From contig AP018282.1 of the NCBI GenBank assembly GCA_002368355.1, positions 1 to 64,000 on the forward strand: a stretch of DNA of 64,000 nt, in the 5' to 3' direction. Below are positions 1 to 64,000 of the stretch, piece after piece (positions within the stretch are counted from its first letter, which is position 1; each line of letters opens with the position of its first letter). A program made the position numbers and the translations under genes. The notes under the pieces are model-generated. The model was given only the letters and a program-made list of their open reading frames with translations, had not been told where the DNA came from and searched no databases. This stretch comes from Chondrocystis sp. NIES-4102. GTDB lineage: Bacteria; Cyanobacteriota; Cyanobacteriia; Cyanobacteriales; Xenococcaceae.

Positions 1-2
1 TG

Positions 3-305
3 ATGATGTCTATGGCTTCTACAGCAGGGACAAATTCTACGAATAACCAGGAAATGCCTATGAATCAATGTATGGGCATGATGGGAATGATGAGCATGGA
101 TCTAGAAGCTCTAAAAAACGCTCCCGACTTTGACCAAGCCTTTATCGAACAAATGATTCCCCATCACAAAATGGCAGTAATGATGGCTGGGATGATACTA
201 GATAGCGATCGCCCTGAAATGCGCGATTTGGCGAAATCTATTATTCAGGCTCAAAGTAACGAAATCGAGCAGATGCGGCAATGGCAGCAGACTTGGTATC
301 GTTAG
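3..305 (+). CDS. DUF305 (CopM-like) protein, probably 5'-truncated by the window edge
   Basis: The C-terminal two thirds is a DUF305 domain: a FIEQMIPHHKMAVMMA core, an RPEM turn, and the closing EIEQMRQWQQTWYR helix. A Met-rich stretch (MGMMGMMSM) precedes it. DUF305 proteins such as Synechocystis CopM bind copper in the periplasm or outside the cell. No signal peptide is visible and the frame is open to the left edge, so the true start is probably outside the window. It sits 54 nt upstream of a copper ATPase, which supports a copper role. The family call is firm; the start is unknown. Confidence 0.8.
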   Translation: MMSMASTAGTNSTNNQEMPMNQCMGMMGMMSMDLEALKNAPDFDQAFIEQMIPHHKMAVMMAGMILDSDRPEMRDLAKSIIQAQSNEIEQMRQWQQTWYR

Positions 306-359
306 CTGCCTGTTAGAGAGTTTGCTCATCAAAAACTTACTCTAGGAGCTTGTAGAAGC

Positions 360-2543
360 ATGGCTAGAAAACACTCACATCATAGGCACAGCCACGGCAG
401 CGCAAGTGAGGTAACTCCAGCAGGCGAAATGGCTAAAGACCCCATTTGCGGAATGGTAATTCCCAAAGCCACATCCCTGAAAACAGAACGAAGTGGACGC
501 AGCTACTATTTTTGTAGCCAAACTTGTCTCAACACCTTTCTCGACCCCGAACGGGAACTTAAATCGATGCGTCAGCGCGTTACCATTGCCCTGACTGGGG
601 TAATGCTTCTGGCGATTATGCGTGCTGCTGCCTTTCTTGGACTAGCAGCAGGAGTGACGCTGGTTACTTGGATTCCCATACCCGCTTTACCCTGGTTTAC
701 CTGGGGTGTCTGGCTATTCATTTTAACCACTCCAGTACAGTTCATTGGCGGGTGGTCTTTTTATGTGGGTTCGTGGAATGCTATTCGCACTCGCAGTATT
801 AACATGGACTTCCTCATCGCTTTGGGTACTACTGTTGCCTATCTCTATAGCGTAGTGGTGGTTTTCTTCCCCAATATCCTCCCCGTCCGAGTTGAAGAAC
901 GCAGCGTCTATTTTGAGGTTTCTGCCATTATCATTGCCTTTGTGCTGTTGGGCAAGTACATGGAAGAAATTATCAAAAAGAACTCGTCGGCTGCTGTTCG
1001 CAAGCTCTTGGATTTAAAACCTGCCACAGCAAAAGTAATTCGAGACGGGGAAGAGATAGAAATTCCAGCAGAACACGTAATGGTAGGCGAAACCGTTGTT
1101 GTTCGTCCAGGAGAGAAAGTGCCAACAGATGGAGTTGTCATAGATGGCGCTTCCTCGATCGACGAGTCGATGCTGACTGGGGAATCTATTCCCGTAGAAA
1201 AAGGAGTAGGAGCGGAGGTAATCGGTGGAACGCTCAATCGAACAGGACTTTTCCGCTTCCGAGCTTCTCGTGTGGGTTCGGAAACAGCATTGGCTCAAAT
1301 TATCAAGTTTGTCGAAGATGCACAAGCTAGTAGCGCCCAAGTCCAGCGACTAGCTGACAAAGTGACTGGTTATTTCGTTCCTGCGGTAGTCGCGATCGCT
1401 GTTATTGCTTTCCTTGGCTGGTCTTTGGCGGGCAATTTTCCTCAAGCCCTACTAGCATTTATCGCCGTTTTGATTATCTCCTGTCCTTGTGCGTTGGGAG
1501 TTGCGACCCCAGCCGCGCTGATGGTAGGAGTGGGCAAAGGAGCTGAAAACGGAATTTTGATTCGAGGAGGAGAGGTTTTAGAGCGAGCAGAAAAACTTTC
1601 TACAGTAATTTTCGATAAAACAGGGACGCTAACTCGCGGAGAACCTAGTGTCACAGATGTGGTTTCCCTCATAGAACGCCCAGAAGATGAAATTCTCAGG
1701 CTAGCTGCTGCGGTGGAAATAGGTTCGGAACATCCTTTAGGCGAAGCGATCGTGCGAGCTGCCAGAGAGCAAATGCTAGACGTTCCCAAAGTCAATAATT
1801 TTGAAGCAATTCTCGGACATGGCATTCGCGGAGAAATAAATGGCGATCGCGTCGTGTTGGGTAATCGTCGTCTATTCCGAGAGCAAGGCTATCAAATTAG
1901 TCCAGAAATAGAAGACAGGCTGACTCGCCTGGAAACTGATGGAAAAACCGCTATGCTGGTTGGTTGTAACGATCTACTGATGGGCATAGTGGCAGTAGCG
2001 GACACGCTGAAGCCTGAAGCCTATGAAGCAGTTGCTGCTCTGCGAAAAGAAAAAGTCAAGGTGGTATTACTCACGGGAGACAATCAGCGTACCGCCGATG
2101 CAATCGCTCGCCAACTGGGAATCGAGCGGGTAATTGCTGAGGTTTTGCCTGGAAATAAAGCCCAAGTGGTCAAAGACTTTCAAAAACGCGGTGAAGTTGT
2201 GGCAATGGTGGGCGATGGAGTTAATGATGCTCCTGCACTAGCAACTGCTGATATTGGTATTGCGATCGGTTCTGGTGCTGATGTAGCCAAAGAAACTGGC
2301 GGCATTATTTTGGTGAAAAACGATGTGCGCGACGTAGTAAAAGCTATCCGCTTGTCTCGTGCCACCATGCTCAAAATCAAACAGAACCTATTTTGGGCTT
2401 TTATCTACAACACGATCGGGCTTCCCATTGCTGCTTTGGGTTTTTTGAATCCAATTATTGCTGCTGCGGCAATGGCATTGAGTTCTTTATCGGTCATTGT
2501 CAATTCATCGCTGTTGAAAGGATTGAAGTTATCGACGAATTGA
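360..2543 (+). CDS. Copper-translocating P1B-type ATPase with YHS domain
   Basis: ATP-driven export of monovalent copper across a membrane is the expected role. The N terminus is His-rich, followed by a YHS-type metal domain (DPICGM at about residues 27-32, later CSQTC) instead of an HMA domain. The core has the TGES motif, the CPC metal site (Cys375-Pro-Cys377), the phosphorylated Asp in DKTGT (about 419), SEHPLGEA of the nucleotide-binding domain and GDGVNDAP. The last two helices carry YN and MALSS, which match the Cu(I) subgroup. Length is normal for an HMA-less member. It heads a run of small membrane proteins typical of metal islands. Confidence 0.93.
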
Positions 2544-2604
2544 GAGTGTAAAAACTTAACGCTAGTTTTCTCAAATACAAAAGCACATTATTTTAGAGGC
2601 TTCT

Positions 2605-2841
2605 ATGGTTCACAAACACGATCGTCAAGCTGGTGCAGGTAGCGGGTGGCTAAGTCCAAGCAAAATTACCTTGTATGTTTTCTTAGGCATTATTGCTTTT
2701 TTTCTAATTACCGAACACTGGGCGCATCTAATTCCTGTCCTACCTTGGCTATTTCTACTACTTTGCCCGCTCATGCATCTATTTATGCACGGCGGACATG
2801 GGGGACATGGTGGCAATAGCGATCGCAATTCCAATCGCTAA
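2605..2841 (+). CDS. DUF2933 small membrane protein
   Basis: A 78-residue protein with one or two hydrophobic segments, ending in LLCPLMHLFMHGGHGGHGG, the characteristic Cys-Pro-Leu-Met-His plus Gly-His tail of DUF2933. The His/Met/Cys-rich end suggests metal contact at the membrane, which is inference. It lies 61 nt after the copper ATPase and 25 nt before the methyltransferase-like gene, probably in the same transcript. DUF2933 genes are commonly found beside heavy-metal transporters and multicopper oxidases. Confidence 0.8.
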   Translation: MVHKHDRQAGAGSGWLSPSKITLYVFLGIIAFFLITEHWAHLIPVLPWLFLLLCPLMHLFMHGGHGGHGGNSDRNSNR

Positions 2842-2866
2842 ATAAAGAAAAAATAGGAGATAAACA

Positions 2867-3532
2867 ATGAAAGACGTACCTGCTTATGGTCTTTGGTCTT
2901 TAGTAATCATTAATTCCCTGATTTTCATCATTTTTGCCTTTAGTTTCACCAAACCCAAAAATCCCCGTGATTGGCGTTCATTTAGTGCTTTCTCAGCCTT
3001 TATTATCGCGTTATTTACGGAAATGTATGGATTTCCATTGACCCTTTACTTACTATCAGGATGGTTACAAACTCGCTTTCCAAAATTGGATATTTTTTCT
3101 CACGATGCTGGACATCTTTGGTGGACATTGCTGGGGTGGAAAGGAGATCCGCACTTAAATCCAATTCATCTGTTGAGTAGCATACTCATTTTTGGTGGAC
3201 TGATCTATCTTGCCTCTGCCTGGGAAGTACTATACAAAGCTCAACGCTCTCATACGCTAGCAACTTCTGGCCCTTACGCCACGATTCGCCATCCTCAGTA
3301 TGTAGCGTTCATCATCATTATGTTGGGTTTTCTGCTTCAGTGGCCGACTATCTTGACGCTATTGATGTTCCCATTTTTGGTGTTTATGTATACGCGGTTG
3401 GCGCGCCATGAGGAACGAGATGCCTTAGCAGAATTTGGAGATGAGTATCGACACTATGCCAAGAATACGCCAGCTTTTTTCCCTCGTTGGGGAAACAAAA
3501 GCGATCGCTCGACCAAACGTCCTGAAATTTAA
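2867..3532 (+). CDS. Isoprenylcysteine carboxyl methyltransferase-like membrane protein
   Basis: Integral membrane protein of 221 residues with about five hydrophobic segments. The C-terminal half has the ICMT/PEMT-type signature: TSGPYATIRHPQY, then ARHEERDALAEFGDEYRHYA, the SAM-binding region of this membrane methyltransferase family. The substrate in bacteria is generally unknown; these genes recur in metal-resistance clusters. The AGGAGA just upstream (about 2856) makes the ATG at 2867 a good start. The family call is firm, the biological role is not known. Confidence 0.82.
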   Translation: MKDVPAYGLWSLVIINSLIFIIFAFSFTKPKNPRDWRSFSAFSAFIIALFTEMYGFPLTLYLLSGWLQTRFPKLDIFSHDAGHLWWTLLGWKGDPHLNPIHLLSSILIFGGLIYLASAWEVLYKAQRSHTLATSGPYATIRHPQYVAFIIIMLGFLLQWPTILTLLMFPFLVFMYTRLARHEERDALAEFGDEYRHYAKNTPAFFPRWGNKSDRSTKRPEI

Positions 3533-3595
3533 GCTTCTACTTACTGACAGCAATAATTGGAATTTTAACAACATCAAATTAATTGGAGATTTCTT

Positions 3596-3910
3596 ATGGT
3601 AACCCACAGTCACAATCGAGGAAATCATCAGATTGCTAAGAACCCTTTTTCTAGATTAAAAGAGCGATCGCTCTCCATTTCCACAGCACTTATCACTGGC
3701 TCGATCTATACTATCTGCGTTTTGTTTCTCGCCGTAGCACCAAAAGCTACCATGGCTTTCTTCAGCTATATTTTTCATGCTGATTTGACCAATTTAGTAC
3801 GGGTAGTTACTTGGGGAAGTTTTATTACTGGTCTTTTATTTTGGTCTTTGGGAGCAGCTTTATACGCTGCTCTAATCGCTAGGCTCTATAACAGCTTTGC
3901 TATTAAATAA
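3596..3910 (+). CDS. DUF5676-like membrane protein
   Basis: A 104-residue protein with a polar, His-containing N terminus and two hydrophobic helices (about residues 30-52 and 70-95). Its layout (LSISTALITGSIYTIC, then a WGSFITGLLFWSLGAALYAALIARLYN end) resembles DUF5676, small membrane proteins common in metal islands. The start is preceded by TTGGAGAT. It is separated by about 60 nt from the gene upstream and 87 nt from the DUF1269 gene. Function unknown. Confidence 0.7.
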   Translation: MVTHSHNRGNHQIAKNPFSRLKERSLSISTALITGSIYTICVLFLAVAPKATMAFFSYIFHADLTNLVRVVTWGSFITGLLFWSLGAALYAALIARLYNSFAIK

Positions 3911-3997
3911 AAAAAGCCAAGCGATCCAGACAACATTTGAAAAAATGCGCGATCGCCCTTTTAATCTGCACTATCTGTATTTAAGGAGAAAAAAACT

Positions 3998-4522
3998 ATG
4001 AGCGATTTAATTGTTATCGGTTTTAAAGATGAATTTAAGGCAGACGAGGTTCTAATCGAGTTGAGAAAACTGGAATTAGAGTATCTTATCGACTTAGAAG
4101 ATGCTGCCATTGTCGTCAGAAATAAAGAAGGAAAAATCAAGATTAAGCAAACTCAAGAACTCGTAACTTCTGGTGCGTTAACTGGCGGTTTTTGGGGGCT
4201 ACTTCTCGGTTTAATTTTCTTTCATCCAATGCTGGCTTTTTTTGGTGTGGCTGCTGGCGCAATTTCGGGAGCGCTTACAGATATTGGCATTGACGACAAC
4301 TTTATTCGAGAAATTGGCAATACGATCGAGCCGGGAACATCTGCCCTTTTTGTGTTGGTGAGGAAGTCTACACCAGATAAAGTTTTAGAAGATTTGAGCA
4401 AATTCGAGGGGAAAGTACTGCGAACTTCGTTATCGAAAGAGGATGAAGCAAAATTGCAAGCTGCTTTAACTAAAGGTGAAACTGGTCTAAATTTCTCCTC
4501 AGTTTCACGGTCGAGTCAATAA
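3998..4522 (+). CDS. DUF1269 domain membrane-associated protein
   Basis: A 174-residue DUF1269 protein: an N-terminal alpha/beta part with the signature DLEDAAIVVRNKEGKIKIKQT, a Gly-rich double hydrophobic hairpin (GALTGGFWGLLLGLIFFHP, then GVAAGAISGAL), and a C-terminal part with TSALFVLVR. The family is widespread in cyanobacteria and linked to stress responses, but no activity is established. A strong AAGGAG lies ten bases before the ATG. It continues the membrane-protein run of this island. Confidence 0.85.
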   Translation: MSDLIVIGFKDEFKADEVLIELRKLELEYLIDLEDAAIVVRNKEGKIKIKQTQELVTSGALTGGFWGLLLGLIFFHPMLAFFGVAAGAISGALTDIGIDDNFIREIGNTIEPGTSALFVLVRKSTPDKVLEDLSKFEGKVLRTSLSKEDEAKLQAALTKGETGLNFSSVSRSSQ

Positions 4523-4531
4523 CGAGTGATT

Positions 4532-4612
4532 ATGATTACTTTTCTTTTGATTATTGCAGTGGTTGTCTGCATGGCAATGTTATTTTGGCTATTTCAAGTC
4601 TTGCAAAAATAA
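4532..4612 (+). CDS. Putative 26-residue single-helix membrane peptide
   Basis: A short ORF starting ten bases after the DUF1269 stop encodes MITFLLIIAVVVCMAMLFWL followed by FQVLQK: one transmembrane helix with a short polar tail. It could be a small accessory subunit of the neighbouring membrane proteins. There is no strong ribosome binding site, although the preceding stop is close enough for translational coupling. The sequence supports a membrane peptide, but expression is uncertain. Confidence 0.4.
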   Translation: MITFLLIIAVVVCMAMLFWLFQVLQK

Positions 4613-4717
4613 ACTCTTGAAGTTTAGTTACTTATCAGCAAAAAAATATGAACGATCGATTCAGGAGCGCGATCTAAAAGCTACTTTTAAACTTGACTTA
4701 TCGAAAGAGAAAATATT

Positions 4718-4879
4718 ATGCACGAACAAAGCCTCAATAATTCAATTAGTTCGGAACTGCGGAAAGATAAAAGTAGGCAAAAGCTGCTGACTAATTTACT
4801 TGGAATGTTACTAATGTTTTTTGCTTGCTTGTTGGTCTGTCATTTTCCCGAACTAGTTAGTATAACTTTAAAACATTGA
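4718..4879 (+). CDS. Putative 53-residue single-pass membrane protein
   Basis: The ORF encodes a basic, polar N-terminal half (about residues 1-24) followed by one hydrophobic helix (LLGMLLMFFACLLVCHF) and a short tail. A weak purine-rich AAAGAGA precedes the ATG. It ends 18 nt before the four-helix protein and fits the run of small membrane proteins here. No family is recognised. Confidence 0.45.
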   Translation: MHEQSLNNSISSELRKDKSRQKLLTNLLGMLLMFFACLLVCHFPELVSITLKH

Positions 4880-4897
4880 TCTTCTTAGAAAGTAATC

Positions 4898-5386
4898 ATG
4901 CCAAGCGCAAAAAAATCTGTCTCCAGTTGGGCAAATTGCCTATTATCTGCTCCAGAAACAAATCTATTTCTATTTGCTTTCTTACTCAACTTTGTTTACG
5001 AAGTTTGGCAAGCTCCTTATTACGAATTCTATGGAGCGCCTTCTTTTGCAGACAAAATTAAAGACCTCACCCATTGCTCCTTTGGCGATGCTGTCATCAT
5101 TCTTATCAGTGCTTTGCTTGTGAGTTTGTTAGCTCGTTCTCGTTATTGGGTGCTTAAACCAACGCGGAAGCTAACGTTGCTTTTTACTAGCGTAGGCTTA
5201 GTTACCACCCTAGTTATCGAAACTTATCGAGTGAATGTGAGCAAAGTCTATGGCGTTCCAGTTTTAGCAGTTCCTGGTCTTGGCATGAGTTCGTTAGCTG
5301 TACTTCAGTGGATAATTTTGCCTCCTTTGATACTCGCTATGGCTCGCCGTCATCTGGTGGGTTGGGGGATGGGTGGGAAAGGATAA
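4898..5386 (+). CDS. Hypothetical four-helix membrane protein
   Basis: A 162-residue protein with about four hydrophobic segments. Recognisable stretches are NFVYEVWQAPYYEFYG after helix 1, DLTHCSFGDAVIILISALLV at helix 2, an ETYRV loop and a final hydrophobic helix near VLQWIILPPLILAMARR. The pattern resembles an uncharacterised bacterial membrane family; no enzymatic motif is evident. It is the last gene of the metal-island run before devBCA. Function unknown. Confidence 0.65.
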   Translation: MPSAKKSVSSWANCLLSAPETNLFLFAFLLNFVYEVWQAPYYEFYGAPSFADKIKDLTHCSFGDAVIILISALLVSLLARSRYWVLKPTRKLTLLFTSVGLVTTLVIETYRVNVSKVYGVPVLAVPGLGMSSLAVLQWIILPPLILAMARRHLVGWGMGGKG

Positions 5387-5419
5387 GACAGACCAGTATT
5401 AATTTTTATATCGCACTCC

Positions 5420-5451
5420 TTGACTCTCCAATTGAGAAGAAAATTTAGGAT
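5420..5451 (+). promoter_or_regulatory. Weak MerR-type promoter ahead of devBCA
   Basis: TTGACT at 5420-5425 and TAGGAT at 5446-5451 are separated by exactly 20 bp, the spacing shared by the stronger MerR-type promoters of this window. The spacer holds CTCCAATTGAG, a degraded version of the CTCCAGTTAACTAGAG dyad. The geometry is good but the dyad is poor, so control by the same regulator is possible rather than shown. Confidence 0.35.
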
Positions 5452-5522
5452 CGTTCTAGATGCGATAGAAGCACCATTAACTTTCCCGACTTTACTAGCC
5501 AACAACTTAATGGAGGTTATTT

Positions 5523-5594
5523 ATGACTACAGCAACACAAGTAACAACTCAGGCTGTCGGGATTAAGCAAAACCAGTCAGATTGGAGATTTTAG
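5523..5594 (+). CDS. Short 23-residue leader ORF upstream of devB
   Basis: A strong GGAGG at 5512-5516 sits six bases before this ATG, better than the site of devB itself. The ORF encodes 23 residues (MTTATQVTTQAVGI, then KQNQSDWRF) and stops two bases before the devB ATG at 5597, with the devB ribosome site inside it. It could be a translational coupler or the remnant of a longer gene. No signal peptide or motif is seen. Confidence 0.4.
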   Translation: MTTATQVTTQAVGIKQNQSDWRF

Positions 5595-5596
5595 TC

Positions 5597-6793
5597 ATGG
5601 ATATTCCTTCAAAAACTCCACAAGTCAAACGCTCTAGGAGATGGGTGTTGGCATTAGTAATCACTACTGGAATTGTTACTGCGACTGCCGCAGTTTACAC
5701 AGTTTCTCGCTATCGCTTATTACCTTCAACACCTGCACCAACACCTGCACCAACCGTTCCAATTGTCAGGACTGTGACCGCCTTGGGACGCTTGGAACCC
5801 GAAGGGGAGGCGGTTCATCCAGCGACAACTGGATCTTTAGAAGGAACTCGGATTCTAAAAATCTTAGTCAAAGAGGGGGAAAAAGTCAAGGCTGGACAGA
5901 TTATCGCCATCCTCGACACCCGCGCTCGCCGTTTGGCTGCTTTAAAAGAGACTCAAGAACAGGTAAAAGTTGCTCAAACACGACTAGCACAGGTTAAAGC
6001 AGGAGCAAAAGTTGGAGAAATCAACGCGCAAAAAGCAACGATTCTGCGGATGGAAGCTGAGTTGCGGGGCAATGTCAAAGCTCAAGAAGCTACAGTAGAG
6101 CGATTAGTGGCTGAATTACAAAATGCTGAAACCGAAGATCGACGCTACCAGCAACTATACCAAGACAATGCCGTTTCCGCATCTACTCGCGATAGCAAAC
6201 ATCTAGCAGTCGAAACCGCACAGAAACAACTGGAAGAAGGAAAAGCGACATTAAACCGACTTCGGGAATCGATGCAAGCACAACTCAACGAAGCCAAAGC
6301 CAATCTCAACCGCATTGCAGAAGTTCGTCCTACTGACGTGGGAGCGGCACGAGCAGAAGTGGACAAAGCATTGGCAGCCGTGGAGAGGACAAAAGCAGAC
6401 CTGGAAGTAGCCTACGTGCGCTCGCCAAGAGACGGTCGAATCTTGAAAATCCATATTCGTCCTGGAGAAGTAGTCGACGATCGGGGAGAGGGGATTCTCA
6501 AACTTGGTCAAACCGACAAAATGTATGCAGTAGCAGAGGTGTATGAAACTGACATCAGGAAAGTTCGTCTGGGACAGCGTGCTACAATTACCAGCGATGC
6601 TTTTGTTGGGAAATTACAGGGAACTGTAAACCAGATTGGTTGGGAAATAGGCAAAAAAGACGTTCTCAGCACCGATCCCGCCGCTGCTACGGATGTTAGA
6701 GTGGTCGAAGTGAAAATTCGTCTCGATCCTGCTTCCAGTCAGCAAGTTGCTGCTCTTAATAACCTGCAAGTAACTGTGGAGATCGAGCCATGA
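5597..6793 (+). CDS. devB: DevB-like HlyD-family membrane fusion protein
   Basis: Periplasmic adaptor of an ABC exporter. After one N-terminal membrane helix (WVLALVITTGIVTATAAVYT) come a proline-rich linker, a biotinyl-lipoyl half motif (LEGTRILKILVKEGEKVKAG), a long coiled-coil hairpin (about residues 100-255), the second lipoyl half (YVRSPRDGRILKIHIRPGEV) and a beta-barrel. The order devB-devC-devA matches the heterocyst glycolipid exporter family, but in this island the cargo is unknown. ATG 5597 is preferred over TTG 5582 because GGAG lies at 5584-5587. The end overlaps devC by 4 nt. Confidence 0.88.
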   Translation: MDIPSKTPQVKRSRRWVLALVITTGIVTATAAVYTVSRYRLLPSTPAPTPAPTVPIVRTVTALGRLEPEGEAVHPATTGSLEGTRILKILVKEGEKVKAGQIIAILDTRARRLAALKETQEQVKVAQTRLAQVKAGAKVGEINAQKATILRMEAELRGNVKAQEATVERLVAELQNAETEDRRYQQLYQDNAVSASTRDSKHLAVETAQKQLEEGKATLNRLRESMQAQLNEAKANLNRIAEVRPTDVGAARAEVDKALAAVERTKADLEVAYVRSPRDGRILKIHIRPGEVVDDRGEGILKLGQTDKMYAVAEVYETDIRKVRLGQRATITSDAFVGKLQGTVNQIGWEIGKKDVLSTDPAAATDVRVVEVKIRLDPASSQQVAALNNLQVTVEIEP

Positions 6794-7944
6794 GTCGCAA
6801 ACTCTTTTTAGCTTGGCTGCAACTAAGTAGAGAAAGAGCTAGACTTCTAGTCGCTTTGGCAGGAATTGGTTTTGCCGTTATTCTTATGTTCATGCAAATT
6901 GGTTTTAGAATAGCCTTGTTTGAAAGTGCGACCCGCGTGCATGAAAGTCTCAATGCAGAGATAGTGCTAATTAATCCTCGTTCTCGCGCCTTAATTAGTA
7001 TGAACAACTTTTCCAGACGGCGTTTATATCAAGTTCTTAGTTTCGACGGAGTAGCGTCGATCGATTCAATGTACGTGAGTTTAGGAACTTGGAAAAGTCC
7101 CGAAAGCGATCGCGATCGCGCCATCTTAGTTTTGGGGGTCGATCCAGCCAAGAGAAGTTTGCATATCCCAGAAATCGATCGATATCTGAACAAGCTCAAA
7201 CTCGACGACGTTGCCATTCTCGACCGAGTTTCTCGCCCCGAATTTAAGCCTTTTATTACAGAAGTGGCTCAAGGCAAAGTCATTACACCTGAAATCAATG
7301 GTCGGAAAATTAAAGTAGTAGGCTTGTTTACAGTTGGTTCGTCTTTTGGTTCTGACGCGCTGCTAATTACGAGCGAAGTAAATTTTTTACGGATTTTCAA
7401 AACTCGCAAAGCAGGAGAAATCAATATCGGTTTAGTCAAAATTAAACCTAATGAAAATATCGAACAAACTGCTCGGGCGATAAAAGCTGACTTACCTAAA
7501 GATGTACGGGTACTAACCCACGACGAATTTGTGGAATTTGAGAAGAACTACTGGCAGAAAAATACAGCCATTGGTTTCGTTTTTACGCTGGGAACAATCA
7601 TGGGATTTATTGTCGGCAGTGTAATTGTCTATCAAGTTCTCTATACAAATGTCTCCGATCATTTGGCTGAGTACGCAACGCTAAAAGCGATGGGATATAA
7701 GGATCGTTACTTATTAGGCATGGTGTTGCAAGAATCTCTAATTTTGGCAGTTTTGGGTTACATACCTGGATTTGCCATCACGCTGGGATTATACGACCTC
7801 ACCAAAAAAGCTACCAGTTTACCTATGGCAATGGATTTCGGACGGGGCTTGATAGTTTTAATCTTAACCATTCTCATGTGCGCCCTTTCTGGCGCGATCG
7901 CCGTTCGTAAATTACAAGCAGCCGATCCCGCTGACATTTTTTAG
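6790..7944 (+). CDS. devC: DevC-like ABC transporter permease
   Basis: Permease of 384 residues with the MacB/FtsX-type layout: one N-terminal helix (about residues 20-38), a large extracytoplasmic domain, and three C-terminal helices (from about 260). The start, MSRKLFLAWLQLSRERARLL, is typical of cyanobacterial DevC. The ATGA overlap with devB indicates translational coupling, and devA follows closely. The complex is expected to work with an outer-membrane TolC-like channel, which is not encoded here. Confidence 0.88.
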   Translation: MSRKLFLAWLQLSRERARLLVALAGIGFAVILMFMQIGFRIALFESATRVHESLNAEIVLINPRSRALISMNNFSRRRLYQVLSFDGVASIDSMYVSLGTWKSPESDRDRAILVLGVDPAKRSLHIPEIDRYLNKLKLDDVAILDRVSRPEFKPFITEVAQGKVITPEINGRKIKVVGLFTVGSSFGSDALLITSEVNFLRIFKTRKAGEINIGLVKIKPNENIEQTARAIKADLPKDVRVLTHDEFVEFEKNYWQKNTAIGFVFTLGTIMGFIVGSVIVYQVLYTNVSDHLAEYATLKAMGYKDRYLLGMVLQESLILAVLGYIPGFAITLGLYDLTKKATSLPMAMDFGRGLIVLILTILMCALSGAIAVRKLQAADPADIF

Positions 7945-7976
7945 TTAGAAATTATAGTTAGAAATTGCTCGAACCT

Positions 7977-8678
7977 ATGGCTCAACAACCTGTTGTCACA
8001 ATTAAGCATCTCAATCATTACTTTGGTCGAGGCGATTTGAGAAAGCAAATTCTATTTGACATCAATTTAGAAATCTATTGTGGAGAAATTGTCATCATGA
8101 TGGGACCGTCTGGGTCGGGCAAAACAACTTTGCTGACCTTGATTGGTGGTTTGCGTTCTCCTCAAGAAGGCAGTCTCAAAGTATTCGATCGCGAGTTAAA
8201 TCGAGCAAGCATCGATCGACTCGTAGAAATTAGGCGCAACATCGGTTACATCTTCCAATCTCATAATTTGTTGCAATTTTTAACTGCTTGGCAGAACGTG
8301 CAAACAGCTCTCGAACTGCATCCCGATATTCCGTCCGAAGAACTTCATGCCAGAGCAGAAGCTATGCTCAAAGCAGTAGGTCTGGAACATCGTGCGAATT
8401 ACTACCCAGAAAATCTCTCTGGCGGACAGAAACAAAAAGTCGCGATCGCCCGCGCTTTAGTCAGCCATCCCAAGTTAGTTTTAGCCGACGAACCAACTGC
8501 GGCTTTAGATAGTAAATCGGGACGAGATGTGGTAGAACTGATGCAGCGTTTGGCTAGAGAACAAGGATGCTCCATTTTGGTTGTGACACACGATAATCGC
8601 ATTCTAGATATCGCAGATCGCATCGTTCGCATGGAAGATGGTCGGCTATTCGTGGATAGTACTACTCTCATGAGTTAA
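7977..8678 (+). CDS. devA: DevA-like ABC transporter ATP-binding protein
   Basis: ATPase subunit with Walker A GPSGSGKTT, Q-loop FQSHNLL, ABC signature LSGGQKQKVAIARAL, Walker B LVLADEPTAALD and the switch His in VVTHDNR. It belongs to the LolD/MacB-like group that pairs with DevC permeases. The ATG at 7977 is chosen; an in-frame TTG at 7965 would add four residues and neither has a strong ribosome site. It completes the devBCA operon. Confidence 0.9.
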   Translation: MAQQPVVTIKHLNHYFGRGDLRKQILFDINLEIYCGEIVIMMGPSGSGKTTLLTLIGGLRSPQEGSLKVFDRELNRASIDRLVEIRRNIGYIFQSHNLLQFLTAWQNVQTALELHPDIPSEELHARAEAMLKAVGLEHRANYYPENLSGGQKQKVAIARALVSHPKLVLADEPTAALDSKSGRDVVELMQRLAREQGCSILVVTHDNRILDIADRIVRMEDGRLFVDSTTLMS

Positions 8679-8706
8679 CCGTTCTTTCTCTTGTAGTTGT
8701 AGTTGA

Positions 8707-8931
8707 TTATGCGTTTATTCTCTGTATCGATCCTAACATTCCCAAACGTCTAATTGTTTGTAGCAATCTCTCTGGAGTAAACAAACTCAGATCGGGATAA
8801 ATCGACAGCCATACACAAATCAGCAAACAGAGGAATAAAATGATTAGAGCAGCAGCGTTAGTATAATTCCAAAACGCCCGCAGATTGTTCGATCGGATGC
8901 GTCTTTTCACTTTTAGCTCAACTTCTGCCAA
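8707..8931 (-). CDS. Hypothetical single-pass membrane protein
   Basis: A 74-residue protein with a basic N terminus (VKRRIRSNNLRAFWNYT), one long hydrophobic helix (AAALIILFLCLLICVWLSI) and a short C-terminal tail. Its start lies inside the 3' end of the BNR-repeat gene, giving a 19-nt overlap and probable translational coupling. It may anchor or process its neighbour. No family is recognised. Confidence 0.55.
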   Translation of the reverse strand: MAEVELKVKRRIRSNNLRAFWNYTNAAALIILFLCLLICVWLSIYPDLSLFTPERLLQTIRRLGMLGSIQRINA

Positions 8932-9938
8932 CTTTTACCGCCATCTTGAGATTGAAAAACAGTGTTATTCTCATTGACTGCGTAAAGTATTTGAGGATTA
9001 TTAGGTGCGATCGCTAGTTTTACAATTACTCCGTTTGTTTCTGTCCAGAGTTTCTCCCAGGTTTTGCCGCTATCATTGCTGCGATAGATACCAGGTGCTG
9101 ATTGGAGAAAACGATAGCCATACATGACAGTATTGTCTTCCCGTTTGAGCAAAGTCAGTGCGATAACAGGTGCATTTTGAGTATTAGGAATTAACTTCCA
9201 TTCATCGCCACTATCAGTGCTTTCGTAGATTCCAGAGCGAGTAGCAGCAAACACATGAGCGGAATTATTAGGATCGACGGCTAAGTCCAAAGGAGCGTCA
9301 TTTAACCGCACCATACGGGGTTTTGTCCAAGTTTTACCACCATCCTTAGAAAGATGAAGTCCTTGCGCTCCTGAAGCAGGAAAACTATAGAAGATATTGG
9401 GGTTGCTAGAAGCGATCGCCAAAGCATGAAAATCTACTCCTGGTAAAGAGATTTGTTGCCAATCTTCTCCTTGATTCTCACTAACTTGAAATCCCAAATT
9501 ACCGCCTGTATGGGGATGTCCGCTAGAATAAAAACGGTTGCTATTAGTCGGATCTGCGGTAAAGCCCAGATAATCGGCTCTTTGCTTGCCCATCCAGTAC
9601 CATTCTCCTGATTCCGAGCGTTGTAGCAAGCCATTGTGACTGGCAACGTAGATAATATTGGGGTTATCTGGATTTACTGCTAATCCGTGAACGTGATTGT
9701 TTGCTTGCCAATTTGCTGCTGGAGAAAGAGATACATTTACAGCCTTTGGTTGAGGCTTTGGTTGAGGAGTAGACGCACTAGTTGATTGATTACTGACAGG
9801 CTGCTGACTAGAACGTCCGAGAAACACTCCTAAGCCTCCGCCTAGAAACAATGATATGGCTATAGGGATAGCGCAACAAGCTATCATAGCTAGTCCCATC
9901 CATTTCATACTGTGATCTTTTGATTCTGGTTGACTCAT
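8913..9938 (-). CDS. BNR/Asp-box repeat protein (F510_1955 glycosyl hydrolase-like family)
   Basis: Membrane-anchored protein of 341 residues. An N-terminal helix (about residues 13-37) is followed by a Ser/Pro/Gln-rich linker and a beta-propeller with Asp-box motifs: SKDGGKTWTK, STDSGDEWKL, SNDSGKTWEKL and SQDGGKSWQKL. The family resembles sialidase propellers but usually lacks sialidase catalytic residues, so activity is doubtful. A MerR-type promoter lies 41-72 nt upstream, placing it in the metal response of this island. Binding of a surface or metal ligand is possible. Confidence 0.78.
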   Translation of the reverse strand: MSQPESKDHSMKWMGLAMIACCAIPIAISLFLGGGLGVFLGRSSQQPVSNQSTSASTPQPKPQPKAVNVSLSPAANWQANNHVHGLAVNPDNPNIIYVASHNGLLQRSESGEWYWMGKQRADYLGFTADPTNSNRFYSSGHPHTGGNLGFQVSENQGEDWQQISLPGVDFHALAIASSNPNIFYSFPASGAQGLHLSKDGGKTWTKPRMVRLNDAPLDLAVDPNNSAHVFAATRSGIYESTDSGDEWKLIPNTQNAPVIALTLLKREDNTVMYGYRFLQSAPGIYRSNDSGKTWEKLWTETNGVIVKLAIAPNNPQILYAVNENNTVFQSQDGGKSWQKLS

Positions 9939-9978
9939 ACGATCAATTTTTAAAGTTTTTAATAGTCTTTACTCTTTT

Positions 9979-10010
9979 ATTTTCCACTCTCTAGTTGACT
10001 AGAGGGTCAA
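9979..10010 (-). promoter_or_regulatory. MerR-type promoter/operator for the BNR-repeat gene
   Basis: On the minus strand TTGACC (10010-10005) and GAAAAT (9984-9979) enclose a 20-bp spacer with the dyad CTCTAGTCAACTAGAG. The long spacer and central dyad are the hallmark of MerR-activated promoters. The dyad is almost identical to those at 16897-16928 and 21867-21898. Confidence 0.75.
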
Positions 10011-10084
10011 GAGTATAACGGCGAAAATAATCTAAAAAATTATGATTATAAATTTTAAGAAGTTACATAATTTAGCACTCAAAA

Positions 10085-10531
10085 TTATTCTAAATTCACC
10101 TCTTCAATTAAACTGCAAAATTGTTCTAGATTTGGATCATCTTGAGGTTTATCTGCCCAAAGCTCTTTGTATGCTTCCAACTCTTTTTTAAAGGCAAGAG
10201 TAGATTGGATTTGTCGCTCAAGTTCGGCTATTTTACACTCCAATAAATCTCGCACTAGAGAACAAGGCGGAATTCCTTGACGACGAATTCCTAAGATTTG
10301 TTGAATTTCAGCCAAAGAAAAATTTAGCGATTGAGCTTTTTTGATAAATTGCACTTGTTTGACTGCATCGTCTGTATAGTAGCGATAACCTTTATTGTTG
10401 CGAAAAGCAGGTTCGATTAATCCTAAACTTTCGTAGTAACGTAAAGTACCCACGGTAACATTGGTTTGTTTGGCTAATTCACCAATTTTGATTAATTGCT
10501 CTTGTAAAGCTTTAACTTCAATTTGTGTCAT
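10085..10531 (-). CDS. MerR family transcriptional regulator
   Basis: A 148-residue MerR protein: winged-helix DNA-binding part (IKIGELAKQTNVTVGTLRYY, then GYRYYTDDAVKQVQFI), the linker helix and a C-terminal metal region with Cys residues in IPPCSLV and EQFCSLI. The Cys after the LGIRRQGIPP turn matches the position of the first sensor Cys of ZntR/MerR-like proteins rather than CueR. It diverges from a small Cys-rich secreted protein, with a MerR-type promoter in the 150-bp gap. The inducing metal cannot be assigned from sequence. Confidence 0.88.
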   Translation of the reverse strand: MTQIEVKALQEQLIKIGELAKQTNVTVGTLRYYESLGLIEPAFRNNKGYRYYTDDAVKQVQFIKKAQSLNFSLAEIQQILGIRRQGIPPCSLVRDLLECKIAELERQIQSTLAFKKELEAYKELWADKPQDDPNLEQFCSLIEEVNLE

Positions 10532-10559
10532 ATTCCTTACTAAAATATGAAAAATATTC

Positions 10560-10591
10560 TTGACTCTATAGCTAACTGTAGACCCTACAAT
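10560..10591 (+). promoter_or_regulatory. MerR-type promoter for the Cys-rich mini-protein
   Basis: TTGACT (10560-10565) and TACAAT (10586-10591) are 20 bp apart. The spacer CTATAGCTAACTGTAGACCC contains the dyad CTATAGCTAACTGTAG, a diverged form of the other dyads here. It lies in the gap between a merR gene and the gene it probably controls, the classic arrangement. Confidence 0.7.
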
Positions 10592-10682
10592 AAATACAGT
10601 TCTTTAGGCGACATTTAGTCTTGATTCGAGCGTTTCAGGCAAATTTTCGCCACTTTAACCAAATAAATAGGAGATTATAATT

Positions 10683-10862
10683 ATGTTTCAGAAATTATTC
10701 GCTAAAACTGCCTTAAAAGCTGCTACTGTAGCTGTTGCGGTTGTCATGCTAACTGCTGGTGCTAGTTTGGCTCAAGATCGACAGCCCAATCAAAATCAAG
10801 ACCAAAACAGCTCATGTGGTTGTTGTAAACAAATGATGAACCAGATGCAGCACTCTAGCTAA
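10683..10862 (+). CDS. Small secreted Cys/Met-rich putative metal-binding protein
   Basis: A 59-residue product too short for most gene finders. It has a clear signal peptide (basic start, hydrophobic core LKAATVAVAVVMLTAGASLA with cleavage near ALA-QD), then a short Gln/Asn-rich stretch and a C-terminal CGCCKQMMNQMQH metal-ligand cluster. AGGAGAT precedes the ATG, and a MerR-type promoter lies about 90 nt upstream, divergent from a merR gene. A periplasmic copper or soft-metal scavenger is the natural inference. No named family is recognised. Confidence 0.72.
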   Translation: MFQKLFAKTALKAATVAVAVVMLTAGASLAQDRQPNQNQDQNSSCGCCKQMMNQMQHSS

Positions 10863-11022
10863 ATGGTAGTTAATAAAAAACTATCAGTTAAAAACTAAAC
10901 AAAATGGCGATCGCTCTTTTTCTAAAAAACTCAATCAAGGCGATCGCTTTTTACCAATCAATTGTCTAACGCAACCATTCAATGAGCTATTAGCTTTTTG
11001 ATCAATAAAAAGCTAGAAACTA

Positions 11023-12735
11023 TTAGTTTGATTTTTGAATTTCTTCGCGCTCCCCCTCTGAATCTGTCAAGTGGGGCAAAGTTGGAGGTTGATGATGATT
11101 ATTGTTCAAATGGATTTTTGTTTCATAGGATGTCTCTTTATTTTCTTCTGTTTCTGTGCGCGATCGATGACGACGACTAGACCAAAAACTCCCCGCCAAA
11201 AAAGCACTCGCTCCAATTACACTTCCTCCTACTGCTCCGAGCAACCATAAAGGCAGTTGCCCTTCTCTTTTAGAAACACTGAGGTTGCTTTCTGAAGCAG
11301 CGTTTGACTCTTCTGTTTTTTCTCCTGGTTGAGTTGACGGCTCTTCTTGGCTACTACCTCCTCGCAGAGATTGAGCATAAAGCTGCGGCGCGCGCTGAGT
11401 AACTATTAAATCTCCTTCAAACAAACCGCTTTTTACTTCAACTAAATCTTCAGAAGTTTGACCGAGATTGACTTCGGCAGATTGAAAAGAATCGCCGTTC
11501 TGCAAATAAACTAGTTTTTTGCCATCTACATCAACTACTGCCGAACTGGGAATGACTGTAGCTGTTGTATCTGCCTTACTAGTCATTACTTCTAATTCAG
11601 CAAACATTCCTGGTTTGAGAGTACCATTAATATTGTTTAACTGCGCTTTAACTGGGACAACGCGCGTTTCTCCTTCAACTACCGAACCAATTACCGCAAT
11701 CTTGCCGATAAAAGTGCGATCGCTTACAGAGGCTACTTTTGCTCTAACTTGTTGACCGTTTTTAATTCTATCTAAGTCTTTTTCGTAAATATTAGCCGTG
11801 GCATAGACAGTGCTGTCATTAACGATCGTCATCAGTTTGCCTCCCGCATCTTGAAAGGCTTGACCGAGAGTAACTTCGCGATCGCTAACTCTACCAGAAA
11901 TAGGTGCTGTTACTGTAGCTAATCCTTGATCGTTAGCTATTGTACCCAGTTGTTGCAGTCGGGTTTGATAAGTAGCATTACTAAGTTGTAGAAGAGAACT
12001 AGCTGCTTCAAGAGACGATTGAGCGCGTTGGAGTTGGTTTTGAGCCTCTAGAACTTCTCTTTGACTTGAAGCAGTGGTAAGTTGGGCTTTGGTTTGGGCT
12101 AATTTTGCTTGAGATTCGAGCATTTGCCGACGGGGAATTACTCCTTTCTCTGCTAATTCGCGATCGCGATCATATTGTTCTTGCGCAACTGCTACTTGGG
12201 TTTGAGCTTGTGTGATTTCGGCTTTGGCTATTTGGACTCGACGTTGATAGTTTTGTTGAGCTAAATCTAAATCTGCTTGAGCCTGTTGCAATTCAGCTTT
12301 GGCTTGAGCTTGTTTTTCTTGGGAATCAACGCGCAACTCAATCAAATCAGGACTGGCAATTACCGCTACGGGCTGTCCTGCTTTTACATATGCCCCAGGT
12401 TCTACTAATAACTCGTTTACTTTTCCAGGAATTGGGGCTGTTACTTCTACTTTTTGACTGGGTAGAGCTTCAATTTGTCCTGTCGTTTTAATGCCAATGT
12501 CAAGGCGTTGACTAGTAACTGGTTCGACTTTTATTCCCAAACTTTTGGCGGTTTGAGCATCAACTTGAATCGAATCTGAAGCCTCTTGTTGAGAATCTCC
12601 GCCTTGAAATTCGTCTCCATGTCCGCCATGAGCTAGAACAGCAGCAGGAGCAGTTAGTAATATTAGACTCAAGATTACTCCAGTACTGTGCAGGAGAGAT
12701 TTAGGGGAGCGAAACAGGTAACGAGTAACGGTCAT
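11023..12735 (-). CDS. copB: CopB/CusB-like periplasmic adaptor of an RND metal exporter
   Basis: Efflux adaptor of about 570 residues. After a signal or anchor helix comes a His-rich segment (AHGGHGDEFQGGD), the lipoyl half motif (APIPGKVNELLVEPGAYVKAG), a long Gln/Ala-rich coiled-coil hairpin, the second lipoyl half (VTAPISGRVSDREVTLGQAF), a beta-barrel and membrane-proximal domain, then an unusual C-terminal membrane helix (PLWLLGAVGGSVIGASAFLAG). The start at 12735 is chosen because AAGGAT lies nine bases upstream; an ATG at 12786 is also in frame. No RND pump gene follows, unlike copBAC operons. An 11-nt direct repeat precedes the gene. Confidence 0.85.
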   Translation of the reverse strand: MTVTRYLFRSPKSLLHSTGVILSLILLTAPAAVLAHGGHGDEFQGGDSQQEASDSIQVDAQTAKSLGIKVEPVTSQRLDIGIKTTGQIEALPSQKVEVTAPIPGKVNELLVEPGAYVKAGQPVAVIASPDLIELRVDSQEKQAQAKAELQQAQADLDLAQQNYQRRVQIAKAEITQAQTQVAVAQEQYDRDRELAEKGVIPRRQMLESQAKLAQTKAQLTTASSQREVLEAQNQLQRAQSSLEAASSLLQLSNATYQTRLQQLGTIANDQGLATVTAPISGRVSDREVTLGQAFQDAGGKLMTIVNDSTVYATANIYEKDLDRIKNGQQVRAKVASVSDRTFIGKIAVIGSVVEGETRVVPVKAQLNNINGTLKPGMFAELEVMTSKADTTATVIPSSAVVDVDGKKLVYLQNGDSFQSAEVNLGQTSEDLVEVKSGLFEGDLIVTQRAPQLYAQSLRGGSSQEEPSTQPGEKTEESNAASESNLSVSKREGQLPLWLLGAVGGSVIGASAFLAGSFWSSRRHRSRTETEENKETSYETKIHLNNNHHQPPTLPHLTDSEGEREEIQKSN

Positions 12736-12890
12736 AGTCAATATCCTTAAGTGATGAGGGAACGAGCTAGAATTTGCGATCATCAAAATATTTGTATTGG
12801 GCTTTTTGTAGTTAAATATATGGTTATTACTAATAAAATTTTTGAACTAGCAAAAAAGCATTGCCTTATTGACTAGTGTTTCACAGCAAT

Positions 12891-12908
12891 ATGAAATTGA
12901 AATGAAAT
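12891..12908 (-). promoter_or_regulatory. ATGAAAT direct repeat, candidate response-regulator (CopR-like) site
   Basis: ATGAAAT occurs at 12891-12897 and 12902-12908, exactly 11 nt apart, upstream of the CopB-like gene. Tandem repeats with an 11-nt period are typical of OmpR/PhoB-family response regulator sites. The same arrangement precedes two further copper genes in this window. Confidence 0.6.
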
Positions 12909-13010
12909 TTGAATAAGGTATTTTAGAAACTATTAGAAACTATCTATAAGAGATTATTTATGAAGTAAATATTAAGAAGTCAGATAGCAAAGAGATAGAT
13001 AATATCGCAT

Positions 13011-13099
13011 AGATAACGTTCCCAATCACCCGCCGCAGATAACCTCGAACACTCAACAAAGAACCTCTCAACGGTCGGTGTGCATTGGGGTTGTTAGCT
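13011..13099 (-). repeat. attC-like imperfect palindrome downstream of a methyltransferase gene
   Basis: Read on the minus strand the element runs from AGCTAAC to GTTATCT, which pair with one mismatch. Next inside are AACCCCAATGCAC and GTGATTGGGAAC, which pair with one extra G on the 5' arm. This resembles an integron attC (R-box ends, arms with an extrahelical base, about 90 nt) placed after a gene in the gene's orientation. The R boxes do not fully match the RYYYAAC/GTTRRRY consensus and no integron integrase is present. No gene was seen in the rest of 12736-13157 apart from the direct-repeat site. Confidence 0.4.
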
Positions 13100-13157
13100 C
13101 GCGTCTAACTATACCCAGAATGCTGTGGGGTCGTGGTGCATTTTTCTGTTGTCGTCT

Positions 13158-13775
13158 CTATTGAACATTTCTTCCTTGCACGTACACAGTCGAAACAGGC
13201 TTCATCATCTTCCGTTCCACTTTGATATCTTTAAATCCAGCCATTTCCAGATCGCGTGCGAATCGTTCTCCCGCTTCAGTCGCATCATCTTCTGTAGCAC
13301 CAGGAAGTCTGGGCTGATGAACGAGGGCTATGATTCCTCCCGTGTGCAACTGCTCTCTTAGCCGTCTCAGCACGTCAGTTTTGTTATCCCAGAACTGAAA
13401 GTTATTAACAGCCAGAATCTTATCAAATGGGTCGTCGAAGGAGGGCAATTGCGATACCGAAGTGAGAACCAATCGCACTCTTTCAGCCAAAATGGCGCGT
13501 TGATTTCTTTTTGAAGCTTGCCTGAACATCACTTCAGAATAATCAATACCCCAAATAACACCGTCAGTCACAATTTCACTCATCTTTTGGATGGTTACTC
13601 CAGGTCCGAAACCGATTTCCAGGACGCGATCAGAGGGCTGTAGGTTCAGCAGGGAAATTGCCCACTCATTGCGTTCAAGATTTGATGACCTATGCGCCAT
13701 GATGAAGCCAACGATATTCCCCCAGAATCCTGTGGGGCGGGCGAACTGTGCAACTACTTTCTCCACAAGGCTCAT
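13158..13775 (-). CDS. Class I SAM-dependent methyltransferase
   Basis: A 205-residue Methyltransf_11-type enzyme with motif I DRVLEIGFGPG, the following acidic GIDYSEVM, and motif II DKILAVNNFQFW. GGAGG lies seven bases before the ATG at 13775, so that start is preferred over 13811. The substrate is unknown. It is a paralogue of the frameshifted gene at 22037-22614, matching it from MS(L/I)V through ARPTGFWG. An attC-like palindrome lies just downstream. Confidence 0.82.
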   Translation of the reverse strand: MSLVEKVVAQFARPTGFWGNIVGFIMAHRSSNLERNEWAISLLNLQPSDRVLEIGFGPGVTIQKMSEIVTDGVIWGIDYSEVMFRQASKRNQRAILAERVRLVLTSVSQLPSFDDPFDKILAVNNFQFWDNKTDVLRRLREQLHTGGIIALVHQPRLPGATEDDATEAGERFARDLEMAGFKDIKVERKMMKPVSTVYVQGRNVQ

Positions 13776-14008
13776 AGGAGATCCTCCCTGACCTTCTTGT
13801 CGGCAGAACACGGACCTATCTAAAACTGTAGTCCAAAGCGGGCTGACTATTTATTATATCGCATTACACATTCAAGATAATTAGGACGATCAAATCCGTT
13901 CAATTCTTAAAATATGCGATCGCGTTTTGTAATGCCTAGATAAACTGGGTTGATGTTTATCTAACAACTTATCCGTGTCTATTCTATTTCTAAAGCGATC
14001 GCCAGCTT

Positions 14009-14716
14009 TTACTGTTTGTACCAATCCTCACGCCATTGTTTCATCTGCTCTATTTCTTGTTGTTGAGAACTCAAAATATCTTGAGCTAGTTTCTTGATCT
14101 CAGGACGTTTGGTTTTACTCAAAGCATCTTTTGCCATCACCAGCGCACCTTCATGGTGAGGAATCATGGCATCGATAAAACGCAAATCGAAATCAGCATC
14201 AGCTTGACCTAAATCCATGCTCATCATCATACTTTGCTCCATATCTTCAGACATTGCCATCATGTGACCCATCTCGGCGCTCCAAGCCATAGGAGTTTGA
14301 GAGGCGTTAGGATACCAAGTTGTGCGCCACTGTTTCATTTGTTCTATTTCTTGTTTCTGAGCAGCAATAATATCTTGGGCTAACTTTTTCATTTCAGGAC
14401 GCTGCGATTTTGTCAACGCTTCTTCAGCCATGTTGACAGCCCCTTGATGGTGCATAAGCATCCCATCAATAAAACGCAAATCATAGTCAGCATCGGCAGG
14501 CCCTAAATCCATTGACATATCGTGCTGCATCATTCCACCATCGTTTTGCATCATATCGCCATGCTGTTCCATGTCTTGCTTGTTACTAGCTTCGGTGGCG
14601 TTAGTATTTGAAGCTTGGGTTTGGTTAGAAATATCTGGAGAACAGGCGATCGTCAGAGTAGTTGCACCGATGAAGATTAAGGCTATTAATCTAGTTTTAG
14701 TCAAAATTGCTTGCAT
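14009..14716 (-). CDS. copM: CopM-like lipoprotein with two tandem DUF305 domains
   Basis: A 235-residue probable lipoprotein: hydrophobic start and lipobox-like LTIAC (Cys about 25), then two consecutive DUF305 domains. Each begins MSMDLG(P/Q)ADAD and ends EIEQMKQWR(T/E)(T/D)WY, with RFID-M-HH cores (HHQGAVNMA and HHEGALVMA). The domains are similar enough to suggest an internal duplication. DUF305 proteins bind copper outside the cytoplasm; Synechocystis CopM is the best-known cyanobacterial example. A CopR-like direct repeat lies 55-72 nt upstream. Confidence 0.82.
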   Translation of the reverse strand: MQAILTKTRLIALIFIGATTLTIACSPDISNQTQASNTNATEASNKQDMEQHGDMMQNDGGMMQHDMSMDLGPADADYDLRFIDGMLMHHQGAVNMAEEALTKSQRPEMKKLAQDIIAAQKQEIEQMKQWRTTWYPNASQTPMAWSAEMGHMMAMSEDMEQSMMMSMDLGQADADFDLRFIDAMIPHHEGALVMAKDALSKTKRPEIKKLAQDILSSQQQEIEQMKQWREDWYKQ

Positions 14717-14770
14717 AGAGATTCAGAATTAAATTTTAATTACCTAAATAATCTAGAATGGCATACGAAA

Positions 14771-14788
14771 ATGAAATCAAGATGAAAT
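14771..14788 (-). promoter_or_regulatory. ATGAAAT direct repeat upstream of the double-DUF305 gene
   Basis: ATGAAAT at 14771-14777 and 14782-14788, again with an 11-nt period, in the short gap between the oxidase stop and the DUF305 start. This is the same arrangement as at 12891 and 16360. Confidence 0.6.
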
Positions 14789-14802
14789 ATTTCGCTTTTA
14801 CT

Positions 14803-16299
14803 CTAACCTTTCATCTCGACGATTCCCATCATGCCAAGATCTTCATGGTCTAAAATGTGACAGTGGTAAACAGCTTTGCCTGTAAAATCGCGGAAAGGAA
14901 TGCGAATGCGAACAGTTTCATTCCCCTTTACTAACACAGTATCTTTCCAAGCGCGGTAGGGTTCTGGCTTACCATTACGAGATACTACTTGAAAGGGATT
15001 AATGTGTAGATGAAAAGGGTGATCCATACCATCTGGATCGACATTGATTAACTCCCATTCTTCAACTGTATTGAGCCGAACTTGAGTATCGACTCGATTG
15101 GGGTCAAAAGCTTTTCCGTTAAAGGTAAAAGTCATTCCCATACCTGGAGTCATTTCTTCTTCCATTGACAATTCAATACGCCTTATTGTCTTTGGTTCTG
15201 GCAATTCTTCGACAGTAATAAGTTGTTGGGGTAAAGGAAGAAGAGAAACAGAACCTCCATATGTGAGTGTTGCCAAGACTTGAGGATTTGTTTTGGTATC
15301 TCCTCCCATCATACCCATGCCTCCATCCATCATGTGACCACCATCACCCATCATGCCCATCATTTGCATTCCCCCGCGATCGTAGGGTAAGTTTAAAAGG
15401 CGATACTGTCCCGATTCTCTATCTCCTCTTACCAAAACTTCTGCCCTTTCTCCAGGTGAAAGCAGTAGTTCTTTTAGTTCTACAGGTGCGCCTATTGCTC
15501 CTCCGTCTGTGGCAATTAAGTAAAAAGGATGATTTTCTAGAGCGAGTCGGTAAAAACGAGAGGGAGAAGCATTGAGGATTCGCAGACGTAGCAAACCCCC
15601 TTTAGCAATTTCTAAATTAGGGTTAATCTGACCATTGACAGTCATTAATTGTCCTTCGCGCCCCCTCATCATTGCCATTTGGTTGGGGGGTTGAATCCGT
15701 CCGTTACCGTCTAAAGCAAAATCTTGTAAAACCAAAAATTCTTCTTTGGCAGCTTTTAGTTCGGGAATTTCATCTAACTCACCGCGAATTACAAATAGAC
15801 CCGCTAAACCTCCAAATACCTGCTCGGCAACAAATTTATGACGGTGGGGATGATACCAGAATGTTCCAGATGGGTGATTTTTAGGAAGAGTAAATTCATA
15901 AGTCAAACTCTCTCCTGACGGAATATCGAGGAAAGCGTTGTCTGCATTGCCATTGGGAGTAACGTGTAGTCCGTGATAGTGTAAATTAGTGGGTTGGGAA
16001 AGATTGTTGGTCAAGCGAATGCGAACGGTATCGCCCGCTTTAGCTTCTAAGCGAGGGGCAGGGACTTGTCCGTTGTAGGTTAACAGATTTGCTGGCTTGC
16101 CTCCTAGATCGATGCGGGTCGAACTCGCTTCGAGATCGAGTTCTAATAAACCGTTAGAACTTTTATGGAGTTTGAAAGACAAGGCTTTGGTTTGAAGGGA
16201 CGTTTTATTGTTTTTCCCAATTGCCCAACTAGTTGCTGATGTAGCGATTGCACCAGCAGCAGCGAGGATCATAAACTGGCGACGGTTAGTTTTTGACAC
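14803..16299 (-). CDS. Tat-exported multicopper oxidase (CueO-like)
   Basis: Expected to oxidise Cu(I), or organic substrates, in the periplasm. The N terminus has a Tat-type signal (NRRQFM followed by a hydrophobic stretch). All four copper-ligand blocks are present: HYHGLHV, WYHPHRHK, HPFHLHINPFQV and HCHILDHEDLGMMG. A Met-rich loop (MQMMGMMGDGGHMMDGGMGM) near residues 310-330 resembles the CueO substrate-copper insert. Length, 498 residues, is normal. It is paralogous to the oxidase at 34146-35612 and has its own upstream ATGAAAT repeat. Confidence 0.92.
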   Translation of the reverse strand: MSKTNRRQFMILAAAGAIATSATSWAIGKNNKTSLQTKALSFKLHKSSNGLLELDLEASSTRIDLGGKPANLLTYNGQVPAPRLEAKAGDTVRIRLTNNLSQPTNLHYHGLHVTPNGNADNAFLDIPSGESLTYEFTLPKNHPSGTFWYHPHRHKFVAEQVFGGLAGLFVIRGELDEIPELKAAKEEFLVLQDFALDGNGRIQPPNQMAMMRGREGQLMTVNGQINPNLEIAKGGLLRLRILNASPSRFYRLALENHPFYLIATDGGAIGAPVELKELLLSPGERAEVLVRGDRESGQYRLLNLPYDRGGMQMMGMMGDGGHMMDGGMGMMGGDTKTNPQVLATLTYGGSVSLLPLPQQLITVEELPEPKTIRRIELSMEEEMTPGMGMTFTFNGKAFDPNRVDTQVRLNTVEEWELINVDPDGMDHPFHLHINPFQVVSRNGKPEPYRAWKDTVLVKGNETVRIRIPFRDFTGKAVYHCHILDHEDLGMMGIVEMKG

Positions 16300-16359
16300 G
16301 ATCGATCCTTTTCTAGATTTTTCTCAAAGTAATATCTATATCTAATCTTTCACATCAAA

Positions 16360-16377
16360 ATGAAATGGAAATGAAAT
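16360..16377 (-). promoter_or_regulatory. ATGAAAT direct repeat upstream of the multicopper oxidase
   Basis: ATGAAAT at 16360-16366 and 16371-16377 with an 11-nt period, about 60-80 nt upstream of the oxidase start. This is the third copy of the candidate CopR-like site. Confidence 0.6.
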
Positions 16378-16401
16378 CTTGAGTTGATTTTTTTTTCTCA
16401 T

Positions 16402-16866
16402 TCAAACAACTTCCGATCGCTCGATAATCGGACAGATTGTTTCTTCAGGATGTTCGGGTATCTTTTCCCATCCCGATAAAAGTCCTTTTAACTCTTGTTT
16501 GAGAATTTGGAGTTGTTGAATTTGCTCTTCAATCGCTTCAAGCTTTTCTTCCAGCTTGACTTTAATCTGGTCGCAAGGTAAATCTCCTCGATCATGTACT
16601 TCCAAAAACTCTCTAATCTCAGACAAACTTAACCCTAAGTGCTGTGCGCGTTTGATAAATTTTAAACGAACGAAGACATCCGAATCGAACAAGCGATATC
16701 CGCCTTCGGTTCTACCACAAGTTTTGAGTAAACCCAATTCATCGTAATAGCGAATGGTTTTGATGGGAATACCACTTTCAGATGCGATCGCACCGATTAG
16801 TTTTGGTTTTTCTTGAGTTAACATAGACGACCACGTAAGATCGGGAACTTGAGATTGTAATGTCAT
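16402..16866 (-). CDS. MerR family regulator with a copZ-like leader
   Basis: MerR winged helix (IGAIASESGIPIKTIRYYDE, GYRLFDSDVFVRLKFIKRAQ), linker helix and C-terminal Cys ligands in DLPCDQ and TICPIIE, resembling ZntR/MerR-like sensors more than CueR. The ATG at 16866 and the first residues MTLQSQVPDL match the start of the copZ gene at 21835 (MTLQLKVPNM), as does the whole upstream leader. The ancestral MerR start may be the internal ATG at 16824 (MLTQEKPKL). The leader carries a MerR-type promoter, implying autoregulation. Confidence 0.87.
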   Translation of the reverse strand: MTLQSQVPDLTWSSMLTQEKPKLIGAIASESGIPIKTIRYYDELGLLKTCGRTEGGYRLFDSDVFVRLKFIKRAQHLGLSLSEIREFLEVHDRGDLPCDQIKVKLEEKLEAIEEQIQQLQILKQELKGLLSGWEKIPEHPEETICPIIERSEVV

Positions 16867-16896
16867 AATTTCCACTTTTTTGCGATAACTACTTCT

Positions 16897-16928
16897 ATTG
16901 TGAACTCTCTAGTTGACTAGAGAGTCAA
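16897..16928 (-). promoter_or_regulatory. MerR-type promoter for the merR gene at 16402
   Basis: On the minus strand TTGACT (16928-16923) and CACAAT (16902-16897) flank a 20-bp spacer with the dyad CTCTAGTCAACTAGAG. The surrounding sequence closely matches the copZ promoter at 21867-21898. Confidence 0.78.
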
Positions 16929-16974
16929 GAGGGTCAGAAAAAAATTGCCATCGCGACTTATCTCTCAGTCCGTA

Positions 16975-18159
16975 TCATCCTCTGTGACTGATTTTGTTTT
17001 TAAGGAGAGGGATAAAGTAAAAACCACTCAATAGACCAATTCCAACAATTCCAATTAAGTAGCCAAGAACGATCGATCGCACTAATAATGGAGGTGCGAC
17101 TCCTTCAACTTCAATCTCTCGTCGAACTTGAAAAGGTTCAAATTGTCTTGCTGCATTGGGTTTAGGTGCAACTTTTACTTCAATTTTGTGGGGCGCACCA
17201 TCAAAAAATTGCTGCTGCCATGCGAACTTTCCCGCTTCGTTAAGGACACCTTGATAGGCAAAAGCTAGCCAATTATTTTCAAGTTGAGTAGTTTTGAGAT
17301 CGACAACTGCATCTGTTATGGGTACATTTGTTTTAGTGTCGATGAGTTGTACTTTTAAGTTAGCAGGAGTTCCCACCTTAGCATTGGGATCTCCAGATAA
17401 TTGTACTTCTAAACCTTGAGACTGTATAATCCCTGATTTACTATTTTCTGGGACAGATTCCCTCAGATGAGACATGGGCATAGACATTTGAGACTGGACG
17501 ATTTCAGCACTGACATTGACGAATAATAAAACAGCGATCGCCGTAACTATTAACCCACTCAACAATAAGCGAACTCGTGTCGGGACAACTTCTCTTGTGG
17601 GGATTTGGGGTTGTCCTGCGATCGCTAAACCTCCAATTAAACCTACGCCTAATAAAATTCCAGCTAAAATCAAGAAATTTTGATATTTAAGCCAATTTTC
17701 TGGGACAGATAAGGTTAGCTTTTGCTCAAATGGGACAAAAGTATTAGCTTCGGTAGGGGCGACATTTACTAATAGTTGATAAGTGCCGCGAATCGGGAAC
17801 ATTTGTTGAATTTGTAATTTCCCTTGAGGCGCGATCGCCTCCATCTCCAGTAGTTTTGTTCCTTCTACAATGGGGAAATCTGTAGTAAACCAGGGATTTT
17901 TGGGTGGGGTGAGAATTTTTAAGTTAATTTTGGCATTTTCTAGAGAGTTACCTGCTGCATCTATGGATTTTAATTTTAAAAGAACGGGCGATTGTGGCTT
18001 AGTCGCTTCTGCTTCAAAAGGAGTAATTTGACTGACTGGTGGACTAGTAATCAGTTGCACGCGCGCTCGTGGAGACTGAGAAAAACCGATTTTGGTACAG
18101 AAAATAACGCCTATCAAACAAACAGCACTGATAAGCGCAAAAAACTTGAATTTTGACAT
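16975..18159 (-). CDS. Membrane protein with two Ig-like (FixH/YtkA-type) domains
   Basis: A 394-residue protein with an N-terminal signal, an extracytoplasmic beta-rich domain (about 35-155), two membrane helices (about 165-220), a second beta-rich domain (about 255-350, with AFAYQG and FDGAPHKIEV) and a final helix. The two soluble domains look like FixH/YtkA-type folds, sometimes linked to metal handling. It follows the riboswitch-controlled cbtB gene by 52 nt and may share its transcript. A truncated paralogue lies at 36311-36613. Precise function unknown. Confidence 0.65.
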   Translation of the reverse strand: MSKFKFFALISAVCLIGVIFCTKIGFSQSPRARVQLITSPPVSQITPFEAEATKPQSPVLLKLKSIDAAGNSLENAKINLKILTPPKNPWFTTDFPIVEGTKLLEMEAIAPQGKLQIQQMFPIRGTYQLLVNVAPTEANTFVPFEQKLTLSVPENWLKYQNFLILAGILLGVGLIGGLAIAGQPQIPTREVVPTRVRLLLSGLIVTAIAVLLFVNVSAEIVQSQMSMPMSHLRESVPENSKSGIIQSQGLEVQLSGDPNAKVGTPANLKVQLIDTKTNVPITDAVVDLKTTQLENNWLAFAYQGVLNEAGKFAWQQQFFDGAPHKIEVKVAPKPNAARQFEPFQVRREIEVEGVAPPLLVRSIVLGYLIGIVGIGLLSGFYFIPLLKNKISHRG

Positions 18160-18211
18160 TTTAATTGGAGACTTATGCTAATTTTTGGCTTGTCTTGGCG
18201 AACGCTTTCTT

Positions 18212-18403
18212 CTAATGACAACCAACTAGTAGGGTGTGGTGACGTAAGGAATGTACGCTATCGTGAACAGGAGGATAAGTTGTAAAATAGATAGTCCAAA
18301 GAATTAAGGCGCACAGAGAAACGTAGAGACTAGCTTGTACGGGTTTTGATAAAGTTAAGCGCGATGCTTGTTGTCGAAATGATGTATTAAAGCGAACGTT
18401 CAT
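18212..18403 (-). CDS. cbtB: CbtB-like small cobalt-transport-associated membrane protein
   Basis: A 63-residue protein with one hydrophobic helix (QASLYVSLCALILWTIYFT) and a His-rich C terminus PPVHDSVHSLRHHTLLVGCH, which matches the VHD...LRH...CH end of CbtB proteins. CbtB is part of proposed cobalt uptake systems controlled by B12 riboswitches. The ATG at 18403 is preceded by GAGG, and a cobalamin riboswitch lies immediately upstream. The usual partner CbtA is not in the window. Confidence 0.75.
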   Translation of the reverse strand: MNVRFNTSFRQQASRLTLSKPVQASLYVSLCALILWTIYFTTYPPVHDSVHSLRHHTLLVGCH

Positions 18404-18442
18404 GCTGTACCTCGCAGATGAATTTGGGTAAGTTGAAGTATC

Positions 18443-18590
18443 GGCGGGCATCCTGACTTATCGATTTTGGCTTGATAATTTATACTCAAACCCAAAATTA
18501 AATTACAGTTGCGGGACAGTGTTGGATTTTCACCAAGCTTTCCCCATTAATTCTATTAGCTGCTCACTACTAGAACCGATCTGATGTTTA
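18443..18590 (-). ncRNA. Cobalamin riboswitch
   Basis: On the minus strand the conserved elements appear in order: GGTGAAAATCC (about 18533-18523), TCCCGCAACTGT, and the B12 box AGTCAGGATGCCCGCC at 18458-18443. These match the cobalamin riboswitch consensus. The B12 box ends 40 nt before the cbtB-like start, so control of cbtB translation or transcription is expected. The outer boundary on the 18590 side is approximate. Confidence 0.88.
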
Positions 18591-18631
18591 ATTTTACCAC
18601 GTATACGTATTGTTAGTCTTGGCGATCGCTT

Positions 18632-19192
18632 TTACGAAAGAACCTTTGCCGTCTTATCCGCAAACTGCACCTCAACGACTCCCCGAAACATATTCATTCC
18701 GCAGGTGAATTCGTATCTGCCAGGTTTCTGGGGTGTGAACTCAATTGGTGTAACTCGATTTAGAGGTAGTATTTGAGCAATTCCTAAATCGGGAAAACGG
18801 ACTTCTTCGAGACAACTACTGGCATCCTTGCGATCGAAGTTTAACCTAACTTTTTGACCCCCTCGAACTACAATTTGACTGGGTTCGTAACCGCCATCAA
18901 CGGTGACAGTAATCTCTTGAATGTCCCCTTGTATAGTTGCTTGACGAAATTTAGGTTTACTCGCTAAGAACCACCACAGTTCTAAACCAATCAGTCCCAA
19001 TCCACCAACCGTAACTAGAATCTTATTACTTAAGGGTTGTTCGATGGGTTGAAACTGTCCTGTTCGTTCGCCTTGAGAAGGTTGCATTTCATTCATATTG
19101 TGAGGCATTTGGGCAACTGCTTCACCCGAAGCAATTCCTAACACCATTCCTAAACTTGCAATACTGCTGGCGATTGCTTTTCTATTCATCAT
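18632..19192 (-). CDS. Membrane-anchored cupredoxin-domain protein
   Basis: A 186-residue protein with a signal-like N terminus, a Met-rich stretch (MPHNMNEM), one membrane helix (about 55-80) and a C-terminal cupredoxin-like domain of about 95 residues. Likely metal ligands include SSCLEEV and the ending GRYEFTCGMNMFRG. It follows copA and a 25-residue ORF in the same direction, so it probably receives or buffers copper from the ATPase. ATG 19192 has AGAGG upstream; TTG 19198 is less likely. Confidence 0.75.
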   Translation of the reverse strand: MMNRKAIASSIASLGMVLGIASGEAVAQMPHNMNEMQPSQGERTGQFQPIEQPLSNKILVTVGGLGLIGLELWWFLASKPKFRQATIQGDIQEITVTVDGGYEPSQIVVRGGQKVRLNFDRKDASSCLEEVRFPDLGIAQILPLNRVTPIEFTPQKPGRYEFTCGMNMFRGVVEVQFADKTAKVLS

Positions 19193-19203
19193 TGTCAAAC
19201 CTC

Positions 19204-19281
19204 TTAAATAATCGCTCCAGAAATTACTCCAACTAGAAACCCAAATCCTGCCAATGTAGCGAAAAAGACGATTGTTTTCAT
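19204..19281 (-). CDS. Putative 25-residue hydrophobic peptide between copA and the cupredoxin gene
   Basis: The ORF encodes one hydrophobic helix with many Gly residues (MKTIVFFATLAGFGFLVGVI, ending SGAII). It starts 12 nt after the copA stop and ends 11 nt before the cupredoxin start, with the next ribosome site overlapping its end. Position and composition suggest a small ATPase-associated membrane peptide, but this is inference. Confidence 0.45.
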   Translation of the reverse strand: MKTIVFFATLAGFGFLVGVISGAII

Positions 19282-19293
19282 ACTAATATTCCT

Positions 19294-21597
19294 CTAACCA
19301 TGGGTTTTCGGTCGAAAATTACGCAAACGCAAAGCATTTGTTACCACCGACACGGAACTAAATGCCATCGCTGCACCTGCAATGATGGGACTGAGCAACC
19401 AACCAAAGAAAGGATAGAGAATTCCTGCTGCGATGGGAATGCCAGCAATATTGTAGATAAAGGCGAAGAAGAGATTTTGACGAATGTTACGCATAGTAGC
19501 GCGACTTAATTGTATGGCTGTGACAATCCCCTGTAAATCTCCTGAAATCAAGGTGATATCGCTAGCTGCGATCGCTACATCCGTTCCCGTACCAATTGCT
19601 ATTCCTACGTCGGCTTGTGCTAAGGCTGGTGCGTCATTGATGCCATCACCCACCATAGCAACGATTTTACGGGGCGTATAAAGGTCGGAGGTCTTCTCCG
19701 ACCACAGCCCCTCACCTTCTGACTGGATTGCCTCAACTGTAGCAGCTTTTTGTTCGGGGCGAACTTCAGCAAAAACGCGCTCGATTCCTACTTCGCGAGC
19801 AATAACTTCAGCGGTACGGCGGTTGTCTCCAGTTAACATTACCACTTCCAAGCCCATTTTTTGTAAGGCTCGAATTGCTTGAATTGAAGAAGGTTTTACC
19901 GAATCGGCAATGCCCATAATGCCCTGAATTTTTCTATCTACAGCAATCCAAATAACGGTTTTACCGAGATATTCCAATCTCTCCCAGTCTTTTTGTAGGT
20001 TGCTAGTATCTATGTTTAATTCGTTCAGCCAACGGTGTGTTCCAATTTGTATCCATCGATCCCAAACATAGCCTTGTACACCGCTACCAGCGATCGCTTC
20101 AAATTCTTTGACATCATCTAACTTTACCCTTTGAGATTGAGCGTATTGCACGACAGCTTCAGCCAGAGGATGTTCGGAATTTCTTTCTACAGATGCCGCA
20201 AGACACAATAAATTTAATTTGTTGCTGTTGGCAATACCGTTAACGGTTACAAAATCAGTCACAGTCGGTTTACCTTGGGTAATCGTTCCTGTTTTATCAA
20301 GGACGATCGCTTTTAACTTGTGTGCCATTTCTAGGCTTTCTGCACCTTTGATGAGAATGCCATTTTCCGCTCCCTTACCCGTTCCTACCATAATTGAAGT
20401 CGGGGTTGCCAAACCAAGCGCACAGGGACAAGCAATAATTAACACGCCGACTGTGGTAATCAACGCCATCGTTACATTTCCCATGATGTTGTACCAGAGG
20501 ATAAAAGTAGCGATCGCAATGGTAATGACAGCAGGTACAAACCATCCCGTCACGCGATCGGCTAAACGTTGAATCGGTGCTTTTGAGCCTTGTGCTTGCT
20601 GCACCAGCTTGACAATCTGCGCTAAGAAAGTGTCTTTACCTACTTTTGTGGCTTTGAATTTAAAGCTACCAGTTTTATTAATCGTCGCGCCAATAACTTC
20701 ATCGCCCGAACGCTTTTTCACGGCAACGCTTTCACCCGTAACCATCGCTTCATCAATGGTAGAAGCACCTTCAACGATCTCGCCATCGACGGGAATCTTC
20801 TCCCCTGGGCGTACCAAAATGATATCTCCAAGAATTACTTCAGCGATGGGAATATCTATTTCGCGATGATTACGAATCACCCTTGCTGTTTTAGCTTGTA
20901 AACCCATCAGCTTACGAATTGCTTCTGAGGTTTGTCCCCTGGCACGATTTTCTAATAAGCGTCCCAATAAAATCAAGGCAATAATTACCGATGCAGCTTC
21001 AAAGTAGACATCAGGTGTAAGTCCCTGTGCGATAAACCATTGTGGAAAAAAGGTTGGAAATAGTGAATATAAGTAAGCTGTACCCGTACCAATCGCCACT
21101 AGGGTATCCATTGTGGCTGTATGGCGTTTGAGGGCTTTCCAGGCATTGATAAAGAAGGATGAGCCACACCAAAATAGTACAGGCGCAGTCAGCACTAGTT
21201 GTAGCCAAGGATTGTGCATCCATGTAGGAATGAAAGGAATGGGTAATCCTGTCATCATCGGCAGCGAACCAATAACCAGAATGGCACTAATCATTCCGCT
21301 AACCCATACCTTACGAGTCAGTTGACGATTTTCAATTTGTCGCGAGCGTCGTTCTGTATAATCTTCTGGGGCAAGTACCTCGTCTTGCATGGGCAAAGCC
21401 GAATATCCTGCTGCATCGACGGCTTCTTGAATCGCTGCTACATCGGTTCGATCTTGATCGTAAGTGACAGTGGCAAGTTCTGCACCAAAATTGACACTAC
21501 ATTCATTCACGCCTGGAACTGCTCGAATTGCTTCTTCGATATTAATGGCACAAGAGGCACAACTCATGCCTCGCAGTTTCAGATTAGTATTTTCCAC
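19294..21597 (-). CDS. copA: Cu(I)-exporting P-type ATPase CopA
   Basis: A 767-residue Cu(I) pump with one N-terminal HMA domain (GMSCASC, residues 10-16), TGES, the membrane metal site CPC (Cys390, Cys392), phosphorylated D434 in [13 protein letters not shown] and GDGINDAP. It is unusual in carrying about 15 extra residues ([15 protein letters not shown], near 629-643) right before the IVAMVGDG segment, encoded by a palindromic DNA insert. Gene order copZ-copA-mini peptide-cupredoxin defines a copper operon under a MerR-type promoter. Confidence 0.94.
19673..19711 (-). repeat. Palindromic insert within copA
   Basis: Nested inverted repeats: GGTCGGAG (19683-19690) pairs with CTCCGACC (19696-19703), and outer GGGGC (19673-19677) pairs with GCCCC (19707-19711). 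It falls exactly where CopA has extra residues relative to usual family members and keeps the reading frame. Confidence 0.7.
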
Positions 21598-21640
21598 TTC
21601 CTACCTCCTGACTTGGGTTTTCAATAATTCCCAGCATTAT

Positions 21641-21835
21641 TCAGGTAACGGTATAACCTGCTGCTGTAATCGCTTGGGAGATCTCAGCTTCTGATGCTTT
21701 CGTTTCAATTTCGACAAGCTTAGTTTTGGGTTCGGCTCGTACAGTTGCAGTTGGATCGATTTCTTTTATTGCTTTGGTAATGGTATCTCCACAAGCCGAA
21801 CAAGCCATGTTGGGAACTTTAAGTTGTAATGTCAT
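21641..21835 (-). CDS. copZ: CopZ-like HMA-domain copper chaperone
   Basis: A 64-residue HMA protein: MTLQLKVPNMACSACGDTI with the MxCxxC copper site (MACSAC), then the ferredoxin-like fold ending AAGYTV. It should deliver Cu(I) to the CopA encoded 43 nt downstream. The ATG at 21835 starts the homology; the longer in-frame start at 21898 would lie inside the promoter. Transcription is probably from the MerR-type promoter just upstream. Confidence 0.85.
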   Translation of the reverse strand: MTLQLKVPNMACSACGDTITKAIKEIDPTATVRAEPKTKLVEIETKASEAEISQAITAAGYTVT

Positions 21836-21866
21836 AATTTCTACCTTTTTGCGCTCGATTACTTTT

Positions 21867-21898
21867 ATTGTGAAGTCTCTAGTTAACTGGAGAGTCAA
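21867..21898 (-). promoter_or_regulatory. MerR-type promoter for the copZ-copA operon
   Basis: On the minus strand TTGACT (21898-21893) and CACAAT (21872-21867) are separated by 20 bp containing the dyad CTCCAGTTAACTAGAG. The operator belongs to the same family as those at 9979, 10560, 16897 and 33492. Confidence 0.78.
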
Positions 21899-22036
21899 GA
21901 GGGTAAACGAGAAAAATCTAAATATCTATCGAAATGAGTGCCAACAGAGTAATTAGTCTCTATCGGAAGTAGTAGTAGCGCTAATATTTGGTTTGATAGC
22001 ATTGAGGCAACTCGTTACGGAGGCGAACGATAACTG

Positions 22037-22614
22037 ATGAGCATTGTAGACAGCATTTTCATGCGGATGTTCGGTCGTCCTCAAGGAATGCTGGGCAGGT
22101 TGGTGGCATCATTATGGCGCGTATGAATCAAGCGTTCACTTATTCGGTTATCGACCTGCTCGACATTCAACCGAACGATCGAGTGTTGGAAATTGGATTT
22201 GGCTCTGGAATGGGCATTCAGCGTCTAGCTGAGTTGGCATCAACAGGATATATTGCAGGTATCGATTACTCTAAAGAAATGGTCGAGCAAGCTACAGATC
22301 GGAATAGGTCAGCGATCGATGCTGGTTTGGTCGATTTACGGCAAGGTTCGGTGGAAAGCTTGTCCTTTGAAGACAGCACCTTCGATAAAGCACTGGCGGT
22401 TAACTCCATGCAAGTCTGGTCAGATGCCACGCTCGGACTGCGGGAAATGCGGCGAGTCATGAAGAATGTTGATGGCAGGATTGCGCTTGGTTTTACTCCT
22501 TATTCGGGACAGTCGAGTAACGGATTGACTGAGATGCTCACAACTGCTGGCTTCACAGAGGTGCAGCTAGTAGAGACAGAGCGCGGTTTCTGTGCGCTGG
22601 CGATCGCATCATAA
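22037..22614 (+). pseudogene. Frameshifted class I SAM methyltransferase
   Basis: The gene begins at ATG 22037 (MSIVDSIFMRMFGRPQGMLG) and is disrupted near 22101-22106: a one-base loss in a G run (TTGGTGG, expected TTGGGTGG) shifts the frame. The rest continues from about 22102 (GGIIMARMNQ) to 22614 with motif I DRVLEIGFGSG. Without the shift it would parallel the paralogue at 13158-13775 along its length. The downstream ORF from ATG 22114 could still make a 166-residue protein lacking about 26 N-terminal residues. A sequencing error is the alternative. Confidence 0.72.
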
Positions 22615-22662
22615 TCAAAGTAGTGTTCAAGATATTGAATTTAACGTATTTGTGAGAGAAGT

Positions 22663-22685
22663 CCCTATGCCCCTATAGGCTAGGG
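22663..22685 (+). repeat. Bulged hairpin, candidate left-end structure of the tnpB element
   Basis: CCCTATGCC (22663-22671) pairs with GGCTAGGG (22678-22685) leaving one unpaired T in the stem. Imperfect subterminal hairpins with extrahelical bases are typical of IS200/IS605 ends. The exact left boundary could not be set from this one copy. Confidence 0.4.
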
Positions 22686-22730
22686 ATAAATCGAACTTGG
22701 CACTAAGCAAAATTAATTATCTACGACAAT

Positions 22731-22757
22731 TCTATCATTGCATAATATAATGATAGA
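22731..22757 (+). promoter_or_regulatory. Perfect inverted repeat covering the tnpB start codon
   Basis: TCTATCATT (22731-22739) and AATGATAGA (22749-22757) form a 9-bp stem with a 9-nt loop. The predicted tnpB ATG (22750-22752) lies in the 3' arm, so the hairpin would hide the start in mRNA, as known for IS200-type transposase genes. Confidence 0.6.
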
Positions 22758-22763
22758 CATGAT
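22750..22763 (+). other. tnpB exon 1 (5' exon of the group II intron)
   Basis: ATGATAGACATGAT directly precedes the intron's GTGCGAC start. Joined to TAGACAAGTG at 25157 it reads M-I-D-M-I-R-Q-V-Q-K-V-R, in frame with TnpB. Its last six bases CATGAT (IBS1) are complementary to ATCATG at 23035-23040 inside the intron (EBS1). Confidence 0.7.
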
Positions 22764-25156
22764 GTGCGACCTGAAAGTTGCATTTAAGAGTGAGTCCCTA
22801 AGAAAGACTCCAGCTTAGTAGTCAAGGCTGTACCCGCCAAAAGGGGCATTGTTGGTAACAGGAATGTTTCAGAGCTAGATGGTAAAGTGTCTCAAAGTAG
22901 TTAAAACATCCATACTATTAGAGGCTAGGGTAAGACGTACACGATTAACAATAAGTGAACTTGTGTTGAGGCTTCTTAATATCAGAACACCCAATAATGA
23001 TGTTTGGGGTGTAGAGAATTCAGGAATTTATTCCATCATGCAATAAATTTATAGGTAAATCCTCCGAATCAGGATTTACTAGACTACTACGAATCTCGAA
23101 TCAATTAGGAGTAAAGCAAGAATCTAAATACGTCGCATCTCAAAGATGTGAAACAGGAAAAATCCTACTAGGTCTTGGGAGAAGTCGAAATCCCAAGTAA
23201 GCCAACCGCAAGGAAAGCCTAATCCCTGAGAGGGCAAAGGATGTCTAAGAAGCGAATGCCGTCACCCGTAAGGGAACAGGAATTCATAACTGGGCGGATA
23301 GGGTTTTGCCCAACTCGAAAGAGTGCTGACATAGACAGGTGATATCAGCTTTAAATGACAAAGTAAAGAAACCGAATTCGACAGGGAAAAGTTAGATGCC
23401 TAGTGCAAACGTAACCACGAAGACAACCGAATGGCATGAAGTCAATTGGCAGAATGCCTACGACAACGTTAGGAATCTGAGACGACGCATTTTCAAAGCA
23501 ACTCAATCTGAAGACTGGCGGAAAGTCCGTAATCTCCAAAGGTTAATGCTCCGAAGTTACTCTAACGTATTGTTAGCCGTTAGGAAAACAACACAGGATA
23601 ATAAGGGGCGAAAAACTGCGGGAGTAGACAAGGTACTAGTCAAAACACCCCGTAAAAGGGGGCAAATGGTTGACGACTTAATAAACAACCAAGACTGGAA
23701 ACCAAAACCCGTCAGAAGAGTGTACATACCAAAATCAAATGGTAAAAAACGCCCGTTGGGTATTCCGACAATCAAGGACAGATGCTTACAAGCAATTGTA
23801 AAAAATGCTCTTGAACCATGTTGGGAAGCCCAATTTGAGGGAATTAGCTACGGTTTTCGTCCAGGTAAAAGTCCCCATGACGCAATTGCAAAAATATATT
23901 TAGCAGTACGTCCTAATAAAAAGAAAAAGTGGGTGGTAGATGCCGACATCAAAGGATGTTTTGATAATATTGATCATGAACAATTACTCTCTACGATAGG
24001 GAATTTCCCAGGTAGAAGCCTGATTAAAGAATGGTTAAAAGCTGGATATGTTGACAACAACATATTTCATACACAAAACTCTGGAACACCACAAGGTGGA
24101 ATCATTAGCCCACTCTTAGCTAATATTGCCTTACATGGCATGGAAAATGCTTTAGGAATTATATACAATTCTAGAGGCGATTCCATAGGCAAAAGAATTG
24201 TGGTTAGATACGCCGATGACTTTGTAATCCTATGTGAATCCAAACAGGACGCAGACAAAGCCAGAAGTGACATAGATAACTGGCTATCTCTCAAAGGATT
24301 AAATTTATCCTCAGAAAAGACCAATATCGTACACATCACGGAAGGCTTTGACTTCCTCGGTTTCAACATCAGGCATTACAAAGTCAACAATACGAAAACT
24401 GGCTATAAACTCCTGATTAAACCTAGTAAGAAATTCCTACAAAATACTCGAAAAGACTTGAGAGAAATTTTTCTCAAGCATTCGGGAGAAAGAATAGGAA
24501 AACTAATAGGGGAAATTAACCCAGTAATACGAGGAAAAGCCAATTACATAAATAAAGTAGTGTCTTCCAAGATATTCTCAAAATTAGATGATTATCTATT
24601 CTTAAGACAGGTTAGATTCGTAAAGCGTACACACCCAAAGAAAAAGAAAAAGTGGACGCAGAACAAATACTGGGGAAGATTAAATCTACAAAGGAAAGAT
24701 AACTGGGTCTTTGGAGATAAAGAATCAGGAAACCTCATGCTAAAGTTTAGCTGGACAAAGATTGAACGACACTCACTTGTAAAGAAAAGGGCTTCACCTG
24801 ATGACCCTTCACTCCAAGAGTACTGGTCAAAAAGAAACAAGAAAAGTCAAAAATCAGAAGCAGTTAAATTTAGTGCGAAGCAAGAACAAGTAGCATATAA
24901 ACAAGGTTATAAATGCCCCGTGTGTAGTCAATCATTGTTTAACAATGAACCTCTACATTTACACCATATCGTACCTAAAGGCGAAGGTGGAAAAGACACA
25001 ATAAATAACTTAGTTTGGTTACATCTGTTCTGCCATCATAAGGTACACTATGAAAACTAAAAAGATTAAGCGATATTGCTTGAGCCGAGTGCTTGGAAAC
25101 TTGCACGCTCGGTTCTGAGGGGGGAAAAGAACAGTGATGTCCTCGCCCTACCCGAC
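22764..25156 (+). mobile_element. Group II intron (2393 nt) inserted in tnpB
   Basis: The 5' end GTGCGACCTG fits the GUGYG consensus. A structured leader of about 630 nt precedes the maturase ORF. Domain V is clear at about 25082-25115 (GAGCCGAGTGC, GAAA-type loop, GCACGCTCGGTTC), followed by a domain VI stem and a 3' end CCCGAC (AY) at 25156. EBS1 ATCATG (23035-23040) pairs with IBS1 CATGAT (22758-22763); CTATTA (22915-22920) is a candidate EBS2 for TGATAG (22751-22756) with one G-U pair. The element looks complete and probably active. Confidence 0.88.
23396..25060 (+). CDS. ltrA: Group II intron reverse transcriptase/maturase with HNH endonuclease domain
   Basis: A 554-residue intron-encoded protein that reverse-transcribes the intron, assists splicing and cuts the target. 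Visible parts: an N-terminal RT0-like region (TEWHEVNWQNAYDNVRNLRR), fingers and palm (RRVYIPKSNGKKRPLGIPTI, GFRPGKSPHDAI, GTPQGGIISPLLANI), the catalytic RYADDF, maturase domain X (about 340-450), and an HNH/En domain with CPVC, HLHHIVPKGEGG and FCHHKVH. Length and all motifs are intact. It starts 632 nt into the intron, in the usual domain IV position. Confidence 0.95.
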   Translation: MPSANVTTKTTEWHEVNWQNAYDNVRNLRRRIFKATQSEDWRKVRNLQRLMLRSYSNVLLAVRKTTQDNKGRKTAGVDKVLVKTPRKRGQMVDDLINNQDWKPKPVRRVYIPKSNGKKRPLGIPTIKDRCLQAIVKNALEPCWEAQFEGISYGFRPGKSPHDAIAKIYLAVRPNKKKKWVVDADIKGCFDNIDHEQLLSTIGNFPGRSLIKEWLKAGYVDNNIFHTQNSGTPQGGIISPLLANIALHGMENALGIIYNSRGDSIGKRIVVRYADDFVILCESKQDADKARSDIDNWLSLKGLNLSSEKTNIVHITEGFDFLGFNIRHYKVNNTKTGYKLLIKPSKKFLQNTRKDLREIFLKHSGERIGKLIGEINPVIRGKANYINKVVSSKIFSKLDDYLFLRQVRFVKRTHPKKKKKWTQNKYWGRLNLQRKDNWVFGDKESGNLMLKFSWTKIERHSLVKKRASPDDPSLQEYWSKRNKKSQKSEAVKFSAKQEQVAYKQGYKCPVCSQSLFNNEPLHLHHIVPKGEGGKDTINNLVWLHLFCHHKVHYEN

Positions 25157-26366
25157 TAGACAAGTGCAAAAAGTACGAATTTATCCAACTGACGAACAAA
25201 AGCAGCAACTAGCAGGTGCTATGGGTTGTTCTCGCTGGTGGTGGAATTTTGCTTTGAACAAAAGTATTGAAATCTACAAGGAGACGGGCAAAGGCTTATC
25301 TCGTGCAGGACTAAATGCTTTACTGCCTAGTCTAAAGCAAGAACATGAGTGGTTAAAAACAGAGGTTTATTCTCAATCCCTGCAACAAACATCACTTAAT
25401 TTGTCTCGCGCTTTTATCAACTTTTTTGAGAAGCGGGCTAAATTCCCTAGATATAAATCGAAGCATGGTAAGCAGTCTGTCGGGTTTCCTCAGTCGGTTA
25501 CAGTCAATGGTGATTGGATTAAGATACCTAAAATTGGCTTAGTTAAAGCAGTATTTGACCGTCGCTACAATGGGACAATCAAAACCGTAACTGTAACTGA
25601 AGATAGCTCTGACAGATTCTTTGCTGCGATTATTTATGAGCTAGAAGCTTGTTTTATTTCGAGTAACGGAGATAAAATCATCGGACTTGATCTAGGGATC
25701 AAGGATTTGATTATTGCTCATGATGGAAATAAAACTAGCAAATATGCAAATCCCAAACACACGAAAAAGTATACCAAAAATCTAGCTCGTAAACAACAAA
25801 AGTTAGCTCGAAAAGTAAAAGGTTCTAGAACCAGAGCCAAAGCTAAGAAACTAGTAGCTAAGATTCATGCACGTATAACAAATGCCCGTCAGGACTACTT
25901 ACACAAGCTAAGTAGAAAACTGACTAACGAAAGCCAAGTAGTGATAGTAGAAAACCTTCACGTAAAGGGCATGGTGCGTAATCACAAATTAGCTAAAGCA
26001 ATATCTGATTGTGGATGGGGAACTTTGGTCAACTTTCTAAGTTACAAACTAGAACGTGAAAATAAGCGCTTAGTTGAAATTGACAGATTTTTTCCCAGTT
26101 CACATATTTGTCCCGACTGCTTAACTCAAACTCCGAAGATGGATTTGAGTATTAGAGAATGGATTTGCTTGAACCAATCATGCGGTAAAACTCACGATCG
26201 TGATATCGCTGCTAGTCGCAATATCAGGGCAGAAGGAATCAGAATCATACAGACGGATGGAACAGCCGTCTCTGCTAGTGAAGGGAGCGTAAGACAAGAC
26301 CGAGGACGAAAGACCAAGGTAATGCAGCACCCAGCGAAGCTAGAAACTACCTGCTCAACAAAGTAG
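25137..26366 (+). CDS. tnpB: TnpB (IS605/IS1341-type RNA-guided nuclease), main exon
   Basis: TnpB with a RuvC-type active site: GLDLGIKD (Asp), IVENLHVKGM (Glu) and THDRDIAASRNI (Asp), plus a zinc finger (CPDC and CLNQSCG). These nucleases use an RNA from the element's right end as guide. The homologous region starts with RQVQKVRIYPTDEQ at about 25158, immediately after the intron's 3' end, so the native gene is probably exon 22750-22763 joined to 25157-26366. Without splicing, an ATG at 25137 inside the intron could start translation (MSSPYPTRQVQ). No tnpA is adjacent. The stop codon lies in a right-end hairpin. Confidence 0.9.
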   Translation: MSSPYPTRQVQKVRIYPTDEQKQQLAGAMGCSRWWWNFALNKSIEIYKETGKGLSRAGLNALLPSLKQEHEWLKTEVYSQSLQQTSLNLSRAFINFFEKRAKFPRYKSKHGKQSVGFPQSVTVNGDWIKIPKIGLVKAVFDRRYNGTIKTVTVTEDSSDRFFAAIIYELEACFISSNGDKIIGLDLGIKDLIIAHDGNKTSKYANPKHTKKYTKNLARKQQKLARKVKGSRTRAKAKKLVAKIHARITNARQDYLHKLSRKLTNESQVVIVENLHVKGMVRNHKLAKAISDCGWGTLVNFLSYKLERENKRLVEIDRFFPSSHICPDCLTQTPKMDLSIREWICLNQSCGKTHDRDIAASRNIRAEGIRIIQTDGTAVSASEGSVRQDRGRKTKVMQHPAKLETTCSTK

Positions 26367-26380
26367 CAGGTAGTAGTTCA
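26271..26380 (+). ncRNA. Candidate omega-RNA/right-end region of the tnpB element
   Basis: TnpB guide RNAs overlap the 3' end of tnpB and run to the right end of the element. Here the last 95 nt of tnpB and the following bases are rich in potential pairing. They end in a strong hairpin, ACTACCTGCT (26346-26355) with AGCAGGTAGT (26365-26374), that includes the stop codon. The exact RNA ends and guide start cannot be fixed from a single copy. Confidence 0.45.
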
Positions 26381-26393
26381 TAACAGTAGCTTA

Positions 26394-27716
26394 CTAATTT
26401 ATATGCAGCCACCCTGAAAATGTTTGCAATAATAACCAAGCATTCAAACCAACGATAATCGTCGCTACTGCACCAGCTAACAGCTTTAACCAAGTTGGAT
26501 TGACAAACTCACCCATCAAACGGCGATCGCTAGTAAACATGATCAAAGGAATCACCGCAAAAGATAGCTGTAAACTTAGCACAACCTGACTGGCAATTAA
26601 TAAACTACCCGTACTCTTTTCTCCATAAAAAATAATCGCAATTAAAGCAGGAATAATAGCCAGTAATCTAGTTGCCAAACGTCGCACCCAAGGAGGAAGG
26701 CGAAATCGTAAAAAACCTTCCATGACAATTTGTCCTGCTAAAGTGGCTGTTAGGGTAGAACTTTGTCCAGAAGCTAATAAGGCAACCCCAAAAATAGCAC
26801 TAGCTGCACTCACTCCTAATAAAGGTGAAAGTAATTTATAAGCATCTTGAATCTCTGCAACTTGCTGATAGCCAGAAAAATGAAAAGTTGCAGCAGCAAC
26901 TATTAAAATAGCTGAATTAATAAACAAGGCAAAGGATAAAGCTATAGTCGAATCAATCGTGCCAAATTTAATTGCTTCCCATCTTTTTTCAGCTGTTGGT
27001 TGCCAAGCGCGAGTTTGTACGATTGAAGAATGTAAATATAAGTTGTGAGGCATTACCGTTGCCCCTAAAATCGCGATCGCCAGGTAGAGCATTTCTGGAT
27101 TTCTGACTACTTCTGATTTAGGCAAATATCCCTGTAAAATGCCTGCTACATCTGGTTTGGAGAAAATAATTTCGGCGGCGAAACAAATTCCTACGGTTGC
27201 GACTAGAGTAATGACTAAAGCTTCTACGTAACGAAAACCTTTTCCTTGTAGTAGTAACAATAACAGTACATCTGAGGCAGTAATACAGACTCCCCAAATT
27301 AAAGGAATACCAAATAATAGTTGCAGGGCGATCGCACTTCCCAATAATTCTGCTAAATCACAGGCTGCGATCGCAATTTCACACAATATCCATAAGCAGA
27401 AATTAATCTTTCCAGGAAAATAATCCCGACACGCCTGTGCTAAATCTCTTCCCGTGGCTACTCCCAACCTGACGCATAAAGATTGCAATAAAATCGCCAT
27501 CAAATTTGAGAGTAATATAACCGTCAAGAGTGCATAGCCAAAAGAAGCACCTCCAGCTATATCCGTCGCCCAGTTACCAGGATCCATATATCCCACGGAG
27601 ACTAGGTATCCAGGGCCAGCATAAGCTAGCATTTTGCGCCAAAAACCCTTCCCCTGTGGAATTTTAATGCTGCGGTGAACTTCAGACAAACTGGGCTGAT
27701 TGGATGGTAGAGACAT
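26394..27716 (-). CDS. mntH: NRAMP-family divalent metal (Mn/Fe) transporter
   Basis: Proton-coupled importer of Mn(II) or Fe(II), 440 residues with about 11 helices. The family motifs are intact: helix 1 DPGNWATDI (metal-binding Asp-Pro-Gly-Asn) and helix 6 MPHNLYLHSSIVQTR (metal-binding Met). It diverges from a ziaR-like repressor gene across a 210-bp gap with a SmtB-type operator and a Fur/Zur-like box, so metal-dependent control is likely. Its 3' end lies close to the tnpB element. Confidence 0.93.
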   Translation of the reverse strand: MSLPSNQPSLSEVHRSIKIPQGKGFWRKMLAYAGPGYLVSVGYMDPGNWATDIAGGASFGYALLTVILLSNLMAILLQSLCVRLGVATGRDLAQACRDYFPGKINFCLWILCEIAIAACDLAELLGSAIALQLLFGIPLIWGVCITASDVLLLLLLQGKGFRYVEALVITLVATVGICFAAEIIFSKPDVAGILQGYLPKSEVVRNPEMLYLAIAILGATVMPHNLYLHSSIVQTRAWQPTAEKRWEAIKFGTIDSTIALSFALFINSAILIVAAATFHFSGYQQVAEIQDAYKLLSPLLGVSAASAIFGVALLASGQSSTLTATLAGQIVMEGFLRFRLPPWVRRLATRLLAIIPALIAIIFYGEKSTGSLLIASQVVLSLQLSFAVIPLIMFTSDRRLMGEFVNPTWLKLLAGAVATIIVGLNAWLLLQTFSGWLHIN

Positions 27717-27813
27717 TCATTTTAATGATTTTTTCTCATAATCTTTTCATAATCTAGCATTAAAACAATTTTTTTCATAATTGTCTCATAATTAAAATAA
27801 TCTATTTGTTCAT

Positions 27814-27829
27814 TTGAATAGACATTCAA
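27814..27829. promoter_or_regulatory. SmtB/ArsR-type operator in the mntH-ziaR gap
   Basis: TTGAAT (27814-27819) and ATTCAA (27824-27829) form a perfect inverted repeat with a 4-nt spacer, the TGAA...TTCA type recognised by SmtB/ZiaR-class repressors. It is about 100 nt from either start codon. Confidence 0.6.
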
Positions 27830-27833
27830 GCTT

Positions 27834-27852
27834 AAAATGAGTATCATTATCA
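27834..27852 (-). promoter_or_regulatory. Fur/Zur-like box
   Basis: On the minus strand this reads GATAATGATACTCATTTTA, close to the Fur/Zur consensus GATAATGATAATCATTATC in the first ten bases and weaker after. It could make mntH or ziaR respond to iron or zinc. Confidence 0.4.
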
Positions 27853-27926
27853 AAGAAGTAAACTCAAAACTCTATTAACCCAGTATTGTCTAAACAACTA
27901 AACTGACAAGGTTTAAAGTCTAAACA

Positions 27927-28322
27927 ATGAATAAAGTTGACAAATCAAAAAAAATAGTTTCTCCAGAAGGTGATGCACCAACTTGTGATTCTTCTTTAGT
28001 TCATTTAGAACAAGTGCGCCAAGTGCAGTCGGAAATTGTAACTACAGAGAAAGCACAGCAGATGGCTCAGTTTTTTGGCGCGATGGCAGATCCCCATCGG
28101 CTTAAGCTCCTTTCTGCTTTGGCAAAAGCCGAACTTTGTGTCTGTGACTTAGCAGCGGTAGTAAAGATGAGTGAATCTGCGGTATCTCATCAGTTACGTC
28201 TGCTACGAAATCTACGTCTGGTCAAACATCGCCGTGAAGGTCGTAACGTTTATTACAGTTTGGCAGACGCACACATTGCCAATCTTTATCGGGAAGTAGC
28301 GGAACATTTAGACGAGGTTTAA
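27927..28322 (+). CDS. ziaR: ZiaR/SmtB-like zinc-responsive ArsR-family repressor
   Basis: A 131-residue winged-helix repressor (SESAVSHQLRLLRNLRLVKHR recognition region). Both zinc-site types of this subfamily are visible: alpha3N Cys residues in ELCVCDLA with an N-terminal Cys/His stretch (CDSSLVH), and the alpha5 site D-x-H...H-xx-E in DAHIANLYREVAEHLDE. This layout matches ZiaR of Synechocystis. It is followed by a zinc-type ATPase gene with a SmtB-type operator between them. Confidence 0.88.
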   Translation: MNKVDKSKKIVSPEGDAPTCDSSLVHLEQVRQVQSEIVTTEKAQQMAQFFGAMADPHRLKLLSALAKAELCVCDLAAVVKMSESAVSHQLRLLRNLRLVKHRREGRNVYYSLADAHIANLYREVAEHLDEV

Positions 28323-28368
28323 TTTTTTCTTTCCTTCATTGTCAAATTACCTTTTTTTGGATATTATC

Positions 28369-28390
28369 TGAACAAGTATTCAATTGTTCA
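28369..28390 (+). promoter_or_regulatory. SmtB/ZiaR-type operator upstream of the zinc ATPase
   Basis: TGAACAA (28369-28375) and TTGTTCA (28384-28390) form a perfect inverted repeat with an 8-nt spacer, 37 nt before the ATPase start. Confidence 0.72.
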
Positions 28391-28426
28391 ATAGTAAAGC
28401 TATCCAATCATCTAAATGTTTAAATA

Positions 28427-30370
28427 ATGTCAAATCAATATTCCTCTGGTTGTTGTTCTAGCGACGATCGCGATCACGATCGCAGTCATGGTCATAGCCA
28501 CGAACATAATGATTCTAATTTACGCTCTGAACTTATTCCCTTAAGTATTGCAGTAGTTTTATTTGCGATCGGCTTAATCTTTAACCAGCCTTTGCATAAT
28601 ACTCCTGGAGCGATCGCCGAGTATGCAGTTTTGATTCCTGCATATCTGATAAGTGGTTGGAGTGTTTTAACCAGTGCAGGACGTAATATTCTGCGGGGTA
28701 AAATCTTCGATGAAAACTTCTTGATGACTATTGCTACCTTGGGAGCGATCGCGATTCACGAATTACCCGAAGCTGTAGCGGTAATGCTATTTTTCCAAGT
28801 AGGAGAACTATTTCAGGGTTTTGCGGTTGGGCGATCGCGCAGATCGATTAAGTCACTATTAGAAGTACGTCCAGATAAAGCAAATCTAATAGTCGATGGA
28901 GTGATAAGAGAGGTTGACCCCGAAAAAGTAGAAGTCGGAAATACGATTATTATCAAGCCAGGGGAGAAAGTACCTTTAGACGGGGAGATACTATCGGGTA
29001 ATTCCCAGGTAGATACTTCCGCACTTACGGGGGAGTCCGTACCGCGAACTGTAAGAAAAGGAGATACAGTACTAGCAGGAGCAATTAACCAAACGGGTAG
29101 TTTAACCGTTCAAGTCACCAAACTGTTTGCCGAATCTTCCATCGCTAAGATTTTAGACTTGGTAGAAAATGCCAGCAGTAAAAAAGCCCCGACAGAGCAA
29201 TTTATTACTCGCTTTGCCCGTTACTACACTCCCGTAGTAGTTTTTCTTTCTTTAGCAGTTGCCATCTTACCGCCTTTGTTTATTCCTGGTACATCTAGTC
29301 AACTGTGGGTTTATCGAGCGTTGGTCTTATTGGTAATATCCTGTCCTTGCGGATTAGTTATTAGTATTCCCCTGGGCTACTTTGGTGGAGTTGGTGGTGC
29401 AGCCAAAAGAGGTATTTTAGTTAAAGGTTCGACTTTCCTCGATGCCTTAACCGATGTTAAAACGGTAATTTTTGATAAAACTGGAACGTTAACCGAAGGT
29501 GTCTTTCAAGTAACTCAAGTATCCCCCTATAACGGCTATAGCGAAAAAGAATTATTAACTATAGCAGCTTTAGCCGAATCTCAATCCAATCATCCCGTAG
29601 CGCGATCGATTATTGAAGCTTACGATGGTGCGATTTCTGAATCTGATGTCACCGACTATAAAGAAATACCAGGACACGGTATTAGTGCCAAAGTCAGAGG
29701 GATGTCAGTCTTGGCAGGAAACGATCGCCTCCTGCACCGAGAGCATATAGAACACGATACCTGCAATGTTGAAGGTACTGTGGTTCATTTAGCAATAGAT
29801 AAAAAATATGCAGGTTATATCTTAATTGCCGACAAAATTAAAGAAGATGCAGCCATAGCGATCGCCCGATTGAAAAAATTAGGAGTCACCGAAACTGTAA
29901 TGCTGACGGGAGACAACCGAGTTGTAGCGCGAAATGTTGCCGATAAACTTGGTTTAGATACCTATAAAGCTGAATTACTACCAGAAGACAAAGTAGAGGC
30001 GATCGAGGAGTATCTTCATAAGTCTGACAAAAAAAGCAAGGTAGCTTTTGTCGGAGATGGAATTAACGATGCACCAGTAATTGCCAGAGCCGATGTCGGG
30101 ATAGCAATGGGGGCGTTTGGTTCAGATGCAGCGATTGAAACTGCTGACGTGGTACTAATGACCGATGCCCCTTCTAAGGTAGCCGAAGCGATCGCTATAG
30201 CTCGTAAAACCCACTCTATTGTCTGGCAGAATATCATCCTGGCAATGGCAGTAAAAGGACTGTTTATTTTACTCGGAGCAATAGGAATAGCGACTCTTTG
30301 GGAGGCTGTGTTTGCCGATGTCGGGGTAGCACTGTTAGCGATTCTAAATGCCAGTCGGGTTTTGAGATAG
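28427..30370 (+). CDS. ziaA: Zn/Cd/Pb-type P1B ATPase (ZiaA-like)
   Basis: A 647-residue heavy-metal exporter. The N terminus has no HMA domain but has Cys and His clusters (SSGCCSSDD, then HGHSHEH). Core motifs: TGES, membrane site CPCGL (the CPC of the Zn/Cd class, followed by VISIPLGYFGG), DKTGT, SNHPVARS and GDGINDAP. The class follows from helix and CPC context. It is paired with a ziaR-like repressor and its operator, so zinc-induced efflux is the expected role. Confidence 0.92.
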   Translation: MSNQYSSGCCSSDDRDHDRSHGHSHEHNDSNLRSELIPLSIAVVLFAIGLIFNQPLHNTPGAIAEYAVLIPAYLISGWSVLTSAGRNILRGKIFDENFLMTIATLGAIAIHELPEAVAVMLFFQVGELFQGFAVGRSRRSIKSLLEVRPDKANLIVDGVIREVDPEKVEVGNTIIIKPGEKVPLDGEILSGNSQVDTSALTGESVPRTVRKGDTVLAGAINQTGSLTVQVTKLFAESSIAKILDLVENASSKKAPTEQFITRFARYYTPVVVFLSLAVAILPPLFIPGTSSQLWVYRALVLLVISCPCGLVISIPLGYFGGVGGAAKRGILVKGSTFLDALTDVKTVIFDKTGTLTEGVFQVTQVSPYNGYSEKELLTIAALAESQSNHPVARSIIEAYDGAISESDVTDYKEIPGHGISAKVRGMSVLAGNDRLLHREHIEHDTCNVEGTVVHLAIDKKYAGYILIADKIKEDAAIAIARLKKLGVTETVMLTGDNRVVARNVADKLGLDTYKAELLPEDKVEAIEEYLHKSDKKSKVAFVGDGINDAPVIARADVGIAMGAFGSDAAIETADVVLMTDAPSKVAEAIAIARKTHSIVWQNIILAMAVKGLFILLGAIGIATLWEAVFADVGVALLAILNASRVLR

Positions 30371-30442
30371 TTTTTTTGACAATCATCACCTTAAAACTTT
30401 ATTCAACTTAATCAATTCACTATTTAGAGGGTTTTAAATATT

Positions 30443-31366
30443 ATGCGTCGTCGTCAGCGTTCTATTCCTTGGATTCATCGCTATTATCGTTCAATTATGG
30501 CAGGAATAGCCACTATTGGCGCGGTAGGGACGGGATATTTAACAGTAGTCAAATTAACCCAAGGAACAGCAGCTTGTCCTACAGGTGGCTGCGATGTAGT
30601 GCTATCAAGTCCTTATGCTACTGTGTTTGGCTTACCCCTGACTCTATTTGGCTTTTTGGGCTACTTAAGCATGGTTGTCTTTGCCATTGCACCTCTTTTG
30701 GTAACTTCTCCAGAGAAAAAGAAACTACGTGCCAGTTTAGAAAAGTGGACGGGTTTATTGCTGTTTTTAGGCGGAACGGCAATGGTGGTGTTTAGTAGTT
30801 ATCTAATGTATCTACTCGCCTTTGTCATTAAAGCTGTTTGTATTTACTGTATTGCCTCGGCTGTCTTTTCAGCCTGTCTGTTTATTTTGTCGATTATCGG
30901 TCGTTATTGGGAAGATATCGGACAACTGTTGTTTACGGGAGTAATCGTAGCGATCGTTGTTTTAGTTGGAACGCTGGGGGTGTATGCCAATATCAATAAT
31001 CCCCAAGTTGCAGAGTCCGATCCTTACGCCGTTACTAACGAATCGGGGACTGCTGAAGTTGCTCTCGCCAAGCATCTTACCCAACAAGGAGTAAAAATGT
31101 ATGGGGCTTTTTGGTGTCCTCACTGTCAGAATCAAAAGCAACTATTCGGCACAGAAGCATTTAGTCAAATCGATTATGTAGAGTGCGATCCTCAAGGTAA
31201 AAATCCTCGCCCCAATCTTTGTAAAGCAGCAGGTATTCAAGCTTTTCCTACTTGGGAAATTAAAGGGAAACAGTATCAAGGGGAAAAAACTTTAGCAGAA
31301 TTAGCCAATTTATCTGGCTATCAGGGCGATCGCAATTTTCAAAATGCTTCCCAAGAAGGACACTAA
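30443..31366 (+). CDS. VKOR-thioredoxin fusion protein
   Basis: Disulphide-forming enzyme: an N-terminal vitamin K epoxide reductase domain of four to five helices with loop cysteines in CPTGGC and the quinone-linked CIYC, fused to a C-terminal thioredoxin-like domain with FWCPHC. Such fusions are standard in cyanobacteria and oxidise exported proteins. The position 72 nt after the zinc ATPase suggests support of disulphide-containing metal proteins, which is inference. Length 307 residues is normal. Confidence 0.92.
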   Translation: MRRRQRSIPWIHRYYRSIMAGIATIGAVGTGYLTVVKLTQGTAACPTGGCDVVLSSPYATVFGLPLTLFGFLGYLSMVVFAIAPLLVTSPEKKKLRASLEKWTGLLLFLGGTAMVVFSSYLMYLLAFVIKAVCIYCIASAVFSACLFILSIIGRYWEDIGQLLFTGVIVAIVVLVGTLGVYANINNPQVAESDPYAVTNESGTAEVALAKHLTQQGVKMYGAFWCPHCQNQKQLFGTEAFSQIDYVECDPQGKNPRPNLCKAAGIQAFPTWEIKGKQYQGEKTLAELANLSGYQGDRNFQNASQEGH

Positions 31367-31468
31367 TACTATTATTTCTCAGCCTGTCTCATACTTTTAA
31401 AACTAATGACGAGGAATCGATTGCCAAAGGTCAAGCGGTACGTACTTGGTATCAATGACAGAAAACAG

Positions 31469-32563
31469 ATGCAGTTAAAGCTACTTATATTTAAACTCGT
31501 TCTCTTGAACACAATAGTTGGCATCATGTTACCTGTTAATGCTCATTCACCTGATGAAACTTTAGAACAATGGCAAGTAGAGCGAGAAGTTAACCAGCTT
31601 TTAAATCAAGGGAAAAAATTGGTAGATCGGGGTAAACTGGCTGAGGCTTTGAGTGCTTACCAACACGCGGTTAGTTTAGAACGAGAAAATCCGCGAGTCT
31701 TTTCGGCAATCGGTTATTTACAAGCGGTTCAAGGTAACTTTCCCGCAGCAGCAGATGCTTTCCAAAAAGCGATCGCCTTAGAATCTGACAATACTTATTT
31801 TTATTACGGACTGGCTTATAGCCTTGCTAATTCTGGAACTTATGCTGAAGCTGCCGATGCTTACACTCAAACCATCAAACTCGATCCGAATTTGTTAAAT
31901 GCTCATTTAGGCTTGGGAATGGTGCTGTTACGCCAACAAAACTACAATGGCGCATTAAATGCTTTCTCAAAGGTAAAGACCCTTGCACCAGAAAACCTCC
32001 TCGCCTATCGCGCGATGGGAACAATTTTACTTCAGAAAGGACAGTTTACCAAGGCGATCGAGGTTTTACAACGAGCAGCCGAACTAGCTCCCTCTGAAAG
32101 TACAATTCAACTCGATTTGGGAATTACTTGGTTCAATCTAAACAATACCAATAAAGCCATCGCAGCTTTTGAAAAGGCTGCCGAGCTAAATCCTGAAGAT
32201 GGGAAGATTCATTTTCAAGTTGGCAGAATTATTCAGCTAGAAGGCAATACAGAATCTGCATTAGCCGAGTATCGTAAGGCAGCCAACATACAACCCAATT
32301 CCGTGGAAACCAGAAAAGCGATCGCCGATATTCTCTTAGAACAGCAAGATTACCTGATGGCGATCGTCGAACATCGTCAGGTGATCGCTCTTGCTCCTCA
32401 AGATGCTAAATCCTATTACCACCTGGGACTGGCATTGAGAGAAAGAAAGCGTATTGAAGAAGCCATTACCGCCCTCAAACAAGCTTTAAATCTTTATCAA
32501 CAGCAGGGTAATACCGAGCAAGTAGAGGCTGTTGAAACTGTTTTAGATGAATTACAAGAATAG
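31469..32563 (+). CDS. Exported tetratricopeptide repeat protein
   Basis: After a signal peptide (hydrophobic LLIFKLVLLNTIVGIMLPVN, cleavage near NAHS) there are about eight TPR units, recognisable by repeating A-x-x-x-Y/F and N-P patterns such as AADAYTQTIKLDPN and AIAAFEKAAELNPEDG. TPR proteins are protein-protein scaffolds; the partner is unknown. An in-frame start at 31406 would put 21 basic residues before the signal, so 31469 is preferred, though neither has a strong ribosome site. The next gene starts 3 nt after its stop. Confidence 0.8.
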   Translation: MQLKLLIFKLVLLNTIVGIMLPVNAHSPDETLEQWQVEREVNQLLNQGKKLVDRGKLAEALSAYQHAVSLERENPRVFSAIGYLQAVQGNFPAAADAFQKAIALESDNTYFYYGLAYSLANSGTYAEAADAYTQTIKLDPNLLNAHLGLGMVLLRQQNYNGALNAFSKVKTLAPENLLAYRAMGTILLQKGQFTKAIEVLQRAAELAPSESTIQLDLGITWFNLNNTNKAIAAFEKAAELNPEDGKIHFQVGRIIQLEGNTESALAEYRKAANIQPNSVETRKAIADILLEQQDYLMAIVEHRQVIALAPQDAKSYYHLGLALRERKRIEEAITALKQALNLYQQQGNTEQVEAVETVLDELQE

Positions 32564-32566
32564 CTA

Positions 32567-33334
32567 ATGATACCAGTCAAGAGCGATCGCCACAACGAAA
32601 TGCCTCCAGAAGAATCTAAAACTCAACCACTGAAATTATTATGGATTGTTTTATGTCTGCGCAGTGGACTATTTTTAGCTGAATTAATTACAGGACTTCG
32701 GGTACATAGTTTATCCCTAATCGCTCTATCGGGACATCTTTTGGTCGATCTAATTGCGATCGCTATTGCCATAGTTGCTGCTTGGTTAGTAAGGAGCTGT
32801 CCCCGCCCTCGAAGGGGAGGACGCGATGTTCGAGGTTGCCTCGAACATTTAAGCCGTCCGTCGGGGCTTGTCCTAAAGGATACCGCTTCGCATATACGCT
32901 CCGTCGAACATTCTACTCAAACTAAGTTATCCTTAAATCCCCAGCAAATTGAAGCTCTAGCTGCCTTTCTTAACAGCCTAATTCTCTTAGCAGTAGCAGG
33001 ATCGATCCTGTGGGGAATCTTACATAATTTTCAGGCTTCTGCCTCTGAAGCTGGGTTACCGATGCTAGCAATAGCAGCATTAGGACTGGTAGTTAAAGGA
33101 ATAAATGCTAGTTTGCTTTACGAAGAAAGTCATCATAGTTTAAATGTGCGGGGCGTATTTCTTCATGCGCTCGCCGATGGTGTTAGTTCGTTTGGTTTGT
33201 TAATAGCAGCGTTAGCTATTTTTTATTTAAACTGGCTTTGGGCAGATACGGCAGCTAGTTTATTAGTGGTGATTTTTATGCTCTTTAGTGCCTTTTCCCT
33301 ACTTAAAGATAGTCTGCAAACTATCAATCAATAA
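32567..33334 (+). CDS. CDF-like cation efflux membrane protein with an in-frame insert
   Basis: About six hydrophobic helices with the two metal-site patterns of cation diffusion facilitators: LSGHLLVDLI on helix 2 and HALADGVSS on helix 5. The C-terminal cytoplasmic domain is absent; the protein stops soon after helix 6. Residues about 78-115, between helices 3 and 4, are an Arg/Gly-rich non-hydrophobic insert coded by palindromic repeat DNA (32798-32911). Zinc or another divalent metal is the expected substrate. The insert may fall in a loop and be tolerated. Confidence 0.75.
   Translation: MIPVKSDRHNEMPPEESKTQPLKLLWIVLCLRSGLFLAELITGLRVHSLSLIALSGHLLVDLIAIAIAIVAAWLVRSCPRPRRGGRDVRGCLEHLSRPSGLVLKDTASHIRSVEHSTQTKLSLNPQQIEALAAFLNSLILLAVAGSILWGILHNFQASASEAGLPMLAIAALGLVVKGINASLLYEESHHSLNVRGVFLHALADGVSSFGLLIAALAIFYLNWLWADTAASLLVVIFMLFSAFSLLKDSLQTINQ
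32798..32911 (+). repeat. 114-bp palindromic repeat insert within the CDF-like gene
   Basis: The insert is exactly 38 codons and keeps the frame. It contains ATGTTCGAGG/CCTCGAACAT (10-bp arms, 32826-32848), a CCCTCGAAGGGG palindrome, and 27 bp (32870-32896) found as an exact reverse complement in the Uma2 gene at 38026-38052. Related pieces recur at 38811-38852. Confidence 0.75.
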
Positions 33335-33491
33335 TTACATAGCGATCGCCTACCAACATCTGGACAATCATAACGAACAGAGGATAAGTAAAATAGTATT
33401 AGCTGTCACAAACTAAATGCCTTTTTCGTCCTAATTGAGTAAGCTAATTTCTGACTTCTTTGCGAGTGCTATGTCCGCTTCATAAATTTAC

Positions 33492-33523
33492 TGGACTCTC
33501 CAGCTAACTAGAGAGTTTACACT
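33492..33523 (+). promoter_or_regulatory. MerR-type promoter for the DUF411-multicopper oxidase pair
   Basis: TGGACT (33492-33497) and TACACT (33518-33523) are separated by 20 bp containing the dyad CTCCAGCTAACTAGAG, the same operator family as upstream of copZ. It lies 39 nt before the DUF411 start. Confidence 0.75.
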
Positions 33524-33562
33524 TGAAATCTAATACACGATCGCTTATCAGCTTAATTCATC

Positions 33563-34123
33563 ATGTCAAAACTCGTATCTAAAATAACTATCGCTTCAAT
33601 TGCTCTTTCCTCTGTGGTTGGAGGAGCAATTTATTTAACTTCGACTCAAGGGGTCATTAACAATACTGCGATCGCTCAAGATACCAATACAGCAACTCTA
33701 ACTAGCGTTTGGGATAAAGAAACCGAACCAGCTTATTCAGAAACGACAGAAATGACTGTATATCGCAGTCCGAATTGTGGTTGTTGTGGAGGATGGATCG
33801 AACACGCGAAACAGCATGGTTTTAAAGTTAAAGATATTAAAACTGAGGATATGAAAGCTTTAAAGCAAAAATACCAGCTTCCAACCGAACTAGCCTCCTG
33901 TCATACAACTATTATTGATGGGTATGTAATGGAAGGTCATATTCCCGTTGATGATATTAAACGTTTTCTCACTAAAAAACCCGAACTAGCTGGTTTAACT
34001 GTACCTGGAATGCCCATCGGTACACCAGGCATGGAATCACAAAATATCAAACAACCATTTCAAGTCTTGGCGTTTAACGACAAGGGAGAAGTCGAAGTAT
34101 TTAAGGAATATCAATCTTACTAA
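33563..34123 (+). CDS. DUF411 periplasmic metal-binding protein
   Basis: A 186-residue exported protein. After a signal segment comes the DUF411 domain: MTVYRSPNCGCCGGWIEH (metal-binding CGCC), LASCHTTIIDGYVMEGHIP, and a Met-containing VPGMPIGTPGME. Members are linked to copper resistance. The downstream multicopper oxidase starts 22 nt after the stop, so the two likely form an operon under the MerR-type promoter at 33492. Confidence 0.88.
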   Translation: MSKLVSKITIASIALSSVVGGAIYLTSTQGVINNTAIAQDTNTATLTSVWDKETEPAYSETTEMTVYRSPNCGCCGGWIEHAKQHGFKVKDIKTEDMKALKQKYQLPTELASCHTTIIDGYVMEGHIPVDDIKRFLTKKPELAGLTVPGMPIGTPGMESQNIKQPFQVLAFNDKGEVEVFKEYQSY

Positions 34124-34145
34124 TACAGAGTAGTTTAAATTAATC

Positions 34146-35612
34146 ATGGTTAAAATTAACCGTCGCCAATTTATTGCATTAGGTGCTGCTGGTGTAGGGA
34201 CAGCTTTAGTAGGTCATTGGTTGTGTCAAGCTATTTCTAGTCAACCTTTACCTGCTTCATCTGCTAATGTATTCGGTGTTTATCAAAGTAGTAATGGATT
34301 ATTAGAGTTAGACTTAGAAGCTAAAGAAAATCCCGTAAATTTGGCTGGGAGACAAGCATATCTATTAGCCTATAACGGACAAGTCCCTGCACCTCGTCTG
34401 GAAGCCAAACCAGGAGACAAGGTTCGCATTCACTTTACTAATAATCTCTCTCAACCGACTAATATTCACTATCACGGTTTGCATATTCCTATTACGGGTA
34501 ATGCAGATAATGTTTTTCTTCATATCCAACCTGGAGAAAAACTAACCTACGAATTTCAGATACCACCAAATCATCGAGCAGGAACTTTTTGGTATCATCC
34601 CCACCTGCATGGTTTAGTTGCCGAACAATTGTTTGGGGGTTTGGCAGGGTTATTTATCGTGCGCGGTGAATTGGATGAAATTCCTGAAATCAAAGCAGCG
34701 AAAGAAGAGTTTTTGGTACTGCAAGACTTTGCTGTGAATGATAATGGCAGACTAATCAATTCAGCCTATATGTCCCTGATGATGGGAAGAGAAGGAGATA
34801 TCATTACAGCCAACGGACAAGTAAATCCCAGTCTTTCTTTACCTGAACAAGGATTATTGCGGTTGCGGATTCTCAATGCTTCTACTTCCCGTTTTTATCG
34901 ACTGGCTTTAGAAAACCATTCTTTTTATCAAATTGCCACTGACGGAGGTGCGTTAAACGAACCCATAGAAGTTAACGAATTGCTACTGACACCAGGACAA
35001 CGAGCCGAAGTTTTGGTAAAAGGAAACCAGGAATCGGGTCAGTATCGCTTATTCAATTTACCTTACGATCGCGGTAGTATGGGAATGATGGGTGGCGGTA
35101 TGATGGGTGGTGGCATGATGGGCAGAAATGACCGCGATGAACCCATAGTTTTAGCAACGGTTAACTACGAAGCTCCAGGACAGTCTCTTTCAATCCCAAG
35201 CAAACTTACTTCAATTACGGCATTGCCAGAACCTCAGACAGTCAGAAGCTTTGAACTCAATCATGGAATGCATCCTGCTGTGGGCATGGCTTTTTTGATT
35301 AACGGCGAACCTTATAGTAGCGATCGCCTCGATACCCAAGTACAACTTGATACAGTAGAAGATTGGGAAATAACCAATACGGAAGTAATGGATCATCCCT
35401 TCCACATTCACAATAATGCTTTTCAAGTAATTAGCCGTAACGGAAAACCAGAATCATTATTGGCTTGGCGAGATACGGTGTTAGTATCCAGAGGTGAAAC
35501 CGTCCGCATTCGCATTCCCTTCAGGAAATTTGCTGGCAAAACAGTGTATCACTGCCACATTCTCGACCACGAAGATTTAGGTATGATGGGTAATTTGATG
35601 ATTAGAGCTTAG
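34146..35612 (+). CDS. Second Tat-exported multicopper oxidase
   Basis: A 488-residue paralogue of the oxidase at 14803-16299. It has a Tat-type start (INRRQFIALGAAG), the copper blocks HYHGLHI, WYHPHLHG, HPFHIHNNAFQV and HCHILDHEDLGMMG, and a shorter Met/Gly loop (MGMMGGGMMGGGMMG). It is expressed behind a DUF411 gene with a MerR-type promoter, whereas the first copy has a CopR-like site, so the two oxidases seem to answer different signals. Confidence 0.92.
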   Translation: MVKINRRQFIALGAAGVGTALVGHWLCQAISSQPLPASSANVFGVYQSSNGLLELDLEAKENPVNLAGRQAYLLAYNGQVPAPRLEAKPGDKVRIHFTNNLSQPTNIHYHGLHIPITGNADNVFLHIQPGEKLTYEFQIPPNHRAGTFWYHPHLHGLVAEQLFGGLAGLFIVRGELDEIPEIKAAKEEFLVLQDFAVNDNGRLINSAYMSLMMGREGDIITANGQVNPSLSLPEQGLLRLRILNASTSRFYRLALENHSFYQIATDGGALNEPIEVNELLLTPGQRAEVLVKGNQESGQYRLFNLPYDRGSMGMMGGGMMGGGMMGRNDRDEPIVLATVNYEAPGQSLSIPSKLTSITALPEPQTVRSFELNHGMHPAVGMAFLINGEPYSSDRLDTQVQLDTVEDWEITNTEVMDHPFHIHNNAFQVISRNGKPESLLAWRDTVLVSRGETVRIRIPFRKFAGKTVYHCHILDHEDLGMMGNLMIRA

Positions 35613-35633
35613 TAGTGCGATCTCGCACTATCA

Positions 35634-36296
35634 TCAATAAATTTCAGACACTATGGCAGTCACAACCATCAGTCCCCAAATAAACCCAAAACGAACTTTA
35701 CTAGCACGGTGAATTTTAAATTCAGCAGATAACAATAGCTGATGTAATTCCTCTTGTGTATAGCATTGTTGATGAGCAGGATCGAAAATTTGTAAAATCC
35801 AATCGCAGATTCTACAGATCGGGTAATCTTTATTCCAGTCGAGAATTACCAGCTTGCCATTGGGCTTAAGCACTCGTTTCATTTCTGTTAATGCTACCAG
35901 TGGATTATCAAAATAATGAAAAGCATTAGCTGAAACAACTACATCAAAAGAATCGCTCTCAAAAGGTAGTGAATGAACTGAGGCTTGATGAAATTCAACG
36001 TTAGGATAAGTTTGATATTTTTCCTTGGCGACATTTAACATCTTGTTCGATATATCTATGCCTGTAATTTGCTGAGTGGGATTTCGTTCTAACAAAAGCC
36101 GTTCAAATTCACCCGTACCGCAGGCAACATCTAAAATGTTATCCTGGGGTTCAATTTGCTCCCAATCTCGCAGAAAAGTTAGAGTATTTAGGATATAGTT
36201 GCGCCAGCGTAGATCGTAAATATCGGCAAGGCGATCGTATTGAGTTCTGACTTTAACTTCGTTCATGTCCATTGTTTTTCGATAATTGTCGAACAT
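35634..36296 (-). CDS. Class I SAM-dependent methyltransferase (UbiE-like)
   Basis: A 220-residue Methyltransf_11/25 enzyme: motif I NILDVACGTGEFE, acidic residue in ITGIDISNKML, motif II VVVSANAFHYF and post-motif LVILDWNKDY. The hydrophobic C terminus (FGFIWGLMVVTAIVS) could touch a membrane. The substrate cannot be inferred. It lies tail-to-tail with the oxidase gene and is not related closely to the other two methyltransferases here. The start could also be Met9 (36272). Confidence 0.82.
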   Translation of the reverse strand: MFDNYRKTMDMNEVKVRTQYDRLADIYDLRWRNYILNTLTFLRDWEQIEPQDNILDVACGTGEFERLLLERNPTQQITGIDISNKMLNVAKEKYQTYPNVEFHQASVHSLPFESDSFDVVVSANAFHYFDNPLVALTEMKRVLKPNGKLVILDWNKDYPICRICDWILQIFDPAHQQCYTQEELHQLLLSAEFKIHRASKVRFGFIWGLMVVTAIVSEIY

Positions 36297-36310
36297 CGCT
36301 TATATTCAAG

Positions 36311-36613
36311 CTAGAAAACTGTCACTTTTTGCCCTCTCCCTCCCCCTAATCCCGCAATTAATCCCACTACAAAAATGAGGGTAAAATAAAACAGACTGAT
36401 AACCCGACGCAATAGTGAAGGAGCAATAGCTTTTACTTCTATTTCCTGAGATATTTTTAATGGCGTAAACTGCCCAGAAGAATTTTCAAAAGGAGTAACT
36501 TCTACTGTAACGCTGTGGGGTGCGCCATCAAAAAACTGTTCTTGCCAAGTTAATCTACCTGTAGTATTGGGAGTACCTTGATAAGCAAACATTAGTGCGT
36601 TAACTTCTAGCTC
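36311..36613 (-). pseudogene. Truncated paralogue of the Ig-like membrane protein at 16975
   Basis: The readable part (from LEVNALMFAYQG to the C-terminal helix) matches the last quarter of the 394-residue protein at 16975-18159, including QEQFFDGAPHSVTVEV and the closing membrane segment. Just upstream the frame meets a TAG (36616-36614) and the similarity ends, so about 300 N-terminal residues are missing. An ATG at 36592 could start a 93-residue product, but loss of the anchor and first domain makes it a remnant. Confidence 0.65.
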
Positions 36614-36715
36614 CTAATAAAGAAGCTCGATATCTTATTGGTTCTAGTTTCTTTTACTAGAATGGTATTGAGAGGTAACGTTCTTGTTCTGAGTTACAGC
36701 AAGAATAATCCAGTC

Positions 36716-37417
36716 ATGAAACCGATTAAGACATTAGGCATTATCTTAGGGATGACATTGACTTTCAGGGGGGTTTCGGTTTTGGTCAGACCAGCTTTAG
36801 CCATTTCTCCTACTCAGCAGCAATTAGAAACTTCTACCGACCAAATGAATGTTGAAAGCTTGTTCGAGCGAAGTACAGAGAAAATTAATCGTGGTGATTA
36901 CCAAGGGGCAATTGCTGACTTAGAGCGCGTTATCGCACTCAATCCGAATTACATTGAAGCTTATTGTAATCGAGGAATGGCCTACTTTGGCTTAGGAAAT
37001 TTAGATAGAGCGATCGCCCAATTCGATTTAGCACTAAAAGTTGCTCCCCGTCATGCTGATGCTTTAAATAGAAAAGGAGTCGTTCTCGCACAGCAAGGCA
37101 ATCTAGAACGAGCAGTAGATAACTTTGACCGAGCTTTAAATTCTGATTCTAACTTTGTTGATGCCTACTACAATCGGGGTAAGGCACGCACTGAATTAGG
37201 CAATTTTCTAGGCGCGATCGCTGATTATAACCAGGCGATTAAGCTCAATCCCAATCTGGCTGAAGCTTATGGCAATCGTGGATTTGTTCGCGTTCGGCTA
37301 GGAAATAAACAGAAAGGTTTAGAAGATTTACAACACGCAGCCAAACTTTTTTGGGATTCTGGAAATATGGCTGGATATCAACAAACCCTTGCTTACATTC
37401 AAATGATTCAACGGTAG
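36716..37417 (+). CDS. Exported tetratricopeptide repeat protein
   Basis: A 233-residue TPR protein. ATG 36716 begins a signal peptide (IKTLGIILGMTLTFRGVSVLV, cleavage near ALA-IS); the in-frame ATG at 36638 would add an unlikely extension. About five TPR units follow, with repeated YNRG or CNRG starts and P-N/P-R turns (AIADLERVIALNPNY, AIADYNQAIKLNPN). It is a generic scaffold with no known partner. It diverges from the truncated remnant. Confidence 0.8.
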   Translation: MKPIKTLGIILGMTLTFRGVSVLVRPALAISPTQQQLETSTDQMNVESLFERSTEKINRGDYQGAIADLERVIALNPNYIEAYCNRGMAYFGLGNLDRAIAQFDLALKVAPRHADALNRKGVVLAQQGNLERAVDNFDRALNSDSNFVDAYYNRGKARTELGNFLGAIADYNQAIKLNPNLAEAYGNRGFVRVRLGNKQKGLEDLQHAAKLFWDSGNMAGYQQTLAYIQMIQR

Positions 37418-37606
37418 TTTAATGGTTAATTATAGTACACATATTCTACTCACTATAATGGCACTTATAATGCCTAAAATACTCTTTTGTTTCGCTATAA
37501 CTTATATATAAAGACAGCTATAAACTTAATTATTTATGACATTTTCTTGATTAGTAACTAAATTTGGTACTAAAATTAAGAATGTTTAAGAAGTTAACTC
37601 AAAATT

Positions 37607-38257
37607 ATGGTTGCTTTAAGCCTCAAATCCTTAACAGGGAAGATCACAGATGAAGTTTTGGAACAGTTATGCAGAGAAAATCCCGAAGCTAAATTAGAAA
37701 CCAATGCCCAAGGACAGTTAATTGTTATGTCTCCTACAGTTCGTCAAAGTGGTAAGTTCAATCTAAGTTTGTCTTCTCAAGTTTGGTATTGGAATAGTCA
37801 GACTTTGTTAGGAGTGGCATTCGATTCTTCCACGGGATTTAAACTATCCAACGGGGCAGTACGCTCTCCTGATGTTAGCTGGATTGCGCTCGCTCGATGG
37901 AACGCATTAACAGATAAACAAAAGCGCGGTTTTGCACCTATAGATCCCGATTTTGCGAGTCAGCGCGTTGTGGGGGTTCCCCCCATTGAAGCGACTGACG
38001 AGGGTGTGATTGAATTAATGTCCCCTATATGCGAAGCGGTATCCTTTAGGACCGACGAGCTGCTGGAGTTACAGCAAAAGATGTCAGAATACATGGCTTG
38101 TGGTGTTAGGTTAGGGTGGTTAATAAATCCTGACGACAAGCAAGTAGAAATATATCGTCAAGGACAGGATAAACAAGTGTTAGCAAGCCCGATTAGTCTA
38201 TCTGGTGAAGATTTTTTGTCAGGATTAACTGTTGACTTAGCGGAAATTTTTGCGTAA
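37607..38257 (+). CDS. Uma2 family (DUF820) putative endonuclease with two in-frame inserts
   Basis: Uma2 proteins have a restriction-endonuclease-like fold and are greatly expanded in cyanobacteria; their role is unknown. Core elements: GVAFDSSTGFKLSNGAVRSPDVSWI, the usual PDF...VIEL core and KMSEYMACGVRLGWLINP. Between PDF and VIEL there are about 18 extra residues (ASQRVVGVPPIEATDEG), and after VIELMSP about 8-9 more (ICEAVSFR). Both extras are coded by repeat DNA. The second splits a conserved segment near the active site, so activity is doubtful. Confidence 0.82.
   Translation: MVALSLKSLTGKITDEVLEQLCRENPEAKLETNAQGQLIVMSPTVRQSGKFNLSLSSQVWYWNSQTLLGVAFDSSTGFKLSNGAVRSPDVSWIALARWNALTDKQKRGFAPIDPDFASQRVVGVPPIEATDEGVIELMSPICEAVSFRTDELLELQQKMSEYMACGVRLGWLINPDDKQVEIYRQGQDKQVLASPISLSGEDFLSGLTVDLAEIFA
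37959..37999 (+). repeat. Imperfect palindromic insert 1 in the Uma2 gene
   Basis: GTCAGCGCG and the GCGACTGAC end, with a GGGGG-TT-CCCCCC core, form an imperfect hairpin. It codes for residues absent from ordinary Uma2 proteins and keeps the frame. Confidence 0.5.
38026..38052 (-). repeat. 27-bp repeat insert 2 in the Uma2 gene
   Basis: The 27 bp are the exact reverse complement of 32870-32896 in the CDF-like gene. The insert is nine codons long or close to it, and preserves the Uma2 frame. Confidence 0.8.
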
Positions 38258-38293
38258 GTATTCGGGGTGTTTTAATGCAAACTTGTTAATACT

Positions 38294-38746
38294 ATGGGAG
38301 CAAAAAGGAATAATAAATGTGCAGCCTGTGCTGTGCTTGATATAGCAGAGTCAAGAGAAAAAGAATGTTGGATTGAAGGAACTTGTAATCATAAAAGATA
38401 CTATTATTTGAATCGAGATAAAAAGTTAAAAAATAAGAAAAACGCTTATGCTGTTGCTACAGGTAAAATTGTTCCTCAAAAATTCAATCTTGTTCCTGAT
38501 ACTTATCGTGCCGAATTAGTTGTGTATGGCAAAATGCCTAATAAATTGGGATTAGTAAATGGAGGAGTTAAAGCAATTAAAGTTAATGTTTATCAGGGGA
38601 GTAATTTAGCTTTTGAATCAGATATTACTCACACTGCTGGTATGGTTCAGGTTGATTTAGAGAGTTTAATCGATCAAGTTTTAGAACAATTAAATCAGCA
38701 ATTTCAAATTAAGAATTTTGGCGAGATTATTTGGAAATCACATTAA
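38294..38746 (+). CDS. Hypothetical protein with an N-terminal Cys cluster
   Basis: A 150-residue protein. The first 45 residues contain Cys/His groups (KCAACAVLD, ECWIEGTCNHKRYYY) that could form a zinc site. The rest is predicted alpha/beta and polar, with no catalytic motif recognised. It starts 36 nt after the Uma2 gene and may be cotranscribed. Function unknown. Confidence 0.55.
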   Translation: MGAKRNNKCAACAVLDIAESREKECWIEGTCNHKRYYYLNRDKKLKNKKNAYAVATGKIVPQKFNLVPDTYRAELVVYGKMPNKLGLVNGGVKAIKVNVYQGSNLAFESDITHTAGMVQVDLESLIDQVLEQLNQQFQIKNFGEIIWKSH

Positions 38747-38810
38747 AATTTAGGTATAAAAATATGATAAAATTAATAGTTAATAGACAATAATTTTTAT
38801 AGCTAAAATT

Positions 38811-38852
38811 TATCCTAAAGGACTACGTCCTCGAAGGAGGATACACTCCGTT
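38811..38852 (+). repeat. Intergenic repeat related to the CDF and Uma2 inserts
   Basis: It shares TCCTAAAGGA and CTCCGT with the insert at 32798-32911, and carries a CCTCGAAGGAGG palindrome. The GGAGG of the repeat lies 12 nt upstream of the next gene's ATG, so the repeat may supply its ribosome binding site. Confidence 0.55.
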
Positions 38853-39137
38853 ATGACTGAGCAAGAACAATTAACTAAAATTCTTAATCTTTTAGAAACT
38901 AATAATTCTCGTTTGGATAAACTAGATACTGATATTAGAGCAACGAATAAAAGATTAGAAGAAGAAGCTCAAGAAACTAAAAAACAGTTTCAAAAGTGGG
39001 ACGATAGGTATTTTAATCTGGTTAAAGAACAAGGACAAACTGCCAGAACTATTATTATTGCTGCTGCATCTGTAGTAGTTTTATCTCCTGTATTAGGTGC
39101 AGTAGCAGAATTAGTTAAGCACTTTTTTATGGGCTAA
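38853..39137 (+). CDS. Small coiled-coil membrane protein
   Basis: A 94-residue protein: about 60 residues of heptad-rich helix (LLETNNSRLDKLDTDIRATN onward) followed by one hydrophobic helix (TIIIAAASVVVLSPVLGAVA). Similar small coiled-coil tail-anchored proteins occur widely in cyanobacteria without assigned function. The upstream repeat provides a GGAGG. Confidence 0.6.
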   Translation: MTEQEQLTKILNLLETNNSRLDKLDTDIRATNKRLEEEAQETKKQFQKWDDRYFNLVKEQGQTARTIIIAAASVVVLSPVLGAVAELVKHFFMG

Positions 39138-39191
39138 AGCTCAGAACGCCTAAAGTTTAGACCTCTTAAACATAACTATTTTATTGGTTAA

Positions 39192-39800
39192 ATGTGGCAA
39201 AAATTACTTGAAGGCTCTAGTTATCCTTATTCTGAAAATATTAATTACTATTTAGACGCTCAAAGTGATTTGTACCCTGAGCCAATAACTCCTATCAAAT
39301 TTGCTTTGGCTGGACAGTGTTTTCTCGATTTAGCTCTAAAACTTGAGCGAGATAGCGATCGCTGGTTGAAAAACTGGCAAAATGCTAGTTATGGCGAATC
39401 TGAATGTGTTGTGGCTCATGATTGGTGTGATTGGTTAGCCAATCGTACTCAACAGTCAGTGAGTGTAGCGTTTTTAGATAAGTATCGACTTAGCCAGAGA
39501 GAACCTAATAATTATCCTGACAATCGAGCTTCTGTAGTAGTTGAGACTGTTCTAGAAGCACCAGAAATAGAAGATCTAGATTTATTAATTGCGACAGCCT
39601 ATACCGAAGAAATTCAGGCTTGGAGTAGTTTAATCTCAAGTTGTTTATCTAGAGGACAAGCTATTAGCTTTCAAGAACTGATTGCCAAGATAGATTTATC
39701 TCCTGCCAAGATTTATTTGGGAATCTTGTTGAGCGATCGCTTCAGTTTAACAGGAAATAGTGATGATTTTTATGGAGGATTTTGGGTTAGATTAGATTGA
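39192..39800 (+). CDS. Hypothetical protein
   Basis: A 202-residue, acidic, soluble protein with high Trp and Asp content (for example VAHDWCDWLANRTQQ), rich in helices. There is no signal, membrane segment or known motif. It lies between a coiled-coil gene and an integrase gene, all on the plus strand. I do not recognise the family. Confidence 0.5.
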   Translation: MWQKLLEGSSYPYSENINYYLDAQSDLYPEPITPIKFALAGQCFLDLALKLERDSDRWLKNWQNASYGESECVVAHDWCDWLANRTQQSVSVAFLDKYRLSQREPNNYPDNRASVVVETVLEAPEIEDLDLLIATAYTEEIQAWSSLISSCLSRGQAISFQELIAKIDLSPAKIYLGILLSDRFSLTGNSDDFYGGFWVRLD

Positions 39801-39853
39801 AGCCATCATCCAAACTTCACGCTCAACCCGTCAATAATTCTTACAGCAAAATC

Positions 39854-39973
39854 ATGGAAATAGTTGATGGAAAGATTTCACCTAAATCCTTTTCTGATAT
39901 AGAAATAGATGTAGAGCGATTATTATTTCGATTATTAATAATAAATCTAAAATGCTGCAATTTAATTCCGTAA
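39854..39973 (+). CDS. Possible 39-residue ORF overlapping the integrase start
   Basis: The ORF (MEIVDGKISPKSFSDIEIDV, ending NLKCCNLIP) overlaps the recombinase start by 22 nt in another frame, a layout used for translational coupling. It has no strong ribosome binding site and no recognisable family, so it may be chance. Confidence 0.25.
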   Translation: MEIVDGKISPKSFSDIEIDVERLLFRLLIINLKCCNLIP

Positions 39974-40950
39974 CAGCTAAAAATATCATTACTTTGGAGC
40001 AAGCAGTTTCTCTTGGTAATCAATTGCCTGTTTCTACTCCGTCAGATATAGAAGAGATATTTATTGAGTTTTTGGGATTAGATGTAGCAGACGGTAACGC
40101 TAGTATTGATACCATTGCTAATTACAAATCTCAAGTCAAGCTATATCTGCAATGGTGTATTGATACCAGTACTAATCCTTTATTGGCAACTAAAAAGGAT
40201 ATTCAAGAATATCGAGCCTATCTGGTGAAGCAAAACTATAAACCAGCCACTATTGCTCTTAAAATTAATGTGGTTCGTCGTTTTTATGATGGTGCTATTG
40301 AGCATGGGGTAGTTACTAATAATCCTGTTAAAAATATCAAAGCTCCCATCGAACGAGTTGCTCCTGCCAGTTCAGTAAGATATTTAGAATTAGAGCAGTT
40401 GAAGGCACTTTTAAAGCTCACCGAAGGCAAGTCCCAAAAGCTGAGAAGAGATCGGGTGATTATCGGACTGATGGCATTACATGGTCTGAGAACTATTGAG
40501 GTTGTCCGTCTTAATTTTGGGGATATTAGAGAGCAGGGAGAAAGAAAATTTATTACTGTATCCGCCAAGCGATCGCAAAGAGTATTGAAGCTGAGATCTG
40601 ATTTTTCTCAATGGTTACTGGATTATTTGGCAACCAAGAAAGTTTTAGCTAATAAGACTCCGATTATTACTAGCTTATCAGGGAATAATTTGGGTCAAAG
40701 ACTGACTCGCAATGGGTTAAGAAGAATTGTTAATGGTTATCTCGAACGAGCAGGGTTAAGGGATTGCAGCACTGATGGGATTAAACTAAGCAATCACGCT
40801 TTAAGACATACTTTTGCCACTCAGGTTTATGCTTCTACTAAAGATCTGAGATTGGTTCAAGAAGCACTAGGTCATGCCAACCCTCAAACTACTGCGAAAT
40901 ATGCTCATGTGGTAGATGGAGTTTCTGCTGCCGACTGTATTGAGTTTTGA
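39952..40950 (+). CDS. Tyrosine recombinase (phage-integrase/XerD-like)
   Basis: A 332-residue site-specific recombinase. The N-terminal SAM-like core-binding domain (about 55-140) is followed by the catalytic domain with Arg in GLRTIEVVRL, HALRHTFA, LGHANPQTTAKY and the nucleophilic Tyr in AKYAHV. It could resolve plasmid multimers or have integrated the metal island. It stands near the border of island and plasmid-type genes, with short repeats directly downstream. Confidence 0.9.
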   Translation: MLQFNSVTAKNIITLEQAVSLGNQLPVSTPSDIEEIFIEFLGLDVADGNASIDTIANYKSQVKLYLQWCIDTSTNPLLATKKDIQEYRAYLVKQNYKPATIALKINVVRRFYDGAIEHGVVTNNPVKNIKAPIERVAPASSVRYLELEQLKALLKLTEGKSQKLRRDRVIIGLMALHGLRTIEVVRLNFGDIREQGERKFITVSAKRSQRVLKLRSDFSQWLLDYLATKKVLANKTPIITSLSGNNLGQRLTRNGLRRIVNGYLERAGLRDCSTDGIKLSNHALRHTFATQVYASTKDLRLVQEALGHANPQTTAKYAHVVDGVSAADCIEF

Positions 40951-40953
40951 TTA

Positions 40954-41013
40954 AACCGCGAAGCGGTTAGCTATTAGCTTTTAGCCGTTAGCTATTAGCT
41001 AATTAATTAGTAG
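40954..41013 (+). repeat. Hairpin and short tandem TTAGC(T/C) repeats
   Basis: AACCGC-GAA-GCGGTT forms a hairpin right after the integrase stop, followed by several TTAGCTA/TTAGCTT/TTAGCCG heptamers. Such short tandem repeats are common between cyanobacterial genes. A similar array is at 62214-62248. Confidence 0.6.
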
Positions 41014-41161
41014 ATTTAAACTACTAATTAATTCAAACTCTTCAAAATGAAGAGATAGAATAGGAGAGACTGTCTAAGGATTTTACGTCCGTAGTTTATA
41101 AGCCCAGTGGGACTTAAACCCAAAAAGCTAATGGCTAATAGCTTTGTTAAATTCAAGGGAG

Positions 41162-41659
41162 TTATTTATCGTAGATGGTTAGTGCTTCATTAGCATTGTA
41201 AACAAAACTACCTTTTTTTAATTGGAATATTTGTTTTAAATCAGTAACATCATCAGTATTACCCAGATAAATCAAGCCAGCAATCCCTGTCTGTTCAAAA
41301 ATATAGTTAATGGCAGATTTGTAGCTTTCTCTTGATGTCTCCTGCTGTCCGCGATCTAATTCGGAAACAATAGTAGCTTTAAATTTATTTTGTTTGCAGT
41401 AACTTTCTACCTTTCGCCTTACCTGTCTTTCCTGCTCTTGAGTGGTACAACGTAAATATACTATAACCTTTTGTTTTTTTAAAGACCGATAAACATTACT
41501 ATTTTGTTTAAACTCCTGAATTTCTTCTTCGCTAAAAACTCGTTTGGCATTAGGATTACTTTGGATACAGTTTATATGTCCTTCAGCTACTAATTTATTA
41601 ATTGCTGACTCTGAAAGATCTAAAAGATTCATTACGGCTCGTAGGTATATTCCTGCCAT
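41162..41659 (-). CDS. IS607-TnpA-like protein with a degenerate serine-recombinase domain
   Basis: A 165-residue protein: an N-terminal MerR/excisionase-type HTH (LLDLSESAINKLVAEGHI, RVFSEEEIQEF) and a resolvase-like domain (KVIVYLRCTTQEQERQVRRKV). In active enzymes the motif is Y-x-R-x-S; here the catalytic Ser is Thr (YLRCTT), and the later Arg-containing active-site loop is not evident. It probably binds DNA without recombining it, perhaps as a plasmid regulator. About 270 bp upstream (41660-41932) are AT-rich with nothing recognised. Confidence 0.65.
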   Translation of the reverse strand: MAGIYLRAVMNLLDLSESAINKLVAEGHINCIQSNPNAKRVFSEEEIQEFKQNSNVYRSLKKQKVIVYLRCTTQEQERQVRRKVESYCKQNKFKATIVSELDRGQQETSRESYKSAINYIFEQTGIAGLIYLGNTDDVTDLKQIFQLKKGSFVYNANEALTIYDK

Positions 41660-41932
41660 AGCTCTTTTCCCATTATAATATCCTCAACAAAACCTAATTT
41701 TATTATAATTTGAGATTTGTTTGTATGTCTATAATTTAATTGCTAAGTATCTACTTTTTCTAGTAAATAAAGTAAAACTTACAAGTTGCTACGTGATTTT
41801 TCTTAATTTTAAACTCTAGTTTTTTACTTATTAAAATCACTTAAGTAATAAGTAATTAACGCTTTAGCATATAATTCTTAGCTAAATAAATCTTTTTTAA
41901 TATTAATATCAATACAACACTGCTGTTTGACT

Positions 41933-42382
41933 CTAACTTCCTTGTTGAATGGGATCATCCTTCGGTGGATGTCTTCCTACATCTCGATCAGCAGCACGAA
42001 TATGAATAACTCTTTCCCGATTCATTGCCAGTGCTTCAACCGTAGCACGTCCAGTTGCAGTTAAACCAACGATATACAGTTGATCGACAGACCAGATGAA
42101 ATGATCGTACCAGCGATCGCATCTGGGATTAAACAAAGGTGTTTTTATTTCTAATTGAGGATCTATACCAATGAGATTGTTAGACTTTCTGCGATTACAG
42201 TGAAAACAGGCTAGTGCTAAATTCTCTAAACTATCTACTCCACCTTGCGCCAGAGGTATTACATGGTCAATTGTAAAACGTACATATTGCCACTGTTCCG
42301 AAGCATGGCAGTACTCGCACAGATAATTAGCCCTTTGTCGTATTTGCGCTTGAATAATTTCCGAAATTTTACTTCGAGGCAA
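41933..42382 (-). CDS. HNH endonuclease family protein
   Basis: A 149-residue protein with a complete HNH fold: CEYCHA, FTIDHVIPLAQGGVDSLENL and ACFHCNRRKSN (two zinc-binding CxxC pairs and the catalytic His). The C-terminal part (LFNPRCDRWYDHFIW and GRATVEALAMNRER) is typical of a family frequent in cyanobacteria. It follows a 92-residue partner gene with a 3-nt gap, so they form a pair. Target and role are unknown. Confidence 0.85.
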   Translation of the reverse strand: MPRSKISEIIQAQIRQRANYLCEYCHASEQWQYVRFTIDHVIPLAQGGVDSLENLALACFHCNRRKSNNLIGIDPQLEIKTPLFNPRCDRWYDHFIWSVDQLYIVGLTATGRATVEALAMNRERVIHIRAADRDVGRHPPKDDPIQQGS

Positions 42383-42385
42383 CTG

Positions 42386-42664
42386 TTATGACTCCTGTTG
42401 AGTTTGAGCCAAGAATAAATTCCGAATAGTTCGATTCACAAAACTTAAATAATCGTCAATTTCTTCGTAGCTATTCAATTCTTGTTCTTCTTCTTGACTT
42501 AAAGAAGTTTCTTTTTGCTTTAAAAGTAGTTCTTCAATTCGCTCCTGTATTGTGCCAGTAGCACAAAAAATAGGTACACCTTCCTCTAACTCAATCCGAA
42601 CTGCCCCTTCCAATGGAAGGGTAGCAGGTAAGCTGTTAAGTTTTGGTAATAAGGGAGAAATCAT
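42386..42664 (-). CDS. Hypothetical partner protein of the HNH endonuclease
   Basis: A 92-residue protein (ATG 42664; an earlier ATG at 42679 is possible) with a beta-like N terminus and a Glu-rich helical C terminus (IQERIEELLLKQKE, EEEQELNSYEEIDDYLS). Small partners like this often precede HNH genes in cyanobacteria. The TLPLEGAV stretch is encoded by a short palindrome (CCCTTCC-AAT-GGAAGGG, 42605-42621). Confidence 0.6.
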   Translation of the reverse strand: MISPLLPKLNSLPATLPLEGAVRIELEEGVPIFCATGTIQERIEELLLKQKETSLSQEEEQELNSYEEIDDYLSFVNRTIRNLFLAQTQQES

Positions 42665-42904
42665 AATAAATAAAGACAAATATTACTCGACAATGGTTCG
42701 GACATTTTTCGCTTAAAGCTCTGAAAGCTTGATTTATCGTTGTTCATTTGAATCTCAAACAAGGCTATAACCCTTGTTTTTCGTAACCGATTAAATTTTG
42801 TCCGAACTATTGACTCGACATGAATAACTTCTTGTTCCACAATAGCTTGAATTTGAGGTTTGAGCGCACCACCAAGCGGATCTCTTCGCGATCGTCAACT
42901 CTGC

Positions 42905-43990
42905 TCAAAAGTCAATTTCAAACTCTTCATTACTTTCCTGATTCTGAAGAGGACACGGGGTCTGGGGAAACCCCAGACCCGTGAGATGTCCGTTCGGCTC
43001 TGGCTTTTTAATTTCTTTATTTACCTGTAGCTCTTGTTTACCAAAGGTTTTATCCAGCATTTGTTGCACCTTATTTGGTACGTAATTTCGTAAATTAGTT
43101 TGACTCCAACTCACGTTAAGTTCGGAAGCTAGGGTAATTTCTTCATTTTGGTTGGCTTGGTTGATTGCAACCAGATCTCGTTCTGGATCGTAAGTAACTC
43201 GGTTTTGAATTAATTGGGGAAAACTACACTGATGTAGTTTACATCCTTTGACTTTAAAGTCCTGTAGTTTATAGCTGATACCTTTGACCTTTCCCGACTC
43301 AATTCTCAATTTGGGGTCAATTTTTAATTGCTGTAATCGAGCTAGAAACACAGTCAGACTTGGACAGTCGTGACTAGCTAAGTCTATTCCTGACTGAATT
43401 TTGAGCGTGTAAGGTGCAGTTGGGTTTTTGGTACTTTTTCTACCTTTACACTCTTCAATTTCTCGCATTATCCTCTGCACCTGTCCTGTAGTTGCAGCTT
43501 TATAGTGGCGTTGGTCTGATGATGGTACTAAAGTCAGACTATGCTCTTGTTCCTGCTCTCTTAAAATCTTTTCTAATTTCATTTTGTCGTAACTGTCATG
43601 AACCCGTTTTCCTTCATGATTGACCATATTAATCAAGATGTGAAAATGATCGTGAGAATGGATGCGATCGTGTTCAGGGTCGTAGCGATCGTGTTTAACT
43701 ACTAAGTACTGATTATCGCCGTAGCCTAAATTATTAATTACAGCCTGAGCAATTTCATCAATAGTCTCAGGATCTAAACTTTTATCGTCAGGAGCAAATC
43801 CAATCGAAATGTGTTTAACAGGCTTTTTGGTTGTAGGTCTTAGCTCCGCACAGGCATTGAGTTCCCAGATCATAGTATTTCTGTTAGTCCCAGCTAGATT
43901 GGTACTGATAATCTCTGGAGTCTTACTGGGGTCTAAAAGATAATTTACTAATCCCCGAAAGCTACTACCTGTAATGATTTTGCCAATCAC
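42905..43990 (-). CDS. mobA: Relaxase (MobA/VirD2-like, MOBP type)
   Basis: Plasmid mobilisation nuclease that nicks oriT and stays bound to the DNA. Visible: N-terminal GSSFRGLVNYLL, motif KHISIGFAPDD and the metal-binding three-His motif HSHDHFHILINMV. It overlaps the MobC gene by 4 nt. At 361 residues it is short, with no extra helicase or primase domain. Its C-terminal tail (GHLTGLGFPQTPCPL) is coded by a near-perfect palindrome. About 225 bp downstream (42680-42904) hold no gene. Confidence 0.88.
   Translation of the reverse strand: MIGKIITGSSFRGLVNYLLDPSKTPEIISTNLAGTNRNTMIWELNACAELRPTTKKPVKHISIGFAPDDKSLDPETIDEIAQAVINNLGYGDNQYLVVKHDRYDPEHDRIHSHDHFHILINMVNHEGKRVHDSYDKMKLEKILREQEQEHSLTLVPSSDQRHYKAATTGQVQRIMREIEECKGRKSTKNPTAPYTLKIQSGIDLASHDCPSLTVFLARLQQLKIDPKLRIESGKVKGISYKLQDFKVKGCKLHQCSFPQLIQNRVTYDPERDLVAINQANQNEEITLASELNVSWSQTNLRNYVPNKVQQMLDKTFGKQELQVNKEIKKPEPNGHLTGLGFPQTPCPLQNQESNEEFEIDF
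42951..42991. repeat. Long palindrome in the 3' end of the relaxase gene
   Basis: GGGTCTGGGG-AAA-CCCCAGACCC forms the core (CACGGG/CCGTG extend it with one bulged base) and outer GGACA/TGTCC add to the stem. It is translated in frame as the last part of the relaxase. Confidence 0.75.
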
Positions 43991-44397
43991 TGTTTTTCTC
44001 TTCCAATCAACAATAGTCTGATCTGGTTTAGCTCTTTAACAGTTTTATCTGTGTAGGCTTTGATAGCACTTAATTCTTCTGGTAGGGGAGAGCTTCCCGA
44101 TAACATACCGCCTACTAACCGCTCTGTATTAAAGGCTTTGGCTATTTGATTAATATTGTTGCCAATGCGTTGTAACTCTCTGCCAATTTCCCCCATGACT
44201 CGATAAGTCTGCCAACTAACTTTAAAGATGTGTTTTTTCTCTACAGGCTTATCTAAAACACATCTAGTAATGTACTCAGTTCGAGAAAGATTTAGTAGCT
44301 TGGCTTGACGGTCTATCTCAATAAGATCGCTGGGGTAAAGTTTTATTAGTACTCCTTTTGATTTATATTCACCTTTATCGTTAGGGTAGTGAGTCAA
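43987..44397 (-). CDS. mobC: MobC/NikA-like relaxosome accessory protein
   Basis: A 136-residue ribbon-helix-helix protein: KGVLIKLYPSDLIEIDRQAK with LSRTEYITRCVLDK, then a helical part with GRELQRIGNNINQIAKAFN, a signature of MobC-type proteins. It helps the relaxase open oriT. It overlaps the relaxase start by 4 nt, showing coupling. The presumed oriT would lie upstream, in 44400-44620, where two imperfect direct repeats are seen. Confidence 0.85.
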   Translation of the reverse strand: MTHYPNDKGEYKSKGVLIKLYPSDLIEIDRQAKLLNLSRTEYITRCVLDKPVEKKHIFKVSWQTYRVMGEIGRELQRIGNNINQIAKAFNTERLVGGMLSGSSPLPEELSAIKAYTDKTVKELNQIRLLLIGREKQ

Positions 44398-44451
44398 AAC
44401 CTTAAACCTGTGGAAGTAAAAACTTTATTTTGGCTGTGTCTAAACCAGTTT

Positions 44452-44500
44452 GGTGCAATTTAGATCACAGTTGAATTATTTCTGTGCAACTTTAGTCACA
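44452..44500. repeat. Two imperfect direct repeats upstream of mobC (candidate oriT or operator)
   Basis: GTGCAATTTAGATCACAG (from about 44453) and GTGCAACTTTAGTCACA (from about 44484) are near-identical with a period of about 31 nt. They lie 55-105 nt upstream of mobC, where relaxosome sites are expected. No nic site could be recognised. Confidence 0.4.
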
Positions 44501-44560
44501 AACCAATAATTTTTGAGATTTTTTACCCTTGTCTAAAATTCAGTTAATTTGAGCTAAAAT

Positions 44561-44925
44561 TATCTGGCAAGCTGCAAGAACGATTGTTTCAGTACTATAG
44601 TACTAAGAGTATATATTTTTGCACTGCTTGCTCTCCAAGTTTTCTCCATCCCAATCAGACTCTTAATTTTAGCCGTGTACGCTTCAATCAGATGGTTGAA
44701 TAAAAACTCAGGCTACGATTTCTAGTAGAAGAAATCAAAAATTGAGGTTCAGACTGCTAAAAAAAGGTAAAAATGAAGTTCAGACCTTTGAAAAATCGAG
44801 CTTAAATTTTTGTCTTATTTAACCTATATTAGATGGTTATTCCTATTAAGTAAAAACTCAGATTATAATTTTCAGCAAAAAACTTCCAAAAATGAGATTC
44901 AGAGTCTTAAAAAATCGACTCAGAG
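44561..44925. repeat. Degenerate tandem repeats and gene remnants
   Basis: Two copies of an imperfect unit (from AGATGGTT to AAAAATGAG(G/A)TTCAGA...TAAAAAA, about 44693-44762 and 44835-44916) and one partial copy (44768-44803). Read on the plus strand the copies resemble each other as protein (KNS-D/G-Y-N/D-F, then K-N/I-E-I/V-Q), with TAG TAG in one copy where CAG CAA stands in the other. On the minus strand 44705-44561 is open for about 48 codons (FNHLIEAYTAKIKSLIG onward), possibly a transposase relic. No intact gene is supported in 44398-45111. Confidence 0.35.
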
Positions 44926-45111
44926 TTTATTTTTTTCCCTGTTTTTGCTTTCTGAGAAAATTCGCCTAGTTCGAGATTATTTCATGAACTTACTCACTCC
45001 GAATTGAGTTTGGAATTAAATAGCATTTGATGGTCGTGTTGAAGTTTAAACTAAAAAAATCCACCACGATAGTTGTGGTATATACTAGTCGAGTCGATAT
45101 GTTAGACCAAT

Positions 45112-45594
45112 CTACTTGAAGGAACAAGTATTATTGATATCGATAACCCAGCAGTTATCGAGTAGGATAGGAGAGATCGCATTTCTGACCAGCGACCAGG
45201 ACAAGCCACCTAAACCGCATCCAGGTCAAGTCAGGACAAAGGTGCAATCTGGTTTCAGATTTGCAAGTTCAGCCAGAGTCCGAGCCGAATTCGTGATTAA
45301 AGTCAAGCTAGAGCGATCGCGCCAATGATGCTTGGTAGGAAAGGACAAAATGTGAACATTACCCATACTCAATAAATAGTGAACCTGATTTCCAGACTCA
45401 GTTAGCTTTTGCCCCAGTATTTTTGGTAGTTGAGGATGCACTAGAGTAAATGCCTTAGCCATACCTGCTCTCATTACCGCATCGCCATTGGTTTTAATGA
45501 TGCCATTAGTGGTAATGCACAAAGCTAATTGTTTTGTTTGAGGCTGTTGCGACCAGGAATCTCGCTCAAAAATGTTTCCAGTAATTTCCAGCAT
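45112..45594 (-). pseudogene. Macro-domain-like gene interrupted by an in-frame TGA
   Basis: Residues 1-122 (LEITGNIFE start, CITTNGIIKTNGDAVMRAGM, GNQVHYLL, HILSFPTKHHWRD) match a macro-domain-like family in small phage and plasmid proteins, which bind ADP-ribose-type ligands. Translation stops at TGA 45228-45226, but the same frame continues with the expected PGCGLGGLSWSLV segment up to TAG at 45112. Full length would be 160 residues. The stop replaces a position that is usually Arg (CGA to TGA is one change). Loss of function, readthrough or a sequencing error are all possible. Confidence 0.7.
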
Positions 45595-45648
45595 AAATAA
45601 ATATCTGATTATTATTTACTTGTGCTCGCTAGAGCTATTGAAAACAAA

Positions 45649-45676
45649 AAAACAATACCCAATTTGGGTATTGTTT
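45649..45676. terminator. Rho-independent terminator-like hairpin
   Basis: AAAACAATACCC and GGGTATTGTTTT form a 12-bp stem around AATTT, with A/T runs on both sides. It lies between the macro-like gene and the gene ending at 45720, and could stop transcription coming from 45720-46103. Confidence 0.75.
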
Positions 45677-45719
45677 TAACTGGAGACAGATTACCCAAGT
45701 GGATATCTGTCCTCTATAT

Positions 45720-46103
45720 TTACCTAGCAATTTGCTTGTTCCAGTAATGAAATTTTCTGGAACACTGTTTTTGCTTGGTACGTAACTCTTGTTCGTTTTG
45801 AACTAAGCGCCATTGCTGAGTCTGATGGTCGTAAATCTCGACTAGGTTAAACGCAGCTTGCATGATTTGCTCGCGATTCCAACCAGTATAATACTGTTGG
45901 TAAGAATGTCTGGTTGCTTTGGCGTCAACAATTTGACCAGCACGTTTGAACTTATCTATTTCGCTATTGATAATAGTGAAAACAAGTTGTTCTATTGTCA
46001 ACGGTTTAGGCTGTTTGACTTGTTCGGGTACGTAACTAGCTACAGATTGAACAGGTGCATAGGCTTGAGTCTGAACAGGTGCATAAGCAGTAGTATAAGT
46101 CAT
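45720..46103 (-). CDS. Hypothetical protein with YAPVQ-rich N terminus
   Basis: A 127-residue protein. The first 32 residues are low-complexity (TTAYAPVQTQAYAPVQSVAS), the rest is helical and basic with many Gln, Tyr and Trp residues. ATG 46103 is chosen; the ORF could extend to 46136. Its leader contains a hairpin plus TAGTGAAT motif seen before three other plasmid genes. The N terminus is reminiscent of the YAPQQVQQP repeats at 59565-60395. Function unknown. Confidence 0.55.
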   Translation of the reverse strand: MTYTTAYAPVQTQAYAPVQSVASYVPEQVKQPKPLTIEQLVFTIINSEIDKFKRAGQIVDAKATRHSYQQYYTGWNREQIMQAAFNLVEIYDHQTQQWRLVQNEQELRTKQKQCSRKFHYWNKQIAR

Positions 46104-46129
46104 GGTTTTTAACCTTATTGATTTAATTA

Positions 46130-46157
46130 AATTCACTAACCCAGGCTCGACCGAGCC
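46130..46157 (-). promoter_or_regulatory. Leader hairpin-TGAA motif, copy 1
   Basis: On the minus strand GGCTC-GGTC-GAGCC (5-bp stem, 4-nt loop) is followed by TGGGTTAGTGAAT, 27 nt before the start codon at 46103. The same layout precedes the genes starting at 46801, 47348 and 60395. Confidence 0.5.
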
Positions 46158-46321
46158 AAAATTAGGCAGACTTTTAATTTGAGTCTGCCTTTGACTAACT
46201 TAAATCAGGTTATGTCTTGACTGACCCCTAATGGGTCATGTCTTTTTCTTTAACTTCTGCCTGCACTCAGAAGAAGTTAATCGACCATAGATTCTCCAAC
46301 GCCAATTTTGGATTTTAAAGT

Positions 46322-46801
46322 TTAATTATAAAAATGTATAAATGTATTCCAACAATTAAATGTCGGTCGATTTATAGAGATGGCGTAGTTTACACAATTT
46401 CTAGTACCGCCTTGTTTTTGATTCAATAGAGCCATTAATTGATTGCTATGATCGACAATCCACTGATTTCGTAGTTGCATTGCTTGAGTAGTATAATTTC
46501 CGTCAGAGACAATTTCAATATAACTAGCTCTGTTTAGTAGTTCTAGATATTTAACTTGACTAGCTTGAGTCCATCGCGATTCCTGACCGCGAAAAGGAAT
46601 AGCTGCCACTAGCTGAAGGCATCGATTAATAGCGCATTCAGCCACAGCCGTGTCCCATCCTAAAGCCATTCCTGAGATCACCGTATCGGGACGATATTGA
46701 CTAATAATAAAATTAGCAGTGTCTAATAAAGCTTGATAGGTGCGTTCAGAATAAGTACCTGGTAGAGAATTAGGTCTATGACCAGTAAATCCTAATATCA
46801 T
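46322..46801 (-). CDS. SLOG-domain (DprA/YspA-like) nucleotide-binding protein
   Basis: A 159-residue Rossmann-type SLOG protein: ILGFTGHRPNSL at the N terminus, VISGMALGWDTAVAECAI in the middle, and AIPFRGQESRW. The GHRP and GMALGWD motifs are typical of the DUF1273/YspA-like group. SLOG proteins bind nucleotides or NAD-like ligands and occur in conflict systems. A leader hairpin motif lies upstream, and DUF4326 and macro-like genes flank it. Confidence 0.8.
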   Translation of the reverse strand: MILGFTGHRPNSLPGTYSERTYQALLDTANFIISQYRPDTVISGMALGWDTAVAECAINRCLQLVAAIPFRGQESRWTQASQVKYLELLNRASYIEIVSDGNYTTQAMQLRNQWIVDHSNQLMALLNQKQGGTRNCVNYAISINRPTFNCWNTFIHFYN

Positions 46802-46821
46802 TTTGATCTATTCATTAGTAG

Positions 46822-46850
46822 ACTTCACTCTACCCAAGCTCGACCGAGCA
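46822..46850 (-). promoter_or_regulatory. Leader hairpin-TGAA motif, copy 2
   Basis: On the minus strand GCTC-GGTC-GAGC then TTGGGTAGAGTGAAGT, about 21 nt before the start codon at 46801. The hairpin is nearly identical to copy 1. Confidence 0.5.
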
Positions 46851-46871
46851 ACTTAGACGCTATTTTTATAT

Positions 46872-47348
46872 TTAACTAAAGTTCTTACTGTTGTACCAGA
46901 CCGCAGCGTTCCACAATATTTGTGTATGGCAATAAATATTGTCTTTGTTAAGGGCATTGTGATAAGTATTGACACAAAAACACACTAAAGTATGTACTTT
47001 ATCTAATTCCCTACATAAATTTAAAAATCTATAAAGATACATCCTTTCCCAGTCCATTAAATTATCTTGAGAATTTTCATTCTGAATTAATTTCCAAAGC
47101 CATTGTTTATAAAAATATAAACATTCTTCTAAACTATTAACTCGCCAGACACAATTATTGGTATTTTTGTGAGAATAGGGATTGCCTAAACCCAAATCCA
47201 AAGGATTAAAATAATCTGAATTGCGACTGGAATTACGTCCACAATAAACTGTTCCTGCGCTCAACGTGTTTGCACGATTTAACGTAACAATGTTAACTAT
47301 ACGAGATTCTAATTCTGCCTTTTTAGCCGAAATAAGAGGATTACTCAT
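46872..47348 (-). CDS. DUF4326-like protein
   Basis: A 158-residue protein with the DUF4326 outline: VTLNRANTL...VYCGRNSS, a GLGNPYSHKN loop, SLEECLYFYKQWLWK, and a C-terminal CFCVN...YCHTQIL Cys-Cys-His cluster. The family is frequent in phages and plasmids and its role is unsettled; nucleotide-related functions have been proposed. It is followed by the SLOG gene on the same strand. The leader carries the hairpin-TGAA motif. Confidence 0.7.
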   Translation of the reverse strand: MSNPLISAKKAELESRIVNIVTLNRANTLSAGTVYCGRNSSRNSDYFNPLDLGLGNPYSHKNTNNCVWRVNSLEECLYFYKQWLWKLIQNENSQDNLMDWERMYLYRFLNLCRELDKVHTLVCFCVNTYHNALNKDNIYCHTQILWNAAVWYNSKNFS

Positions 47349-47377
47349 GATTTAAATAAAACCGATATCGAATCAAA

Positions 47378-47404
47378 CTTCACCTACATCAACCCGACAG
47401 GGTT
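47378..47404 (-). promoter_or_regulatory. Leader hairpin-TGAA motif, copy 3
   Basis: On the minus strand AACCC-TGTC-GGGTT is followed by GATGTAGGTGAAGTT, 30 nt before the start codon at 47348. The stem bases differ from copies 1 and 2 but the structure and the downstream GTGAA are kept. Confidence 0.5.
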
Positions 47405-47643
47405 AATTGTTTAGTAAGGATTCAGGTTCTAAAGTTCTATATTCTGGTTTTTGACAAGACTATTTCGTTCTATTTGTGGCGTTCTCGACTCTATTTCCTG
47501 ACTTAACTGAGCTTTAATATCTACTGTAAATATTAGAAATCATTGATTCACTTTTTCAGCGATCGCCAGCTAGTAGTGCAAATTAAATCCTCAAATGTTC
47601 GGGTTAAAATTAAATTGCCAACCCTTAAATAAAAATTAAGATT

Positions 47644-48336
47644 ATGTCCACTATTCCTCTTCCTCCTACCCCTCCTAAACCTTTATTTGATCTGAAAAAG
47701 CGTTTAGAAGTCTATCAGCAAATGCAGTCCGATTTGGAACAGCAGGTTGCATATCAGCAAAAAGCGATCGCTTTTCATAGTGAATCTTTAGAATTATTAA
47801 AAAAGGAGGCAGAAAATACTCAAAACGAGCTAAATTCTTGTCAAAATATTATTGAATCTTTAACTAGCAATGTTAGTTCTCAACCTCAGACAGATAGTAA
47901 TGGACATCAAGCGGTTGTAGTTGACGCAGAAATTGAACCAGAACTAGAAACCGAACCCACTAAGACTAAGACCAAATCTCTTTCTAAAGCTAAAGTCAAA
48001 ACACCTGTTAAAACCAACAAATCTTCTACCACTAAATCTAAAGCAGAAGCTAAACAAACAACTAAAAAAGTCAAAGTTAAGCCTGCAAGCACCTTACCTC
48101 CTTCTAAAGTGCTTGAGCAGTATGAAAGCATTACTGATATGGTATTAGATTTTATTATTGAGAAAGAAGGAGTAATAGAAGTATCGGATGTAATTAAATA
48201 CGCTTATCCTGATGGTCTAGAGCCTGATCAACGTAAAAAAGCTGCTAGTTCCTTTAGTAGCGTTTTAGGTCTTCAGACTAAAAAAGGTAAATTAGAACGT
48301 ACTGTTCCTGGGAAATATCTTTGGAACAAAAAATAA
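47644..48336 (+). CDS. Basic coiled-coil protein with C-terminal winged-helix-like domain
   Basis: A 230-residue protein: a helical coiled coil (about 20-75), a disordered Lys/Thr/Ser-rich linker (about 95-155, with TKTKTKSLSKAKVKTPVKT) and a folded C-terminal part (EQYESITDMVLDFIIEKEGV, GLEPDQRKKAASSFSSVL, PGKYLWNK) resembling a small winged helix. The linker is histone-tail-like, so DNA binding is probable; a nucleoid or regulatory role is inference. The 295-bp gap upstream has nothing else recognised. Confidence 0.6.
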   Translation: MSTIPLPPTPPKPLFDLKKRLEVYQQMQSDLEQQVAYQQKAIAFHSESLELLKKEAENTQNELNSCQNIIESLTSNVSSQPQTDSNGHQAVVVDAEIEPELETEPTKTKTKSLSKAKVKTPVKTNKSSTTKSKAEAKQTTKKVKVKPASTLPPSKVLEQYESITDMVLDFIIEKEGVIEVSDVIKYAYPDGLEPDQRKKAASSFSSVLGLQTKKGKLERTVPGKYLWNKK

Positions 48337-48456
48337 AATCGTAAGATTTAAAACTACTGACCCAAGTTGGCAGGTACAAAGGAAATGAAAAAAAAAGTAA
48401 GCAGGAAAAAATCAAACAGTAGAACAAATGTTCTTTCTACTAGTTTACGTTTAAAG

Positions 48457-48657
48457 TTAGAAACAGGACTGATTGACAATTCGATCTATCGTATGTTCAG
48501 CTGCACAGTAAGCAGATTTTGGTGAATAGTAACCTTCTGGGCTGAAAGTAATTCTATCCTTAAAAAAGATGGCATACTGATGCAGCCTATTTGGATAGTA
48601 GAAGAGGATAACAATATATCCCTTATAGTTTTCTACGTTGCTAATCGTTAATTCCAT
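48457..48657 (-). CDS. Small hypothetical protein
   Basis: A 66-residue protein with an alternating beta pattern (YKGYIVILFYYPNRLHQYAI) and a helical Cys-containing end. No signal, membrane segment or known motif. Codon use looks normal, so it may be real, but nothing outside the sequence supports it. Confidence 0.4.
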   Translation of the reverse strand: MELTISNVENYKGYIVILFYYPNRLHQYAIFFKDRITFSPEGYYSPKSAYCAAEHTIDRIVNQSCF

Positions 48658-48916
48658 AGATCGTTTCCCATGACCAACGGTCTACTATTATAACCAGATT
48701 TGGCTGGTTGAAGATTTGAGCGCAGTTGTGTTTTATCCGCGGTAAATATACTACACTAATAGCAAAATTCCTGAAACAATTCTAATAATTTGTTGCTTTA
48801 GCCTTCTAAAGCTATGTTTTTCATAACTTCACCCTGTACAAAGTAGAAGTTATCTTTCGATTCTGCATCCTGGTAATTTTGCGCTTTACCTTTCTTGAGT
48901 TGAGCAACTTTCCACT

Positions 48917-48939
48917 GCCAGCCGTTAAAACGGACTGGC
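48917..48939. other. Hairpin downstream of the primase gene
   Basis: GCCAGCCGTT and AACGGACTGGC pair with one bulged A. It lies 28 nt beyond the primase stop on the minus strand without a clear T run, so it may be a weak terminator. Apart from this the 309-bp gap 48658-48966 holds nothing recognised. Confidence 0.35.
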
Positions 48940-48966
48940 TAATTCTCACTCACACCTATTTAGGTT

Positions 48967-49854
48967 TTAGCTAATCTTGACATAGTAGTAAATTGTGCGG
49001 TAAGTAATGCCTGAACCGTTAAAACTCGACCAGCGGTAGGAACATTCTCCAGCTTTATACTTGCTCGAACTCTGACTCCAACGATCCCAGAGCCAAAGTA
49101 AGCCAGCATCCCAATCTTTAAGAGCCATACCCACTCGAATCCAGTCATCGTAAATGTCTGCATAGATGGGATTAATTAAATCAACCAGTTCCTCTACCGT
49201 TTGATGTTGATAAACTTTGGTTTGAGGAAGTTTAAACCTAAGTTTTGGTTTTAAAATATTTAACCATAGACTAGATATTGTGGGAATTTCGAGCTGGTCT
49301 GGTGCAATTATCCAACGATATTTACCCGTTATAGGATGAACCGATGGAGGCAGGGTAACAAGTAAATTTTTACCCCTTACTTCTAAGCCATTATTGAGTT
49401 TAAAGCTGGTTATGGGCTGGTCTACATAATATAGAAACTGTCTACGTCCTGGACGACCAGAACTATAACTAACGGTAGTGGGAAAACCCATTGCCTTAAC
49501 TTGATTTAAAGCCTCAATTGAGTCACAATCAAGGGCAATCAAATAGCGATCGCTCTGTTGTTGTCCGCATAATAAACTATAGCCATTGGGGACAGCTGTA
49601 TAAAATCCTTGGTTTCCTCTTACCCAGATTTTTCCCTCTTGAGATAAGGAACGAAATAGGATTTGGGGTGAATAGTAATTCTGCTGCCACCTTTTACCCA
49701 AGGGTTTTTTATCGATGCAAGGGACTAATTTCCAATAATTTGGCAGTCTAAATAAACTTTGAATTATTTGATTTAATCGCTCTGGCGAGCGATAGAAGTT
49801 GCTTCTATAATCCGTCTCTATAGGAGCTTGTCGTTCTTGAGTAAAACTAGACAT
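48967..49854 (-). CDS. Prim-Pol type primase with PriCT-2-like domain
   Basis: A 295-residue replication protein. The N-terminal part fits the bifunctional primase-polymerase fold (CIDKKPLGKRWQ, GYSLLCGQ, YLIALDCDS with the catalytic acidic pair, TVSYSSGRPGRRQFLYYV). A PriCT-2-like domain follows (YDDWIRVGMALKDW and CSYRWSSFN). No helicase domain is attached. With the AAA+ ATPase and PolA-like gene it suggests plasmid-encoded replication. Confidence 0.78.
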   Translation of the reverse strand: MSSFTQERQAPIETDYRSNFYRSPERLNQIIQSLFRLPNYWKLVPCIDKKPLGKRWQQNYYSPQILFRSLSQEGKIWVRGNQGFYTAVPNGYSLLCGQQQSDRYLIALDCDSIEALNQVKAMGFPTTVSYSSGRPGRRQFLYYVDQPITSFKLNNGLEVRGKNLLVTLPPSVHPITGKYRWIIAPDQLEIPTISSLWLNILKPKLRFKLPQTKVYQHQTVEELVDLINPIYADIYDDWIRVGMALKDWDAGLLWLWDRWSQSSSKYKAGECSYRWSSFNGSGITYRTIYYYVKIS

Positions 49855-49905
49855 AATACTAGGGTTGGTTAATTGTCTGGTTTTCTCAAGCGTAAGCTTT
49901 TAGAA

Positions 49906-50439
49906 TTACAATTTAAATATTTCGTGTGGCAATTTGCTTCTGCTACCTTTGCCTTGACTAGTTTCAGGTTTTTCTAATATTTGCCATACCAGTTTGATTG
50001 CTGGCTTAGGTTTGGATTGAAGTTCAATAATTTCACTACTGGGTTTAGTTGGAATTGGTGGATTTAGAGCTAGTTCTATTAATTCCTCAATTCCAGATAG
50101 TTTCATCCCTGCTAAATAGCCAATTCCTCTAGCCAAATGTAGTTCAAATTGTCGTTTTATTGAATCAGAATCTAGAAGTAAATTATGATTATGGCAGTAC
50201 TGTTTAAGCGCGATAGGAATAAGCGAACCAGTGTCGCCAATAAATGTTTCCCAAGTGATTTCTAAATGGGAATCAAACACTAGGGGAACTGGAGAAGGAA
50301 TCGAGTCTTGACTCAAGCTATAGCAAAATCCCCAACGACAAATAGTGGCATAGGTAGGAATTTTTGTTTTAGTTTTAATGTTGATAATTTGGTATCGAGT
50401 TTTTTCGCTAAATCTGAGGCGTTTGACAATTGGTTTCAT
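49906..50439 (-). CDS. DndE-like protein (orphan)
   Basis: The first 120 residues match the DNA-phosphorothioation protein Dnd[21 protein letters not shown] at the start, [30 protein letters not shown], and [18 protein letters not shown]-terminal tail of about 60 residues is extra and Pro/Lys-rich. In Dnd systems DndE acts with DndA-D, none of which is in the window. Its neighbours are partition and replication genes. DndE binds nicked DNA in reports on the family, so a plasmid role is possible but not shown. Confidence 0.72.
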
Positions 50440-50571
50440 TGGAGAGAGATAAAATTTTTCAACGCCAAAAGCGTTAGCTTATTGATTTGGGCTTTCTGTG
50501 TGTTATCGATCACGGATAATTATTATTTGAAAAGAGATATTAGAAATAATATTGATTCAAGTTGCTTTATC

Positions 50572-51231
50572 ATGCCTAATTCAGTTCCTTCTAAAACTAA
50601 GAACAATCTAGTTCGTTTTGAACTTAAATGTAAGTCTGATAACAGTTCGGAACAACTATTGACTGAATACCTAAACCGACACAGTATTGTTTCCCCCCAA
50701 GCACGAATAGGCAAAGCAGTCGAATCGTTCTATTTGCCATTATCTGTATCGCCTGACCACGAACACTTTCGTTCTATAGTTCTTGAGTCTTTAGTTTCCC
50801 TTCAAGCTCAAATAGATTTGATTGAAAACCTTACTGGAATTAGCGTTAAGCATTCTGGATTGGAAGTGTCTGAGCCGATAATGATTTATCCTCCTGATTC
50901 AATCCCTCCATTGGAGACTACAAAAACTCGACCTCATAAGCTAGCTGTTCGAGGTGAAGAAAGTAACACTACTGTCAAATCAAATGTTACGGTAACACCG
51001 ATTAAGCCCGACCCCGTTTTATCTCCGTTAAAAGAGTTAGAAGCCAAAATTATGGGGTTACTTCAAGAATTAGCTAATGGCGAGGATGGACTAGAAATAA
51101 TTCGCATTCTCAATGAACTTCAGCCTGAAAACGAGGAAGACTGGTCGGATGAAATGTGGGAAATTTATGACCGCGCTAGAGAACAAGTTTCAGAAGCCAA
51201 TTATCAAGTAACATTTAATATCGAAGACTAG
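50572..51231 (+). CDS. ParR-like partition adaptor (putative)
   Basis: A 219-residue protein ending 2 nt before a ParM-like gene, the place of ParR/StbB-type adaptors. The N-terminal part (NLVRFELKCKSDNSSEQLL to VESFYLPLSV) could be a ribbon-helix-helix DNA-binding region; the C-terminal third is acidic and helical (LKELEAKIMGLLQELANGED onward). The start at 50572 is used; the open frame continues upstream to 50308, but that part is antisense to the DndE-like gene. Assignment rests mostly on position. Confidence 0.6.
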   Translation: MPNSVPSKTKNNLVRFELKCKSDNSSEQLLTEYLNRHSIVSPQARIGKAVESFYLPLSVSPDHEHFRSIVLESLVSLQAQIDLIENLTGISVKHSGLEVSEPIMIYPPDSIPPLETTKTRPHKLAVRGEESNTTVKSNVTVTPIKPDPVLSPLKELEAKIMGLLQELANGEDGLEIIRILNELQPENEEDWSDEMWEIYDRAREQVSEANYQVTFNIED

Positions 51232-51233
51232 CC

Positions 51234-52430
51234 ATGAGCAATCAAACTATTATTTCAACACCTCAATCAACGCCAACCTCTAGTAAAACTCAAATTCCCA
51301 CTTTGACTTTGGTCATAGACCCTGGAACTAGTTGCACTAAAAGTATCTATGCTAAAGGTAGAAGAGGTAAGCCTAAATTTCTTGTCTCTAGTCCAGTAAT
51401 TTGTCCAACTTCAGTCGAACCTAATTCTGAGACAACTTATATCAAATTGCCAGAAGAAGAACAGTATTATTTAGTGGGTTATTCTGCCGTTCAAGCTAAA
51501 GTTAAAAGTAGCGTGCGTCAGCTAAAATCTGAATCAATAATTCCTAAAGTCTTAGGAGTTTTTGGACAAATTGCACAAGAGGAATCATTACCTAAGCAAT
51601 TTCAATTAAAAATGACATTATTATTACCGATGTCAGAAATGATTGAGCGAGATTTTGTTGAGTCTGAATTAACTCAAGCTTTAAGTAACTTTAATTACAG
51701 CGGTATCGATTATCAAGTAATACCAACTTCAATTCGTTTTCGTCCAGAAGGAAGAGGAATTTATACTTACTTGTCTCGTTTGACTAGTCTAGAAGAGATT
51801 AATAATCAAACACTAGTCTATTTGATGTTTGGTTATCGTAATACTAGCCTTTTACTGCTCGAAAATGGTCGGTTTAATCGCGTTAACTCCCACTCTACTG
51901 ACTTGGGATTCTATAACTATTTAGACTTAGTAGCTCAATACAGTAGTGGTTTGTATCGTGATGACATTCAAAAAGCAATTATTACTGAAGCTATTTATGG
52001 CGTGGAAGGTAATTGTCAGCAAACAATCAAAGGTTTTACTAGTCGCATTAGAATTGAGGACTTAATTCGTAGTACCAGTAAAAAACATCAAGAACGGGAA
52101 CGAACTGTTATTGTTACCGCGATTAAACGCGCAGATGAAGAATACTGGGGGTTGTTAAGTAGATGGTTGTCAGAAAAGCTACCCCCATTAGGACAATTAG
52201 ATCGGGTAATTTATTGTGGGGGTTCGACTCCTTTTATTGAAACTCTTATTAATGACTATTTTAAGAACTGGCAGGGTAAATTATTTAATACTAATAAAAT
52301 GAGCATCGAGTTACTAGAAAAGTTAGATCTGTCCTATACATCTAAAAATAAGTTTATTGAGCAGTATTTACCAGTTCGTTTGGCTGATGCTTGGGGTGAG
52401 TTTGTAGAATTGGCTAATCTTAAACTCTGA
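51234..52430 (+). CDS. parM: ParM/StbA-like actin-fold plasmid segregation protein
   Basis: A 398-residue actin-like ATPase: phosphate 1 motif VIDPGTSCTKS, phosphate 2 region YLMFGYRNTSLLLL, and adenosine motif IYCGGSTPFIETL. Such proteins form filaments that push plasmid copies apart, working with an adaptor bound to a centromere-like site. The gene upstream is the probable adaptor. No ParA-ParB pair is next to it. Confidence 0.85.
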   Translation: MSNQTIISTPQSTPTSSKTQIPTLTLVIDPGTSCTKSIYAKGRRGKPKFLVSSPVICPTSVEPNSETTYIKLPEEEQYYLVGYSAVQAKVKSSVRQLKSESIIPKVLGVFGQIAQEESLPKQFQLKMTLLLPMSEMIERDFVESELTQALSNFNYSGIDYQVIPTSIRFRPEGRGIYTYLSRLTSLEEINNQTLVYLMFGYRNTSLLLLENGRFNRVNSHSTDLGFYNYLDLVAQYSSGLYRDDIQKAIITEAIYGVEGNCQQTIKGFTSRIRIEDLIRSTSKKHQERERTVIVTAIKRADEEYWGLLSRWLSEKLPPLGQLDRVIYCGGSTPFIETLINDYFKNWQGKLFNTNKMSIELLEKLDLSYTSKNKFIEQYLPVRLADAWGEFVELANLKL

Positions 52431-52528
52431 TCTCGTATTTTAGTTCGATATAAGAACAGTCAAATCTAAGAGATATTCGTCTTGGGTTGCAGTTAATCTA
52501 TGACATATAACAATTTGATTTTAATCTT

Positions 52529-53428
52529 ATGTCTAAGGAAAACGCTGCTATTACGGCTAAAACAGAACTTAAAAGAGTTATTAAAGCAGGTAAAACTGAA
52601 TGTGCTACTCTTGCTACTATAATCAATCAAATTATCGATCAAGCTCTTTGGGAATATCTCGATCTCCCTGGAGATTCCGCAGCAGACAAACTTCACAATT
52701 TAATTTGTTTGCCCTTCGATCAAGGAGGACTAAATAGTCAGATCCATGAAATCGATGCTTTGTTGACCATTTCAGCCTCTACTCAAAGAAAATTTCGTAC
52801 TATCGTTTATGCAGCCAAACAGGGCTACCGTAGCGATTTAAAAGCCAAGGAAGAGGATAAAGTAAAAGTTGAGTTTTCTGGCACTCAAAATTCTCAACCC
52901 AAAGCTAAATCCAAAGCCAAAAAACCTAGTTCTAGTCAACTCACAAGCGACCGCGCTGCTAGTCGCGCTGCCGAAGCTGTACCTGAAATCAATGATTTAC
53001 TTGAACAAGGTCTGGTAGCTAAAAATGTCGCAGCTAAAGTGGGTCAGAAATTAGAAAATCCAGATGAACCTACCCCTAAAGATCGAGAGATCATTAGTAA
53101 CCGTAAACAGATCAGCAAACAACTTAAGAAGATTATTCCCGACCCCTTACCCGAAAACCCCCAGGAATTAAATCGGATTAGAAAGCAAGTCAAACAGGTA
53201 ATCGAACAAACTACAGGACTCAAAAGTAGTGTTAGAATTTCCTTTAATCCAGACCCTCAAGTTACAGCCAAGGGAATTGTTAAAGCTATTGAAGATATTG
53301 ATTATCTACAACAGTTAATTGTGTCGCTAGAATTGGAAATTGAGGAACTGCAATCTCAAGCTAAGTCGAAATCTAAACCTCAATCTAATCTTAAGCAAGA
53401 TGAAGTTCCAGTTCTTATTGCTGTTTAG
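52529..53428 (+). CDS. Hypothetical coiled-coil plasmid protein
   Basis: A 299-residue hydrophilic protein: an N-terminal helical domain (1-110), a Lys/Ser-rich linker (PKAKSKAKKPSSSQ) and a C-terminal helical part with a coiled coil (DYLQQLIVSLELEIEELQSQ). The N-terminal segment (LATIINQIIDQALWEYLDLP) is well structured. It follows parM by about 100 nt and may belong to the partition or replication set. Family unknown. Confidence 0.55.
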   Translation: MSKENAAITAKTELKRVIKAGKTECATLATIINQIIDQALWEYLDLPGDSAADKLHNLICLPFDQGGLNSQIHEIDALLTISASTQRKFRTIVYAAKQGYRSDLKAKEEDKVKVEFSGTQNSQPKAKSKAKKPSSSQLTSDRAASRAAEAVPEINDLLEQGLVAKNVAAKVGQKLENPDEPTPKDREIISNRKQISKQLKKIIPDPLPENPQELNRIRKQVKQVIEQTTGLKSSVRISFNPDPQVTAKGIVKAIEDIDYLQQLIVSLELEIEELQSQAKSKSKPQSNLKQDEVPVLIAV

Positions 53429-53655
53429 ATGGCGATAATAGTAATCAAAATTAATAGACCTCTAACTAGAGGAGGTTTATCAATTAAAGGAGAATAAGCT
53501 AAAGATAGTAATCCCAGACTAGTTGCCGAAAAGAGTAACATTTGTTTATTATTACTCCAAATCAACAATACTAAACTTAGTAAAGACAATAGTCCTAATA
53601 CTATACATAAAAACCAGTCAAATATTGTTACTGGATTATATTTTATATTTTTCAC
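53425..53655 (-). CDS. Small membrane protein
   Basis: A 76-residue protein with two to three hydrophobic segments (FLCIVLGLLSLLSLVLLIW, LLFSATSLGLLSLAYSPLI and a C-terminal LLILITIIAI). It overlaps the 3' end of the opposite-strand gene by 4 nt. Function unknown. Confidence 0.5.
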   Translation of the reverse strand: MKNIKYNPVTIFDWFLCIVLGLLSLLSLVLLIWSNNKQMLLFSATSLGLLSLAYSPLIDKPPLVRGLLILITIIAI

Positions 53656-53756
53656 TGTAAAATACTTTTATAGTAATACTTACAATCTTACTCGTAATTT
53701 CACTCATTATTGTTTAATTGCGAATAAGATTGTTTAGTTTTAATTAAAGATATTTT

Positions 53757-54302
53757 TTACTTAATACTTAATCTAGTATCTCGTTCTATTAATCTTGCCC
53801 AACCTAGGAAATTTCCCCTTTCGAGATACTTGACGATCGCTGTTTTGTCTATCGTTCTAGTGACTTTTTCTCGAATAAACTCTTGAGGAATCAGATCTAA
53901 ATCTTCTACCTCATCGTAATCAATCTCAATTGGTTGTATGCCACCTTTTGTAACTATGCTCAATTTATGTCTTGGAGTCTCTAATTTAGTAACTTGATTG
54001 AGATTAAGCCGAAACTTGATTAGTTCTGTCAGCCTTTTAGCTAAATTAGTTCGAGACTTCTTTAAAGCTTGCAGTTCGGCTATACGAGCATCAATTTCAT
54101 TTGTATCTCCCAAAAATTTGATGTAGTCAATCAAACGGTCTACTCTTTGTCCGTGTTTGGTGATAGATTCTCCTTGTCTACGGAGAACGATACGATCAAT
54201 TAACTGCTCGCTTTTTTCTAATTCTGGCTCTGATTGTTCAATTACAGCATTTAGTTGCTCCAGATCAGAGTCTGATGATAAGTGAAATAACTCAATTTTC
54301 AT
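53757..54302 (-). CDS. Gp157-like phage/plasmid protein
   Basis: A 181-residue helical protein. The C-terminal half fits the siphovirus Gp157 pattern: LDLIPQEFIREKVTRTIDKT, IVKYLERGNFLGWARLIERD. Gp157-like proteins are thought to act in phage resistance or DNA metabolism, without proven activity. The N-terminal half is a long coiled coil. It stands alone on the minus strand. Confidence 0.7.
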   Translation of the reverse strand: MKIELFHLSSDSDLEQLNAVIEQSEPELEKSEQLIDRIVLRRQGESITKHGQRVDRLIDYIKFLGDTNEIDARIAELQALKKSRTNLAKRLTELIKFRLNLNQVTKLETPRHKLSIVTKGGIQPIEIDYDEVEDLDLIPQEFIREKVTRTIDKTAIVKYLERGNFLGWARLIERDTRLSIK

Positions 54303-54545
54303 ATGGCTTTATCCGTTATTTAATTGCAGACTAATGCCGTCGCCAGACGTATCTAAACGTGAGTTCGATGAGGCTCAAATTAGTATTAAACTGCCTTGTC
54401 AAGTGAAGCCAAGATAAAACTTTTTTAAAAAAGTGAAGCAGTGATAAACCGTGCCTTTTTAACTAAGAACACATAGTAGTCATTGAAAATACAGAAGTGC
54501 ATAATGGTGACATAAGACGACACAGAGATTACTGGATTTATCACA

Positions 54546-55214
54546 ATGGCTAATATTCTAATTTTTCATAGCGATACAATTATGGTTCAAGGTTTAGCAA
54601 CTTTTCTCACTAGCACTACTAGTCATCAAATTCGTATTGTTAACCACTACCTTAAATGTCTCGACTCTGCTAATTTCTTCGCTCAATTAGGAGAAGTTTT
54701 TGTAATTATTGCAGAGGGCAAATTATTAGATTTAAATCAATGTCAGCAATTAAACAATTTCAATCAGAGTAGACTCATTCTCTGCGATCGCCCTGCCGAT
54801 TTTGACTCGCTAATCTTGGCTCTTAATTGTAATAGTTCTTATATTGGGCTAGAACATAACGATCCTGAAAATTTGATTCTAGCTATTAGTTGTGCCTTAA
54901 TAGGAAGTGTTTTCATCTGCCCCCAGGCAAAGCAAAAGCTTAATTACTGTGTCTTTGAACCTAATTTTAAACAGCGTCAGGCAGTAGCTCAACTAGAAGA
55001 AATAGACCAAAAAATCTTAGTCTTAGCATCTCAAGGTTATAGCCATACTAAAATTGCTTCAATTGTAAATTACAGCCCTCTTAATGTCGGTTATCGTCTA
55101 CGAACTATTGTTCAAAAATTAAATCTACAAACTAAACAAGAGGCAATTTCTCTGGCTATCAACCTGGGACTAGTCCGTAGTTTTAATCAACAGCAAACTT
55201 CACAGGCTGCCTAA
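54546..55214 (+). CDS. LuxR-type HTH regulator with degenerate receiver-like domain
   Basis: A 222-residue protein. The C-terminal HTH (LEEIDQKILVLASQGYSHTK, then IASIVNYSPLNVGYRLRTIV) is of the GerE/LuxR type. The N-terminal half resembles a CheY-like fold (ILIFHSDTIMVQGLATFLTS) but the usual phosphorylation Asp is not evident. It may control the two or three genes that follow on the same strand. It ends in TSQAA, as does the next protein. Confidence 0.68.
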   Translation: MANILIFHSDTIMVQGLATFLTSTTSHQIRIVNHYLKCLDSANFFAQLGEVFVIIAEGKLLDLNQCQQLNNFNQSRLILCDRPADFDSLILALNCNSSYIGLEHNDPENLILAISCALIGSVFICPQAKQKLNYCVFEPNFKQRQAVAQLEEIDQKILVLASQGYSHTKIASIVNYSPLNVGYRLRTIVQKLNLQTKQEAISLAINLGLVRSFNQQQTSQAA

Positions 55215-55282
55215 TTTTAGTTTTAGCAAACATTTTAATAATCACAATTTCAATTAATAACTATAACTAATATTTGCAAATC

Positions 55283-56032
55283 ATGGTTAAAAACAATCAA
55301 ACTAACGATAAAGTTCAAAATATTGAAAAAACTATTCATTTTATTGACGGCAATCGAGGTAATATCGGTAAGAGTTTTTTCTCCTCGTTGATGTGTCACC
55401 TCTATGTTTCCAACCAACAAGGGTTTACTTTATTTGATACCGACCGTCACAAAAAAGATGTTTCGCTCATGTATGGTGGTATTACCGACGTACACTTTGA
55501 TGGGTGCAATGAAATTATGGCTAATTATACTAATGAAGCCACTAAAGTAGATCGTATCTATGAAGAGGCTCTCAAACAAGATGTAATTGTCAATATGCCC
55601 TCAGATAGTCATAAAGAGCTTTTCTTTTGGTTACAGCAAAATGGATTGGATAATCCTCAGTTTTTGCAAGAAGAGAAAATTAAAATTATCATCTGGTATC
55701 TCTCAAACGGAGATCGTACCAGCTTAGAATTATTAAAACAGTCAATACCTAAAGCTTCAGCCTTTACTACTATTTTGGTACGCAACTTCGGAATCGATCA
55801 TGAGTGGAATGTGGAGAAGGCTGATTTTGTGGAATTTCTCAATAGTATTCCCAAGCTAGATTTGAACGTTATGCCAAGAGGTGAAAGGGAAGCTACTTTT
55901 AAGCTAGGGAAAGCTTACAACACTTATAGTGGTAATAAACTTTCCCTCAATCGTCTGACCAAGTATTTGCAAACACAGTGTAGCGAGATTGTAAGCCTAT
56001 TTCCCTTAACTACAACTTCTCAAGCTGCTTAA
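55283..56032 (+). CDS. P-loop ATPase of the ParA/MobD type
   Basis: A 249-residue ParA/MinD-related protein: deviant Walker A (DGNRGNIGKSFFSSLM) and FTLFDTDRHKKDVSLM, where ParA proteins have their second acidic segment. Such proteins are seen as MobD-like factors in plasmid mobilisation regions. ATG 55283 is chosen over the TTG at 55274. The next gene begins 4 nt after its stop. It ends in TSQAA. Confidence 0.7.
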   Translation: MVKNNQTNDKVQNIEKTIHFIDGNRGNIGKSFFSSLMCHLYVSNQQGFTLFDTDRHKKDVSLMYGGITDVHFDGCNEIMANYTNEATKVDRIYEEALKQDVIVNMPSDSHKELFFWLQQNGLDNPQFLQEEKIKIIIWYLSNGDRTSLELLKQSIPKASAFTTILVRNFGIDHEWNVEKADFVEFLNSIPKLDLNVMPRGEREATFKLGKAYNTYSGNKLSLNRLTKYLQTQCSEIVSLFPLTTTSQAA

Positions 56033-56036
56033 AAAC

Positions 56037-56852
56037 ATGGTTACTTCTGATTCTGATTCAAAGCAGCAAAATTCTGTTCCTACGCCAATACAACAGTCTG
56101 GTCTTCACGGACATCTTCCCCTATCGATTGTCGAGCAGTTAGCTCAAATGGTGAACAAAGAAGAAGTTATATCCTTGCTTGAGTTTAAAGAACAGCAACA
56201 GCTAGATAAAAACGATCCTCTTTGGGCATTTTTACTGGAATTTAAGACTATTGAGAATTCAGTTAACAAACAAGAAGAGATTCTCAAGCTTTTAATTGCT
56301 GGTTTTGAAGCAAAATTCAAACAACAAATTGAGGAAAATCAACAACGGATTGATGCTAGTTTTCGTATTTACTCTCAAGACCTGATCAATCAATATCAAA
56401 CTTTAACCAAAAACCTAGAGGTAACAGAAGCTGCCAGCATTAATCTGACTCAAGCAAAGATTTCTAGTAGTGTGGCTAAGATGGTCAAACACGCTGCCCA
56501 TGAAAAGGCGGTGCATGACTGGGTTGCCATGAGCCGTTTGGGAATTTACATCCTAATTCCCATGATTATTACTACTGCTGGGGGTTGGTTTGCTCGCAGT
56601 TATTTCGACTATCGCTATAGCAATTCTGGTTTAAGTAATCAAGATACTGCCCTGCTTCATTGGTCTAAATCTGATGAAGGCAAATTAGCTCAAAACTTAA
56701 TTGAATGGAATTCACGGGGATTGACATATAAAGGCAAAACTAGAATTTGCGAACAAGAAGCAGCCAATTTAAATGTCACCCTCAAGTTAGAGGGTAAGTC
56801 CGTAAATCAGGGATGGTGCGTGCTGTGGATGTTACCCCCTGAGCAAAGATGA
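56037..56852 (+). CDS. Coiled-coil membrane protein linked to the P-loop ATPase
   Basis: A 271-residue protein: helical coiled coil (about 50-155), one membrane helix (LGIYILIPMIITTAGGWFA, about 165-185), and an extracytoplasmic C-terminal domain with two conserved-looking Cys (ICEQEAANL and GWCVLWMLP). The close spacing to the ATPase (4 nt) suggests they work together, perhaps positioning DNA at the membrane. I do not assign a family. Confidence 0.6.
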   Translation: MVTSDSDSKQQNSVPTPIQQSGLHGHLPLSIVEQLAQMVNKEEVISLLEFKEQQQLDKNDPLWAFLLEFKTIENSVNKQEEILKLLIAGFEAKFKQQIEENQQRIDASFRIYSQDLINQYQTLTKNLEVTEAASINLTQAKISSSVAKMVKHAAHEKAVHDWVAMSRLGIYILIPMIITTAGGWFARSYFDYRYSNSGLSNQDTALLHWSKSDEGKLAQNLIEWNSRGLTYKGKTRICEQEAANLNVTLKLEGKSVNQGWCVLWMLPPEQR

Positions 56853-56895
56853 CTTTCCATCATTAACTATCAATTTAAAATTTCCGTTTAATAAT

Positions 56896-58287
56896 ATGAA
56901 TTTTTTAAAATCTTCATTGAGGTTAGGACTAGCCCTAATCTCAATCTACAGTAGCACTGCCGTAAAATCAATCCAAGCCGCTGAAATTCCTACTCAAACC
57001 TACGACATGATCAATGGAGACAACTCTTGGGCAGGTACGCTAGAAGCTCCTAATTTTAGTGCCATTACTCTTATAAGTCTTGGTAGTTTTTCCGAATCTG
57101 GTTTTATTCCTGATGACTATGATGACTATGTTGGTTATAGCTTGGGTCGTCAATGGCAGCCTGGAGATGCAGTTATCGATGTCCTCAAGCTAGGAGATCT
57201 CGATGAAGCTTTGGGAATAGGTAGAATGCGCTTGGGTGAAATTGTCACTAAATCGGGTCATCAATTTCATGAAGTAACTCTCGATCGCTTAGGATTTATT
57301 GAAGAGCAAACAGTAGCTAGTTTCATTCAAGCAAACCCTCAACTTAAGTCAGAATCCATTGAGAATGTTCCTCCCCTAGCAGATCTCGTGACCTTAATCT
57401 ATGGCGATCGCGCTAAAATAATTCTAAATTTGCCCGTACAGATATTAATTGATGTCCCCCATCAGTCACAATTTAACCCAATTAGCCTCAACAAAAGTCT
57501 AAAAACTTCGAGCAATAAGACTTTCAACCTTTCCCAGAGCGAAACCCAATCTCCACGGACATCTCAAGCATTTGAGCAAAGCTCAAATGACGTGTCCTCT
57601 AAAATTGAGATTTCTGAGGTTGAGATGGGAGAATTGGACTTAAGCCAATACACTCTAGATGACGTATCTGGTATGGAGGATAGTTTTGTAGAAGATTTTG
57701 AAGGCTGGAAAAATGAATATGCAGGTGAAGTTGAAGGGCTTGCTGATATTTCCCTAGACAACTTTCCCAATCCTGTAGCTACGACTCTGGCATTTGTTTC
57801 CCGTGTCGATACTATTTGGAGTGATGCACATGGAGAAATTAAATCAGGACAAAGTGTGGCTGGGAGCAATATTGCTGGTTATGCTGTCCCCTGTCAAACT
57901 CAATGCGCTCATATTGAATTAGATGACTTGGAAAACTCTGGTCGCGACATTCGTTGGATATCAGAAGGCCGTAGATGGATGCTTGGCAACGATCCTAATA
58001 ATGCCAATATCTGTCCTGAAGCCCCTTGGGGTGTAGATGGAGGAGAAGGAATATTAGGTGAAGTTAACTGCGGTAAAGAACCTACTGGTCGCAATCCTTT
58101 TGGACCCACATTTAAAGTCGCCCTGTGGAATGTAGATGAAACTACAGATACGGCAGAAACTTCTATCTTCTTTCGCATCTGTATTCGATTTCCAGTAGAC
58201 TTAGGTTGTACTCCATATTTTATTGGACCAATTCCTTGGCTACCTGCTAATCGTGAAGACTGGATAATTCTTGGTCCAGGATTTTAA
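56896..58287 (+). CDS. Large secreted hypothetical protein
   Basis: A 463-residue exported protein with a signal peptide (LKSSLRLGLALISIYSSTAV, cleavage near IQAA). The N-terminal domain (about 30-200) is followed by a Ser/Thr/Gln-rich linker and a C-terminal domain with Cys pairs (VPCQTQCAH; NICPEAPWG, VNCGKEP; FRICIRFPVDLGC) likely to form disulphides. It lies 43 nt after the membrane protein gene and probably belongs to the same unit. A surface or conjugation-pair role is possible. Family not recognised. Confidence 0.55.
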   Translation: MNFLKSSLRLGLALISIYSSTAVKSIQAAEIPTQTYDMINGDNSWAGTLEAPNFSAITLISLGSFSESGFIPDDYDDYVGYSLGRQWQPGDAVIDVLKLGDLDEALGIGRMRLGEIVTKSGHQFHEVTLDRLGFIEEQTVASFIQANPQLKSESIENVPPLADLVTLIYGDRAKIILNLPVQILIDVPHQSQFNPISLNKSLKTSSNKTFNLSQSETQSPRTSQAFEQSSNDVSSKIEISEVEMGELDLSQYTLDDVSGMEDSFVEDFEGWKNEYAGEVEGLADISLDNFPNPVATTLAFVSRVDTIWSDAHGEIKSGQSVAGSNIAGYAVPCQTQCAHIELDDLENSGRDIRWISEGRRWMLGNDPNNANICPEAPWGVDGGEGILGEVNCGKEPTGRNPFGPTFKVALWNVDETTDTAETSIFFRICIRFPVDLGCTPYFIGPIPWLPANREDWIILGPGF

Positions 58288-58351
58288 AAGTTTATTTTTA
58301 TCTAGGATTTGAGGGGTTCAGATAAAATATTAGTATCAATTAAATATTTAC

Positions 58352-58624
58352 TCACAAAATTATCTCTCGCCCTATTCCTTTATCTCTAATATCTCCCCAG
58401 ATCTCTTGAGGATCTATTTCAATCTCCTCTTGTTTCATTAGCTCTCGCAACTTTTCAACTTTTTGCCAAAAATCAGCTTTATTAGTAAAGACTTGCCGAC
58501 GTTGGACTTCATTTTCAATGGCACTAATGAGAAAATCATGAAGCAATTCATCCTTACCAGCTATTTCTTCTGCTTGTTGCAGTAATTTAGAAGAAAGTTT
58601 CAGAGATATAGTGCGATCGCCCAT
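58352..58624 (-). CDS. Antitoxin-like small protein without an evident toxin
   Basis: A 90-residue protein with a CopG/ribbon-helix-helix-like start (DRTISLKLSSKLLQQAEEIA) and an acidic C-terminal helix, a layout common in type II antitoxins. No toxin gene is directly adjacent: the next genes upstream are a complete HigBA-type pair. Start 58624 is chosen; 58642 is possible. Confidence 0.5.
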   Translation of the reverse strand: MGDRTISLKLSSKLLQQAEEIAGKDELLHDFLISAIENEVQRRQVFTNKADFWQKVEKLRELMKQEEIEIDPQEIWGDIRDKGIGREIIL

Positions 58625-58713
58625 GATTTTTTTTGATAACAATACTATAAGATTAACGTAATTGAACGATTATCAGAGGTAAGACACAGCCGAAATGCAG
58701 AATGAAAGTATTA

Positions 58714-59022
58714 TTACCTATTGACCAAAGGTTTAAAATCAATTGTCATTCCTATAGCACGAAGTACAGAAGTTAATGTTTCAAGAGTAGGATTTCCCTC
58801 CTCACTCAATATTCGATATAGATGCTGGCGCGAAATCTTAGCTTCATTTGCTACTGTTTGCATCGCACCAGTCGCATCAACTACATTTTTTAAAGCTAAT
58901 AAAAAAGCTGATCTATTTCCGTCAGCAAGAGTTTCATCAAATGCTGCTTTTAAATATTGTGCTGCATACTCAGAATTAGTTAGTCGTTTTAGTAAATCGG
59001 CTTGATAGTCTTTAGTCGGCAT
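58714..59022 (-). CDS. HigA-type antitoxin (putative addiction module antidote)
   Basis: A 102-residue protein with an HTH (MQTVANEAKISRQHLYRILS) and the C-terminal NPTLETLTSVLRAIGM of the family of antidotes paired with RelE-like killers. AAGGAG lies upstream of ATG 59022, which starts 2 nt after the toxin stop. The toxin-first order is typical of HigBA-like modules. Confidence 0.85.
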   Translation of the reverse strand: MPTKDYQADLLKRLTNSEYAAQYLKAAFDETLADGNRSAFLLALKNVVDATGAMQTVANEAKISRQHLYRILSEEGNPTLETLTSVLRAIGMTIDFKPLVNR

Positions 59023-59024
59023 TA

Positions 59025-59363
59025 TTAAGTTTCTCCTTTTTCTTGTTGATATGCTTTCCACAGAGAACGTGCTGTTTTGATATCCTTTTTTTGCGTTTTT
59101 TTAGAACCACCAACGAGCAAAATTACCACCTGGTTTCCTTCAAGTCCAAAATAAATGCGATAACCTGCCCCAAATGTAAACCTAAGCTCAAAAATTCCTC
59201 CTTCCAGACTTTTTCTATCTCCAAAATTGCCCAGACTTGCTCGATCTAGTCTTACATCAATCCTAGCCTGTAGAGTCAAATCAAGCTTATTGAACCATTT
59301 ATCAAAAAGACATATCCCATCCGTTGTAACGTATTTCTTGATTTTCCATTGTCGGCTTGTCAT
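59025..59363 (-). CDS. RelE/HigB-type toxin
   Basis: A 112-residue RelE/ParE-fold toxin: FDKWFNKLDLTLQARIDVRL, then GIFELRFTFGAGYRIYFGLE, VVILLVGGSKKTQKKDIKTA. Proteins of this kind are probably ribosome-dependent mRNA nucleases, and help to keep plasmids in the population. It is paired with the antitoxin at 58714-59022. Confidence 0.85.
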   Translation of the reverse strand: MTSRQWKIKKYVTTDGICLFDKWFNKLDLTLQARIDVRLDRASLGNFGDRKSLEGGIFELRFTFGAGYRIYFGLEGNQVVILLVGGSKKTQKKDIKTARSLWKAYQQEKGET

Positions 59364-59474
59364 AAAATAATCTTACTTTAATTTTGTCGTTTATATATGA
59401 CAAAAATCAGCCAATTAATCGCGATCGCTTTTAAATAAAACTTTGCTTGGTTTGGATAATTGAAAGCAGAAAAA

Positions 59475-59536
59475 AAAGAACCAGATAATCTAGTTCTTTA
59501 TTGTCCTAACCTACGGGTAAACTACATAGGTTAGGA
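59475..59536. terminator. Two consecutive hairpins between toxin and Q/P-repeat genes
   Basis: First AAAGAAC (59475-59481) pairs with GTTCTTT (59493-59499); then GTCCTAACCTA (59503-59513) pairs perfectly with TAGGTTAGGAC (59526-59536), 11-bp arms. They follow the stop of the Q/P-repeat gene and probably end its transcript. Confidence 0.6.
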
Positions 59537-59564
59537 CTGCCTGGTACTTTCTATCACGAATTGA

Positions 59565-60395
59565 TTAAAGTTGAGCGTAAGCTGGCATACCTGCTATTAC
59601 AGCTTGTGCTGCCTGTTGAGGTGCATAACCCGTAGGTCTTTGAACCTGTTGTTGTGGTACAAATCCTACTGGTTGTTGAACCTGTTGAGGTGTATAACCC
59701 ATAGGTTGTTGAACCTGTTGTTGTACAAATCCTGCTGCTGCTGCTTTAGACTGAGCGTTACCAACCGCATAAGGATTAGTATTAGCATTATTAGTATCAA
59801 TGCCGTTACCGTTATTACTACGGTTGATAGTGTTGCTATTTTGACGCACATTTTGGCTGTGCCAGTTGAGGTCAAGAATATATTCCATGATGGTGACATG
59901 AGATCTTTCCCCTGCAACTGGATCGGGTAGCATACTAGGAGCAAAAGCTTTCATTGTTAAACAAAGCGTTCTTTCGTCCACTTTTGGTTGAGCTACCGAA
60001 CCAAACACTTGCTCAAAGACTTGTTGTGCCTTTTCATAGTCAGGAGTTGTCGGTCTTGAACCTCTTTCATTAGATATTTGGTTGACATATAAGGTCTTAA
60101 ACATATCCCTACAACCAAAATATAGACTTTTGAATACAGTCGAAGATTCACTCAATTGTATGCCCAAGTTACTGTTGATACCAATGTACAATTGATTAAT
60201 TAATTGTGATTCTTGAGGACTAATTTCGACACCGTAGAAGTTTACATTCTGTGCTTGAGGCATTGGTGCAGGTTGCTGAACCTGTTGAGGTGCATAACTC
60301 ATAGGTTGTTGAACCTGTTGAGGTGTATAACCTATAGGTTGCTGAACCTGTTGAGGCATTGGAGCTGGCTGAGATTGAGGTTGAATATTATTCAT
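59565..60395 (-). CDS. Protein with PQQVQQP low-complexity arms around a central domain
   Basis: A 276-residue protein. Residues 1-48 and about 220-270 are repeats of the P-Q-Q-V-Q-Q-P-x-x-Y/F-x type; the centre (about 50-180) is a folded domain (VNFYGVEISPQESQLINQLY; FGSVAQPKVDERTLCLTMKA). An Asn-rich linker follows (TINRSNNGNGIDTNNANTN). The two arms are prion-like and could drive self-assembly. The leader contains the hairpin-TGAA motif. Function unknown. Confidence 0.65.
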   Translation of the reverse strand: MNNIQPQSQPAPMPQQVQQPIGYTPQQVQQPMSYAPQQVQQPAPMPQAQNVNFYGVEISPQESQLINQLYIGINSNLGIQLSESSTVFKSLYFGCRDMFKTLYVNQISNERGSRPTTPDYEKAQQVFEQVFGSVAQPKVDERTLCLTMKAFAPSMLPDPVAGERSHVTIMEYILDLNWHSQNVRQNSNTINRSNNGNGIDTNNANTNPYAVGNAQSKAAAAGFVQQQVQQPMGYTPQQVQQPVGFVPQQQVQRPTGYAPQQAAQAVIAGMPAYAQL

Positions 60396-60468
60396 AGCAC
60401 TGTTGTTTTATTAAATTAAACGATTAGTTGAAATAATTTGATAGTGTTAAACATCACTACTAAAATTA

Positions 60469-60495
60469 ATTCACCTACTAAAGCCCGCCAGGGCT
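60469..60495 (-). promoter_or_regulatory. Leader hairpin-TGAA motif, copy 4
   Basis: On the minus strand AGCCC-TGGC-GGGCT is followed by TTAGTAGGTGAATTA, about 74 nt before the start codon at 60395. The stem sequence differs from copies 1-3 but the length, 4-nt loop and GTGAA are the same. Confidence 0.5.
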
Positions 60496-60602
60496 ATATT
60501 GTTTTAATCGACTAATTCTGACTATCAAACCAAAACAATAGCCGTTCACTTACATAGCACAAATGGGCAAACTAATAAAACCAGAATCTATTAGCCATTA
60601 TT

Positions 60603-62207
60603 ATGCTTGCCGAGCAAATTGCCCTCAAACACGACTCTCCCTTAACCACACTACAACTTTATCCTAGTGATTACGAACTAGTCTTAAAACAACTAGTCTT
60701 GTCTCAAAGCAGCGACAGTTATCCTGTTTACTATTGGAATAATGGTTTTGTCTCCATTGTCAAATTAAGTTTGTCACAAGACAAACTTAAATACGGTTCT
60801 CCTTTACAAGACTGTAGAAATCCTTTAGCAATAGTACAGCAGAAAAAACTCCCCCCAGGATTGTATATTTTCGATAATCTTCTCGAGTTTGAGCCTTTAA
60901 CTTCTATCGAGCGTTCTGTTAGAGAATCTCAAATCTTTAACTGTGTCAATCGTCTCAAATTTCAACCAGAGATCAAGATAATTTTGTTAGGAGAATGGAT
61001 TCAACTTAGTCCTAAGCTAAGACTCAAAACAGAACAGATTCAAATCGGATTGCCAACAGGAGTCGAAATTGCTCGAACTCTAGAAACTAAATTAAGTCAT
61101 CAACCCCCAATCAATCTAATCTCTGCTTGTCAAGGACTAGCTTGGGGAGACATTCATCATGAGTTAGAACAGTTTCTAGATGTACCATCAGAAATAAATT
61201 CTGATTCCCTAACCTCCCTAACTCAACGATTTATTGAATTAAAAGACCACATCCTCAACAATAGCGGACTAAACTTAGAATATTTTAGCAATCCTGATAT
61301 CTCTCGTATTGGTGGTAATGATCTCCTCAACAAATTCTTGTTTGACAAATTAGTCAAGCTCAACGAACCATCAGCTGCCCGATACGGATTGAAGCCCCCC
61401 AAGGCAATGTTATTTGTTGGTCCTCCAGGTACGGGGAAGAGTTTAACGGCTAAAATGACTGCTAAAGTTTTGGGCTATACCCTAATGGGCATGAGTTTTG
61501 GCGATATTTTAGGAGCGGAAAATCCCGATCGCGTTGTTTCCCTACTCTTAGAACTAGCAGACAGCATGGGCAAAGTCATTCTCTTTCTGGATGACTGGGA
61601 TAAAGGTTTAGCAGATTGGGAATCTGGAGGGCCAGCTAGACGAATTGTGCAAAAATTCCTGACCTGGATGCAGGAGCATATGTCTCCAGTCTTGACTATT
61701 GCTACAGTCAACCGTATCAATCTGTTACCAACTGAATTGTTACGTCGATTTGATGATGGTGGAATTTGGATGCTCGATCTACCTCATCGAGGAGCGATTT
61801 TTGATATTTTCAATATTTATCTAGCTCAATGTTTTCCCAATCAGTTTACTAATCCTAGTCCTGAATCAGCAGAAGCTACTCCCTGGACATTCGAGCAATG
61901 GGTAGAATTGATTGACGAAGCAGAAGAATGTACCCCTGTAGAAATTTCAGATGTGGTTAATACTTGTCTTGCGGACTGGTATTGTAGTCTTTCTGCTAGA
62001 GAACGAATCGATGGTAATAAACCTGCAATCTTAGATTATGACTATTTATTAACTAGAGTAAAACAGATTGATAAAGCTTCGGTCAGAGCAGCAGACTCGA
62101 TTCAGCAAATGCGAAATGATGCTTGGTTTGCTAAACCAGCTTCTAGTCAGGACTCTAGCCCCTTTAGATTAGAAGAAGAACCCCTTTTGGGTGGAGGAAT
62201 TGGTTAA
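60603..62207 (+). CDS. AAA+ ATPase (Ycf46-like)
   Basis: A 534-residue protein. The first 230 residues are a degenerate Ycf46-type N domain (YPVYYWNNGFVSIVKLS, PPGLYIFDNLLEF). The AAA+ module follows: Walker A VGPPGTGKSLTAK, Walker B VILFLDDWDKG (Asp-Asp rather than Asp-Glu), sensor 1 IATVNRI and the arginine finger region LLRRFD. The C-terminal tail is disordered (SSQDSSPFRLEEEPLLGGG). A remodelling role in plasmid replication or gene control is possible. Confidence 0.82.
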   Translation: MLAEQIALKHDSPLTTLQLYPSDYELVLKQLVLSQSSDSYPVYYWNNGFVSIVKLSLSQDKLKYGSPLQDCRNPLAIVQQKKLPPGLYIFDNLLEFEPLTSIERSVRESQIFNCVNRLKFQPEIKIILLGEWIQLSPKLRLKTEQIQIGLPTGVEIARTLETKLSHQPPINLISACQGLAWGDIHHELEQFLDVPSEINSDSLTSLTQRFIELKDHILNNSGLNLEYFSNPDISRIGGNDLLNKFLFDKLVKLNEPSAARYGLKPPKAMLFVGPPGTGKSLTAKMTAKVLGYTLMGMSFGDILGAENPDRVVSLLLELADSMGKVILFLDDWDKGLADWESGGPARRIVQKFLTWMQEHMSPVLTIATVNRINLLPTELLRRFDDGGIWMLDLPHRGAIFDIFNIYLAQCFPNQFTNPSPESAEATPWTFEQWVELIDEAEECTPVEISDVVNTCLADWYCSLSARERIDGNKPAILDYDYLLTRVKQIDKASVRAADSIQQMRNDAWFAKPASSQDSSPFRLEEEPLLGGGIG

Positions 62208-62213
62208 TTCAAT

Positions 62214-62248
62214 GAGCTATTGGCTCTTAGCTCTTAGCTCTTAGCTTG
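62214..62248 (+). repeat. Short tandem CTCTTAG heptamers
   Basis: GCTATTGG followed by CTCTTAG three times, directly after the AAA+ gene stop. It is the same class as the array at 40954-41013, of a type common in cyanobacteria. Confidence 0.65.
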
Positions 62249-62311
62249 ATTCCACTACCGATGCTCGTCCATCCTATCCAAGTTTCGACCCTTGGAATCT
62301 GGTGCTACGTT

Positions 62312-62419
62312 TTAATTCGTTCCGATTAAAAATCGTAAAAAGTCTAAAGTTTCTTCTAGAAGTTCTTCTGGACTAGATTCGATTTCTTGAAATAGCTGTT
62401 TTTTAATAGTCATAGACAT
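62312..62419 (-). CDS. Small antitoxin-like protein (35 residues)
   Basis: A 35-residue ORF with MTIKKQLFQEIESSPEELLE followed by TLDFLRFLI, resembling short cyanobacterial DUF2281/antitoxin-like proteins that begin this way. Usual relatives are longer, so it may be a fragment. No toxin is adjacent. Confidence 0.5.
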   Translation of the reverse strand: MSMTIKKQLFQEIESSPEELLEETLDFLRFLIGTN

Positions 62420-62539
62420 GTTATTTTCCTATTGCTGCAAAAGAAATTTCCGAAATATTCGCTCTTTTTTAGGAGAGATTTATGTCAATATTGTTATTCA
62501 TTTACTTCATTATTTTTGTACCTAGTACAAATACTTTTT

Positions 62540-64000
62540 TTAACTCCAATACTTTCCTATTTTAAGATCTACTACAACTGGAATTGGGTTAAGTAAATCC
62601 CGTCCCGCTTCAGTCATGACTCGTTCTAAAATTTCAGTTGCCAATTGAGCCTGGTCTTCTCTAACCTCAATCACCAATTGATCGTAAGCAGTTAAAACTA
62701 AATACACATCTAACTTGTGGTGAAGAGATTCTAAATACCAATCAGAAATAGCCTGTTTCAATAAATCCGCACAATCAGCCTGAATCGAGTAATTTATAAT
62801 TTGATTTAATTTTGGACTTTTATGAGACCAAATATTTAGCCTACCCAAAGTAGATTGTGCCTGTTGCTGACCCTGTTGCCAGTTTCGCCGACACTGTTGA
62901 TGGTATTCTTCAATTTCAGGGTAAAGACTAAAGAACATATCCCGCAGTTCCTTAGAACGTTCTAGGGTAAAGTAGACATTAAATTTCTTGGCTGCATTAA
63001 GTCTAAACTTTTCTGCCCCCATGCCATAAATCAAACCTAAATTGGCAATTTTTCCCAGTTTACGTTGCTCTGGTTTAAGTTCGTCTATTTCACAATCATA
63101 GATATAGGAAGCGGTTAGAGCATGAATGTCCTTTCCTTGCTTGAATGCTTCAATTAACGTGGGAACTCCCATTCGTTTAGCAGCCAACCTAAGCTCAATT
63201 TGAGAATAATCTGCATCAATCAATAAATAACCTTCTGAAGCAGCAAAACAGGCTCTAATCTTAGGAATTTTCGGAATATTACTCAAATTGGGTTCAGTGC
63301 AGCTGGTTCTTCCCGTCCTAGTCCCAATTTGCCACCAATTGCCCCTCAGCCTACTGTCTGGCTGAATATGTTCCTCATATCCCTTGAGAAAAGTACTAAT
63401 AGTAGTGTTAAGACTACGGTATTTAAGTATTGTGGCCATAATGGGATATTCTTTAACTAGCTCAATCAGAATATTGCTATTGGTCGATTTTAGTTCAACC
63501 CCGTATTCTTGTAGTGCCACCAGTAGTTGTTTGGAAGAGACGATGTTAAATCTTTTTCCCAACTCTTGATAAATTTTTGACTCCAGGCGATCGCGTTGTT
63601 GCTCGTAATCTAACCTTACCCTTTGCCAGCGTTGGCGGTCGAGATAAATTCCTCGCTGCTGCATCTGAACCACCGCAGGCAGACAACAGTACTCTAAAAT
63701 AGCAATCTTACTTAACCTAGTCTGTTCTAATCTAGATTGCAGTTTAGTTATTAATTTGACCAAACTCCCTGCATCATTAGCAGCATATTGTAATTGAGCT
63801 TGAGAAAGCTCTCCTTCCCAATCAGAAGTCTGTTCTGCTTTATCTAGTAAGATATTAAGTAACTCTTGAACTGTAAACTGTAAACTCGCCTGTCTGGTTG
63901 CGCCTGCCTTTAAAACCTCAATGCCTAGCATCGTACACATATAAGGTGGTTTGACTTTGATTCCTTCTGCTTCTAGCATCAGAATATCGAATTTAAGATG
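62540..64000 (-). CDS. Family A DNA polymerase (PolA-like), 5' end beyond the window
   Basis: The frame stays open to the right edge, and the residues before Met63979 read HLKFDIL, as in a 3'-5' exonuclease domain, so the gene is truncated by the window. Visible: end of the exonuclease-like domain (QLQYAANDAGSLVKLITKL), the polymerase domain with motif A LLIDADYSQIELRL, motif B RKLGKIANLGLIYGMG, and motif C LTAYDQLVIEV. In ordinary PolA motif C is His-Asp-Glu; here it is Tyr-Asp-Gln. A plasmid replicative polymerase is likely. Confidence 0.85.
   Translation of the reverse strand, partial: HLKFDILMLEAEGIKVKPPYMCTMLGIEVLKAGATRQASLQFTVQELLNILLDKAEQTSDWEGELSQAQLQYAANDAGSLVKLITKLQSRLEQTRLSKIAILEYCCLPAVVQMQQRGIYLDRQRWQRVRLDYEQQRDRLESKIYQELGKRFNIVSSKQLLVALQEYGVELKSTNSNILIELVKEYPIMATILKYRSLNTTISTFLKGYEEHIQPDSRLRGNWWQIGTRTGRTSCTEPNLSNIPKIPKIRACFAASEGYLLIDADYSQIELRLAAKRMGVPTLIEAFKQGKDIHALTASYIYDCEIDELKPEQRKLGKIANLGLIYGMGAEKFRLNAAKKFNVYFTLERSKELRDMFFSLYPEIEEYHQQCRRNWQQGQQQAQSTLGRLNIWSHKSPKLNQIINYSIQADCADLLKQAISDWYLESLHHKLDVYLVLTAYDQLVIEVREDQAQLATEILERVMTEAGRDLLNPIPVVVDLKIGKYWS

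Follow-up and report, generated by a model that had tools for sequence, protein, structure and literature searches.

A group II intron within the tnpB gene of an IS200/IS605-type element of Chondrocystis sp. NIES-4102

Architecture of the tnpB locus

In the window, i.e., the whole stretch of 64,000 nucleotides analysed from contig AP018282.1 of Chondrocystis sp. NIES-4102, an IS200/IS605-type tnpB gene contains a group II intron, the parts of which look intact. The features of the locus, all of them on the forward strand, are the following:

22731..22757, +, hairpin at the left end of the tnpB element (TCTATCATT...AATGATAGA), intact, directly 5' of the intron
22750..22763, +, 5' exon of tnpB as delimited in an earlier note on this DNA; the conserved start is ATG 22759-22761 (eight relatives)
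22758..22763, +, IBS1 (CATGAT), pairing with EBS1, with a control across introns
22764..25156, +, group II intron of 2393 nt, delimited by ends common to homologous copies and by unoccupied tnpB relatives
23035..23040, +, EBS1 (ATCATG), placed by eye in a domain I hairpin loop
23396..25060, +, reverse transcriptase/maturase of 554 aa encoded by the intron, with HNH endonuclease (Pfam, NCBIfam, match to a solved structure)
25080..25156, +, domains V and VI with the 3' splice site (RF00029, 62.4 bits, gathering score 40)
25134..25139, +, GTG and ATG in the 3' end of the intron, in the tnpB frame according to the ORF list; possible splicing-free start
25157..26366, +, 3' exon, almost the whole of tnpB (Pfam; NCBIfam guided_TnpB, 307 bits, cut-off 100)
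26242..26381, +, structured and conserved omega-RNA-like region on the 3' side, with GTAGTTCAT as its conserved right end
26346..26374, +, right-end hairpin, a covarying stem

Apart from the intron, the tnpB element looks complete. The RuvC motifs and the zinc-finger cysteines of TnpB are present. The left-end hairpin folds as DNA with a stem of 9 bp (z -2.12; 8 of 200 shuffled sequences fold equally well), and the left ends of tnpB relatives resemble it. At the opposite end, the 140 nt up to the right end fold into a structure as an omega RNA would: across ten sequences 36 pairs were found, and for 17 of these one or more sequences have both partners changed. The right end itself is kept in the relatives looked at, and both the end hairpins and the 3' RNA look intact. 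No tnpA was detected among the flanking genes tested around the element; tnpB-only elements need no adjacent tnpA. The main flanking ORFs encode a methyltransferase, a P-type ATPase, a heavy-metal-domain protein, an Nramp transporter and an ArsR-type regulator.

The ORF inside the intron contains the Pfam domains RVT_N, RVT_1, GIIM and HNH, scores above the NCBIfam cut-off for group II reverse transcriptases/maturases (365 bits vs. 300) and has a YADD motif at 24209. Its closest solved protein is 6me0_C, annotated as "maturase reverse transcriptase" (E 9.6e-122); this structure is TeI4h of Thermosynechococcus elongatus, which belongs to the same intron group as the F4 introns discussed below. 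The impression of the earlier note that the maturase, domain V and the RuvC residues look intact agrees with the protein domains, the score of domain V and the motifs found.

Intron boundaries and exon junction

The intron starts with GTGCGAC and ends with CCCGAC. Homologous introns of related genomes, which are inserted at sites other than this one, all begin with GTGCGA where their 5' end was reached, and most of them end in CCCGAC, the exceptions being L080 and L081 (CCCTAC) and L098 (CCCGAT). Because these ends are common to the homologous introns, both boundaries are fixed. The conserved ends and domain V, as expected of a mobile group II intron, are both present. Rfam matched domains V and VI only, and no model was found for domains I to IV up to E 0.1; the region 25061-25200, comprising the 3' end of the intron and the start of the exon, folds no better than its own shuffles (z -0.88). 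A close second copy of the intron was not found in the same genome, where the best other long match is 66% identical.

The identification of a group II intron within tnpB, already proposed in the earlier note, agrees with the RF00029 match, the reverse transcriptase/maturase domains, the shared ends and the existence of intron-free relatives. Such intron-less homologues had been suggested as a check, and three of them (L021, L022 and L027) read GATAGACATGAT followed directly by TAGA at the predicted junction, so that the refuting outcome named in the earlier note, a mismatch at this point, did not occur. When 22763 is joined to 25157 the frame is open across the entire TnpB, so that accurate splicing would restore the gene as predicted. 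The cut does not lie after the fifth codon, as had been assumed; it falls within a codon (AT/T). All eight relatives with a readable 5' end have ATG at 22759, whereas at 22750 three have ATG, three GTG (L022, L027, L029) and two no start codon (L023, L028). Since ATG 22759 is found in eight of eight relatives vs. three of eight for ATG 22750, the intron most likely splits codon 2, with the reservation that GTG can start genes too.

Without splicing, translation from ATG 22759 would stop after 19 codons. The tnpB frame stays open back into the 3' end of the intron, where it reaches GTG 25134 and ATG 25137. With these in-frame start codons inside the intron, it is possible that splicing chooses the N terminus of TnpB, and a frame coincidence of one in three would suffice for this arrangement.

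Target recognition

The 5' exon ends in the hexamer CATGAT, which is complementary to ATCATG at 23035-23040; this pairing had been noticed before and is supported by a comparison across introns. In 9 of 11 related introns, including the one in the window, the six bases that end the intron's own 5' exon have their exact complement in domain I, whereas an exact six-base complement to the exons of the other copies was found in only 5 of 110 comparisons. Two of the 11 introns fail the six-base test, L079 with wobble pairing and L083 with no pairing; L082 and L087 were excluded from the test because they have no aligned domain I. By eye, the EBS1 matches were assigned to one or the other of two hairpin loops. 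For EBS2, no convincing candidate was found in the intron.

Occurrence of the same composite

A search pattern spanning the junction retrieved the composite of intron and tnpB from one of 388 genomes of the order, namely that of the window itself. A second pattern, directed at introns at the TnpB N terminus in genome contigs, gave two matches (L077 and L078), neither of which is a TnpB by translation. This pattern is strict and fixes much of domain V, and its negative outcome says little, because it would miss the domain V of L172, an intron in tnpB found by the later sampling described below. Among plasmids, 48 records match part of the query and none covers 80% of it; phage sequences gave no match. 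The top-ranked plasmid matches are cyanobacterial, and Streptomyces, Sinorhizobium and others are also among the 48.

Introns in other OMEGA nuclease genes

The own genome contains 18 domain V matches over the cut-off and 20 OrfB_IS605 matches, 19 of them over the cut-off. For a sampling of intron sites, 99 domain V matches were examined: 19 from the own genome (18 over the cut-off), 40 of a set of 46 and 40 of a set of at least 229 from other genomes. At least 150 matches of the latter set derive from a single genome, G042, of which eight were taken; among the matches listed, entries were otherwise taken in order, with one of G016 omitted. TnpB was searched on both strands with one HMM built from 29 sequences and two single-sequence HMMs, and the second exon of L174 and the first exons were read by eye.

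Eight of the 99 domain V matches were found to split an OMEGA nuclease gene (seven tnpB and one isrB-like), in sense orientation in every case. Three of the eight are located in the own genome. Besides the intron of the window, these involve a different intron, present in five nearly identical copies. One copy splits a TnpB-family gene on contig C5 (guided_TnpB 77.7 bits, under the cut-off of 100), which adjoins an IS200 transposase gene (tnpA) and whose joined frame is open if C5 is circular. Another splits an IscB/IsrB-like gene on C1, which is above the cut-off of the RRXRR model and does not reach that of guided_IscB (95.5 bits vs. 175). The remaining splits, L121 in genome G007 and L167, L172, L174 and L176 in G038, have a frame that is open across the junction. 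The genes of L121 and L176 are degraded downstream; the intron of L176 starts with GC rather than GT, and this case was counted among the eight after its 5' junction had been read. Four of the eight introns (that of the window, L121, L172 and L176) interrupt their gene at or before roughly codon 25. At L157, 15 nt separate the end of the intron from a downstream tnpB ATG, and this case is not among the splits counted.

Some candidates were discarded. An apparent TnpB beside the intron of L127 was dropped, as the query that had found it (L063's longest ORF) does not match the TnpB of the window; by eye, the frame resembles an ABC transporter. In L124, L140, L154 and L193 a tnpB lies nearby, away from the junction, that of L124 being on the opposite strand.

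From gene density, assuming 1.25 kb per PF01385 match and adding the two RRXRR genes of the own genome, 0.62 splits would be expected vs. eight observed (Poisson P 3e-7). Without the own genome the numbers are 5 of 80 vs. 0.52 expected (P 2e-4), and without both the own genome and G038 1 of 67 vs. 0.29 (P 0.25). The excess of OMEGA splits therefore rests on these two genomes, in which three of 19 and four of 13 domain V matches, respectively, split such a gene.

A nested insertion and its alternatives

The locus very probably goes back to the ordinary retro-insertion of a mobile group II intron into a resident tnpB gene, hidden by predicted splicing, i.e., to nested elements and not to a co-evolved composite. 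Nested mobile elements are preferred over a new system because three intron-free relatives match the junction and other introns occur in similar genes. The intron would have entered tnpB in sense orientation just inside the left end of the IS200/IS605-type element, guided by the pairing of EBS1 with IBS1 and aided by its own reverse transcriptase. The presumed route is reverse splicing into DNA followed by reverse transcription; insertion by reverse splicing and splicing from mRNA are established properties of group II introns. In the cell, the intron would be expected to splice from the tnpB mRNA and thereby to restore a presumably active TnpB. The guide-RNA region at the 3' side is part of the other exon and is unaffected. 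The intron may have been kept because its target is dispensable and splicing hides it.

We consider it highly improbable that intron and tnpB element form an IStron-like partnership, moving as one unit in which splicing hides the intron from tnpB. The left and right ends of the element lie outside the intron, and therefore a trans-acting transposase could move both; the split TnpB-family gene beside an IS200 tnpA on C5 would also fit such a unit. Against it, the composite occupies one place in the own genome and was retrieved from no other of the 388 genomes by the junction pattern, related introns occupy other sites, and the intron brings its own mobility protein and lies within tnpB only, without spanning the element. 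The IStron-like idea of the earlier note is consequently weakly supported. It is improbable, if less so, that splicing of the intron is poor or absent and that TnpB is made from GTG 25134 or ATG 25137, which would render splicing irrelevant to TnpB. The two start codons in the open frame and the purine-rich GAGGGGGG upstream of them are consistent with such a start, by which the first TnpB residues alone would differ. However, the intron possesses the known components of a functional one, the region of these codons belongs to the ribozyme, and the frame match is a one-in-three chance.

A further alternative concerns the whole set of splits: group II introns could prefer OMEGA nuclease genes beyond the dispensability of these genes, for example if single-stranded DNA becomes exposed near the hairpin ends during transposition. 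The excess of eight in 99 over 0.62 expected, the uniform sense orientation, the position of half of the introns within about the first 25 codons and the intron of L157 just upstream of a tnpB point in this direction. Nevertheless, we regard such a preference as unlikely, as the comparison is post hoc, is carried by the own genome and G038 (1 of 67 vs. 0.29 otherwise) and takes gene density, not other dispensable genes, as its reference, and two of the eight genes are degraded downstream. Until shown otherwise, the OMEGA splits are read as a haven effect, because dispensable genes are the places where introns persist best and the excess is measured against gene density rather than against other transposase classes. 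Somewhat less doubtful than a true preference, and still tentative, is the broader idea that tnpB and isrB-like genes are recurrent homes of several cyanobacterial group II intron lineages and that in some of them production of the OMEGA nuclease depends on splicing, which would represent a repeatedly arisen group II counterpart of the IStron arrangement.

Relation to known systems and significance

Group II introns in a cyanobacterial IS200-family element are already published, the closest precedent found being the three F4 group II introns at one conserved site of ISEL1 (IS200 family) in Thermosynechococcus elongatus (PMC2882425). As here, cyanobacterial group II introns reside within an IS200-family element; the F4 introns differ in that they are ORF-less and present in three copies at one site, and the available part of that article does not state that tnpB is the interrupted gene. 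IStrons likewise combine a self-splicing intron and a transposon at one locus, but according to PMC4227781 a group I ribozyme makes the whole insertion harmless, whereas here the intron is of group II, encodes its own reverse transcriptase and lies in tnpB only. No group I family was found in the window at gathering scores, and domain V together with the reverse transcriptase marks the intron as group II, unlike that of an IStron. Proximity of a group II intron to an IS200/605 element is also described for a group IIB intron associated with integrons (PMC7923331); there the two are neighbours, and here one lies inside the other. With the IS200/IS605 TnpB (OMEGA) elements the locus shares the TnpB family, the end hairpins and a structured 3' RNA, and it differs from them by the lack of a tnpA alongside and by the interruption through an intron. 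A description of group II introns splitting tnpB or isrB, singly or recurrently, was not found in the open-access literature, including the available sections of PMC4227781, PMC7923331, PMC12558985, PMC11061315 and PMC2882425.

For annotation, the finding means that tnpB genes which seem broken or oddly started may be spliced, even in the case of an ordinary nested insertion. The small contig C5, with tnpA and an intron-split TnpB-family gene, would allow both mobilities to be tested together, and the sampling suggests that a systematic survey of OMEGA nuclease genes as intron homes is worthwhile. If splicing is needed for TnpB, a ribozyme would gate an RNA-guided nuclease, and the guide RNA of that nuclease is part of the same element.

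Surroundings of the tnpB element

A cobalamin riboswitch and several flanking genes were identified around the intron-interrupted tnpB element of the window:

window 18426-18593, minus strand: cobalamin riboswitch (56.3 bits)
window 19294-28322: flanking genes for a heavy-metal P-type ATPase, a heavy-metal-domain protein, an Nramp transporter and an ArsR-type regulator

Group II introns in other OMEGA nuclease genes

Five more tnpB genes are interrupted by group II introns, all in sense orientation, in two other genomes (locus L121 in one; L167, L172, L174 and L176 in the other), and two of the five, L121 and L176, are degraded downstream. At a further locus, L157, the 3' end of a group II intron lies 15 nt 5' of a tnpB start codon.

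The window's own genome carries a second group II intron, distinct from that of the window and present in five copies. One copy interrupts a TnpB-family gene on contig C5 (L099, L112), which is adjoined by an IS200 tnpA and whose exons join in frame, provided that the contig is circular. A further copy was located on contig C1:

L113:1546-4208: copy inside an IscB/IsrB-like gene, in which no HNH was seen by eye between the RuvC parts

Further group II introns, some apparently within other introns

G042, a genome of the same order as the window's, has 150 or more matches to group II domain V in its 3.8 Mb. Another group II intron appears to lie in the reverse transcriptase genes of other introns:

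L160-L163: genome G016
L104: window's genome, contig C1 near 1924065

In all five copies examined the 3' exon opens with the SPLLANI motif of a different intron's reverse transcriptase, and in four of them the 5' exon ends at most two codons past PQGG. This intron seems to home into the reverse transcriptase genes of other introns.
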